Shown here: one piece after another, positions 1 through 43,970 of the stretch
Numbering within the stretch: position 1 is the first letter of the stretch
Layout of the letters: each line of letters starts with the position of its first letter
DNA from: Methanosalsum natronophilum
GTDB lineage: Archaea > Halobacteriota > Methanosarcinia > Methanosarcinales > Methanosarcinaceae
Assembly (NCBI RefSeq): GCF_024808815.1
Contig: NZ_JANUCS010000016.1
Coordinates: forward strand, 1-43,970
Reading direction: 5' to 3'
Length of the DNA: 43,970 nt
Made by a program: the position numbers and the translations under genes
Notes under the pieces: model-generated
Seen by the model: the letters and a program-made list of their open reading frames with translations, nothing else
Told to the model about the DNA's origin: nothing
The model's database searches: none

Positions 1-279
1 ACGAAGAATGGTTAACAGGAAATAGATATTTAAACATGGATCTCTAACTAAAGTGAGGTACAGGAGAATTTACAGCAAAATAGTGACACAACCGGTATAC
101 CTCATCCTGACACTAAAATAAAACCTAACACCAATCTCTTAATTTATGGTAGAATGAAATCTATTAAATCATTGGACATAAGAAAAAGTGGGTTTAGTGG
201 TGATTTTGATCATAATAAAGCTGTTTATAATCAAAGGGAAATTGAATCTAAGCAAATTCAAGATGATTTTCATAAATAA
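1..279 (+). pseudogene. Remnant of a TrkA_C (RCK_C) domain protein, C-terminal part
   Basis: Two reading frames, read together, resemble the C-terminal half of a TrkA_C domain, the ligand-binding domain of potassium channels and transporters. Frame 3 (3-47) reads EEWLTGNRYLNMDL and then stops at TAA 45-47. Frame 1 (52-279) continues with a GIPHPDTKIKPNTNLLIYGR segment, typical of the domain's last strands, and ends at TAA 277-279. The middle of the domain is poorly preserved, so at least one frameshift and probably a small loss have occurred. The upstream part lies outside the window. No start codon or ribosome binding site fits a standalone gene. The domain assignment is by pattern recognition only. 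Confidence 0.55.
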
Positions 280-314
280 AATTGTTTTTTACAAAAAAAG
301 GGTTTATTGATGTG

Positions 315-342
315 AGTTTAAGAAAAGATTGTTTCTTAAACT
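315..342 (-). terminator. Hairpin terminator downstream of mch
   Basis: A perfect 11-bp inverted repeat pairs 315-325 with 332-342 around a 6-nt loop. On the minus strand it follows the mch stop codon and is followed by a T run (A run at 294-300 on the plus strand). It also lies after the TrkA_C remnant on the plus strand, so it may act in both directions. Confidence 0.6.
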
Positions 343-355
343 ACTTTAATTCACT

Positions 356-1321
356 TTAAACATCATCAACACCAAATGATTCCAGCAATATATCTGGACT
401 AAATTTACCACTACTAAATGTTTTTTTACTATTTAGGTCATTGATTGTTACTTTCGCGGGTGCAAACATTCCTGCATCCACTTTGAAGAAATCAAAATTA
501 GCTTCCTTAAATGTTGTATAGAAAGGCTTTCCGTAATCTTTTGACGTGACTGAAGGAGCATTTTTTACATATTCCTTTAATTCGTCAGAAGTTCCCTCAA
601 AATCAACTGTATAATAGGTTTCACCACAATAAATTACACAATCATTCGTTGATCCCATACATTTAGTATCGTCGCCTACAACTGGTGCAATAGGTGCAGT
701 ACCAAATCCACTTTTGATGCAATTTATATCGAAGCCGATTGATTCTAATTTATGAATACCTGTTTCAACAACACGAGCTGATATTTGAACACTACCAGCT
801 ATAGAGGAGGTGGGTGCAACTGCAATAAATACATTGTCCGTATCTACACTACAGTGTTTAGCAATATATTCCACTACTTCTTCATCAGGAAGTTTGTTAG
901 ATTCTAATACAAGAACTGCGGCTGAAAAATCGTCTTGATAGCCGATCTCTTCATAGAGTTCTTTTGGTTTAAGTCCTAGAGCCCTTCCTGGGCCTGACCC
1001 CATTCCAAAATAGTTTCCTACTGATATTTTCCATCCAGCATATTGGGATGCCATACATGCTGTTGTTGGAAGATCAGTTGTTACTTGAATACCTGGTACT
1101 GCTAGACCATTCAGGTCAATCTTCGTATATGCAAGGTCTGCAAGATCAGCAAGACAAAGCCGGGATAAATACATTCCTGCATCATAACCACCATCAACAT
1201 TCACACCACAGTCTACAATAACTGCACCATTAGACAGTTCCTGTGATTCTACTTTAAGTTCATCTTCCCAATCTAGCATTTCATCGAAGAGTTGTAGTCC
1301 TTTTTCATTTACACTTATCAT
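356..1321 (-). CDS. mch: Methenyltetrahydromethanopterin cyclohydrolase
   Basis: Mch interconverts 5,10-methenyl- and 5-formyl-tetrahydromethanopterin in the cytoplasm, the third step of CO2 reduction to methane or its reverse. The 321-residue length matches the family. Recognisable stretches are the N-terminal [16 protein letters not shown], the [17 protein letters not shown] segment, the GSGPGRAL glycine-rich stretch near residue 107 and [15 protein letters not shown] near residue 205. The ATG start has a GGATGAT-type ribosome binding site a few bases upstream. It stands alone, divergent from the carotenoid gene at 1468, with a hairpin terminator behind it. The product call is secure. Its position beside pigment genes looks incidental. 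Confidence 0.97.
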
Positions 1322-1387
1322 AGAAAATCATCCTTTATAAGGTCTAATTCAATTCAATTTGTATGATTGAATATATATTTGACGATT

Positions 1388-1430
1388 ATTTCTCAGCAAA
1401 ATCTGTTATTGAGAAATTTATATAATATAG
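1388..1430. promoter_or_regulatory. Divergent mch/cruF promoter with a palindrome
   Basis: An 8-bp inverted repeat, ATTTCTCA (1388-1395) and TGAGAAAT (1410-1417), abuts an archaeal TATA-like element TTTATATAATATAG (1417-1430). The TATA element is suitably placed for the plus-strand gene starting at 1468 and can also be read for mch on the minus strand. The palindrome could be an operator. This is inferred from position and symmetry only. Confidence 0.35.
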
Positions 1431-1467
1431 AATTAAGATATAATTAAAAATAGGTTTTGGTGTTAAT

Positions 1468-2232
1468 TTGAAAGATTATAGTAAACATTTCTACATTATT
1501 AGTTTGGCATTAATAATATCTGCATTTTTTCTAGCTAATGTCGAAGTCTCTGAGCAACATACTGTGATATCTATCCTTTTCATAGTGGGATTTGCAATAC
1601 CTTCATTAATAGCTACATTAATATGGTTAGGAATTAATAAGGGAATCTTATTCATATGTGTCTTAGGTATCTATGCATTTCTTCTTGAAACTTTTGCAAT
1701 TATTACTGGAATACCATATTCAGAGTTTTATTATACTGAATTGATTGGCTACAAACTCTTTGGATTAACACCATTTACTGTACCACTTGCATGGCTACCA
1801 CTTTTCATCGGAAGTTTATATCTTGCCACTAAAATCAAAATTAGCACTAGAATACCTAACATTACACAAATATTACTAATAACTACATTGATTCTAGTCA
1901 TAACAGACCTTGTATTAGATCCTGCTGCAGTCGCATTGAACTTCTGGGTATGGATTGAGAGCGGAACTTATTATAATGTGCCTTTCATCAATTTTGTTGG
2001 CTGGGGAATATCAGGATTCATAGCTGCTATTATTGGAGTGAGTATAACAAAAAACAATTTGGATAATAATATGCCAAAAGCAATGGTATCAAGTTTTTTT
2101 TTGATAATGGTTTTTTGGACTGCTATCTGTATATACTTAACACTCATAATACCTGCTATTATAGGGGTAGGTTTATTGATATTGACATTTTGGCAAGTTG
2201 AAGGTAGAATAGGTGATTTTACACCAAAATAA
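1468..2232 (+). CDS. cruF: CruF-like carotenoid hydratase (bisanhydrobacterioruberin hydratase family), membrane protein
   Basis: This 254-residue polytopic protein has about seven hydrophobic segments. It carries the family signature TDLVLDPAAVALNFWVW followed by a GTYYNVPFINFVGWGISG segment (about residues 146-180), typical of the CruF/DUF422 carotenoid hydratases. In haloarchaea this enzyme adds water to the ends of bisanhydrobacterioruberin to give C50 bacterioruberin in the membrane. The start is TTG, with GGTG at 1459-1462 as ribosome binding site. It converges on the elongase, CrtB and CrtI genes, which supports the pathway call. The exact substrate is inferred from that context. A plain carotenoid 1,2-hydratase is the alternative. 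Confidence 0.82.
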   Translation: MKDYSKHFYIISLALIISAFFLANVEVSEQHTVISILFIVGFAIPSLIATLIWLGINKGILFICVLGIYAFLLETFAIITGIPYSEFYYTELIGYKLFGLTPFTVPLAWLPLFIGSLYLATKIKISTRIPNITQILLITTLILVITDLVLDPAAVALNFWVWIESGTYYNVPFINFVGWGISGFIAAIIGVSITKNNLDNNMPKAMVSSFFLIMVFWTAICIYLTLIIPAIIGVGLLILTFWQVEGRIGDFTPK

Positions 2233-2270
2233 AATAATTTTAATCATCGTTCTATTTTATTAGCTCACTT

Positions 2271-3146
2271 TTAAATCCAATTAAATATCTTATAGTTAAT
2301 TAATGCGAGGAACAACAAGCCACCCAATATTATGTTAACATAAGGTAAATACCAGTACAGTTTTCTAATATCTACTGAAGGTTTTATTATTAAAATAAAT
2401 GGGAATGCTGGAAACACTAAAACTAAAAAGCTGAGTAAATGGTATCCAGATAAATATATGGCTATAACTGCTAGAATAATCCAGAACATTAGTACAAGAT
2501 ATAAACCGACTTTTTTTCCAAAATATACAGGTGTAGTGATTATACCTGTAACCCGATCATATTCAATATCAGGAATTGCTGAAAAGATATGCATTGCAGA
2601 AACATGGCAGTATGCTGCGAGTAATATAATCCATGTAGGAAGTTGTCCTGCAACTAAATAGTACGCAAAAATGCCTGGCATCACATAAAGATAATTTGAA
2701 GAAAAATCTAGAATTGGTCTTTCTTTAAAACGTAATGGAGGTGCACTATAAAAGTAAGATAGTAACAGAAATCCTGAAAATATAAACCTTTCACCCCAGC
2801 TCTGAGTATACATCAAAATGATGCTTATACCTAATATAAGATAAATCGAAAATTTTAATCTTAGTTTCTCGGATTTTTGTAACCGATGTTCCATTTCATC
2901 CTTTTTTGGATTGAGCTCGTCAGTATCCTCGTCCCATAAATCATTGACACCATATATGAAAATATTAGCTAAAAAAAAGAAATAAAAAAGATAAATATAA
3001 TATTCCATTTGCATAAAGTCAGTAAATGTATTCGCAGCTAATGCGTAACCTACAACATAGGTTCCTCCTGTATATATCCAAAACCTGAATCTGGAAATTT
3101 TAAACAAAAATGAAAATATTGAGCTCATGAACTTTTTAATAAACAA
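2271..3146 (-). CDS. lyeJ: UbiA-family prenyltransferase, probable lycopene elongase
   Basis: This 291-residue integral membrane prenyltransferase has the first Asp-rich motif NDLWDEDTD (N68, D69, D72, D76) and the second DIEYDR (D193, D197). These bind prenyl diphosphate through Mg2+. In haloarchaea the homologue adds C5 units to both ends of lycopene on the way to bacterioruberin. It follows crtI and crtB on the same strand, 41 nt after the crtB stop, and meets the CruF-like gene tail to tail. The first codon is TTG; an in-frame ATG at 3128 is an alternative start and neither has a clear ribosome binding site. Other UbiA enzymes of archaeal lipid synthesis share the fold, so the elongase role rests on context. 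Confidence 0.8.
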   Translation of the reverse strand: MFIKKFMSSIFSFLFKISRFRFWIYTGGTYVVGYALAANTFTDFMQMEYYIYLFYFFFLANIFIYGVNDLWDEDTDELNPKKDEMEHRLQKSEKLRLKFSIYLILGISIILMYTQSWGERFIFSGFLLLSYFYSAPPLRFKERPILDFSSNYLYVMPGIFAYYLVAGQLPTWIILLAAYCHVSAMHIFSAIPDIEYDRVTGIITTPVYFGKKVGLYLVLMFWIILAVIAIYLSGYHLLSFLVLVFPAFPFILIIKPSVDIRKLYWYLPYVNIILGGLLFLALINYKIFNWI

Positions 3147-3187
3147 TATATGTTTTTTGGTCTAAACATTTTTAAACTATTTACATC

Positions 3188-4063
3188 TCAACCATGGAAT
3201 GGATTTTTATTTATTTGAGACTTTTTCCTGAGAATTTTAGCACATTTACCTAAACTCATTGCGATATTGAATATAATACGAGGAATGCTAGGTTTAATCT
3301 TTCTTTCATAAACAACAAGTGGGTCTTTATAGATTTGGTCTGAAGTCCATAAATACATCTCAGAAGCAGTTTTTATAGGTATCAGGTATCTGCATGGAAT
3401 AAATACAAAGCCTTCTTCCGCTTTCAACTGCCATTCTCTATAAATATCAATCTGTGCTCTAACAAATGAACGGTAATTCTCTTTGTTCTCTTTTATTTCA
3501 CCATATTCTAAACTACTCAATCCATATTTTATAAGTTCACTTTCTGGAAAATAGTTCCTACCCAAATCAAGGTCTTCATCGATATCCCTGATAAAATTCA
3601 AATATTGCATTGCTCTGCCTAAATACTTTGCCGAAAAATATGCATCTTCTGGTAAATCCAATATCTTGGCCATAAAAAGCCCAACTACTTCTGAAGAACC
3701 GTAAAGATATTTATCAAGTTCATCAAATGTTTTGTAACTTGATATTGTCAAGTCCATTTCCATTGAAATTAAAAACGCATCAACCCACGTAAAATCAAAT
3801 TCTTTTCTATAAAGGAGCTCAATAAAGGAATCTATGACAACATCACCTGTCTTGGCACCATTGATTCCTTCATAATACTTCTTTTTAAATTCATTGAAAC
3901 CATTAATGTCCTGTGGGATACTATCAACGTAATCATCGGCTTTACGTAAAAAACTATAAAGTGTGAATACGTCACTTTTTATATCACTAGGGAAAAAAAT
4001 AGTTGTATAAAAATACGTTTTGCTCCCTTTTTTGAATATTGAATGTATCGTTTTATCAATCAT
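3188..4063 (-). CDS. crtB: Phytoene synthase (squalene/phytoene synthase family)
   Basis: CrtB condenses two geranylgeranyl diphosphates head to head to give phytoene, the first committed carotenoid step. Both Asp-rich motifs are present: a RKADDYVD-type motif shortly after the N-terminus and RDIDEDLDLGRNYFP further on. The reading frame is open back to a TTG at 4123, which would overlap crtI by 41 nt. I place the start at ATG 4063 because it leaves the usual dozen residues before the GSKTYFY segment and avoids the overlap. ATG 4108 is also possible and no candidate has a convincing ribosome binding site. It is in operon order crtI-crtB-ubiA. Squalene synthase is unlikely beside CrtI. Confidence 0.9.
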   Translation of the reverse strand: MIDKTIHSIFKKGSKTYFYTTIFFPSDIKSDVFTLYSFLRKADDYVDSIPQDINGFNEFKKKYYEGINGAKTGDVVIDSFIELLYRKEFDFTWVDAFLISMEMDLTISSYKTFDELDKYLYGSSEVVGLFMAKILDLPEDAYFSAKYLGRAMQYLNFIRDIDEDLDLGRNYFPESELIKYGLSSLEYGEIKENKENYRSFVRAQIDIYREWQLKAEEGFVFIPCRYLIPIKTASEMYLWTSDQIYKDPLVVYERKIKPSIPRIIFNIAMSLGKCAKILRKKSQINKNPFHG

Positions 4064-4082
4064 GTTATTACTTAGTCCGCTA

Positions 4083-5564
4083 TTATTTGTTATCTCCGTT
4101 GTTTCCATTGATCTGTTCTGCAACTATCTGTGAAGATATTAAAGTCATAGGTACTCCAATTCCAGGGTGTGTGTACTGGCCCGAATAAAATAGGTTTGAT
4201 ACTTTTTTGCTTTTATGTGCAGGTCTCCAAACAGCGGTTTGTCTAAGTGTGTGAGATATTCCTAAAGCTGTACCTTTATAGGCATTATAGCTTCTTTTAA
4301 AGTCATCTAATGCGAATATACGTTTAACCACAACATGACCCCTTATGTCTTCATTTACCTTTTCTTCAAGATCATTCATGATCATATTGTAAAGTTCCTC
4401 CCTTTTTTCTTCAGTATCTTCTAGTCCTGGGGCCAATGGTACCAAGATAAACAGTGTGTCTGTTCCTTCAGGAGAAGCTGTTGAATCTGTTCTTGATGGA
4501 ATATTTACATAATATGATGGTGAATCTGGCCATTCAGCTTTTTTCGGATCGAACAGTTTATCGAACTTGTTTGACCAGTCCTCTTGCAAGAACAGGTTAT
4601 GATGATCCAATTTATCTAACACCTTATCAATTCCAACATAAGCAACAAAAGCTGAAGGTGCCATTACTCTTGTTTCCCAGTATTTATTAGAATAACTTTG
4701 ATGTTTGTCTGGTATTAAATCGATTTCACTATGTGCATAGTCTGCATTAACTAAGACCATATCACAATCATATTCACCATTAGATGTGATCACTTTATTA
4801 ACTTTCTTTTCCTGTATTTCTAATGATTTAACTGGTTCATTGAATTTGAAATCAACACCTTGTTCAACTGCCAAATCATACATTGAAGAAACTACTTTAC
4901 GCATTCCGCCTTCCGGATAAAATACACCCATTGTCATATCAATATGTGACATAATATGATACATTGATGGAGTTTTTTGTGGGGAACTACCCAAAAAGCC
5001 AATCGAATATTCCAACACTTTTCGGGCTTCATCACTATCAAATCTTTTATTGACAAAATGGTCTAGACTTTCCAAAATATTGAGCTTCATACCTTTGAAA
5101 AGTAGTTTCCCGCTCAGAAAATCAGATACTGAAGTGAAATCTTTGTAAAGCATTTCTTTTACAGATGATTCGTACATTTCGCCTGCGGATTCAAGATAAT
5201 TCTTTAGCTTTTCACCACCATTCTCTTCAAATGTATCAAACAGTTCATAGTTTTTTTCAAGCGATGGTGAGATATCTACAACTTTCTTATCACCAAAAAA
5301 AACTCGGTACGAAGGGTCCAGCTTTTTTAATTCATAGTAATCTTCAGGTTTTTTTCCGAATTCAGCAAAATAATTCTCGTAGATGTCAGGCATCAAGTAC
5401 CATGATGGTCCCATATCAAAATTAAAATCATTCTCACTATAAACACTAGCTCTACCACCAGGTAATTCGTTTTTTTCAATCACTGTGACTTGATGTCCAT
5501 CTCTTGAAAATAGGGAAGCTGCTGATAGACCCCCAAAACCGGCTCCTATAACTATAATTTTCAC
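4083..5564 (-). CDS. crtI: Phytoene desaturase-type FAD enzyme
   Basis: CrtI desaturates phytoene towards lycopene using FAD. The N-terminus carries a dinucleotide-binding motif, IVIGAGFGGLSAASLFSRDGH, followed by ExxELPGGRA. The C-terminal FAD-binding segment reads LFYSGQYTHPGIGVPMTLISSQIVAEQI. The open frame extends to GTG 5573, but the ribosome binding site GGAG (5573-5576) overlaps that codon. GTG 5564 lies 8 nt from it and gives MKIIVIGAGFGG, so 5564 is the better start (about 493 residues). It is first in the crtI-crtB-ubiA transcription unit. Only one desaturase is present here, so either it performs all steps or a CrtD-like 3,4-desaturase lies elsewhere. A CrtD role cannot be excluded by eye. 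Confidence 0.92.
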   Translation of the reverse strand: MKIIVIGAGFGGLSAASLFSRDGHQVTVIEKNELPGGRASVYSENDFNFDMGPSWYLMPDIYENYFAEFGKKPEDYYELKKLDPSYRVFFGDKKVVDISPSLEKNYELFDTFEENGGEKLKNYLESAGEMYESSVKEMLYKDFTSVSDFLSGKLLFKGMKLNILESLDHFVNKRFDSDEARKVLEYSIGFLGSSPQKTPSMYHIMSHIDMTMGVFYPEGGMRKVVSSMYDLAVEQGVDFKFNEPVKSLEIQEKKVNKVITSNGEYDCDMVLVNADYAHSEIDLIPDKHQSYSNKYWETRVMAPSAFVAYVGIDKVLDKLDHHNLFLQEDWSNKFDKLFDPKKAEWPDSPSYYVNIPSRTDSTASPEGTDTLFILVPLAPGLEDTEEKREELYNMIMNDLEEKVNEDIRGHVVVKRIFALDDFKRSYNAYKGTALGISHTLRQTAVWRPAHKSKKVSNLFYSGQYTHPGIGVPMTLISSQIVAEQINGNNGDNK

Positions 5565-5947
5565 AATATTCACTCCTATATAAATATTAACTAACAGTAT
5601 ACTAATATATTACTTTCTTACTATTTAGAAAAATCTATTATTTAAGATTATATCTAACCCTTGGTTAAAATCTTTAAAGATGAAGATTTTATTTTAATTC
5701 TAATAGGTAGACATAAATTTTGATTTGAAATAAAACAAAATTCTGTGGCTAGAGTGGAAATCCATTCACTACCAGTTAAGTATGGATAATTTTCTTTGCA
5801 GGTACAAATAAAGTTTTCAACATCTTAACAAAATGTTATATTCAAACTATATAACAACAGCTTTATAATTATATATAATGTAATTATATCCTATTAATAA
5901 ATAATATTTGATAGTAAAATATTAATGATAATATAGAGGTGAGCTGT
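5565..5947. promoter_or_regulatory. Divergent intergenic region between crtI and the small membrane protein gene
   Basis: This AT-rich stretch of about 380 bases holds the crtI ribosome binding site (5573-5576) and the GAGGTGA site of the downstream gene (5936-5942). TATA-like tracts lie at about 5864-5884 (TATATAATG). I see no RNA gene, repeat family or convincing small ORF in it. Confidence 0.3.
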
Positions 5948-6154
5948 ATGAGTGACAGTAAAACGCACGGAGTTCCTGCATTGCTTTCTTTTTTTATACC
6001 TGGATTGGGACAATTGATTAAAGGTCAAATCCTTAAAGCTATAATCATCTGGATAGTGATGGCTATCAGTGGTGCATTGACAATAATATTAATAGGTTAC
6101 ATCACTACTCCAATTATCTGGTTATGGCAAATATTCGATGCCTATAATAATTGA
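5948..6154 (+). CDS. Small two-span membrane protein
   Basis: The product is 68 residues with two hydrophobic helices: VPALLSFFIPGLGQLIKGQ with the following helix, then ALTIILIGYITTPIIWLW. It ends in FDAYNN. The SFFIPGLGQ...G segment and the terminal W..DAY are typical of a widespread family of tiny TM2-like membrane proteins with no assigned function. A GTG at 5939 is open in frame but lies inside the ribosome binding site GAGGTGA (5936-5942). ATG 5948, 5 nt downstream, is the start. It is a single gene between the divergent crtI and the convergent histidine kinase. Function unknown. Confidence 0.8.
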   Translation: MSDSKTHGVPALLSFFIPGLGQLIKGQILKAIIIWIVMAISGALTIILIGYITTPIIWLWQIFDAYNN

Positions 6155-6185
6155 GTAAATATAACAAAAATATTATATGAAAATA

Positions 6186-8189
6186 TCAAACCTCTTTTGG
6201 AATCGATATTGTATAGCATGTCCCATCAAGATTATCAAGTCTCAAATCACCTTGTAATTGAGTTACAAGTAAGTTGATCACTTTTAATCCTAGTGTATTA
6301 AAGTTCATTTGTTCAAGGCTTTCAGGAATACCTATACCATCATCTTTGACGACAAGTTCATATCCATCATCATTTTCCTTAAATGATATGGAAATATGAC
6401 CTTTATCCTTGCCATCGAATGCATGCTTAAATGAATTAGTCACTATCTCATTTATTATCATGCCAAGAGGGATGGTTATATCCATGTTAAGATACAGTTC
6501 ATCTACATCGACCTCAAGGTCTACTGGTACGTTAACAGAACTGTTCATTTGTGATATATGTCTCATGAGGCTACTGACATAATCCGATATCTCAATACTT
6601 GCAACTGTGTCACCTGCATAAAGTTTCTCATGAGCTAGTGACATTGACCTTATCCTATTTTGATTCTCTTTAAGTGCAGCTTTGAAATGCTCATCTTTGA
6701 AAAGGTTAGATTGCATGCTAAGTAAACTGATAATGACCTGTAAATTGTTCTTAACACGATGATGTATCTCATGAATAAGAACTTGATTTCGTTCTAATTT
6801 TTCTAATTTTAGCCTATCATTTTCTGCATTCTTTTCGTCTGTGATATCTATTATATTTGCAACTATCCTCTCGACACCGTTGATATTTGCTTTATTTAAG
6901 TATACATGAACCCAAAATTCTTCTCCTGTAGATTTGCGATCAAGCCATTCGAACTGTTGCACCCCTTCAGATGCTGCTTTCCTAATCCATCCTACAGCAT
7001 CGCTTGAAGAGTAGGGAGAGCTTAAAAATTTCTTTTCTTTTTTGAGATCTCCAATTGAAGAAAAACCATAAGTTTTACAAGCAGTAGGGTTTGCATCTAT
7101 TATTTCTCCACTATCTTTATCATGAACAATGATAGAAATCGGAGAGAATACAAACAAAGATCTAAACTGTTCCTCTTTAATAATGATTTCCTCTTCCCTC
7201 TTTTTTAGCTCCTTATTCAGTGAATTGATATTTCTTGTCCATGCAACAATTACTAGCATTATGAGACCAGAAACAAACATTATTCTAAGAGCTAAACTAT
7301 AATCAGGTACACTTTCTGTAGTAGCTTCAATAGAAATATGTTTGTTAACAATATGCTGAACTTCTTGAGGTGTAATTGTATTTATTCCTTTGTTAAGAAT
7401 GTCCCTGAGCATTGGTTCATCCTTACAAACCCCTATTCTAAACTCGTTATAATATTCTGGAACTGTACCTGCAATCTTTAGATTGAACCAACCTTCGTCT
7501 CTGATAACATAAGCAGCAACTGTTAAAGAGCGAACAGTCATATCTGCCTCTCGATTTTCAATCATCCTAAATGCATCAGCTTCAGCTGAACCCGTGGTGA
7601 CTATTCTAAAGTGTGGATAATCGTTTCTTATTCTTTCTTCCATTGCTGTTCCAGAAGGCAAAGCAACTATAGGATCATCTAGTGCGTAAGGTTCAGATAT
7701 GAACTCATGTTCCTGATGTGTAATAAAAACAACTGGATCTGAGAAATATGGATCAGTGAAAAGAAGCCACTCATCGCGTGCGGGAGTTTGAGTTAAAAAA
7801 GCTAGTATATGGCATTTTCCCTCTTTAGAATATTCAAGGCTTTCTTCCCAGTCTTTTGTTGGAACAAGTTCTAGCTCTACACCCGACCTTTCAGCAATAA
7901 TATAAATAAGATCAGCAGCAATTCCCTCGAAGTTGCCATCCTCATGGACTATCTCATATGGCATCCAATCAGGGTCCACACACATCTTTACTGTCCCAAG
8001 TTGTGCCAGATAAGCTTCTTCCTCATGAGTTAAATCCACTCGAATATCGTTTATTTCTGAGTCGGTTTCGTCTTGCAAAATAAGATTATTTTCTTCACCA
8101 TATACAACCGTTCCCATTAATCCCATACCTAGAATAAGAAGTATTGGAATTAAGAGCCGAAAATGTTGCATAAAAGTTATAATTTTCAC
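6186..8189 (-). CDS. Sensor histidine kinase with periplasmic solute-binding (SBP_bac_3), PAS and HisKA_2 domains
   Basis: The 667 residues contain a signal peptide (1-31), an extracellular family-3 solute-binding domain (about 60-286), one membrane helix (299-318), a PAS domain (about 340-452), a HisKA_2 segment with EIHHRVKNNLQ (474-484; the phosphorylated His is probably 476 or 477) and an HATPase domain with N-box NEIVTNSFKH and G1 box DDGIGIP (616-622). It probably senses a small organic solute such as an amino acid outside the cell and phosphorylates a separate response regulator. No regulator is encoded nearby. The first codon is GTG; ATG 8171 (residue 7) is an alternative and neither has a clear ribosome binding site. 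Confidence 0.9.
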   Translation of the reverse strand: MKIITFMQHFRLLIPILLILGMGLMGTVVYGEENNLILQDETDSEINDIRVDLTHEEEAYLAQLGTVKMCVDPDWMPYEIVHEDGNFEGIAADLIYIIAERSGVELELVPTKDWEESLEYSKEGKCHILAFLTQTPARDEWLLFTDPYFSDPVVFITHQEHEFISEPYALDDPIVALPSGTAMEERIRNDYPHFRIVTTGSAEADAFRMIENREADMTVRSLTVAAYVIRDEGWFNLKIAGTVPEYYNEFRIGVCKDEPMLRDILNKGINTITPQEVQHIVNKHISIEATTESVPDYSLALRIMFVSGLIMLVIVAWTRNINSLNKELKKREEEIIIKEEQFRSLFVFSPISIIVHDKDSGEIIDANPTACKTYGFSSIGDLKKEKKFLSSPYSSSDAVGWIRKAASEGVQQFEWLDRKSTGEEFWVHVYLNKANINGVERIVANIIDITDEKNAENDRLKLEKLERNQVLIHEIHHRVKNNLQVIISLLSMQSNLFKDEHFKAALKENQNRIRSMSLAHEKLYAGDTVASIEISDYVSSLMRHISQMNSSVNVPVDLEVDVDELYLNMDITIPLGMIINEIVTNSFKHAFDGKDKGHISISFKENDDGYELVVKDDGIGIPESLEQMNFNTLGLKVINLLVTQLQGDLRLDNLDGTCYTISIPKEV

Positions 8190-8572
8190 ATTAAATAAAA
8201 CTATCTATATTCCAATTTAACTTTCTTCAACACTTATTTTAACATATGGAAGTCAGGAAAGGTTTCTCTAACATATTACAGACTGTCCTAAAATTCTCAT
8301 TATATTCAAGTTAATATTTGTTCCAGACTTCTAGATGACAGACCATGCTTAAAGATTTCATTGGATATTCTATGCAGTTGAAATTATGAAATTTATTTCA
8401 AACTCAGTTCCTTTTTCATATAACTATTTTACCTCAGTTCTTTTTTTTTTCTGCAGAACCTACCAATTTATTTATTATTTTTTTTTAAAAGTCACGCATA
8501 AATTATTGGATAGATAATATCCTGCGTAATTAGGTAAATGTGTTTAGAGCATTTAACTATATTATTATATAA
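8190..8572. other. Intergenic region without a recognised gene
   Basis: About 380 AT-rich bases lie between the kinase start and the tRNA 3' end. They contain long T runs at about 8438-8450 and 8480-8490, which could terminate transcription on the plus strand. No coding frame with a ribosome binding site and no RNA gene is evident. Confidence 0.3.
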
Positions 8573-8657
8573 CGCTGAGGGGGAGATTTGAACTCCCGTG
8601 GTGCGTCGCACCACCGGTTTTCAAGACCGGCGCCGTAGGCCGCTTGGCTACCTCAGC
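8573..8657 (-). tRNA. tRNA-Ser (anticodon TGA)
   Basis: An 85-nt class II tRNA is readable on the minus strand. The acceptor stem is GCTGAGG/CCTCAGC with discriminator G (8573). The anticodon arm CCGGT-CTTGAAA-ACCGG gives anticodon TGA (plus strand 8621-8623). A long variable arm GGTGCGACGCACC and a T arm GGGAGTTCAAATCTCCC follow. It has no intron and no encoded CCA. The long variable arm and anticodon both fit serine. Confidence 0.97.
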
Positions 8658-8675
8658 ATATAAAAAAAGGAGATA

Positions 8676-8686
8676 TCTATATTTTA
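8676..8686 (-). promoter_or_regulatory. Candidate box A (TATA) of the tRNA-Ser gene
   Basis: Read on the minus strand the sequence is TAAAATATAGA, about 20-30 nt upstream of the mature tRNA 5' end. That is a usual place for an archaeal TATA element. This rests on position and composition only. Confidence 0.35.
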
Positions 8687-8738
8687 GGCGAATGTAAAAA
8701 CATATTCCAACTATTAATAATTTTCCTTATGAATGAAA

Positions 8739-8811
8739 TAAACTAGAAGAGAAAAGTGGTTTTTTGGGCCTACCACTTTTTTTGAACAGTAGCATCAGTT
8801 ATTCTAGTTTA
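8739..8811. repeat. Nested inverted repeats between the FKBP gene and tRNA-Ser
   Basis: A 9-bp stem (8752-8760 with 8772-8780, AAAAGTGGT/ACCACTTTT) sits inside a second 10-bp inverted repeat (8739-8748 TAAACTAGAA with 8802-8811 TTCTAGTTTA). On the minus strand it follows the FKBP gene and could terminate it. On the plus strand the inner stem ends in a T run. The outer pair is more than a simple terminator needs. Confidence 0.5.
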
Positions 8812-8841
8812 CTGGCCAAATTAGATTCTAACATATTCTAA

Positions 8842-9546
8842 TCACTGTTCATCTTCTTGATCTTCAGCTTCATCTAATTTTTCTTCTTTAGAGTAACGCT
8901 CAACATACTCTATATTACCAAGTTCTGTGTGTTCAAGTATCTCTTCAGCAACTCGCGCCTTTGACATTAACCATCTTTGATTAAATGTTATCTCAGGTGG
9001 TGTTACTATCCGTGCAGTATTTCCATCGATCTCAACTTCTATTTCAGGGATACCTGTATAAAGCCCTAAGATTCCTTTTATCTTTTCATCAGGTTCTTCA
9101 AGTTTTGATTCTATCTTATATTCATAAGTTACTTCTTTACCTGCAAGTGGATGGTTGAAATCTACACGTGCACGTCTACCAATAACTTGAGTTACAATGC
9201 CTCTTTTACCTTCAATCTCTACCTGCATTCCAGGTTGAGCATTCTTGTTTTTGAATTTAGATAATGAATAAGATTCTACCTTTTTAGGATCATGTTCACC
9301 AAATGCTTTCTCAGGGGGAATTACAACTTCACCTGAATAGCCTACATCTTTACCATCAAGTTCTTCATCAAGTCCTTGGATTGTATGACCGGCACCTACA
9401 ATAATCACATCACCGCCATACATCCCACGTGGATTATAAATATCGTATTCTTTAGCGATCTCTTCATCTGTAGTATCGAAAATCTGATCTTCATCAAACT
9501 TCCCAGTGTATGATATTTTTACAAAGTCTCCAGTTTCTACATTCAA
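8842..9546 (-). CDS. FKBP-type peptidyl-prolyl cis-trans isomerase, archaeal long type
   Basis: The protein catalyses proline isomerisation and acts as a folding helper in the cytosol. Its 234 residues contain a SlyD-like FKBP domain with the inserted flap (VKISYTGKFDEDQIFDTT, VGAGHTIQGLDEELDGKDVG, VIPPEKAFGEHDP, DFNHPLAGKEVTYE). This is followed by a C-terminal domain of about 75 residues as in the archaeal 26-kDa FKBPs, and an acidic tail EDQEDEQ. The start is TTG with GGGATGAT as ribosome binding site 4-5 nt upstream. It is a single gene between LysA and tRNA-Ser. The family call is firm; clients are unknown. Confidence 0.93.
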   Translation of the reverse strand: MNVETGDFVKISYTGKFDEDQIFDTTDEEIAKEYDIYNPRGMYGGDVIIVGAGHTIQGLDEELDGKDVGYSGEVVIPPEKAFGEHDPKKVESYSLSKFKNKNAQPGMQVEIEGKRGIVTQVIGRRARVDFNHPLAGKEVTYEYKIESKLEEPDEKIKGILGLYTGIPEIEVEIDGNTARIVTPPEITFNQRWLMSKARVAEEILEHTELGNIEYVERYSKEEKLDEAEDQEDEQ

Positions 9547-9775
9547 TTAAATCATCCCTTATTCTTTATTGTTAGCTAGCTATTCAATTACGCTATGTTA
9601 AGATTACTATATACTATTTTAAAATCTTAGCTTGTGCTTATCAGTGTTTTGATTTAATAAGTTTTTGGATTTTTATTCTAACACAAATAAGTGCCCATAA
9701 CTAAAATATATAATCACCATAAGCTCTAATTAAACCTAAATAAAAGCTTATGATGTATCAAGGTTCTTTTTCATT

Positions 9776-11056
9776 TCACAAAAACCTTGCAGGTATTAGT
9801 TGATTATTTAACAAATCATCATAGGTTTCAGGTTTTCTTATGACATCAATGCAACCTTTATTCAAAAGCAGTTCAGCACATCGAGTTCGACCATTATATT
9901 GTGAACTCATGGAAAAACCATAACCACCAGTGTCGAGGAACGCTATGATATCCCCCTTTTCAATTTTTGGGAGTTCACGATCATGTGCTAGGATATCTCC
10001 AGATTCACATATAGGACCTACTATACTGTAAATATCTTCAGGTGTTTTATCAGCTTTGTTAGCAACTACTGCAAAATGATATGAGTCGTACATTGCAGGT
10101 CTTATTAGAAGATTAAAGCCTGCATCTACTCCAACAAACTTTTTAGCAGCTATCTTCATTGTATTGACAGTTGTCAACAAAACGGTCGCATCACCCATAA
10201 TGTACCTACCTGGTTCGAGAATCAGTTTTGGTTTAATCCCTTCAGCTTTACACCTTGATTTAAATATAGGTAAGATCAGGTCAGCAAGATCTTTTGGTGT
10301 TGGTACTTTACCACCTTTTTCATACGGAATACCTAAGCCTGAACCGATATCTACAAACTGGACATCAACTCCAAGTCGAGTTATTTGTTCAACAAGGTCC
10401 ATCATTTTGTGCATAGCTTCAGAGAATGGTTCAATTTCTAGAATTTGAGACCCTATATGGCAATGAATCCCAATTGGGTTTACGCCGGGAAGGTCAAGCG
10501 CTTCTTTATAAGCTAATACAACTTCATCATTTGGAATCCCAAACTTTGAAGATTTAAGACCTGTGGAAATCTTGGGATGTGTTTCTGGAGATACATCTGG
10601 ATTTACCCTAAAGGAAACATCTATGACCTTATCTTCCTTTTTAGCTATTTTTGATAGTGTTTTAAGTTCATCTAAAGAATCCAAAGAGATTCTAACATCT
10701 GATTTTACTGCCATATACAATTCTTTATCAGATTTGGAGTTACCATTGAACAGAATCTTATCTCGAGGCATGCCTGCCAAAAGTGCTAGATACAGTTCGC
10801 CGTCTGAAAACACATCTGCACCTGCGCCTTCTTCTGCCATTATTTTTAGTAGAGTGATGTTAGAATTGGCTTTTGCTGCATAGTACAGATCAGCGTCAGG
10901 GAAAGCGTTCTTGTAACGTCTGAAATTTTCACGTATCCTATTTTCATTTGAAACATAGAGTGGTGATCCGTATTCTTTCACGATATCAGTCGCTGAGATA
11001 CCACCTATTGTTAATTGTCCATCTTCAATTTCTAAATGATTTTTTATTGTGAACAT
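9776..11056 (-). CDS. lysA: Diaminopimelate decarboxylase
   Basis: LysA is a PLP enzyme that decarboxylates meso-diaminopimelate to L-lysine, the last step of lysine synthesis. It is full length at 426 residues. The PLP lysine lies in DLYYAAKANSN (K62). GIHCHIGSQI, IGSGLGIPYE, EPGRYIMGDA and GPICESGD are the expected phosphate-, substrate- and dimer-interface motifs. The ATG start follows AAGGTG at 6 nt. It stands alone on the minus strand, divergent from the geranylgeranyl reductase gene. No other lysine gene is in the window. Other fold-III decarboxylases lack this combination, so the call is secure. Confidence 0.96.
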   Translation of the reverse strand: MFTIKNHLEIEDGQLTIGGISATDIVKEYGSPLYVSNENRIRENFRRYKNAFPDADLYYAAKANSNITLLKIMAEEGAGADVFSDGELYLALLAGMPRDKILFNGNSKSDKELYMAVKSDVRISLDSLDELKTLSKIAKKEDKVIDVSFRVNPDVSPETHPKISTGLKSSKFGIPNDEVVLAYKEALDLPGVNPIGIHCHIGSQILEIEPFSEAMHKMMDLVEQITRLGVDVQFVDIGSGLGIPYEKGGKVPTPKDLADLILPIFKSRCKAEGIKPKLILEPGRYIMGDATVLLTTVNTMKIAAKKFVGVDAGFNLLIRPAMYDSYHFAVVANKADKTPEDIYSIVGPICESGDILAHDRELPKIEKGDIIAFLDTGGYGFSMSSQYNGRTRCAELLLNKGCIDVIRKPETYDDLLNNQLIPARFL

Positions 11057-11291
11057 TTTTTACACCTTACTCAAGTAGTGTTTTATAGAAAAGTCTTGTT
11101 TTCCTATATAATGTATTTGTCATCAACGTTTGTATTACATTAACAGCTTTATATAATAAAATACCTATGACACTAAAAACTGAACATATTACCTGATTTT
11201 CGTTTTAAATAAAGAGTATAAGATGAAATAGTAATTTTTTTGTTTACTTACCAAATAATGAATTAATTTATAGCACGTGGAGATAGGTTTT

Positions 11292-12479
11292 GTGATCATC
11301 AAAGATTCATATGATGTAGTAGTAGTAGGTGCAGGCCCTGCAGGTGCAACTGCTGCAAACTATGCAGCAAAAAAAGGTGTTTCTGTACTTCTAATTGACA
11401 GGAAAAAAGATATTGGTGTGCCTTTACAATGCGGTGGATTCTTACCAGGTTTTAGTGTACTAGAAGAACTTGTTCCTAACGCAGAGCTCCCTTATACTCT
11501 AAAAGAGTTTCCTGCTAATTGTATAAATGCAACTACTTCTTATCAAAGGTTCATAGCACCTGATGGATATTCTAAAGGATTCGAAGTAACTGGATATGCC
11601 CTTGATAGAAAAAGGTTCGATAAGTACCTTGTACATGAAGCTGCTAGTTCGGATGCCCATGTTCTAATTGGAACCAGTGTCACTTCAGTTGATGGAAAGG
11701 TGCTCAAGTGTGAAGGTGTGTTCGGAAACTTTTCAGTTAATGCAAAAGTGATTGTCGGAGCTGATGGACCAAGTAGTTTCATAGGCAGGAACGCAGGACT
11801 GGTACTTGAGCATGATCCTATGGATATAGCAACTGCTTTAGAGTATGAGCTTATGGGAGTGAATATAGATGAACCATCTGTTGAAATGTATTTTGGGAAA
11901 GATTATGTTCCTGGTGGCTATGCATGGATTATCCCTCAAGGAAACAATAGTGCTAATATTGGTATTGGTATTAGAAGACCTATGTGCAAAAAAGGTATGA
12001 GTTATAGGGACTATCTTAACCATTTCATGGAAAAACATCCTATTGCGAGCAAAAAATTGAAGGGTAGCACTATTGTTTCGGTTATAGGTGGATTGGTTCC
12101 TGTTGGTGGTGCACCATCAAGAACTGTTTCAGGGAATGTTATTTTAGCTGGAGATGCAGCAGGTCATCTAATAGCAACAAATGGTGGCGGGATTTCTACA
12201 GCAATGTTAGGTGGAAAGATTGCAGGTGAGACTGCAGCAGAATTCGTTCAGAATAAAATTCCATTAAATGAATATGAAATAAGATGGAGACAGCAAATGG
12301 GTATCGAAATAAAAACTGCTGTTTATACTAGAAAACTAATGGATAATCTAATGAAATCTGATACCATGGTCTCAGCTGCATTCAAGATGATATCTTCTGA
12401 GCATATGAAAGCTATACAATGCGGCAAGTTACCTAATACTGTCAGGTCTAATTTACTAAAGTTGAATAAGGGTATGTGA
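11292..12479 (+). CDS. Geranylgeranyl reductase family protein (archaeal lipid saturation)
   Basis: This FAD enzyme probably reduces the double bonds of digeranylgeranylglycerol phospholipids, saturating membrane isoprenoid chains. It has the N-terminal FAD motif VVVVGAGPAGATAANYAAKKG, the cysteine segment PLQCGGFLPG expected near the active site, GADGPSS and the C-terminal FAD motif GNVILAGDAAGHLIATNGGGI. The frame is open from GTG 11277, but GGAG at 11279-11282 overlaps it. GTG 11292, 9 nt downstream, gives MIIKDSYDVVVVGAG and is the better start (395 residues). A GGCT-like gene follows 6 nt later. Other family members reduce menaquinone side chains or geranylgeranyl diphosphate, so the exact substrate is inferred. 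Confidence 0.9.
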   Translation: MIIKDSYDVVVVGAGPAGATAANYAAKKGVSVLLIDRKKDIGVPLQCGGFLPGFSVLEELVPNAELPYTLKEFPANCINATTSYQRFIAPDGYSKGFEVTGYALDRKRFDKYLVHEAASSDAHVLIGTSVTSVDGKVLKCEGVFGNFSVNAKVIVGADGPSSFIGRNAGLVLEHDPMDIATALEYELMGVNIDEPSVEMYFGKDYVPGGYAWIIPQGNNSANIGIGIRRPMCKKGMSYRDYLNHFMEKHPIASKKLKGSTIVSVIGGLVPVGGAPSRTVSGNVILAGDAAGHLIATNGGGISTAMLGGKIAGETAAEFVQNKIPLNEYEIRWRQQMGIEIKTAVYTRKLMDNLMKSDTMVSAAFKMISSEHMKAIQCGKLPNTVRSNLLKLNKGM

Positions 12480-12485
12480 AATGAA

Positions 12486-12857
12486 ATGTATGTTTTTGTT
12501 TACGGGACTTTGAAAAGGGGTTTTATTAACAATTGGTTACTAACCGAATCTTATTACATTTGTCCCACAAGAACAAACGAAGAATACTTGATGGTTAACC
12601 TAAATTACTTTCCCGGCGTTCTTGAACTTGAAAATGATGAATATATAGATTTAGGTGAACCTAAATCTAAGATAAGTGGTGAACTGTATAAAGTGGATAA
12701 CAGAACAATTTCAACCTTGGATAAGTTTGAAGAACCTTTTTTTTACAGGAAAAGAACATATCTTGAAAATGGAGTTGAAGCATGGATGTATTTTTTAAAA
12801 AATGAGTATTATAATGATGATTCAAATAGAAAAATCGAAAATGGTTTTTGGAGATAA
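12486..12857 (+). CDS. Gamma-glutamylcyclotransferase-like (AIG2/GGCT fold) protein
   Basis: The 123-residue protein opens with MYVFVYGTLKRG, the YGTLK substrate-loop signature of the family. GELYKVDNRTISTLDKFE supplies the glutamate-bearing segment (E97-type position) followed by FYRKRTYLENG. Family members cyclise gamma-glutamyl amines or peptides; many archaeal ones are uncharacterised. It begins 6 nt after the geranylgeranyl reductase stop, so the two are probably cotranscribed. The 123-residue length is at the short end of normal. Substrate unknown. Confidence 0.85.
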   Translation: MYVFVYGTLKRGFINNWLLTESYYICPTRTNEEYLMVNLNYFPGVLELENDEYIDLGEPKSKISGELYKVDNRTISTLDKFEEPFFYRKRTYLENGVEAWMYFLKNEYYNDDSNRKIENGFWR

Positions 12858-12925
12858 TTCAACTCGATCTCCCAAAGTGCTAGGTTTTAGATACAATCAA
12901 ACTAACAAAATTACCATCAAATAAC

Positions 12926-13534
12926 ATGAACTACAAATCAAATGAAAGGTCAGGAGCAATAACATATCCTGCACATGGCAACATTTACCTAAATATAACT
13001 AACCGATGTACAGCTGAATGTACTTTTTGTATCAGAGAAGTGTCTAATGGAGTATATGGCTATAACTTGACTCTGGATAATGAACCCACCGTACAGGAAA
13101 TAATAAAAGAGCTAGAAAATCATAACCTTAAAGCATACAAAGAGATCGTATTCACCGGATTTGGTGAGCCTCTTATCAGGCTTGATACTGTAATAGAAAT
13201 AACTAAGTGGCTGAAAAAAAAAGGACACACTGTCCGACTTGATACAAACGGTCATGCGAAAATACTGTATCCTACTAGGAACGTTCCACTTGAATTAAAA
13301 GAAGCTGGGATTGACGCTGTTTCAGTCAGTATGAACGCAGAATCTAAAGAAATATATAACCGTATATGCCGACCATATCATCCGAATGCTTATGATTCAA
13401 TGTTAGAATTTGTTAAACGTTCTGTTAAGTATGGGATTAAAACAAGAGTAACTGTAGTAAACATGGATGAGATCGATATTAATGCATGTGAAATGAAAGC
13501 ACATGAATTAGGTGCTGAGTTTTATGTCAGATAA
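12926..13534 (+). CDS. Radical SAM protein, TatD-associated type
   Basis: The cysteine motif CTAECTFC (C-x3-C-x2-C, about residues 31-38) binds the [4Fe-4S] cluster that cleaves S-adenosylmethionine. GFGEPL and LDTNGH are the SAM-contact motifs. At 202 residues it is a minimal core without the extra C-terminal clusters of twitch or SPASM enzymes. The shape (NIYLNITNRCTAEC..., TLDNEPT, CRPYHPNAYD) matches the family usually found beside TatD nucleases, but no TatD is here. It lies 68 nt after the GGCT-like gene and ends at a strong terminator. The start ATG has no clear ribosome binding site. Reaction unknown. Confidence 0.88.
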   Translation: MNYKSNERSGAITYPAHGNIYLNITNRCTAECTFCIREVSNGVYGYNLTLDNEPTVQEIIKELENHNLKAYKEIVFTGFGEPLIRLDTVIEITKWLKKKGHTVRLDTNGHAKILYPTRNVPLELKEAGIDAVSVSMNAESKEIYNRICRPYHPNAYDSMLEFVKRSVKYGIKTRVTVVNMDEIDINACEMKAHELGAEFYVR

Positions 13535-13583
13535 TTTATTATTCACTTAAGGAGTTCAATAACACAAGAAAAAATAAAAGATT

Positions 13584-13619
13584 AATGGTAGCTATACTCA
13601 GATAACTACCATTTTTTTT
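13584..13619 (+). terminator. Terminator hairpin with T run between convergent genes
   Basis: An 8-bp perfect stem AATGGTAG (13584-13591) and CTACCATT (13606-13613) is followed by a T run to 13619. It terminates the radical SAM transcript and, because the opposite side is also T-rich when read on the minus strand, probably the PGF-CTERM gene as well. Confidence 0.75.
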
Positions 13620-13634
13620 AATTAAGATAGGAGT

Positions 13635-13874
13635 TTAGCGACGTCCTAGAACAAATCCAGCTGCTGCAAATATTCCCATCATAGCAAGGATTGCACCAAA
13701 GCCTGGTTGTTCAGGAATTTCTTCATCACCCATCATATCCTCTGGATCAACGGGTTCTTCTTCGCCCATCAAATCGTCTTCAATTGCCTGTGGAAGATCT
13801 CCATCTACAGCTGAAGCTACACCTGTAGCCACAAACAGTATCATTAAGAATGTTAACATTGCTTTAAATTTCAT
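13635..13874 (-). CDS. Very small PGF-CTERM surface protein
   Basis: This 79-residue protein is made of a signal peptide (1-22, cleavage near ASA), a very acidic linker rich in Glu, Asp, Pro and Met (about 24-53), and a C-terminal sorting signal. That signal has PGF at 57-59, a hydrophobic helix (60-76) and a terminal Arg pair. The layout is that of PGF-CTERM proteins, which an archaeosortase cuts and which become lipid-linked at the cell surface. There is almost no mature domain between the two signals. It has a strong GGAGGTG ribosome binding site (13885-13891), which suggests good expression. Function unknown; possibly a surface-layer accessory peptide. Confidence 0.85.
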   Translation of the reverse strand: MKFKAMLTFLMILFVATGVASAVDGDLPQAIEDDLMGEEEPVDPEDMMGDEEIPEQPGFGAILAMMGIFAAAGFVLGRR

Positions 13875-14208
13875 GTTTTTTTAACACCTCCAAAGTATAA
13901 GTTATTAAGAAAGTAATATTAGTCCCAACATACCACTATACTAACTATACTTTTTTGAGCATAATTCAATCTGTTCTGGTATTTTGAGCGATAATATCAC
14001 TTTAGTGTTTTTACACGTTACCTATAGTAAAGTTCTTCTATATAAAAATTCCGGGTTATTTTGGCTTTTATTTAAGCATCTCAATGCCTTTCTAGCCTAT
14101 AATTAGTTTTAAGGTGGTTAATTAATCTATCCGTGAATTTTGACCTTAATTTAAACTTAGTATACTATTGAAAAGAGCCAGTTTGTAAATGACCTGTATT
14201 TTAAGGAG
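13875..14208. other. Intergenic region upstream of the PGF-CTERM gene
   Basis: About 330 AT-rich bases. They contain the GGAGGTG ribosome binding site of the PGF-CTERM gene at 13885-13891 and presumably its promoter further right. I see no second gene, no structured RNA and no repeat in it. Confidence 0.3.
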
Positions 14209-14790
14209 TTATATCTTATTGTAAATTAACTTTTTTAAGCTACCAATATCCTTTTGTTTACCACTAATAATCGCAATATTATCTAGCCATTGTCTCCATG
14301 GTGGTAACAGATCAAATTCCTGTATGATTCCATCTACTGTTTCATCTAAATTATGAAGTTTATCTTTTTTATTAATTGCAATAATTGTAGGAATTGATAA
14401 ATCTGATAGAAAATCATAGAGTTCAATGTCCAGAGGAATTTCATCTCTACCTTTCCATCTCTCAACAATATCTAGGAAAGAAGAGCCATCAAGTACCAGA
14501 ACACCTAGCTTAATATTATTATTTCTTTCTATATATTTTACAATTTTTTCTTTTACAATATCTTGCTTCCTATCTTTTACCCCACTCATAAAGCCAAATC
14601 CTGGCATGTCAGTTACAATAAAATTTTTTGTTAGAATACTATTAGGTTTTAATGTCACACCTGGTCGTTTCCCTTTACGAACTTTTTTGCCAGTTAGTTG
14701 ACCTACAATTGTAGACTTACCTACATTGGATCTACCTACAAAAATGATTTCAGGTATAGCTGGTTTCTTTTGATCTAACAAGGAACTCAA
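14209..14790 (-). CDS. engB: EngB (YihA)-family GTP-binding protein
   Basis: The 193-residue TRAFAC GTPase has G1 GRSNVGKST (19-27), a G2 region with RPGVT (42-46), G3 DMPG (61-64) followed by FGFM typical of EngB, and G4 NKKD (140-143). Bacterial EngB assists large ribosomal subunit assembly; the archaeal role is less clear. The TTG start has GGTGA about 9 nt upstream, lying inside the end of the preceding DHH gene. The genes are 4 nt apart and likely translationally coupled. Confidence 0.93.
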   Translation of the reverse strand: MSSLLDQKKPAIPEIIFVGRSNVGKSTIVGQLTGKKVRKGKRPGVTLKPNSILTKNFIVTDMPGFGFMSGVKDRKQDIVKEKIVKYIERNNNIKLGVLVLDGSSFLDIVERWKGRDEIPLDIELYDFLSDLSIPTIIAINKKDKLHNLDETVDGIIQEFDLLPPWRQWLDNIAIISGKQKDIGSLKKLIYNKI

Positions 14791-14794
14791 GAAA

Positions 14795-15787
14795 TTAATT
14801 CACCCCATTAAAAGAATCATATCTTTCAGCTAATTTATTGAGCTGTGTTAAAAACTTTTCTAGCATATTTGAGGGTATTCGTGCTCCTGCAGCCATTGGG
14901 TGACCACCACCAGTTCCACCAGCAAATTTTGAAGCTTTCCTTGTTATTATGTTAATATCAATACCGTTTCTGGATCTAAGACTTAAATCATATACATCTT
15001 TTTTGTCCCTATATTCGGCCGAAACGCCTATTGGGGTTTTACCATATGAAGCTGCATATATCGCGGATTTTGACATATATCCTTTCGCATTGATAACATA
15101 AGAAACAAGTGACATGGAAATAACGTTCTTTTTCACGTACAACCTGAGTTCTTCTTCAAGCAATGAAGCTTTCTTAGCATAGTTTAGTAATTTTGGTATT
15201 TCTGATGGTAATATATCCTTAGATAAATTATCAACTATCTTTCTTTTTATGTTATGGTCACGACCAACGAATATTGTTGCTTGGACTAAGGTGCCTGCTT
15301 GGAAATACAGTGCCCTTTTATCCCAATCACGACACCATTCTTTAATTCTAGAAGTGTTGTCAGCGTAATCACCAATTGCACCATATATTGAAACACGACG
15401 AATATCTCTTCCAAGCATTGCTTCAAATGTTTGATAAGCTATTTCTGATGTACAAACATTTTCATCATGATAAAACCATTCACCACCCCATGTACTGTAA
15501 GGTATAGGATGGTGGTCTATGTAATATACGTTACTTACTTCACATAGTTCATTGATTTTTTCAAAGAGAGCTTCATGTGTACGTTCATCTACAGCAATAT
15601 CACATATAATTATGTTATCATACCCTTCTGACATGCTATTCAATTTATCAAGAAGATTTACTGGACTTGTGAAATAAACATCACTATGATAAAATGCATT
15701 TTTTGCAATTGAGGCAGAACATATTCCATCAGAATCGCCATGGCTAAATATTATAGAAGAACCAATCTTCCTTTTTTTCCCTTCCAT
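14795..15787 (-). CDS. DHH/DHHA1-family phosphoesterase (RecJ-like or nanoRNase-like)
   Basis: The 330-residue protein carries the metal-binding motifs HGDSDG (16-21), CDIA around 62-65 and DHHP (91-94) of the DHH superfamily. The C-terminal DHHA1 motif GGTGGGHPMAAGARIP grips substrate phosphate. Relatives hydrolyse short oligonucleotides, single-stranded DNA or cyclic dinucleotides using Mn2+. Without a wider alignment I cannot tell which applies. The start ATG has a weak GAGATG site. It is the first gene of a pair with engB, so it may share a role in RNA or ribosome metabolism, though this is only inferred from the operon. Confidence 0.88.
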   Translation of the reverse strand: MEGKKRKIGSSIIFSHGDSDGICSASIAKNAFYHSDVYFTSPVNLLDKLNSMSEGYDNIIICDIAVDERTHEALFEKINELCEVSNVYYIDHHPIPYSTWGGEWFYHDENVCTSEIAYQTFEAMLGRDIRRVSIYGAIGDYADNTSRIKEWCRDWDKRALYFQAGTLVQATIFVGRDHNIKRKIVDNLSKDILPSEIPKLLNYAKKASLLEEELRLYVKKNVISMSLVSYVINAKGYMSKSAIYAASYGKTPIGVSAEYRDKKDVYDLSLRSRNGIDINIITRKASKFAGGTGGGHPMAAGARIPSNMLEKFLTQLNKLAERYDSFNGVN

Positions 15788-15908
15788 TAAAACATCTCTT
15801 GTTCTTGTTTCACTTACTCAATATACTAGATTGCAATAAACTATCAAACTGAGATCTATTTTTTTATAATGTATAGTAAGTTATATATATTCAACTGGCC
15901 AATCTATC

Positions 15909-17462
15909 TCAATCCCTTCGATTCAGCATGATATACATGATAGCAATAACGAATAGTGAAATGATAACTTCAAATCCTGGCTGTACTCTATCGACGTCTT
16001 CATTATCATACTCATCATCTTTAGTTACTTCAGTATCATCTGATATATCCGTATCATCATTTTCTTTTAGTGATACATGTTCATCTTGTACACTTATAGT
16101 GATTGTTCGAGATTCTACAGTTCCACTATGTCCTCTCAGGTCAACAAAATGAACCTGAGACGATGGTATATTGAATTCTCCTGTATGCTCGAATTTCAGA
16201 GTATAGGATAGTGAACTCTTGGAACCTTTCTTTATAATATCATTGAATTTCAAATCACCTTCTACAAGAACAGCACCTTCTGGTAGTTGTTCTTCAAGTG
16301 TCACGCTAGCATCTTTATTCCCACGGTTCCTTATATTTAAATTAACCTCAACATTATTATCTAGTAATATAGCCTGATCACTTACTTGTTTATCTACAGT
16401 AATATAGGGACCTTCAATCTCACATTCAGGACGATTTGATGTAATCTCATGTTCATTACCCTCAGGAGTAACATAGATAGCAGTTGCACGAGGAATAGTA
16501 AAATCTCCAGGTCGATCTGGAATCAGCCTATATTCGAATAGTTTTATTGAGTCTCCGGGTGCTAATGAAACAGTGGTCTCTAATGATTTGTTTTCTTTTA
16601 TTGCAAAATTATCGTGTATATGATCTTTAACTTCAATCGAATCAAGGGTCACAAGACCGGTGTTTCTGATAACTAAGCTGGAAGATGCTATTTCATTAAT
16701 GTACATTTCTTGAGTAAACATTTTACTGAGTGAAATACCCCATTTTTCTTTAATTTCAATTACTTTTTCATTTTTAGCTGATATTTTGTCTCCTTTAATA
16801 TCATGACCTCTAGCGTCGAAATTCAATGAAATGTCTGTATTTTCCCAAAATAGTGGTGTTTTAAATTTTAGTTTAATGGTTTCACTAGACTCTCCTTTTT
16901 TTATTTCTGAAAAACTGTGTACAAGAGTACCATCGGTTAATTCGAGGTTACCTACATCTATTTCCAAGAATACATTTTCTGCTTTAGCGTCTCCATCATT
17001 TTCAACCTGAACCTCGATTTCAAATGTAGATTCTGATGATTTCTTGGGGTCATAGGTAGATTGATCTGATTCAATGTTAATCTTAATTTTAGGAATGCCT
17101 CTTTTGAATACCTGCACCTCTACCTCGGGTTCTGACATCCTACCGGTCCAAGAATCTACATCGGAATCGACTTTTTTCACACATACTCTTATTTCATCAT
17201 CGTATTCAAGAGTATCAGCAAATCTAAGGGGTGCATCTGCTTTCACAACACCATCTTTTGATATTGAAAGATAAACCAGATCATCCTTTGTAAAGTCTTC
17301 AGCTTTGATTGTAAAATCTCCCACATTTAGCGAATCTCCCCATGAAAGTGTTCTTGAATCAACACTTGATTTCCATTCAATATCTTCAGCTAGAGATACA
17401 GGAGAGTTTAGTATTAAAATTAATAAAATAACACTAATAATTAAAACTGTTTTCTTATACAT
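15909..17462 (-). CDS. Exported repeat protein with CARDB/DUF11-like domains and a PGF-type C-terminal anchor
   Basis: The 517 residues begin with a signal peptide (about 1-25, cleavage after SLA). An S-layer-like N-terminal region follows, with SWGDSLNVGDFTIKAEDF. Then come several beta-sandwich repeats of the CARDB/DUF11 type, for example VQVENDGDAKAENVFLEI, IRNTGLVTLDSIEVKD and NLNIRNRGNKDASVTLEEQLP. An acidic linker and a C-terminal PGF at 495-497, one hydrophobic helix and Arg-Arg-Asp close the protein. This is the build of a secreted, archaeosortase-processed surface protein. The ATG start follows AGGTTAGGTTG. It is divergent from the Nif3-like gene. Its ligand or role is unknown; it may associate with the S-layer. 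Confidence 0.82.
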   Translation of the reverse strand: MYKKTVLIISVILLILILNSPVSLAEDIEWKSSVDSRTLSWGDSLNVGDFTIKAEDFTKDDLVYLSISKDGVVKADAPLRFADTLEYDDEIRVCVKKVDSDVDSWTGRMSEPEVEVQVFKRGIPKIKINIESDQSTYDPKKSSESTFEIEVQVENDGDAKAENVFLEIDVGNLELTDGTLVHSFSEIKKGESSETIKLKFKTPLFWENTDISLNFDARGHDIKGDKISAKNEKVIEIKEKWGISLSKMFTQEMYINEIASSSLVIRNTGLVTLDSIEVKDHIHDNFAIKENKSLETTVSLAPGDSIKLFEYRLIPDRPGDFTIPRATAIYVTPEGNEHEITSNRPECEIEGPYITVDKQVSDQAILLDNNVEVNLNIRNRGNKDASVTLEEQLPEGAVLVEGDLKFNDIIKKGSKSSLSYTLKFEHTGEFNIPSSQVHFVDLRGHSGTVESRTITISVQDEHVSLKENDDTDISDDTEVTKDDEYDNEDVDRVQPGFEVIISLFVIAIMYIMLNRRD

Positions 17463-17596
17463 TTCAACCTAACCTTATTTATTACTATAAAAATAGTCAT
17501 ATATTAACATTGATATGAATTTGAGATGATAATAAGTTTGAATCAGGTATAACAGTTCCGAAAGCTTGATATTAAAGGATTAATAAAAATGTGTTT

Positions 17597-18340
17597 ATGG
17601 AGTTAGCAAAAATAGTACACATTTTAGAAGATATTGCGCCACCTGAACTCGCACAAGATTTCGACAGCGGGAAAATTGGACTTGTTGTTGACCTCCAAAA
17701 TGAAATTAACAAAGTGGCAGTTGCCCTAGATGCTACTGAATATGTACTAAAAAGGGCTTCTGAAATAGGTGCAGATATTTTAATAACTCATCATACACCT
17801 CTTTTTAAGCCTATTACCTCTATAAAAGAACCACTTACTGAAATATTAAGTATCTCATTGAAAAATAATATCTCAATATATGTCATGCACACAAACTATG
17901 ATCAGGCAGAAGGTGGAGTGAACGATACTTTAGCAAAAAAGATTGGGCTCAAGCATGTTCAAAAACTAGATATGGCCTGTATTGGGACAGTACCACAATG
18001 TTCAACATCAACTTTTGCAAAACATGTAGCTAAATCTCTAGATACACCAGTACAATATGTTGGGGAAAGAGATGATATTGTTCGAGTTATGACTGTTGCA
18101 GGAAGTGGATTCAAGTCTGATATTTTGGAGTTAGCTAAGATGAATTCTGTTGATTTGATAGTGTCAGGAGAATTAAAACACGATGTTGTAAGAACAAGAG
18201 GAAATATCGACATGATTGATGCCACCCATTACGCTACTGAAAATCCTGCAATGGAACAACTTAGCTCAAGGCTTAAAGAACTAATTGAAATTGACATCGA
18301 GTATATTGAGCATGACCCTTTCATTCAAGTTACTGAATAA
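17597..18340 (+). CDS. Nif3-like dinuclear metal centre protein
   Basis: About 247 residues of the NIF3/YqfO family (often labelled GTP cyclohydrolase 1 type 2). Metal-binding histidines are seen in ILITHHTPLF and YVMHTNYDQAEGGVN, and at the C-terminal end in a SGELKHD segment and DATHYATENP. The biochemical role of the family is not settled. A GTG at 17591 is open in frame, but ATG 17597 gives the expected MELAKIVHILEDIAPPELA start. The ribosome binding site is weak for both. Its 3' end forms part of a long inverted repeat shared with the convergent trm56 gene. Confidence 0.9.
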   Translation: MELAKIVHILEDIAPPELAQDFDSGKIGLVVDLQNEINKVAVALDATEYVLKRASEIGADILITHHTPLFKPITSIKEPLTEILSISLKNNISIYVMHTNYDQAEGGVNDTLAKKIGLKHVQKLDMACIGTVPQCSTSTFAKHVAKSLDTPVQYVGERDDIVRVMTVAGSGFKSDILELAKMNSVDLIVSGELKHDVVRTRGNIDMIDATHYATENPAMEQLSSRLKELIEIDIEYIEHDPFIQVTE

Positions 18341-18371
18341 AAAAAAGATTTAGACTATTTTTCAGTAACTT
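18327..18371. terminator. Inverted repeat joining the 3' ends of the convergent nif3-like and trm56 genes
   Basis: A perfect 11-bp inverted repeat, AAGTTACTGAA (18327-18337) and TTCAGTAACTT (18361-18371), spans the two stop codons with a 23-nt loop. Both proteins end in Val-Thr-Glu because they share this sequence. T runs follow on the plus strand (18370-18376) and, in the loop, on the minus strand. It probably terminates both genes. Confidence 0.6.
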
Positions 18372-18879
18372 TTTTTCCAATAGGCATTGGCTTTATTTCA
18401 AGTTTTGGGTTACTAAAATCATGTTTCAATGGATCCGTGTCTAATATCCTATCTAGAGTAACTGCAAGTGCAGCTACTTCGGAATGTGGTTGGTTTCCAA
18501 CCGCAACATTCCAGTCAGCTAACTCATATATCTCCGGAGGTACCTTTTCTGCCCCTACAACTATCATTAATTTATTCGCAGTTTTGATCTCATGTGAAAT
18601 ATCTGATAAGTTTAGGCCGTACATCGATAAATGACATACTTTTCCTCCACTATTTTTCCAGTCTTTAATCTCCCTTTTCCAATTGATATCATTTTTCAGG
18701 AAAAAGGTGCCACCCCAACGCGCAGTTACATCATCTAAACTTTTTTTTATTCCAGTATCTTTTGATGCAAGTAACATCCCTTTTGACCCAAAAGCTCGAG
18801 CTACAAGGCCAACGTGTGTAGTGATTCGTTTATCCCTTTCAGGACGATGCCCTAACCTCAATACAACAATTTCTTTCAT
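18355..18879 (-). CDS. trm56: tRNA (cytidine(56)-2'-O)-methyltransferase
   Basis: aTrm56 2'-O-methylates C56 in the T loop of archaeal tRNAs, using S-adenosylmethionine. The 174-residue SPOUT-fold protein shows the family segments [26 protein letters not shown] at the N-terminus, the knot region [38 protein letters not shown] and a short C-terminal tail. The family is nearly archaea-specific and fits this length. It lies tail to tail with the Nif3-like gene and shares a terminator with it. The AMP phosphorylase gene is 46 nt upstream on the same strand, so cotranscription is possible. Confidence 0.94.
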
Positions 18880-18925
18880 AATTAACTCACAGTTTTCTCA
18901 TATATGGCATTAAAAGGTTGAGTAT

Positions 18926-20449
18926 TTACATCTCCCTAAATGTTGGAACTCTTTCGATCAACATCCCCTCAACAACTATTGGGATATTTTGTTGAGCATT
19001 TTTTATAGCATTTTCAAGTTTCCATTTTTTTTCAGCATAGATGGTTAAAACTGGTTCATCTTTTTTAACAGCTTCACCCCGTTTTTTGTTTATAAGGACA
19101 CCAGCTCCTTTATCATTTGGAGCACCCGCAATTCTTGCAATTTCAACTATTCTCTTGTTATCAAACTCTAAAATATATCCGTTAGTTGGTGCTAATAAAG
19201 TTTGGGAATATTCGCCGATCTTTATATCTGAAGATGTTACTGTAGGATCACCACCCTGTATTTCAATAATCTCTTTCATTTTTTCAAGTGCTTTCCCATT
19301 CTTAAGTGTCTCTAAAGCGAGTTCTTGTCCAGTTCCTTTTGTAGCTGCACCACCCATTTCCAGCATCATTCCAGCAATCACAATACTTTTTTCAATAAGG
19401 CTGTTAGGTCCTTCCATACTTTCGAGGACTTTAAGTGCTTCTTTTACCTCTAAAGCTGGGCCAATAGTTCTCCCTACAGGAGAAGAACCGTATGTTAATG
19501 CGCATTCTACAGTCATCCCTAATCTCTCACCAAGATTAATCAAATCACGTGCCAGTTTTCTACCAGACTTCATATCAGGTATCTTGGTACCTAATCCCAT
19601 CGGGATGTCCATTACAACATGGTCCGCGCCCATTGCACCCTTTTTCGCCATGATCGATGCGAGTAATTGAGAATGTGGATCAACTTTCAATGGATACTCA
19701 ATTTTTATAAGTTTATCGTCTGCTGGTGCTATATTAGTACTACCACCCCATACAAGGACACCGCCAACTTTTTCGGTCATTCTTTTAATCTCAGAAGCCG
19801 TAAAGTCGACTGGAGCTAATACCTCCATCAAATCAGAAGTTCCACCTGCACCGGTAATTGCTCTTGAACTTGTTTTTGGAATCAATAGTCCGTTAGCAGC
19901 TACTATAGGTACTACAAGAAGAGATATCTTATTGCCGGGAACTCCTCCAATTGAATGTTTGTCCATGATAGGATGTGTATCGAACTCTATCTTTTCACCA
20001 GTATCAATCATGGCACGAGTTAGCCATTCTGTTTCGTCGTCAGTAAGATCGTTTATGTATGTGCTAGTGATAAATGCAGATAGTTCGATGTCACTTAGAC
20101 TTTCATTAACTATTCCTTTAACTATTTCGTATATCTCATCTTTTGTGAGTTCTTTTTTATCCATTATCTTCCTTACCAAGACCGCTGATTTCGGCCTTGA
20201 CGCAGGAACTATTTCTACTGATTTAAGGTCATCTTTAAGAGCAAGTTTTTCATTTAATTCATGATATACACCAATTGATCCAGGAGGAATCATATCTTCA
20301 GTAAAGTCAACAATTGCTGTAATCGAGTCGTGTTCTTTTATCTTTACACGATCACCCTCGATTACACCTAATTCCTTGGCATCCAAAGAATTAAGGACCA
20401 CTTTATACTTACCGACTTTGATAGCAATTGGTTGTACATTCAATTTCAT
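18926..20449 (-). CDS. deoA: AMP phosphorylase
   Basis: Archaeal AMP phosphorylase splits AMP with phosphate into adenine and ribose 1,5-bisphosphate, which feeds the R15P isomerase and type III RubisCO pathway. At 507 residues it has the extra N-terminal domain of about 84 residues that separates AMP phosphorylases from thymidine phosphorylases. The phosphate- and base-binding motifs KHSIGGVPGNK (164-174) and TSSRAITGAGGTSD (193-206) are intact. GGTGA lies 6 nt before the ATG. It is divergent from feoA. No RubisCO or R15P isomerase is in the window. A broader nucleoside phosphorylase role is the alternative. Confidence 0.94.
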   Translation of the reverse strand: MKLNVQPIAIKVGKYKVVLNSLDAKELGVIEGDRVKIKEHDSITAIVDFTEDMIPPGSIGVYHELNEKLALKDDLKSVEIVPASRPKSAVLVRKIMDKKELTKDEIYEIVKGIVNESLSDIELSAFITSTYINDLTDDETEWLTRAMIDTGEKIEFDTHPIMDKHSIGGVPGNKISLLVVPIVAANGLLIPKTSSRAITGAGGTSDLMEVLAPVDFTASEIKRMTEKVGGVLVWGGSTNIAPADDKLIKIEYPLKVDPHSQLLASIMAKKGAMGADHVVMDIPMGLGTKIPDMKSGRKLARDLINLGERLGMTVECALTYGSSPVGRTIGPALEVKEALKVLESMEGPNSLIEKSIVIAGMMLEMGGAATKGTGQELALETLKNGKALEKMKEIIEIQGGDPTVTSSDIKIGEYSQTLLAPTNGYILEFDNKRIVEIARIAGAPNDKGAGVLINKKRGEAVKKDEPVLTIYAEKKWKLENAIKNAQQNIPIVVEGMLIERVPTFREM

Positions 20450-20510
20450 TATTTTTCACCACTATAGAATAACAAGGTATTATGCAACTAAATTATATAT
20501 GTTTAATTTA

Positions 20511-20554
20511 TTTCAGGTTAATTTAGGTTACACGAAAATGTTTAAGTATAGGTA
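20511..20554 (+). promoter_or_regulatory. feoA promoter with possible iron-repressor sites
   Basis: Two direct AGGTTA hexamers (20515-20520 and 20525-20530), the second within TTTAGGTTA, resemble half-sites of DtxR/IdeR-type metal regulators. A TATA-like AAATATATT (20544-20552) follows, flanked by GGTA and TACC. The start codon at 20615 is about 60 nt on. Regulation by iron is inferred from the downstream feo genes. Confidence 0.35.
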
Positions 20555-20614
20555 AATATATTAATACCATCTAGATAATATAGGTATGTGAAACATTGAG
20601 GTAGGTGAATAAAA

Positions 20615-20827
20615 ATGGATCTTGCTAATTACAGAAAAGGTAAGCCATGCATAATAGAGCATATGCCAAAGAATAATCTTTTAAATTCAATGGGAATTAG
20701 GGAAGGATCTAGAGTTTCTATTAAGTCTAGACAACTTTTTGGTGGACCTCTAGTTATACAATATGGTAGTAGATGTTTAGCTATTGATAAAAAAATAGCT
20801 GAGAAGATTAAGATTAAAGAGGTATAA
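20615..20827 (+). CDS. feoA: FeoA, ferrous iron transport accessory protein
   Basis: The 70-residue SH3-like protein has the family layout: PCIIEHMPKNNLLNSMGIREGSRVSIKSRQLFGGPLVIQYGSRCLAIDKKIAEKIKI. FeoA is a small cytosolic protein that helps FeoB import Fe(II). GGTGA lies 6 nt before the ATG. It is first in the feo operon; the feoB start follows 3 nt after its stop, with feoB's ribosome binding site inside the feoA end. The product call is firm. Confidence 0.93.
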   Translation: MDLANYRKGKPCIIEHMPKNNLLNSMGIREGSRVSIKSRQLFGGPLVIQYGSRCLAIDKKIAEKIKIKEV

Positions 20828-20830
20828 TAA

Positions 20831-22594
20831 TTGAAATGCCATAATACCAAATCAAGGGGTTTGCCAAAGAGTGCACCTGATGACATTAGAATATTATTGA
20901 TGGGGAACCCTAATGTAGGTAAAAGTGTTATTTTCTCTAAACTTACTGGTGTTAATGTTATGGCAGCAAATTATGCTGGCACTACAGTAAGTTATACTGA
21001 AGGTGATATACATTATGGTAGAAAGACAGCAACTCTAATTGATGTCCCTGGTACTTATTCATTGGATGCTACTTCTCCCGCCGAAGAAGTTGCAGTTAAT
21101 TTCCTTGAAGATGGTGCTAATGTAATAGTTTGTGTCCTTGATGCAACTAATCTTGAAAGGAATTTGAACCTTGCACTGCAAGTCAAACATAAAGATATAC
21201 CAGTAGTTTATGCACTGAATCTAATTGATGTAGCTGAAAGTAAAGGAATACAAATTGATGTTGATAAGCTAGAAAAGGAACTGGATGCACCGGTCATTCC
21301 AACTATAGCTACACGTAACGTTGGGTTGAAAGAATTACTTGATAAAACATGGGAACGTGCCTTAAAAGATCCCGTGCCTACCGAACCTACCCATATATCA
21401 CATGATGAAAGGTGGGCAGAAGTTGGTCGAATTGTTGAAAATGTACAAATTGTTGAGCACCGGCATCCTACCTTTTGGGAACGTTTCGGTGATCTTGCAG
21501 TACAACCAATTCCTGGCATTCCGATTGCCATTTTAGTACTTGCATTATCTATAGGTTTTGTTGTTGGTGGTGGACAAGGAATAAGAGCAACTATTCTACT
21601 CCCATTACTAAACAATGTGTATGTTCCAGCAATTACTACTTTTGTATCAAGTTTTGTGCCTGAAGGAATTTTATTAAACGTTTTAGTAGGCGAATATGGT
21701 GTACTTATTAAAGGTATTGAATGGCCTTTTTTCTTAATATTACCTTATGTTGCATTGTTCTTTATTGTAATGTCATTTCTAGAGGATAGTGGATACCTTC
21801 CACGTTTAGGTATTCTATTAGATAGTATATTAAGACAAATTGGTATGACCGGAAGTAATGTTGTACCTATGGTAATGGGATACGGTTGTGCAGTTCCTGC
21901 AATATTGGGGACAAGAGCAGCTACATCAAAAAAACAGAGGTTAATGATAACGGGTTTAGTAGCTTTAGCTGTTCCATGTGTCTCACAAACGGGTGCCTTT
22001 ATAGCATTGCTCGGGGATCAATCAGTATTTGCATTGGTTTTTGTTTTCTTGACATCGCTTATAGCTTTAATGGTCGCTGGTGCGATTATGAACAGATTAA
22101 TACCCGGTGAAAATGAGCCTCTATTAATGGAAGTTCCAAATCTATTAAAGCCAAATAGCAATGCATTAGTTCAAAAAGTGTGGCTTAAAATCAAGCAGTT
22201 CGTATACGATGCTCAGGGTCCACTATTATTAGGGATATTATTTGCTGCATTACTCGTAGAAACGGGTTTACTTTTAGTGATAGCTAATGTACTTGAACCT
22301 TTAGTTGTAGGTTGGTTAGGACTGCCAAAAGAAGCAAGTTTAGCATTGATGCTTGGGATTGTAAGAAGAGAACTTGCAGTATTACCATTGCTAGCACTTG
22401 AACTAACTACATTACAGTTAATAGTTGGATCTTTGGTAGGTCTGTTTTACTTGCCGTGTATCACTGTACTTGCAGTTATCTTCAAGGAGTTTCACTTTAG
22501 ATTAGCAATCTACACATTATTGTTCACAACATTAACTGCATTCATATTTGGTGGCGTATTTAATCAAGTAGCCAGATTATTAGGATTTCAATAA
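20831..22594 (+). CDS. feoB: FeoB, ferrous iron transporter
   Basis: FeoB is the GTPase-linked membrane permease for Fe(II). The N-terminal G domain has G1 GNPNVGKS (25-32), a G2 threonine at about 51, G3 DVPG (71-74) and NLID (130-133) in place of the usual NxxD. Two Gate domains follow, with the cysteine segment GYGCAVPAILGTR and the later LGIVRRELAVLPLL. The remaining helices are clear. At 587 residues it is at the short end for FeoB. The TTG start is supported by GAGGT (20819-20823) 7 nt upstream. The Cys in the first Gate is the expected metal-path residue. It is followed by a methyltransferase gene 56 nt later. Confidence 0.95.
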   Translation: MKCHNTKSRGLPKSAPDDIRILLMGNPNVGKSVIFSKLTGVNVMAANYAGTTVSYTEGDIHYGRKTATLIDVPGTYSLDATSPAEEVAVNFLEDGANVIVCVLDATNLERNLNLALQVKHKDIPVVYALNLIDVAESKGIQIDVDKLEKELDAPVIPTIATRNVGLKELLDKTWERALKDPVPTEPTHISHDERWAEVGRIVENVQIVEHRHPTFWERFGDLAVQPIPGIPIAILVLALSIGFVVGGGQGIRATILLPLLNNVYVPAITTFVSSFVPEGILLNVLVGEYGVLIKGIEWPFFLILPYVALFFIVMSFLEDSGYLPRLGILLDSILRQIGMTGSNVVPMVMGYGCAVPAILGTRAATSKKQRLMITGLVALAVPCVSQTGAFIALLGDQSVFALVFVFLTSLIALMVAGAIMNRLIPGENEPLLMEVPNLLKPNSNALVQKVWLKIKQFVYDAQGPLLLGILFAALLVETGLLLVIANVLEPLVVGWLGLPKEASLALMLGIVRRELAVLPLLALELTTLQLIVGSLVGLFYLPCITVLAVIFKEFHFRLAIYTLLFTTLTAFIFGGVFNQVARLLGFQ

Positions 22595-22650
22595 AATAGA
22601 GTGTCTAAAGTAAATCAGAATAAAGCGCAATACTAAAATAAGGTAAATAG

Positions 22651-23301
22651 ATGCTACTCAAGTTAACAAAGCAGGTAGAATTTTTTTCTGCTAGATCAAC
22701 TTTATTTTCTAAATTATATCAATTATATTACAAGAATAAAGTTAGAAAAGAAGTAAATCTGGCAAACATATCATGTAGTGATAAAGTGCTGTGCATTGGT
22801 GGTGGACCAACACCATTCACAGCAATAGAAATCGTTAAACAGAGTGGTGCCAAGGTTACAATAGTAGATAATGATATAAATGCAATAAATACTGCAAATG
22901 AATTGATTAATAGATTAGGTATGAACGATTCCATTAACCTCGTTCTTAGTGATGGAAGAGATGTTAGATTAAAATATTATACTATTGTACATGTTGCACT
23001 TCAAGTGCACCCAAAAAAAGATATTATTAATCACATCTGTCAAAATGCAGAAAAATATACTAAAATATTGGTTAGAACCTCGGATTTTTCATTTAATAAT
23101 AATCTATACGGAATAAAAACCAATCTTTGCCAGAAAGATATTGATTGTGTATCTGCTAATTTCAACTGTTTAAAGTATAGACAAGAGAAATTAACGCTTT
23201 TTATAAATAAACACATGAGCTCTGAAAATGAAGAAAATTGTTCTTTATCTTCTTGGAATTTCAATAATAATAGTAGTACTATTGACTTCAGAAATAAATG
23301 A
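22651..23301 (+). CDS. Nicotianamine-synthase-like class I methyltransferase
   Basis: The 216-residue protein has a Rossmann motif VLCIGGGPTPFTAIEIVKQSG (GGGP at 50-53), acidic D73 after the second strand, and VRTSDFSFNNNLYGI later. The pattern of IGGGPxPxT, a VALQVHPKKDII helix and a KILVRT strand recalls archaeal nicotianamine synthase-like enzymes, which use SAM as an aminobutyrate donor to make metal ligands. Its place after feoAB supports a metal role. The last 25 or so residues (NEENCSLSSWNFNNN...) are low in complexity, overlap the next gene by 74 nt and are probably run-on. AAGGT precedes the ATG. An ordinary methyltransferase remains possible. Confidence 0.62.
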   Translation: MLLKLTKQVEFFSARSTLFSKLYQLYYKNKVRKEVNLANISCSDKVLCIGGGPTPFTAIEIVKQSGAKVTIVDNDINAINTANELINRLGMNDSINLVLSDGRDVRLKYYTIVHVALQVHPKKDIINHICQNAEKYTKILVRTSDFSFNNNLYGIKTNLCQKDIDCVSANFNCLKYRQEKLTLFINKHMSSENEENCSLSSWNFNNNSSTIDFRNK

Positions 23302-24214
23302 AACACTTGAAGCTGTAGGCTCAGTGAACACTATTGCACTCTTAGTACTATGTATACTCCAAATAATCACACTTCTCTTGATAACATCACAGTGGAAATT
23401 GATTTCTAAAAAGTTAATTCGGGATTTAACTTTTTTAAGTGTACTTGATGTGAATATGAAAGGAACACTTGTAGAAACATTAACTCCTGCGTTAAAAACA
23501 GGCGGTGAAGTAACTAAATATTATTTGATGAAATCTAAATGGAACATTTCAAGTTTCGATTCTGTCACTATAATATACATTCAAAAACTTATCAGTATTT
23601 TTACATTTACTGGCATTACACTATTGATATTTTTATGGATGATATTTGGGGACTTGAGATATTATGAACTAGTATCAAGTTCATTTGAACTGACTATGTT
23701 TGTGCTCCTTGCATTGTTATTAATATTTTCTAGTATACTATTATACCCAAAGAAAACATTTGAAATAGTTAGAAAAATACCATTAGAAATGAGAGGAAAG
23801 CAAAAGCTTAATTCTACTATAAAAGAGTTTAATGCCTCGGTCAAGAAAATTAATTTGAATTCATCTGATTACATTAAACTGTTCATACTCGCTACCATAA
23901 TATGGACATTATTCGGTATAAAAGGGTATTTACTCGCAGAATCAATGAATATGGGGTTAGGATTTGCAATAGTATTTGCTATTACAATACTATCATATCT
24001 TGTTGGAATGTTACCTATAACACCTGGTGGACTGGGGACATTTGAGGCTACTATGGTATTATTATTAGGAACTGTTGGAATTAGTGTTTCCACAGGTATA
24101 GTATTTGCAATTATATTCAGGTTTGTTACATACTGGTTTGTTTTTATTATAAGCTTGATATATGTGTCCATATCCAAGATTTCAAGCCAATTAAGTATGT
24201 TACTAAATCATTGA
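23228..24214 (+). CDS. UPF0104 / lysylphosphatidylglycerol-synthase-like flippase-domain membrane protein
   Basis: The 328-residue protein has about eight hydrophobic helices. The signature of the YbhN/AglD family is present as EVTKYYLMK after GTLVETLTPALKTGG, then GMLPITPGGLGTFEATMVLLL near the C-terminus. Relatives move lipid-linked molecules or assist glycosyl or amino-acid lipid modification, mostly without assigned substrates. The ATG lies inside the end of the methyltransferase gene (74-nt overlap in another frame), so the two are translated from one transcript. As the last gene of the feo cluster it could export or anchor a product, which is speculative. It converges on citrate synthase. 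Confidence 0.82.
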   Translation: MKKIVLYLLGISIIIVVLLTSEINETLEAVGSVNTIALLVLCILQIITLLLITSQWKLISKKLIRDLTFLSVLDVNMKGTLVETLTPALKTGGEVTKYYLMKSKWNISSFDSVTIIYIQKLISIFTFTGITLLIFLWMIFGDLRYYELVSSSFELTMFVLLALLLIFSSILLYPKKTFEIVRKIPLEMRGKQKLNSTIKEFNASVKKINLNSSDYIKLFILATIIWTLFGIKGYLLAESMNMGLGFAIVFAITILSYLVGMLPITPGGLGTFEATMVLLLGTVGISVSTGIVFAIIFRFVTYWFVFIISLIYVSISKISSQLSMLLNH

Positions 24215-24222
24215 ATGATAAT

Positions 24223-24259
24223 TTAATTTATTTGTAAGGTTAAATGAATTAAGTTTTTT
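24223..24259. terminator. Terminator hairpin between the flippase-like gene and citrate synthase
   Basis: TTAATTTATTT (24223-24233) pairs with AAATGAATTAA (24242-24252), 11 bp with one G-U pair and an 8-nt loop. A T run follows at 24254-24259, overlapping the citrate synthase stop. It fits termination of the plus-strand operon. Confidence 0.6.
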
Positions 24260-25361
24260 ATTTATCAAATATTTTCCATATGAACTTTGCACGTGGTCTA
24301 ATCAAGCGATTGTCACTATACTGCTCTATGCAGTGTGCCGTCCAGCCGGAAACGCGTCCTAGTGCAAATATAGACGTTGACATTTTTGGAGGAATATCTA
24401 AATACTTGTAAGTAACTGCTGCATAAAAGTCAATGTTTGGATAAATAGGTTTATCATGCTTATTTACATACTCTCGTTCAACAACTGTTTCGAGCTCTTT
24501 AGCAACCTCATACCAAGTGATGTCAGGCTTATCTTCATCTAATTTTTCTGCTAAGTTCCTATATATCTTAGCTCTTGGATCATAGGTCTTATAGACTCGA
24601 TGACCAAAACCTGCAACCCTTTTTTTGTTAGATATACAATCATTAACATACTTCTCAACCCTATCAAGTGAGCCAATCGAATCAAGCATCTCCATAGCAC
24701 CAAGTCTAGCACCACCATGTAATGGACCTTTTAATGTGCAAATTCCTGAAATGATTGCAGAATAAATGTCCGAGTGAGTGGAGGCAGCAATCCTTGAAGC
24801 AAAAGTAGATGCATTAAGCCCATGTTCTGCACTTAATATCAGATCCTTTTCCATAACCTCAGATTCTATACTATTTGGCTTCTTTCCAGTTAGCATATAA
24901 AGAAAATTAGCTCCATGAGATAAATTGAGGTCAGGTTGAACAGGTTCTTCTCCATTAACTATCCTAAAATATGCTGCAACTATTGTAGGAAATTTAGCAA
25001 TTAGTTTAATGGCTTTTCTATTGCTAGCTTCCATCGAATTATCAGTATAATCTTCATCAACTTGGGCCATGTAAGATACTGCTGTCCTTAAGACATCCAT
25101 AGCGTCAGCTTCCTTATTACATGCCCTTATGACTTCAAGAACCTCATCATATAGAGGTCGAGCTTCTCTTAAACTTCTTTTATATTCTTCAAGTTCATCA
25201 CCTGAAGGTATTTGACCTTTTACCAAAAGGTAGCATACTTCCTCAAATGAATTATCCATTAAATCATTTATGTTAATTCCCCTGTATGCTAATATACCAG
25301 TTATGCCATCAATATAGGCAATATTGGTTTCAACAGCAACTACGTCTTCTAAACCTTTCAC
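24258..25361 (-). CDS. gltA: Citrate synthase (Si type)
   Basis: Citrate synthase joins acetyl-CoA and oxaloacetate. In methanogens it starts the oxidative branch to 2-oxoglutarate for glutamate synthesis. The catalytic residues sit in SAEHGLNAS (H180), GPLHGGA (H215), GFGHRVYKTYDPRA (H254) and NIDFYAAVTY (D311). At 367 residues it is the short prokaryotic type, and Gly-His-Arg segments rule out the unrelated Re-citrate synthase. The GTG start follows GGAGG by 6 nt. It is convergent with the flippase-like gene and upstream neighbours on this strand are unrelated. A 2-methylcitrate synthase function cannot be excluded by eye. Confidence 0.94.
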   Translation of the reverse strand: MKGLEDVVAVETNIAYIDGITGILAYRGININDLMDNSFEEVCYLLVKGQIPSGDELEEYKRSLREARPLYDEVLEVIRACNKEADAMDVLRTAVSYMAQVDEDYTDNSMEASNRKAIKLIAKFPTIVAAYFRIVNGEEPVQPDLNLSHGANFLYMLTGKKPNSIESEVMEKDLILSAEHGLNASTFASRIAASTHSDIYSAIISGICTLKGPLHGGARLGAMEMLDSIGSLDRVEKYVNDCISNKKRVAGFGHRVYKTYDPRAKIYRNLAEKLDEDKPDITWYEVAKELETVVEREYVNKHDKPIYPNIDFYAAVTYKYLDIPPKMSTSIFALGRVSGWTAHCIEQYSDNRLIRPRAKFIWKIFDK

Positions 25362-25488
25362 AAAATGCCTCCAATATCAACCAGATAAGTTAAGATACGT
25401 TTCACTATTTATTAAACAATATAATAAGTAATTATATTTTAAATAATTGTAATTATTCTTCTAAAATCAATTCTATATAATAAATAAG

Positions 25489-26064
25489 TTACATTATATA
25501 AATAACAGTATGTGCTACAAAACCTGAAAGGACAGGAATAGCTAGATTATCGTCAAGTTCTGTGAACCAAAGTTCTGTTAAAGATGCAGTTATAGCCATA
25601 AATAGAACAACATAATGATAACCAAATATAAAAAAGGCAATCAGTACATTCATGAATAAACCTGCAAAGGTTCCTTCATAAGATTTAGCAGTATTCGATA
25701 TTTTGTTTTTCCCAAACAACATACCAAATATTGCAGCTGTTGCATCTCCAAATGATGCCATTAAAATTGAAGCTATTGCAATTTCAAAACTAAATAAAGA
25801 TATTGATATTATTGCTCCTAACAAAAAATAAAGGTGGCCAGCTAGTGATTTTTTTTCAAAGTCCCTTAACAGCTCACCAAAAAAAGGTACTTTTATTCTA
25901 TACTTCAGCCTAAAGTTCTCAAAAAGAATGAAAATAATCAGTATTATCAATAAAATATTTAGGGTTAGCTCTTTGCCACCAAATGCATATATCAAAACGA
26001 TTAAAACTGAAGATATATGTATGCCTTTACGTTTTAATTCGTGCAGAATGAATCCTAAATGCAT
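25489..26064 (-). CDS. Polyprenol/diacylglycerol kinase-like membrane protein (cytidylyltransferase/SEC59 family)
   Basis: This 191-residue integral membrane protein has about six helices. ELKRKGIHISS at the N-terminus, GDATAAIFGMLFG (about 107-119) and KSYEGTFAG (about 127-135) then DDNLAIPVLSG match the dolichol kinase and phytol kinase family, which use CTP to phosphorylate polyprenols. It could recycle geranylgeraniol or another isoprenoid alcohol in the membrane. The ATG lacks a clear ribosome binding site and may be translated from a short leader. It lies between citrate synthase and argG without tight linkage. The substrate is unknown. Confidence 0.8.
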   Translation of the reverse strand: MHLGFILHELKRKGIHISSVLIVLIYAFGGKELTLNILLIILIIFILFENFRLKYRIKVPFFGELLRDFEKKSLAGHLYFLLGAIISISLFSFEIAIASILMASFGDATAAIFGMLFGKNKISNTAKSYEGTFAGLFMNVLIAFFIFGYHYVVLFMAITASLTELWFTELDDNLAIPVLSGFVAHTVIYIM

Positions 26065-26158
26065 ATTTATATTAATTTAAGCGTACTTCTGGTAATTAAA
26101 AAAAGGGCCTTAAGCATTTTGTAATTAGCTTAATTTAGTTCCCTTTAAAAGTAAAAAT

Positions 26159-27340
26159 TCAATTGCCTAAAAACTTTTTATATACCCTTGCTTGGAAGCC
26201 ATGGTATTTCGAATAACCTTCGGCATCTTTCTGGTCTATAGTTTCACTATCAAAAGAAACTAGTTCTTGAGAGTATAAAGCGTTAGGTGATGTACGTGCA
26301 AGTATTGAGACATTTCCTTTATACAGTTTTAGTTTAACAGTTCCATTGACACGCTCCTGTGTTTTATCAATAAAAGCATTCAAGTCACTATAAAGTGGTT
26401 CATCTACAAGACCATAATACGCCAATTCTGACCACTGTGAATCAACCATGCTCTTGAACTTAAGTTCTGACCTTGTTAGAACCAGTTTCTCTAGGTCTCT
26501 GTGCGCTGTTAGTAAAATCGTTGCTGCAGGATGTTCATAGTTTTCTCGTGCCTTTAAACCAAGTATTCTATCTTCTACAAGGTCACTTCTCCCAATCCCA
26601 TGTGCACCACCAATCTTATTGAGTTCGAGTATGAGTTTATATCCATCTAATCTATTTCCATCAATAGATATTGGTACCCCATTCTCAAACCCGATTTCAA
26701 CAATTTGTGATTCGCCTGCATTTTCAGGTGCCTGTGTCCACTCGTAGATTTCTTCTGGTGGTACGTAGTTTGGGTCTTCTAGCAATCCACCTTCTACACT
26801 TCTACTCCAAATATTTTCATCAACACTCCATGGTTTTTCTGAAGTGGCAATTACAGGTATATTGTTCTTTTTTGCATATTCAATCTCCCATTCACGGGTC
26901 AAATTCATGTCCCTCATAGGAGCAATAACTTCCATATTAGTGAGTCTGAAAACAGCTTCAAATCGTAGCTGATCATTTCCTTTACCAGTACAACCATGTG
27001 CAAGTACTGATGCACCTTCTTTTTTTGCAGTTTCTACAACCTTTTTCGCAATAAGAGGACGTGCAATAGAGGTACCCATCACATAACCTTCATAGTCACC
27101 ATTGGCTTTAATCAAAGGAAAAATGTATTGATCTACAAATTCTTCCTTTGCATCGATTGTATAGTGCTTATCGCTGATGTATTTAGCCTTTTCTTCAGCA
27201 TTCAAAATGTCATCTTGTGGCTGACCTACATCAACTGCGACTGTAATTACCTCATCACAACCATATTTTTCTTTAAGTAAAGGTACACAGATTGAGGTAT
27301 CTAAACCTCCAGAATATGCAAGAACCGCTTTTTTTACCAT
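26159..27340 (-). CDS. argG: Argininosuccinate synthase
   Basis: ArgG joins citrulline and aspartate with ATP in arginine synthesis. The N-terminal ATP-pyrophosphatase loop AYSGGLDTS follows the start, with [14 protein letters not shown] and [14 protein letters not shown] further on. The frame is open from 27370, but [16 protein letters not shown] from ATG 27340 matches the family start, so about 393 residues. It sits 60 nt downstream of carB on the same strand. Carbamoyl phosphate from CarAB feeds citrulline, so the three genes form a coherent arginine block. ArgF and ArgH are not in the window. Confidence 0.96.
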
Positions 27341-27399
27341 ATTATCAAATCCATTGTATACATACATCAATTATTGATATAAAAATATCTTTGAATATC

Positions 27400-30300
27400 T
27401 CAATTTTTTGTTATATTATCATTTACATCTTTATGATATTCATTAACTGATTTAATTATAATATCTCCACTTTTCATTGCTTCAATCGCTTGAACTGCTG
27501 CAATCGATGCCTGAACTGTAGTTATATAAGGCACTCTAAAATCAACTGCAGCTCTTCGAATCAAATAACCATCTTTTCGCGATTGTTTACTAGTAGGTGT
27601 ATTGATAATAAGTGAGACCTCGTTTCTTCTAAGCATATCTATTACATTTGGACTTCCATCATGAACTTTTTTTATCGTTTCCATAACAATGCCATGTTCT
27701 AACAAGAAATCAGAAGTACCTTTAGTCCCCATAAGTTCAAGACCTAAGTCTTGAAGGGAGCGGGCTACAGATACTATTTGATCTTTATCAGCATCTCTTA
27801 TTGACATAAACACTTTACCTGAAAGTGGCAACAGATTTTCGGCACTTAGTTGTGCTTTAAAGAAAGCTAACCCGAAATTATAATCAATCCCCATCACTTC
27901 ACCTGTACTTTTCATCTCAGGGCCCAGTACAGGGTCTGCACCCGGAAGTTTATCGAATGGTAAAAGTACCTCTTTCACAGATACGTGATCTATTGAAGGT
28001 TCATTCTTATCCATATAGCCTAGTTCTTTTAAAGTATGACCAATTATTACCTTTGCAGCTATTTTTGCTAGTGGGATACCAACCGATTTCGAAACGAAAG
28101 GAATGGTTCGACTTGATCTAGGGTTTGCTTCAAGTACGAATATTTCATCCTCCTTCTTAGCCATTTGAATATTGATTAGGCCTTTTACATTAAGTGCTAG
28201 CGCTATTTTACGAGTATATTCCCTAACAATTTCGAGGGTATCTTCTGAAATCGATTGTGGCGGAATTACACATGCAGAATCACCTGAATGTACTCCAGCT
28301 TCTTCAATATGTTCCATTATAGCACCTATAAGCACATCTTCTCCATCTGAAACTGCATCTACATCAATCTCAATTGCACCTTCAAGAAAATCATCAATTA
28401 ATATAGGATGTTCTGGTGAAACCCTAACAGCTTCTCTCATATAGCGTTCCAAATCATTACCATCATATACGATTTCCATAGCTCTTCCACCAAGTACATA
28501 GGATGGACGAACTAATACAGGATACCCTATTCTTGAAGCTACCTTTAATGCCTCTTCATGTGAGGTGGCATAGCCCGCATCAGGCTGCTTTATTTCCAAA
28601 TTATTCATTAATTGATTAAACTTTTCACGATTTTCAGCTACATCAATACTTTCAGGAGATGTGCCCATAATAACAGTTTTCAGATCATCCCTACGATTTA
28701 ATTCCGACTCCAAAGAAAGTGCAAGATTTACTGAAGTTTGGCCACCAAATTGTACAAGAACACCATCAGGCTTTTCACGGTCAATCACATTCATTACATC
28801 TTCTAAGGTGATGGGTTCAAAGAATAACTTGTCAGAAGTATCATAGTCAGTAGAAACAGTCTCAGGATTGTTATTAATTATATGTGTCTCAATTCCCTCA
28901 TTCCTTATAGCAGATACTGCATGTACTGTACAGTAGTCAAACTCAATACCTTGTCCTATTCTAATGGGACCAGCACCAATTATTAGAATCTTTTTATTAT
29001 CCTTCGGAATTGATTCACACATCGACTCATAGCACGAGTAATAATAAGGTGTAGCTGCCTCAAATTCAGCTGCGCATGTATCCACCATTTTGAATGTTGT
29101 GATTATACCATTCAATCTTCTAAAATCATTTATCTCAGAACGGGGTTTATTTGTGAGATTACCTATCCTATCATCTGTTAACCCTATTTCTTTTGATCTT
29201 TGAAGAAGATCTAATGGAAGTTGATCAAGTGGTTTATCAGTAAATTGTCTTAGTTCAGTTTCTATATCCACAATGTTCTTCAACTTTTTAATGAAAAATT
29301 GGTCTATACTTGTAAGTTCACATATATCATCTATAGTATAGCCAATCTCAAGGGCTCTGTATATAACAAATAATCTCTCGCTTGTAGGTGTTTTCAGTAG
29401 ATTTATTATCTCGTTCTGATCCCATGCACAATTGTAGATATCTAAATCTATATCAAGTGAACGAATGGCTTTTAGCATTGATTGTTCTATTGTTCTTCCA
29501 ATAGCCATCACTTCACCAGTACTTTTCATAGAAGTCGTTAACGTTTTATCGGCAGTAACGAACTTATCAAATGGCCATCGTGGAATTTTTGTGACAACAT
29601 AATCTATTGTAGGTTCAAACGAAGCTGGCGTTTTCTTTGTAACATCGTTTAAGATTTCATCTAAACGCATTCCTACTGCGATTTTAGCAGTGACTCTAGC
29701 TATTGGATACCCTGTTGCCTTTGAAGCTAGTGCAGATGATCTAGAAACCCTTGGATTCACTTCAACTACTCTATATTCACCATCTTTAACAGCAAACTGA
29801 ATATTACAGCCACCTTCAATTCCAAAATGTCGGATAATCTTAATCGCAGCTTTCCTTAGCATCTGATGTTCTTCATCTGTAAGTGTTTGTGAAGGAGTTA
29901 CTACAATAGATTCCCCTGTATGGATTCCCATTGGATCCAAGTTTTCCATATTACATATAACAATACATGTATCATTAGAATCACGCATAACCTCATATTC
30001 GAACTCTTTCCATCCAAGTACACTTTCTTCAATTAATACTTGATTAATCCTACTCCTTCTAAGACCATTCTCTACAATTCGCAACAGATCTTCTCTGGTA
30101 TATGCAATTCCACCTCCTGCGCCGCCTAAGGTATATGCAGGTCTAACTATGAGAGGTAAACCAAGTTCGTCTATCATCTTCTCAGCATCTAGCAATGAAG
30201 AAATTGCTTTACTTCGTGCTACTTGTTCCCCAATTTTTTCCATGGCTTGCTTGAAGAGTTCCCTATCTTCTGTATCTTTAATCGCTTGTAATGAAGTACC

Positions 30301-30648
30301 AAGCAGTTTAACATTGTATTTTTCAAGGATACCGTGTTCTGCAAGTTCACTTGTAATATTTAGACCCGTTTGGCCGCCAAGGCCTGCAACAATGCCATCA
30401 GGTCTTTCTTTTTCAATAATCTTCTCTATAGCTTGTACTTCAAGAGGCTCAATATAGACGGCGTCTGCGGTTTCTGGGTCAGTCATGATAGTAGCTGGAT
30501 TGGAGTTGACCAAAACTACCTCATAGCCTTCTTCCTTTAGTGATCTGCATGCTTGAGTTCCTGAAAAATCAAACTCTGCAGCTTGACCTATCATGATCGG
30601 ACCAGACCCTACAAGTAATATTTTTTTAATGTCTTCACTTTTTGGCAT
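27400..30648 (-). CDS. carB: Carbamoyl-phosphate synthase, large subunit
   Basis: CarB makes carbamoyl phosphate from bicarbonate, ATP and ammonia delivered by CarA, for arginine and pyrimidine synthesis. At 1082 residues it is full length. Two homologous halves each have a pre-ATP-grasp and an ATP-grasp domain (first [13 protein letters not shown], second [17 protein letters not shown]). The C-terminal regulatory MGS-like domain begins near residue 940 ([12 protein letters not shown]) and includes [12 protein letters not shown]. It overlaps the carA stop by one base (TAATG at 30646-30650), so translation is coupled. argG follows. No truncation or frameshift is seen. Confidence 0.98.
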
Positions 30649-31742
30649 TAAAATGCACCTCCCACTGTTTTTATAACTTTATCAAAGAAAATCTCTTCAG
30701 TGTCCATTGGGCCTGAATGTGCTTCCGGATGATATTGAACACTGTAAATCTGTAGATAGTCGTGGGAGATACCTTCAACTGTTTTGTCATTGACATTTTC
30801 TTGAGTTACTTCAATTTCGGTACCATCAAGTGAATCCCGATCTACAGCAAATCCATGATTTTGAGATGTGATATAAATCTTGCCAGTAGTTAAATCCCTA
30901 ACTGGCTGGTTTGCCCCTCTGTGACCAAACTTCAATTTATATGTATCTGCACCCATTGCTCTTGCAATAATTTGGTTGCCAAAACATATCCCCATTATAG
31001 GAAACGTACCTGCGAGTTCATTTACACAATCAATTGCATCTGTTGCATTTCTTGGGTCACCTGGGCCATTTGTTAAGAATAAAAAATCAGGATCTAACCC
31101 TTCTATAGTAGATGGTTTTGAGTTGGAAGGCACAACTGTTATATCAACACCGCGTTTCAATAAACTTATTAAGATGTTGTTCTTAAGTCCAAGATCAATA
31201 ACAACTGCATGTTTTTTACTAGATGTCTTTTTTTTGCTTTTTAGTTCATAAGGTTCCTTGCACGTAACTTTTGAGAGTAGGTCAAGTTCTGATATTGGTG
31301 GTAGCTTCTTTGCTTTTTCTACAGCTTCCTCTACATCATCACCACCTACAATAAGTGCTGATCTCAATGCTCCATGTTCACGTGTTTTAATTGTTAGCAT
31401 ACGAGTATCAATTCCAGTGATACCTGGAATGCCATCATCTTCTGCCAATTTTCTGAGGTTCAGTTGAGATTTGTAGTGACTTGGAAAATCACAAAGTTCT
31501 CTTACAACAAAACCTTCTGACCTAATGCCATCTGATTGAAAATGATCACCACTTATCCCATAGTTACCTATTAGAGGATACGTGAACATTAGAATCTGAC
31601 CTTTATACGAAGGGTCAGTTAAAGCTTCCTCATATCCTGTATATTGGGTAGTGAAAACAAGTTCGCCGCAAGCTGTACCTTCGGCACCAAAACCAGTGCC
31701 TTTAACATATGTTCCATCTTCTAATCCTAATATTGCATCCAT
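30648..31742 (-). CDS. carA: Carbamoyl-phosphate synthase, small (glutaminase) subunit
   Basis: CarA hydrolyses glutamine and channels ammonia to CarB. The N-terminal domain ([45 protein letters not shown]) is followed by a class I glutaminase. The nucleophile lies in MGICFGNQI, with TNGPGDPRN before it and [11 protein letters not shown] at the end carrying the catalytic His and Glu. The 364-residue length is normal. The ATG follows AGGTTCTC. It is the first gene of the carA-carB-argG run. Confidence 0.97.
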
Positions 31743-31864
31743 AATGAGAACCTGCCTATAAATGTCAGAAATAAGCTATAAGTATTACGATACGAAATTA
31801 TCAGTTAGAAAATGAAACCTATCTTTAAAATACTTTTCAATAAATAAAACATGGGTCAATTATC

Positions 31865-32902
31865 ATGGCTACAAGATTAATAGAAGTTTTTTTACCAGCA
31901 GAAAAGAAAGAAAGAGTTGAAGAGCTACTTGATAAAAATAGATATATTGATGCTTGGTATTCAGATTTAGATGATGAGAAAATGCTTGTTAGGGTATTAA
32001 CACTTGCAGAAAATACACAAAAAGTAGTTGACGATTTTGTTAATTGGTTCTCACTTTCAGATGGGTTTCGAATAATAATACATTCAATAGATGCAACTAT
32101 ACCTCTTGCAGAACAAGCAGAAAATGATGAAAATGAGGTAGCTAACAATCAACTGTTAGTTGATGCTAATGAAGAGAACAAACCTAAAGAAATTAAATAC
32201 GGGAGCATTACACGTGAAGAACTTTATGAAGAAATTTCAAAAAATACAAGTTGGCGTATAGATTATTTTGTTTTGATAATCTTATCTTCAATAGTAGCAG
32301 TAATTGGAGTTTTAGAGGACAGTACTGCAATCATAATTGGGGCAATGGTAATAGCGCCACTTCTTGGACCCAACATTGCGCTATCTCTAGCAACTACACT
32401 TGCAGATGTGGACCTAGGCATAAAATCCATGAAGGTTAATTTCCTAGGAATAGGTATTGCTATACTGATATCTATTAGTGTGGGAATGGTTACTGTTGTA
32501 GACCCTGGTATCACAGAAATTGCTACAAGAACCTCTGTTAATTTAGGATATGTCATTCTAGGATTAGCTGCAGGAGGAGCAGGTGCACTTGCTATCACTA
32601 CAGGTGTATCAACAGCTATAGTGGGAGTAATGGTTGCAGTAGCTTTATTGCCACCGCTTGTCGTATTTGGACTACTGGTAGGCGCTGGACACCTGAATCT
32701 CGCATATGGTGCAATGTTACTTTTCCTAGTGAACTTAATTGCAATTAATTTATCAGGTGTAATTACATTCTATGCACAAGGTGTAAGGCCAAGTAATTGG
32801 TGGGATATAAAAGAAGCTAAGAGGACAACATTTCATGCAATGTTCATGTGGTTCGTGTTGCTTTTAATACTAATTTCCTTGATGTACTTATCACCGAACT
32901 AA
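31865..32902 (+). CDS. DUF389 / TIGR00341-type membrane protein
   Basis: The 345-residue protein has a soluble N-terminal ferredoxin-like domain (about 1-80), an acidic linker (about 85-115) and then about six hydrophobic helices. SIVAVIGVLEDSTAIIIGAMVIAPLLGPN is the recognised core of the DUF389 family, followed by GLAAGGAGALAITTGVSTAIVGVMVAVALLPP. The family is widespread in archaea and bacteria and has no firm function. It is divergent from carA and convergent with gatE. Nothing in the neighbourhood suggests a substrate. Confidence 0.88.
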   Translation: MATRLIEVFLPAEKKERVEELLDKNRYIDAWYSDLDDEKMLVRVLTLAENTQKVVDDFVNWFSLSDGFRIIIHSIDATIPLAEQAENDENEVANNQLLVDANEENKPKEIKYGSITREELYEEISKNTSWRIDYFVLIILSSIVAVIGVLEDSTAIIIGAMVIAPLLGPNIALSLATTLADVDLGIKSMKVNFLGIGIAILISISVGMVTVVDPGITEIATRTSVNLGYVILGLAAGGAGALAITTGVSTAIVGVMVAVALLPPLVVFGLLVGAGHLNLAYGAMLLFLVNLIAINLSGVITFYAQGVRPSNWWDIKEAKRTTFHAMFMWFVLLLILISLMYLSPN

Positions 32903-32939
32903 AAAAAGTAGAGGGGGAGAGGAATTATATCTATTCCTC
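32901..32939 (-). terminator. Hairpin at the gatE 3' end
   Basis: GAGGAAT (32919-32925) and ATTCCTC (32933-32939) form a 7-bp stem around a 7-nt loop, overlapping the gatE stop codon. On the minus strand it is followed by a C-rich stretch and a T7 run (A run at 32901-32907), so it may end the gatE transcript. Confidence 0.45.
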
Positions 32940-34844
32940 ACTCAAATATTCTTTTATTTTCTGAGCTAAAGTATTATTTACTACCTGCCCATCCACTTTC
33001 CCTCTAAACTCTTTCATAACAATACCCATCAGTGGACCAACTGCACCCATACCTTTCTCATTAATGAAATCTTGTTTCTCTTCTACCAATTGAACAATAA
33101 ATTCTTCAATTTCAACTTTACCTACACCTATCAAAGAAAGATCTGAAGCTGCATCTTCAGTTGTTTTTTCAGGGTTCTTGCATAAGTACCTTAAAACATG
33201 ATCAATAGCTTCTTTTGCGATAGTCCCTTCAGCTATCATGTCGAAAAGTTGTACAAAATGATTGTCTTTTAAGCCAGTTGTATCAAGACCTTCGCGTCTT
33301 AATTCAGGTACTATTGCAGTTAAAGTCCTTACAACCAAAGTTGAGGTTACACGTGATTCACTATCGTATCTTTTAATTAGTAAATTAAATAGGTCTAAAT
33401 CTTTCGAATAGACTATATGTTTTGCCAGTTCTTCATTTAAATCAAACTCGTGAGCATATCTTATGGCCTTTTCAGAAAGTAGTTCTGGTACTTTAATTGA
33501 ATTAAAATACTGCATTGAAACTTTTACTGGAGGTACATCAGTTTCAGGATACATTCTGGCAGCACCAGGTAGTGGTCGCATGTATGAACTGTTACCATCA
33601 GGTAATGCTCTTCTAGTGGATTCAATTACACCATATTCAAGTGTTTGTTTAGTAAATTTGATAACAGAATCCATTGCTGAATATGCTTTATTATGGTCAT
33701 CAGCAACTATTATTAGAGCATCGTTTTCATTAGCTTCAAGTTTTTTGCGCATAATATCGAGTTCATTTTGGGTTATTCCATACTTTGGGAGTTCATCTGT
33801 GTGGAATAACCCACCCACACCAGATGTTTTGGCATGATCAGATATTTCAGTACCAAACCGTCTACCTGGTTGTATCTCTTCGCCTATAATACCTGAAAAC
33901 CCTACTAGTTTAACTCCATATACTTTTCCATGATTATTTTTAAGAGCTTTTTTTATGACTTTAGATGTTGTCCTGGAAAAAATGTCCGTTACATCAAAAA
34001 TCTCTTCAACTACAGTAGCTTTTCTGTTAAGTAAAGCATTTTGAATTTTTAACAAATTTAGCTGGCGTTCAACCTCTCGTTCAACAATTGTTTCAATCAT
34101 GTCCAATGCCTGAACTCCTTTAATCTCTACTCTAACCCCTTTTTCGATGGATATGTTAACATCTTGTCGAATTGTCCCAAGTCCTCTTTTTACACATCCA
34201 GTTGATCGAAGTAGCATTCCAATTTGCTGAGCAGTTTCTTTTGCATGGGATGGCGATATTATGTCTGGCGCAGTACCTATCTCTACCAGAGGAATTCCTA
34301 GCCTATCCAATGAATAAACAATAGACTCCGAGCGTTCACCAACTTTCTGTGCAGCTTCCTCTTCTAGGCATAAAACATCAATGCCTACATCACCTGAACT
34401 GGTCTCTACAATTCCGCCACCTGCAAGAAAAGCTGTTCTTTGGAACCCTGTTGTATTAGAACCATCTAGAACTATTTTTCTCATTACATGAACCTGATCA
34501 GCTGGTCTCATCTGTAAAAGTTTAGCTATTACTAGAGAAATCTCGAGTGCCTCTGGATTCACTTCTGAAGGTGGCTCTTCATCATACTCAACCAAACAAG
34601 TAGTATCATAGCCTTTATAGCAATATTTTCTGTTAAGTTTAGATTGTTCTATTGCAGCTTTATCAATTTCTCCCATCTCACTCACAACTGGTCGAAGAAA
34701 TCTAAAAAACTCTATTTGCGCATCTTTAGTGTCTATTATCTGATTAGGACAATGACAAAACAACTTGGTCTCTGAGTCCAATTGTTGATGTATCTCTAGA
34801 CCACATTTCAGTCCCAAGCTTTTATAGTAATCATTTCCAGTCAT
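32931..34844 (-). CDS. gatE: Glutamyl-tRNA(Gln) amidotransferase subunit E
   Basis: GatE, with GatD, converts Glu-tRNA(Gln) to Gln-tRNA(Gln) in archaea. The 637 residues show the GatB/E kinase-like core starting [23 protein letters not shown], the [19 protein letters not shown] segment, [11 protein letters not shown] with an inserted AspRS-like GAD domain, then the C-terminal helical YqeY-like tail ending [19 protein letters not shown]. The ATG follows GAGATGAT. GatD, often next to GatE, is not in the window. Length and order of domains exclude bacterial GatB, which lacks the insert. Confidence 0.96.
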
Positions 34845-34946
34845 AAAATATCATCTCTTATAATAACTAATTAATCAACTCAATGTGTTAATATCTTAAT
34901 GTAATAATGCTAAGTTAACCTCAATTATCTTTCCATAATTCTTACC

Positions 34947-36242
34947 TTAAGATTCGATTTCTTCATTTTCTTTTTCAAGGTTCATCCTAAATTTCTTGTT
35001 TTTAAAAACAAGTCTAGCTTCATTTAGATTTTTCTTTGCAGCATCTAAATAAGAACTATCGATTTTTGGAGTTTCAATCTCTCTGTATTCTTCTGGAACT
35101 TCTTTTTCAATTTCAATTGACCGTGAAGTATCTGGATAATTTCGCTCAGATGTAACCAATGAATTAATAGCATCTTCCCATTGATTTGACCAAGGTGCAT
35201 CTGGAATTCGAGTATGGTTCACTTTAGATCTAGATACTTTCATTACATCATAAGGACATGCATTGACACATGCACCACAATATATGCACAAATCTTCTTT
35301 AATAGCGATTTTGTTAAATTCATCATTATCCTTTGGAACATACCATAGATGAGAAGGACAGATATTAAAACATGCATGACAACCGTGTGGGTCGCATTTA
35401 GGTACATTTTTTTCTTTGAGTTTAAGTTCGCCCTCGAATGGCTTTTTTACTGATACTGCATCGTAGGGACAAACTTTACTACACCATGAGCACTTTGTGC
35501 ACAAGTCATCATCAATATTGACCTTGCCCTTTATACTAGGAGTTTTTTGTCCATGTTCAGTACCCCCTGAAACTTTTATAGCATCTTCGGGACACATATC
35601 AACACATAATCTACAATAATCACACTTATCCTCATCAACCAATATTTGTTCATAAGGTAAGAGATTAGTAGGTGTTGATTCCTTTTCGACCATTACAAAA
35701 GCATCACAGAATATAGAACATAATCCACAATAGTTACATTTATCTTGATCTATTTCGATCGTTCCTTCCGCATTGTTATCAAAAGACACTAGTTCTTCCT
35801 TTTTAGGTATATCGAAACTTACATTTATCGCATCTTCAGGGCATGCTTTTTCGCATAGTGTGCATGGTAAACATTTATCATTGATCTCAATACTAGAATC
35901 CAGTTTGGGAAATTGTTCTTCTCCCGGAAAATATCCTTTTCTTTCTAACTTGAAAGCATTCACCGGACAGAAATTGGAACACATACCACAAAAAGTACAT
36001 TTCTCGAGATCCATTATTACAGGAGGTGCATCTAAGCCTGTAGCAATTTCTTTTATAGGGCCCAACTCTAAAGCTTTTAGAGGACATATTTTCACACATA
36101 AGCCACAGCCTGTGCACCTTTTATAGTCATAGTCCAATGTTTTAGTTGATTTCTCAGTAATTTCTTTATATCTAAAATGAGTATTTTCAGCATCCATCTC
36201 TTTTTTCACTGAAAGAGAATCTTTTTCTTGCTCACCACTCAT
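34947..36242 (-). CDS. Polyferredoxin with eight [4Fe-4S] motifs (FwdF/FmdF-like)
   Basis: The 431-residue protein has eight C-x2-C-x2-C-x3-C-type motifs in a row: CTGCGLCVKIC, CTFCGMCSNFC, CLPCTLCEKAC, CNYCGLCSIFC, CDYCRLCVDMC, CTKCSWCSKVC, an irregular CDPHGCHACFNIC and CIYCGACVNAC. Such proteins wire redox complexes; FwdF of the formylmethanofuran dehydrogenase has the same number. The start ATG overlaps the hdrA stop by 4 nt (ATGA), so the two are translated together. It may pass electrons between HdrA and Fwd. A polyferredoxin dedicated to HdrA alone is the other reading. The C-terminal 80 residues lack cysteines and look helical. Confidence 0.88.
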   Translation of the reverse strand: MSGEQEKDSLSVKKEMDAENTHFRYKEITEKSTKTLDYDYKRCTGCGLCVKICPLKALELGPIKEIATGLDAPPVIMDLEKCTFCGMCSNFCPVNAFKLERKGYFPGEEQFPKLDSSIEINDKCLPCTLCEKACPEDAINVSFDIPKKEELVSFDNNAEGTIEIDQDKCNYCGLCSIFCDAFVMVEKESTPTNLLPYEQILVDEDKCDYCRLCVDMCPEDAIKVSGGTEHGQKTPSIKGKVNIDDDLCTKCSWCSKVCPYDAVSVKKPFEGELKLKEKNVPKCDPHGCHACFNICPSHLWYVPKDNDEFNKIAIKEDLCIYCGACVNACPYDVMKVSRSKVNHTRIPDAPWSNQWEDAINSLVTSERNYPDTSRSIEIEKEVPEEYREIETPKIDSSYLDAAKKNLNEARLVFKNKKFRMNLEKENEEIES

Positions 36243-38587
36243 TTTAAATCCCTCAATACTTCATGCCCGATTGGACCCAATTCTTTGAGTTCTGCCACAA
36301 ACTCTTCAATTGTACTTGCAAACCGATCACATTCTGAAGCCGATATCCATAGAAGTTTTAGTCTTGAAGATCTTATACCAGTTTCTTCCAGTACTTGCTG
36401 GAGTGCTTCTAATCTCCTTTTAGCACTATAGTTCGCATGTACATAATGGCATTCACCTAGTTTGCAGCCTGCAACCAAAACACCGTCTGCACCATTCTCT
36501 AAAGCCGTGATCACAAATTCGGGGTCAACACGTCCAGCACACATGAGTCTAATTATCCTGATATTTGTAGGATAATTTAGTCGTGAAACTCCTGCTAGGT
36601 CTGCACAAGAATAGCTGCACCAGTTACATAGGAAACTGATAATTAAAGGGAACTCTTCTTTAACTTCAAGAGCTGCATGAATCTGAGCATTTATCTGTTC
36701 GTCAGTGAAATATCTCATATCTATAGCATCTGTAGGACATGCTGCACTACAAGTACCACAGCCTTGACATGATAATTCATCAACTTCTGCCTTCTTATCA
36801 GTTATTTTAATCTTACCAAACCTACAAATTTTTTCACAAAGGCCACATGAAATACATTTTGATGAATCTACCATTGCACATAGTGGATCTGTCTCAAGTT
36901 TGCCCAGATTCAAGAGTCGAATGGATTTTGCAGCTGCTGCACTCCCTTGTGCTATAGAAGATTGGATATCTTTTGGGCCCGTAGCACATCCGGCTACAAA
37001 AACTCCTTCTATATGTGAATCTACTGGTCTCATTTTAGGATGTGCAATCGAAAAGAAACCATCTGTCCGACATGATAAGTTAAGCATATTTGATATTGTT
37101 ATTGTACTCTCTGTAGGTTCCATGCCTGTTGCCAAGACAACTAAATCATATTTCCTTTGAGTTATTTCTTGTTCCAAAGTATCTTCAAACCTTAGAATCA
37201 GTTCTCCATTTTCAATAACCTCTGAAGCTTTTCCTCGAATAAACTCAATTCCCATAGATTGAGTTTTTGAATAATATTCTTCATACATTTCACCTGATGC
37301 ACGAATATCAATATAATGAATAGTTATATTAGTCTCAGGATATCTCTCTTTTAAGAGTTGTGCATCTTTTAGAGACGACATACAACAAACCCTAGAGCAA
37401 TGGGGATTACCCACAGATTCATCTCTTGAGCCAACACATTGTATAAATGCAACCTTTTTTGGGGTTTTCCTTGTTGAAGGAACCACCACTTTACCCCTAG
37501 TAGGTCCTGATGCGTTAAGCAACCTTTCGAGCTCCATTGTAGTAATGATATCGACATTTCTGCCGTACATATATTCTTCTTTTTTAGCTGCATCGAACAG
37601 TTTATAGCCCGTTGCAACAATAATAGCTCCTACAGACAATACAACTACCTCTTCTTCCTGTTCATAATCAATTGCTTCTGAAGGACAAGCTAATTGACAT
37701 AACCCACAGCCTACGCAATAATCTGTATCAATATATGCTACTTGAGGAACAGCTTGAGGAATAGCTACACTGATAGCTTTTTTCTTTCCTAGCCCATAAT
37801 CAAACTTTCCGGGCACTTCAACCTGACACACCCTAGAACAATCTTCAATACACCCTTTACATTTATCTTCAAGAACATAACGAGGTTTGCTAGTTACACT
37901 TACAGAAAAATTTCCAACATTCCCTTTGATTTCTGTTATTTCAGATAATGTAAATAACTCAATGTTTGGGTGATTATTAACTTCCGTCATTTTTGGTGCC
38001 AATACACAAATTGAGCAGTCATTTGTAGGGAATACTTCATTGAGTAATGCCATTTTTCCGCCAATGGTGGGTTCTTTTTCAACCATATAAACATGGAAAC
38101 CGGATTCTGCAAGATTTAACGCAGCTTCAATACCAGCAACACCACCGCCTATAACTAAAACGTTCTTATTCACCTGTACTGTATCTACATCTAATGGTTT
38201 TAAGAGTCTTAGCCTTGCTAAACCCATTTTTATCAGTGAATAGCCTTTTTGTGTTGCCATCTGAGGATTGTCACTATGAACCCATGAACATTGTTCTCTT
38301 ATATTTACCATTTCCACCATGTATGGATTAAGTCCAGCTTTTTCAGCTACGTTTCTGAAAGTCTGCTCATGTAATTTAGGAGAACAAGCTGCAATTAGTA
38401 TTCTATCAAGACCATATTCTTTCACGTCATCGATGATACGTTCCTGCCCAGTATCAGAACATGTGAACTGTATATTTCTTACAAGACTAACATCTTCAAG
38501 ATTCTCGACTTTTTCAACTAATACGTCTACATTAACTATATTAGCAATATTTAATCCACAATGACAAATATATACTCCAATATTCAT
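36239..38587 (-). CDS. hdrA: Heterodisulfide reductase subunit A fused to an MvhD domain
   Basis: HdrA is the FAD and iron-sulfur subunit that bifurcates or confurcates electrons around CoM-S-S-CoB. The 782 residues begin YICHCG, then the FAD fold NVLVIGGGVAGIEAALNLAESG with EKEPTIGGKM. Ferredoxin motifs include CVGCGLCQLAC and a C-terminal pair CISCGLCEKIC and CQGCGTCSAAC. The last 130 residues, from FPLIISFLCNWCSYSCADLAG, are an MvhD domain with LMCAGRVD and GCKLGECHY. The fusion resembles the HdrA2 type of Methanosarcina. The frame is open to TTG 38599, but GAGAGG covers that codon and ATG 38587 is the likely start. HdrB and HdrC are not in the window. Confidence 0.95.
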   Translation of the reverse strand: MNIGVYICHCGLNIANIVNVDVLVEKVENLEDVSLVRNIQFTCSDTGQERIIDDVKEYGLDRILIAACSPKLHEQTFRNVAEKAGLNPYMVEMVNIREQCSWVHSDNPQMATQKGYSLIKMGLARLRLLKPLDVDTVQVNKNVLVIGGGVAGIEAALNLAESGFHVYMVEKEPTIGGKMALLNEVFPTNDCSICVLAPKMTEVNNHPNIELFTLSEITEIKGNVGNFSVSVTSKPRYVLEDKCKGCIEDCSRVCQVEVPGKFDYGLGKKKAISVAIPQAVPQVAYIDTDYCVGCGLCQLACPSEAIDYEQEEEVVVLSVGAIIVATGYKLFDAAKKEEYMYGRNVDIITTMELERLLNASGPTRGKVVVPSTRKTPKKVAFIQCVGSRDESVGNPHCSRVCCMSSLKDAQLLKERYPETNITIHYIDIRASGEMYEEYYSKTQSMGIEFIRGKASEVIENGELILRFEDTLEQEITQRKYDLVVLATGMEPTESTITISNMLNLSCRTDGFFSIAHPKMRPVDSHIEGVFVAGCATGPKDIQSSIAQGSAAAAKSIRLLNLGKLETDPLCAMVDSSKCISCGLCEKICRFGKIKITDKKAEVDELSCQGCGTCSAACPTDAIDMRYFTDEQINAQIHAALEVKEEFPLIISFLCNWCSYSCADLAGVSRLNYPTNIRIIRLMCAGRVDPEFVITALENGADGVLVAGCKLGECHYVHANYSAKRRLEALQQVLEETGIRSSRLKLLWISASECDRFASTIEEFVAELKELGPIGHEVLRDLK

Positions 38588-38874
38588 GTGCCCTCTCAAA
38601 ATGATTGCTTTTATTATAAAGATATAGTATTATTCTTATTATGTAGCTAAGTTGCATTAAATTAACACCAAATTACTTAAGACATGTTACATATTATAAC
38701 GATTAATAATTATTTATTAGATTGAGGTTAATGTTGATATTATAGTATCATCTAAATATTATTTCCTCCAAATGAAAATAGTATCATTATTATATAATAC
38801 GGGAAAATTTCAAACCATAACAATTTAATATCTGTTTAATATGACAAATCAAGTTGCTAGGAGATTAGCTACTT
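38588..38874. promoter_or_regulatory. Divergent promoter region between hdrA and the FTR gene
   Basis: About 290 very AT-rich bases lie between two redox operons read outward. TATA-like tracts are frequent, for example TTATTATATAATA at about 38788-38800 on the plus strand side, and the FTR gene has AGGAG before its ATG. I see no clear palindromic operator. Confidence 0.4.
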
Positions 38875-39150
38875 ATGGTAGAAGAAACAAAAAAGAAAAT
38901 TCGTAATTGGACTCAAAGATATGCAGATAGAAAAGGTTATGATTTAAATCCTGATAATGAAATGCTCGATATGGTTATAGAAGGGCTAGCTAATAATGTA
39001 GATAAGTATGGAAGAAGATATTGTCCTTGTAGAATTATTACGGGGAATGAACAAGAGGACCGTAAAATAATATGTCCTTGTATATACCATGAAGAAGAAG
39101 TTGAAACCCAAGGTTCCTGCCATTGTTCACTTTTCTTTGAAAGTACATGA
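38875..39150 (+). CDS. Ferredoxin:thioredoxin reductase catalytic subunit (FTR beta-like)
   Basis: FTR passes electrons from ferredoxin to a disulfide through a [4Fe-4S] cluster next to a redox Cys pair. All six conserved cysteines are present in the family pattern: CPC at 50-52, CPC at 67-69 and CHC at 82-84. The 91-residue length is typical of the single-subunit archaeal forms, which lack the variable plant subunit. AGGAG is 11 nt before the ATG, a little far. It starts the plus-strand redox run with the Fwd genes 85 nt on. It may reduce a thioredoxin-like partner; none is in the window. Confidence 0.92.
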   Translation: MVEETKKKIRNWTQRYADRKGYDLNPDNEMLDMVIEGLANNVDKYGRRYCPCRIITGNEQEDRKIICPCIYHEEEVETQGSCHCSLFFEST

Positions 39151-39235
39151 ATTGATGTTGAATCAAAAAAAAGTATAGATCAAAAATAATTATACTAACC
39201 AAATTAACTTTTAGCTTAAATTTAAGGGTGTCATT

Positions 39236-39697
39236 ATGACAAATGTTATGGAAGTATATAACCTTCTACCAAAAACAAATTGCAAAGAATGTGGGAAGTC
39301 TACATGTATGGCTTTTGCTGTAGATCTTTTGGCACGAAAAGTGAAGGTAGATGATTGTTCACCTATCAAAAATGAAAATCAATATATTGAGAATTATCAG
39401 AAACTAACTGACTTATTTAAAACTAGTGATGATGTATCAGAAGCTGGGCTTATAGTACATGAAGAAAAGTGTACAGGATGTGGTAACTGTGTAGTAGCAT
39501 GTCCAGTAAACGTTTCACATGATCCAAAAGGTGTTGCTCTTGGCAAGGCCCCTAAAAGCAATAAAGTGATACTAAGAGTAATTGATGGGGTTGTCAAATC
39601 TTCTAATGTTCATGAATGCCGTAGATTTGGTGAAGAGAAAATTCTTTGTAATGCATGTATAGTAACCTGTCCTAACAAAGCAATTGAATTTGTTTAA
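39236..39697 (+). CDS. Ferredoxin-like protein associated with formylmethanofuran dehydrogenase (FwdG-like)
   Basis: The 153-residue protein starts with a four-cysteine Fe-S domain of the CdhD/CdhE type (LPKTNCKECGKSTCMAFAVDLL, Cys 16, 19, 24, 41). Two ferredoxin-type clusters follow (Cys 79, 82, 85, 89 and Cys 128, 138, 141, 145). It precedes fwdB and fwdD, so it probably delivers electrons to the molybdo- or tungstopterin subunit. GGTGTC lies shortly before the ATG. The assignment to FwdG rests on context and motif order. An acetyl-CoA decarbonylase-type Fe-S protein is a less likely reading. Confidence 0.75.
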   Translation: MTNVMEVYNLLPKTNCKECGKSTCMAFAVDLLARKVKVDDCSPIKNENQYIENYQKLTDLFKTSDDVSEAGLIVHEEKCTGCGNCVVACPVNVSHDPKGVALGKAPKSNKVILRVIDGVVKSSNVHECRRFGEEKILCNACIVTCPNKAIEFV

Positions 39698-39711
39698 AGT
39701 TTAATCCAAAT

Positions 39712-40980
39712 GTGGTGATTTTTCTGAGAAATAAATATAGTGTATGTCCAGGATGTTCCCTATTATGCGATGATATTGAAATTGAGATGAAGGGTACAGA
39801 AATAGATAAAGCAAACAATGCCTGTATCAAGGGTGTATCACGAATAAAGGATACAAAAAAACTTGAATCGAAAATTGATGGAAATGAGGTAAATCAAGAT
39901 GAAGCTATATTTAAAGCTGCAGAATTACTGCAGAATGCTAATAACCCACTTATATTTGGATTAGATAATTCAACAACCGAAGCACAACTTGAAGCTATAA
40001 AACTTGCAAAATTAATATCAGCAACAATTGATGATAATTCCTCTTTCTGCCAAGGCCCAATTGTGAATGCAATACTAAAAAACGAGTTAAAAACATGTAC
40101 ATTAGATGATGTCCGAGATTATGCAGACGTACTTGTTTTTTGGGGTGCAGACCCTTCTAATTCGCATCCGAGGCTTAACTCTAAATATGCATATTATCCA
40201 CGAGGTAAAGAAAGACAACGTGGATGGGATGAAGATAGAACCGCAATAGCGATTGATGTCAGAGAATCCAGTAGTTCAGTACTTTGTAAAGATAATTTTT
40301 ACCAAATTCCTCCAAGATCTGATGGAGAGCTAATGACCGCTTTAAGTTCAGCGTTTTCAGGGAAGATGCCAAAAGTTTCTTTTGACATAGAAACTCAAAG
40401 AATATTAAAGCTCAGCAATATCTTAAAAAAAGCAAAATATGGTGTTATATTTGCGGGCCTTGGTTTGACCTACTCTCAAACTGGCATAGAGACCATTAAA
40501 AATTTTCTAACTGAGTTAAACACATATTCAAATTTTCACTTAATCCCCATGGTCGGCCATTATAATATGAGAGGTTTTAATCAAGCACTTTACAATGAAA
40601 CAGGTTATGTTAATAGAGTAAAGTTCGTTAAAAACGAATCTGGTAATCTAGATATAAAGCATGGACTACAATATTCTGTACTTGAACAGTTAAACAATAA
40701 GGAACCTGATACTGTATTAATAATTGGCACAGATCCATTCACTAGTATGCCTCACTCAGTTGCCAAGAAGTTAAAAGAAGTCCCCACAATTATTATAGAT
40801 CCCTGTGAAACCCTTACCGAAAAGATTGCTGATGTAGTTATTAGATCTGCAAAAAGTGGTATTGAATGTGGAGGTAATGCTATAAGAATAGATGGAACTT
40901 GTGTTGAATTAGTGCCAATAATAAACAGTGGTTGTTTGTGTGATGAACATATCATCTGCAAAATCATGGAGGAAATATAA
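39712..40980 (+). CDS. fwdB: Formylmethanofuran dehydrogenase subunit B
   Basis: FwdB holds the W- or Mo-bis-pyranopterin site that reduces CO2 to formate before transfer to methanofuran. The N-terminal [4Fe-4S] cluster uses CPGCSLLC (Cys 12, 15, 19) with Cys 38. The metal ligand is Cys 113 in SSFCQGP. It is a cysteine codon, so no selenocysteine. VFWGADPSNSHPR and IGTDPFTSMP are cofactor-binding loops. The 422-residue length is normal. The start is GTG 39712 or 39715; a GGTGAT motif at 39714 makes a start a few codons later, even CTG 39724, conceivable. fwdD follows directly. FwdA and FwdC are not in the window. Confidence 0.94.
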   Translation: MVIFLRNKYSVCPGCSLLCDDIEIEMKGTEIDKANNACIKGVSRIKDTKKLESKIDGNEVNQDEAIFKAAELLQNANNPLIFGLDNSTTEAQLEAIKLAKLISATIDDNSSFCQGPIVNAILKNELKTCTLDDVRDYADVLVFWGADPSNSHPRLNSKYAYYPRGKERQRGWDEDRTAIAIDVRESSSSVLCKDNFYQIPPRSDGELMTALSSAFSGKMPKVSFDIETQRILKLSNILKKAKYGVIFAGLGLTYSQTGIETIKNFLTELNTYSNFHLIPMVGHYNMRGFNQALYNETGYVNRVKFVKNESGNLDIKHGLQYSVLEQLNNKEPDTVLIIGTDPFTSMPHSVAKKLKEVPTIIIDPCETLTEKIADVVIRSAKSGIECGGNAIRIDGTCVELVPIINSGCLCDEHIICKIMEEI

Positions 40981-41391
40981 ATGGATGATTTTGGTAAATA
41001 CCTTTCAAAGCCTGAACATGAGATCCGAATTATAACTTATAGAGATGTTTTCCAGAGTTCAGCTGCAGAGAAATCGAAGTTTAGTGATGAATACAAGAAC
41101 CTGTCTGCAATCATACAGCTAGATAAAAAAGATATTAAAAAGATGGGTTTAAAAATTGGACATAATGTAATAGTAAAATCTACTGTAGGAGAAGTTACTG
41201 TTCAACTTAAAGTTATTGAAAGTGACATCCCACATCAAGGGTTTGCTTACATGCCAAATAGCCCGTGGTCAAATGCTATTGTACCTCTATCTGATGACAG
41301 ATCAGGAGTCCCTGAATATAAAATGTTACATGCAACAATAAAAGATGCAAAGAACGAAAGTATTACACTAATTGAAGAACTTATAGCATAA
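40981..41391 (+). CDS. fwdD: Formylmethanofuran dehydrogenase subunit D
   Basis: FwdD is the small domain that completes the molybdopterin dinucleotide pocket. The 136 residues show the double-psi barrel with RIITYRDVFQSSAAEK, the central LDKKDIKKMGLKIGHNVIVKSTVGEVTVQL and the cofactor-binding GFAYMPNSPWSNAIVP. The ATG directly follows the fwdB stop, with GGAGG in the fwdB end. The order B-D without A or C is unlike the complete fwd operons of many methanogens. The gene itself is intact. Confidence 0.93.
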   Translation: MDDFGKYLSKPEHEIRIITYRDVFQSSAAEKSKFSDEYKNLSAIIQLDKKDIKKMGLKIGHNVIVKSTVGEVTVQLKVIESDIPHQGFAYMPNSPWSNAIVPLSDDRSGVPEYKMLHATIKDAKNESITLIEELIA

Positions 41392-41844
41392 ATTTGTTCT
41401 GACGCCAAATTACAATACTATACTTGTTTTATCTATATATTATAATTCTTCATATTGATTTTAGCAAGAAAGTATGGATTGGAATAGTTTTCATTGCTGT
41501 ATAAGCTATGTATTAACCTAAAAAATCATTCCAATACATAAAATTATGAAATGTGTTTTTTGGTGAAATATATGAAATTCTTCCAGAAAGGCGAATATAA
41601 CCGTTCTAATCTAAAACAAGATTTAAACCCGATAAAATAAAGTATTAAATATCAAAAAAATAAGAAAATCAATTCTTAAGATCAATTCCTTTTTATTTTC
41701 AAATATAAGTGATTAAATTTGTATTTCATCTCTATTAAATATTTCTTTTTGTTAAGATAATTTTTAGCGGTACCAAATGATTAAAATACATACCAAGTGT
41801 TTTGATTACCACTGTGAAATTTACTCAAGCAGAGGTTCATAACA
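41392..41844. other. Intergenic region with an inverted repeat and a possible 22-residue ORF
   Basis: About 450 AT-rich bases follow fwdD. A 13-bp inverted repeat with one mismatch pairs 41473-41485 (TATGGATTGGAAT) with 41528-41540 (ATTCCAATACATA) across 42 nt. A short ORF at 41572-41640 has GGTGA (41562-41566) before its ATG. The rest shows nothing recognisable. Confidence 0.4.
41572..41640 (+). CDS. Possible 22-residue small protein
   Basis: ATG 41572 is preceded by GGTGA at a 5-nt spacing, a usual ribosome binding site here. The product MKFFQKGEYNRSNLKQDLNP plus two residues is basic and polar with no recognised domain. It could be a real microprotein or the cut-off start of a decayed gene. 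There is no evidence of expression or conservation, so it is listed only as a candidate. Confidence 0.2.
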   Translation: MKFFQKGEYNRSNLKQDLNPIK

Positions 41845-42060
41845 ATGAAATTGATAATAGAAACAGAAGAAGAAGCTGAAGCTTTAAGCAAGTTGGGCAA
41901 AAGGTCACTCATTGATATAATCTATGCATCCATTAACCAATACGATCTAAACAGAATGGTCGATATTTATGATGAAACTAAAAAATCAGATATTTCTAGG
42001 ATATTAAACGATTGGGAAGAAATATTAGATGCACTTGAATTTGAAGACGAGTTCCGATGA
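41845..42060 (+). CDS. Hypothetical acidic protein of 71 residues
   Basis: The product is rich in Glu, Asp and Lys and predicted to be mostly helical, with EEEAEALSKLGKRSLIDIIYASINQYD and a C-terminal ILNDWEEILDALEFEDEFR. There is no signal peptide, membrane span or cysteine. I do not recognise a family. GAGG lies 9 nt before the ATG. It is separated from its neighbours by about 450 and 70 bases. It is probably a real small cytosolic protein because codon use and the ribosome binding site look normal. Function unknown. Confidence 0.65.
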   Translation: MKLIIETEEEAEALSKLGKRSLIDIIYASINQYDLNRMVDIYDETKKSDISRILNDWEEILDALEFEDEFR

Positions 42061-42132
42061 TATTGGCATATTTTAGTTTCCTTTTTATGAGAGACGATTA
42101 CTTACAGAATATTTATTAGTTTAAGTGTTATA

Positions 42133-42762
42133 ATGAGTGAAAATACTGACAGGATTAGACAATGCAGAAAACCTCTGGGAAAAGAAGGCCTAGTTGTAGG
42201 AAATGAAATGAATGTTAGGCACAGAGAATTATGGGAATGGGGATTAAAACATGTTGCCATAAGCCCTAAGAATACTATCTTAGATGTAGGGTTTGGAGGG
42301 GGTATGTCGCTTGAACTTCTCTCAAAATTAGCATACCAAGGTAAAGTCTATGGAATAGACTATTCCCATGATATGACACGGTTGGCATACGGTCTAAATA
42401 AAGAATTAGATAACCTAAACCTAATTAATATTTTACAGGGTACTGTAGACTCATTACCATTCAAAAATAATGTTTTTGATATTGTATGTGGTTTTGAAAC
42501 CTGTTATTTCTGGCCAGACCTAGAAGCAGATTTTAAAGAGATATATGATGTGGTTAAAAATAACGGCTTGCTTTTAATAGTAAATGAAGTTTATGATCAC
42601 CCTTTATTCAAAAAAAGGAATGATGAATATGCTAAAAGTGGAAGTATGCAAATAAATAGTCCAGATGAATATAGGACAATGCTCTATAATGCAGGCTACT
42701 CTTTAGTTAAAATCCATGAACTACCAGAAAAAAATTGGATCACGTTAGTGGCAATTAAATAA
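42133..42762 (+). CDS. Class I SAM-dependent methyltransferase
   Basis: The 209-residue protein has the Rossmann motif I TILDVGFGGGMSLELL (about 49-64), motif II VYGIDYSHDM and motif III GTVDSLPFKNNVFDIVCGFETCYFWPD, in the UbiE/Methyltransf_11 style. Such enzymes act on small molecules or lipids, and the substrate cannot be read from the sequence. The N-terminal RKPLGKEGLVVGNEMNVRHRELWEWGL helix region is typical of archaeal members. It lies between the small unknown protein and the broken ATPase, with no tight operon. Confidence 0.85.
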   Translation: MSENTDRIRQCRKPLGKEGLVVGNEMNVRHRELWEWGLKHVAISPKNTILDVGFGGGMSLELLSKLAYQGKVYGIDYSHDMTRLAYGLNKELDNLNLINILQGTVDSLPFKNNVFDIVCGFETCYFWPDLEADFKEIYDVVKNNGLLLIVNEVYDHPLFKKRNDEYAKSGSMQINSPDEYRTMLYNAGYSLVKIHELPEKNWITLVAIK

Positions 42763-42816
42763 TAAATAATAACTAAATATTAAGATATATTGTCGGATAA
42801 ATAATAGATAGTTAAA

Positions 42817-43881
42817 ATGGATAAAAAATACTTTTGGTACCAATTAGAAACCGATGAGGTATTCAACCGATTAAGCAGCAGTACTCATGGATTAGCTGAA
42901 AGTCGTGCACTTGAAGACCTTAAACAAGAAGGACCAAATGAAATCGAATCAAAACAGAAAGAGGGTTTTTTTAAAAAGTTTTTTAAGCAGTTTGCTAGTC
43001 CTCTAATCTATATTCTGCTAGCAGCTGCAATCATAACATTTTTTCTTGAAGAATATATAGATTCAGTTGTTATATTAGGTGTTGTTCTAGCAAATGCAGT
43101 ATTAGGTTTTGCACAAGAAAAAAAGGCTGAAAATGCTTTACAAGCATTATCTAATATGATTGTGCCTGAAACTAAAGTTATTCGAGATAATACAAAGAAA
43201 ACAATTTCTAGCAGGGATTTAGTTCCAGGTGACGTTGTTCTATTAGAATCTGGTGATCGTGTCCCAGCTGACTTAAGGTTATTTTATGTCAAAAATATGA
43301 CATGTGACGAAGCACCACTTACTGGGGAATCTATACCTGTTGATAAATCAAGTTTACCTCTAGAAGAAAGATATTTAACTGCAAGTGATCAGAAGAACAT
43401 GGCTTTTGCTGGAACCTATGTAACTCAAGGAATTGGGAAGGGCATAGTAGTTTCAACAGGTAAGTATACGGAAATTGGGAAAATTTCAGAATCTATTAGA
43501 GAATCTAAAGAAATTAAAACACCACTCATAAAAAAGATCGAGTACTTTGGTATTCTTTTATCAATTGCAATTCTTGCAGCTGCCATTTTCACGTTTGTTG
43601 TTGGACTCTTAAGAGGATTAGATATACTTGAAACATTTTTAGCTTCGGTTAGCCTTGCTGTAGCTGCTATTCCCGAAGGATTGCCTGCAACGTTAACAAT
43701 AACCCTTGCACTTGGTGTTAAAGCAATGGCATCACGTAATGCAATAATTAGATCCATGCCTTCAGTTGAAACTTTGGGGTCTGCTACGGTCATTTGTTCT
43801 GATAAAACTGGAACACTTACTAAAAACCAAATGACTGTGACGCAGATATATACGAGTGACGGTAACACATTTGAAACCTAA
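42817..43881 (+). pseudogene. Interrupted type II cation P-type ATPase (N-terminal 354 residues)
   Basis: The product shows the N-terminal cation ATPase domain (VFNRLSSSTHGLAESRALEDLKQEGPNEI), helices M1-M2, the actuator TGES motif (in APLTGESIPV), M3-M4 with PEGLPA and the phosphorylation motif DKTGT (D329-T333). It then stops at TAA after TSDGNTFET, where family members (about 900 residues) go on into the nucleotide-binding domain. The bases after the stop carry no ATPase homology in any frame. The loss of the P-, N- and C-terminal membrane parts means no transport. PEGLPA indicates a type II pump for Ca2+, Mn2+ or monovalent cations. The rest may lie beyond the window. Confidence 0.75.
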
Positions 43882-43948
43882 GTTTGCCAGTTTAAACTAT
43901 TTTTGATTAAATATTACTAATTTTTGTCGGAAAATGAGTTTGCCAGTT
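43881..43948. repeat. 12-bp direct repeat next to the ATPase break
   Basis: AGTTTGCCAGTT occurs at 43881-43892 and again at 43937-43948, 56 nt apart, starting exactly where ATPase homology ends. Spaced repeats of this kind are common in transposon ends. The window stops too soon to see a transposase or the second terminus. Confidence 0.55.
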
Positions 43949-43970
43949 CAGCTAATTTTGTTGATTTTAC

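Follow-up and report, generated by a model that had tools for sequence, protein, structure and literature searches.

Gene content of the locus

The window, a stretch of 43,970 nucleotides from Methanosalsum natronophilum, carries four genes on the same strand at positions 20615-24214, namely feoA, feoB, a short gene related to nicotianamine synthases (NAS), which produce the metal ligand nicotianamine known from plants, and a gene of the PF03706/UPF0104 family (Table 1). This is the order proposed in the original prediction, including the overlap of the last two genes, and both open reading frames and profile matches bear it out. The overlap amounts to 74 nt and is retained in the relatives G073 and G049 with 65 nt. 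The start of the NAS-like gene could be kept as predicted, but its reading frame does not end at 23220 and runs on to 23301. An in-frame TAG at 22648 immediately precedes the ATG, and hence the short N-terminus of the protein is genuine. Together with orthologs of the same size, this stop codon rules out that the gene is a truncation or a pseudogene.

Table 1. Positions of genes, candidate regulatory elements and catalytic codons in the window
Feature	Positions	Strand	Description
Candidate archaeal feoA promoter	20533..20548	+	BRE-like CGAAAAT and TATA-like TTTAAGTA; element type assigned by eye
Candidate operator	20564..20587	.	putative; imperfect palindrome ATACC-N14-GGTAT at the expected transcription start
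feoA	20615..20827	+	70 aa, FeoA domain; PF04023 4.1e-14, above cut-off
feoB	20831..22594	+	587 aa; G domain, Gate, FeoB_C; PF02421, PF07670 and PF07664 above cut-offs
Short NAS-like gene	22651..23301	+	216 aa; SAM-binding Rossmann domain of NAS/CntL type; PF03059 30.9 bits
E10 codon	22678..22680	+	corresponds to CntL E84 / MtNAS E81; aligns with the Q of E84Q chain 7c9k
Y27 codon	22729..22731	+	corresponds to MtNAS Y107 by alignment
PF03706/UPF0104 membrane protein gene	23228..24214	+	328 aa, MprF-flippase-like; PF03706 1.2e-39

The feo part of the locus is that of a regular Feo system: FeoA and FeoB are adjacent, and the FeoA domain, the FeoB G domain and the Gate/FeoB_C membrane domains are all present with profiles above cut-off. 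FeoB, which starts with TTG and is the only full FeoB encoded in the genome, exceeds the equivalog cut-off of TIGR00437 (330 bits) and is a predicted Fe(II) transporter. In contrast to known Feo systems, FeoC was not recognised in the feo cluster of the window, while a NAS-like and a flippase-like gene are added. Plasmid searches gave no result.

Upstream of feoA, the candidate promoter is kept, along with a TTAAGTA motif, in the aligned regions of G073 and G072 and less well in G049. The arms of the candidate operator covary, reading TTAACC..GGTTAA in G073. A sigma-70 promoter scan, a model inapplicable to archaea, gave nothing above chance.

The short NAS-like protein

The NAS-like protein matches PF03059 with 30.9 bits against a curated gathering cut-off of 27.1, over profile positions 120-241 of 276, whereas some of its short relatives stay under this cut-off, e.g., with 22-23 bits. 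Its only clear sequence relatives in the PDB, at 1e-8, are CntL, the staphylopine synthase subunit (7C7M/7C9K/7C9M), which scores best, and MtNAS, the Methanothermobacter thermonicotianamine synthase (PF03059; 3FPE/3FPG/3FPJ/3O31). An AlphaFold2 model matches MtNAS best (TM 0.73) and CntL as well. A kinship with NAS had been predicted from the sequence, with profile search, active-site residues and structural comparison with the Methanothermobacter enzyme named as checks. All three agree with it, and a best match to an unrelated methyltransferase family was not seen.

The protein shares with MtNAS the fold, the SAM-binding glycine motif, the proposed catalytic Glu and Tyr, and the conserved PK and Arg. 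The catalytic motif KQVE of CntL aligns without gaps, and the distance from E to Y is 17 in both proteins. We mapped the catalytic Glu through E84 of this motif; the raw HMMER alignment would have placed it in 'VIESDSPW' of MtNAS, but comparison of the wild-type and E81Q chains locates E81 in 'KLEMEKA'. E10 and Y27, the proposed catalytic residues, are invariant in 22 out of 22 short NAS sequences, and so are E34 and R142. A degenerate remnant that has lost the catalytic Glu can thus be dismissed.

The predicted kinship stands, but not as a standard nicotianamine synthase, since the N-terminal domain of MtNAS and CntL is missing. Two-domain NAS proteins have about 270-320 aa, while the window protein begins only 9 residues ahead of the catalytic Glu. 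Its best NCBIfam profile is that of CntL (NF033601), with 42.3 bits far below the equivalog cut-off of 350 bits. It does not belong to the long archaeal NAS group of Methanosarcina and others either: the two form separate clades (100/100 for the long archaeal NAS tested) with a wide score gap, and tblastn detected neither feo nor PF03706 genes near those long-NAS loci that were inspected. The context also sets the window protein apart from MtNAS and CntL: its gene lies in a Feo cluster beside one for a flippase-like protein, and among the neighbours inspected there was no sign of a racemase, an opine dehydrogenase or a Cnt transporter.

Linkage to feo and to a flippase-like partner

Short NAS loci were found 17 times, in 15 genomes of eight families, by a profile-search survey within one archaeal phylum; one scan of GTDB contigs yielded a single relative. 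Thirteen of these loci adjoin feoB, and a PF03706 gene is present in 15 out of 16 testable cases. The NAS-like and PF03706 proteins share 37-43% identity with their closest relatives and 22-30% with those of other families, and recurrence of the arrangement among proteins so diverged argues against chance. A second short NAS, fused to FeoA, occurs in three lineages. These fusions, which are not mentioned in a survey of Feo systems (PMC8749426), strengthen the case made by the linkage to feo, whose conservation in related genomes had been named as a check and is seen in several families.

It is very unlikely that a generic methyltransferase and a glycosylation or lipid flippase came to lie beside feo by accident. 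PF03706 proteins are indeed common and tied to glycosylation in archaea (PMC5898192), three NAS-PF03706 pairs have no feo nearby, and generic methyltransferase profiles match some short NAS members, in some of them with a higher score than NAS. For the window protein, however, NAS and CntL outscore generic methyltransferases, which makes that assignment less likely, and an accidental neighbourhood accounts neither for the 13 of 17 feoB-linked loci in the eight families surveyed nor for the NAS-FeoA fusions in three lineages.

The fusions bear on two further explanations. The NAS-like domain might be non-catalytic and act in place of FeoC, as a Feo subunit that senses SAM or iron. The fusion to FeoA would fit this, and so would the lack of a recognised FeoC in the window cluster. 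Cys residues point the same way: each of the three G436-class fusion proteins has a four-Cys motif, C-x5-C-x2-C-x5-C, behind its NAS domain, and Methanosalsum-type short NAS carry Cys in their tail. The motif is missing from several members, however, and the strict conservation of Glu and Tyr across very diverged sequences favours catalysis, so that we regard a sensor as improbable. Alternatively, the domain could attach an aminocarboxypropyl or methyl group to a protein, e.g., FeoB, FeoA or the PF03706 protein, and thereby regulate transport. SAM-dependent aminocarboxypropyl transfer to macromolecules is known (PMC10491745), the fusions place the NAS domain in the Feo complex, and the missing N-terminal domain would let a protein substrate in. 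Such a modification nevertheless leaves the dedicated flippase-like partner and the feo-less NAS-PF03706 pairs unexplained, and appears quite unlikely.

The partner itself matches PF03706/TIGR00374 with 137 bits (PF03706 cut-off 33.4), a family reviewed as flippases (PMC5898192). Its AlphaFold2 model (pLDDT 85) has MprF flippases as sole confident fold matches (TM 0.57-0.65). Unlike MprF, a lysyl-phosphatidylglycerol synthase/flippase, it has no aminoacyl-tRNA-dependent synthase domain, and its partner is a SAM-dependent protein of the NAS type. The PF03706 proteins linked to short NAS genes form one clade of their own (94/93), a subfamily of PF03706/COG0392/UPF0104 with distinct invariant residues, and its branching tracks the NAS tree. 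Pairwise distances of the two proteins correlate with r 0.94, a value that includes shared descent. M. natronophilum has two PF03706 genes, one of them at the feo locus, while the only two of G436 and the only one of G049 all adjoin short NAS genes.

A possible function in Fe(II) uptake

The four genes form a recurrent module, and we tentatively read it as dedicated to Fe(II) uptake, with a SAM-dependent aminocarboxypropyltransferase that makes a metal-binding, probably lipid-borne headgroup and a flippase that moves it outward to feed FeoB. The invariant residues, the fold match to MtNAS and CntL, the linkage to feoB and PF03706, the fusions, the matching trees and the MprF fold suggest such a module. 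Three NAS-PF03706 loci without feo and the short NAS of G190, which has neither partner, count against it.

As for the chemistry, we infer that the short NAS works like MtNAS and CntL, passing 3-amino-3-carboxypropyl groups of SAM on to an amine and setting free methylthioadenosine. This amine probably belongs to the headgroup of a membrane lipid or to some other molecule retained at the membrane, because the active site lies more open once the N-terminal domain is lost and a protein of the lipid-flippase type is the constant partner. The pair would then work like MprF, i.e., as a headgroup-modifying enzyme plus flippase, with NAS chemistry in place of the synthase. The flippase would display a metal-binding headgroup rich in amino and carboxylate groups on the outer face, and this headgroup would gather Fe(II) for FeoB. 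Cells short of free Fe(II), for instance at high pH, would presumably gain most. Coupling of synthesis to transport may come from FeoA or from the second, FeoA-fused NAS.

The original prediction had a module that makes and moves or anchors a metal-binding small molecule along with Fe(II) import. The flippase-like character of the membrane protein holds, but since it is of the MprF lipid-flippase kind, a lipid-borne ligand is no less likely than a small soluble molecule. A nicotianamine/xNA-like ligand made from an amino acid could serve as a cytosolic Fe(II) chaperone behind FeoB or as a metallophore exported by the PF03706 protein. The characterised NAS-type relatives, MtNAS, CntL and plant NAS, all start from amino acids or SAM and make ligands that are soluble (PMC10491745, PMC10248798), and the proposed catalytic residues are retained. 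We still consider this unlikely, given that the N-terminal domain is absent, the partner is a lipid-flippase-type protein, and neither a system for uptake of the loaded ligand nor an opine dehydrogenase was recognised in the clusters whose neighbours were inspected.

In its most far-reaching form, the preferred reading is a 'metallolipid' iron capture. An archaeal membrane lipid would receive a nicotianamine-like headgroup from the NAS-type enzyme, reach the outside through the MprF-type flippase and there hand Fe(II) to FeoB; we find this conceivable but somewhat unlikely. Phosphatidylserine is a plausible acceptor. The consulted passages of a lipid survey of M. natronophilum and Methanocalculus alkaliphilus, where iron limitation was not tested, do not list such a headgroup and give phosphatidylserine as absent from the haloarchaea and Mc. 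alkaliphilus (PMC6423904). Both points count against the preferred reading, as does the role of PF03706 proteins in glycosylation.

Feo is regarded as an importer of free Fe(II), and characterised NAS-type metallophores are soluble. We know of neither a ligand-assisted Feo system nor a lipid-borne metallophore. No published account of the four-gene arrangement turned up in literature searches on archaeal NAS and FeoB, in accordance with the initial view that it is not a described system. The presence of NAS-like and flippase-like genes beside feo in several unrelated archaea points to an undescribed way of iron capture, perhaps with a modified membrane lipid. The conserved module, which combines FeoAB with NAS chemistry and a protein of the lipid-flippase type and also has the fusions, could represent a ligand-assisted Feo system, possibly with a lipid-borne metallophore. 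Iron acquisition and sensing in methanogens have been described as little known (PMC8351635). The four-gene set is directly testable, and relatives are in culture. A metallolipid system, if true, would correspond to a siderophore anchored in the membrane, and anoxic waters that are alkaline and poor in iron may favour it.

Identity of the short nicotianamine synthase-like protein

The predicted set of feoA, feoB, a gene resembling nicotianamine synthase (NAS) and a UPF0104 (PF03706) membrane protein gene was indeed found in the window, with all four genes on the same strand. The surroundings are ordinary, with a pyrimidine-nucleoside/AMP-phosphorylase-like gene upstream on the opposite strand and citrate synthase downstream. 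A 191-aa membrane protein of the window that has no Pfam match resembles, by eye, SEC59/cytidylyltransferase-type lipid enzymes. Genome-wide there is a single full FeoB, and PF03706 is represented by two genes.

Features of the module and of related loci (L, contigs; window positions where no contig is given)
Feature	Location	Strand	Remark
feoA	20615-20827	+	placed as FeoA by Pfam/NCBIfam
feoB	20831-22594	+	TTG start; TIGR00437 equivalog
NAS-like gene	22651-23301	+	216 aa; PF03059
membrane protein gene	23228-24214	+	328 aa; PF03706/TIGR00374
palindrome	20564-20587		ATACC-N14-GGTAT
membrane protein	25489-26064		191 aa
short NAS of genome G190	L083:6396-6974
NAS-FeoA fusion, four-Cys motif	L088:8358-9398
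NAS-FeoA fusion, four-Cys motif	L174:6583-7563
NAS-FeoA fusion, four-Cys motif	L176:8560-9870
second FeoA-FeoB pair, family f19	L084:718-3270
second FeoA-FeoB pair, family f19	L085:10295-12871
second feoA copy, soda-lake MAG	L092:7439-7642 and 8097-8237

The window protein scores 30.9 bits against the NAS profile PF03059 (cut-off 27.1), and its only confident sequence relatives in the PDB, at about 1e-8, are the Methanothermobacter thermonicotianamine synthase (MtNAS) and the staphylopine synthase subunit CntL. It reaches 42 bits with the NCBIfam profile of CntL, but this is far under the 350-bit cut-off. In line with the original prediction of a NAS-like protein, the AlphaFold2 model (pLDDT 75, pTM 0.74; good to residue about 144, with a poor tail) is closest to MtNAS (TM 0.73), and CntL comes second. 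The protein starts nine residues ahead of the catalytic Glu and a stop codon lies immediately upstream; it therefore has no counterpart of the MtNAS and CntL N-terminal domain. We refer to such proteins as short NAS and to the other archaeal relatives as long NAS.

The KQVE motif aligns on KQVE of CntL, where chain 7c9k of the E84Q mutant reads KQVQ, and thus E10 corresponds to CntL E84. Comparison of the wild-type MtNAS chain with the E81Q chain locates the exchanged residue at the E of KLEMEKA; this sets the numbering and identifies the residue aligned to Y27 as Tyr107. Glu81 and Tyr107 of MtNAS are the proposed proton acceptors for amine attack on SAM (PMC10491745). E10, Y27, E34 and R142 are invariant in all 22 short NAS proteins.

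Occurrence, linkage to feo and fusion to FeoA

Profile searches covered the order (186 genomes), the class (238), two phylum samples (393 and 392), the class of genome G436 (322 genomes; haloarchaea by inference) and the family of G222 (33). They revealed short NAS at 17 loci in 15 genomes of eight families. With broader profiles most short NAS exceed 150 bits, whereas every other NAS-like protein stays below about 90, and in the tree short and long NAS fall into separate clades (100/100 support). Presence is patchy even inside genera, suggesting that the genes were transferred or lost; two genomes of the G222 genus have no cassette. Tandem arrays of long NAS-like genes are seen in Methanosarcina-type genomes and in others (L100, L101, L102); neither feo nor PF03706 was found near these arrays.

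The expected linkage to feo is borne out by the neighbourhood survey, since feoB adjoins short NAS at 13 of the 17 loci (G000, G072, G073, G049, G027, G517, G222, G352, G284, G333, G436, G595 and G784). A PF03706 gene belongs to the cluster at 15 of the 16 testable loci, that of G333 stopping at a contig edge. Three of these 15 pairs, the second loci of G436 and G784 and that of G648, have no feo nearby, and the short NAS of G190 has neither partner. The G190 copy is flanked by an ABC transporter of the MacB/FtsX type and a cytochrome-c-assembly protein. It clusters with the copy of G333, and in each of the two the glycine motif is one residue short.

Families f19 and f6 and the class of G436 have two short NAS genes each, the second of which carries a fused C-terminal FeoA domain (PF04023, 1e-10 to 1e-12 in the three tested). 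The fused forms constitute a single clade. Fusion of this kind argues strongly for joint action of the NAS domain and the Feo system. The three fusions from the G436 class contain a four-Cys motif, C-x5-C-x2-C-x5-C, between the two domains, a candidate binding site for a metal or an Fe-S cluster. In genomes of f19 the module is immediately followed by a second FeoA-FeoB pair (FeoB 688 aa), and in the soda-lake MAG described below a second feoA copy, partial or frame-divided, precedes feoB.

The membrane partner and the FeoB type

In a tree with the remaining PF03706 copies of these genomes, the NAS-linked ones group in a single clade (94/93), and its branching matches that of the NAS proteins. 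The invariant residues of this clade, including Q45, T48, W56, E83, K90, K120, K232, Y257, W303 and S309, differ in most unlinked copies, as befits a dedicated partner. Pairwise distances correlate at 0.94 for NAS-PF03706 and 0.85 for NAS-FeoB; as shared descent is included, the former value supports the partnership but does not prove it. Among solved structures, the lysyl-phosphatidylglycerol synthase/flippase MprF is the sole confident match of the PF03706 model (pLDDT 85; TM 0.57-0.65). A flippase function had been predicted for all of the family by comparative analysis (PMC5898192), and the UPF0104-family protein HVO_1859 of Haloferax volcanii is 11.6-fold up in iron starvation (PMC11349517).

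The window FeoB is unlike the 650-750 aa FeoB of most other Methanosarcinaceae. It matches the NAS-linked FeoB of G073 and G049 with >1000 bits, that of G517 with 530 and the unlinked FeoB of f6 with about 430-450, but ordinary FeoB of its own family with only about 170-190 bits. These scores suggest that it was gained horizontally and replaced the usual gene, and would fit a gain of the cassette as a whole.

Possible role of the module

The individual parts of the module all belong to known families. What appears to be new is their combination, together with the stripped-down NAS and the NAS-FeoA fusion. No description of NAS together with Feo in archaea was found in the open literature, a coverage that leaves out most subscription papers.

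These features are most simply read as an MprF-like pair that uses NAS chemistry and serves FeoB. Short NAS would move 3-amino-3-carboxypropyl groups from SAM onto an amine, and the PF03706 partner would carry the presumably metal-binding product across the membrane to the benefit of FeoB. Loss of the N-terminal domain should leave the active site more open, which would favour a lipid headgroup or a membrane-held acceptor over a free amino acid. The consulted passages of a lipid survey that did not include iron-limited cells list no such lipid for Methanosalsum natronophilum and Methanocalculus alkaliphilus (PMC6423904). Less probably, the product may be a soluble ligand, the NAS-like domain may modify a protein or act as a sensor, or the module may belong to a pathway unrelated to iron.

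Upstream of feoA, the window has a promoter-like element CGAAAAT...TTTAAGTA with a conserved TATA-like box, less well kept in G049. The palindrome, located 3' of this box and before feoA, has arms that covary between G000 and G073 (TTAACC/GGTTAA in the latter) and is a possible operator of an iron regulator. The cassette of G049 (L032) comes from a MAG of soda-lake sediment, and cassette presence may track alkaliphily. We hypothesize that the module would provide ligand assistance at high pH, where Fe(II) is scarce.
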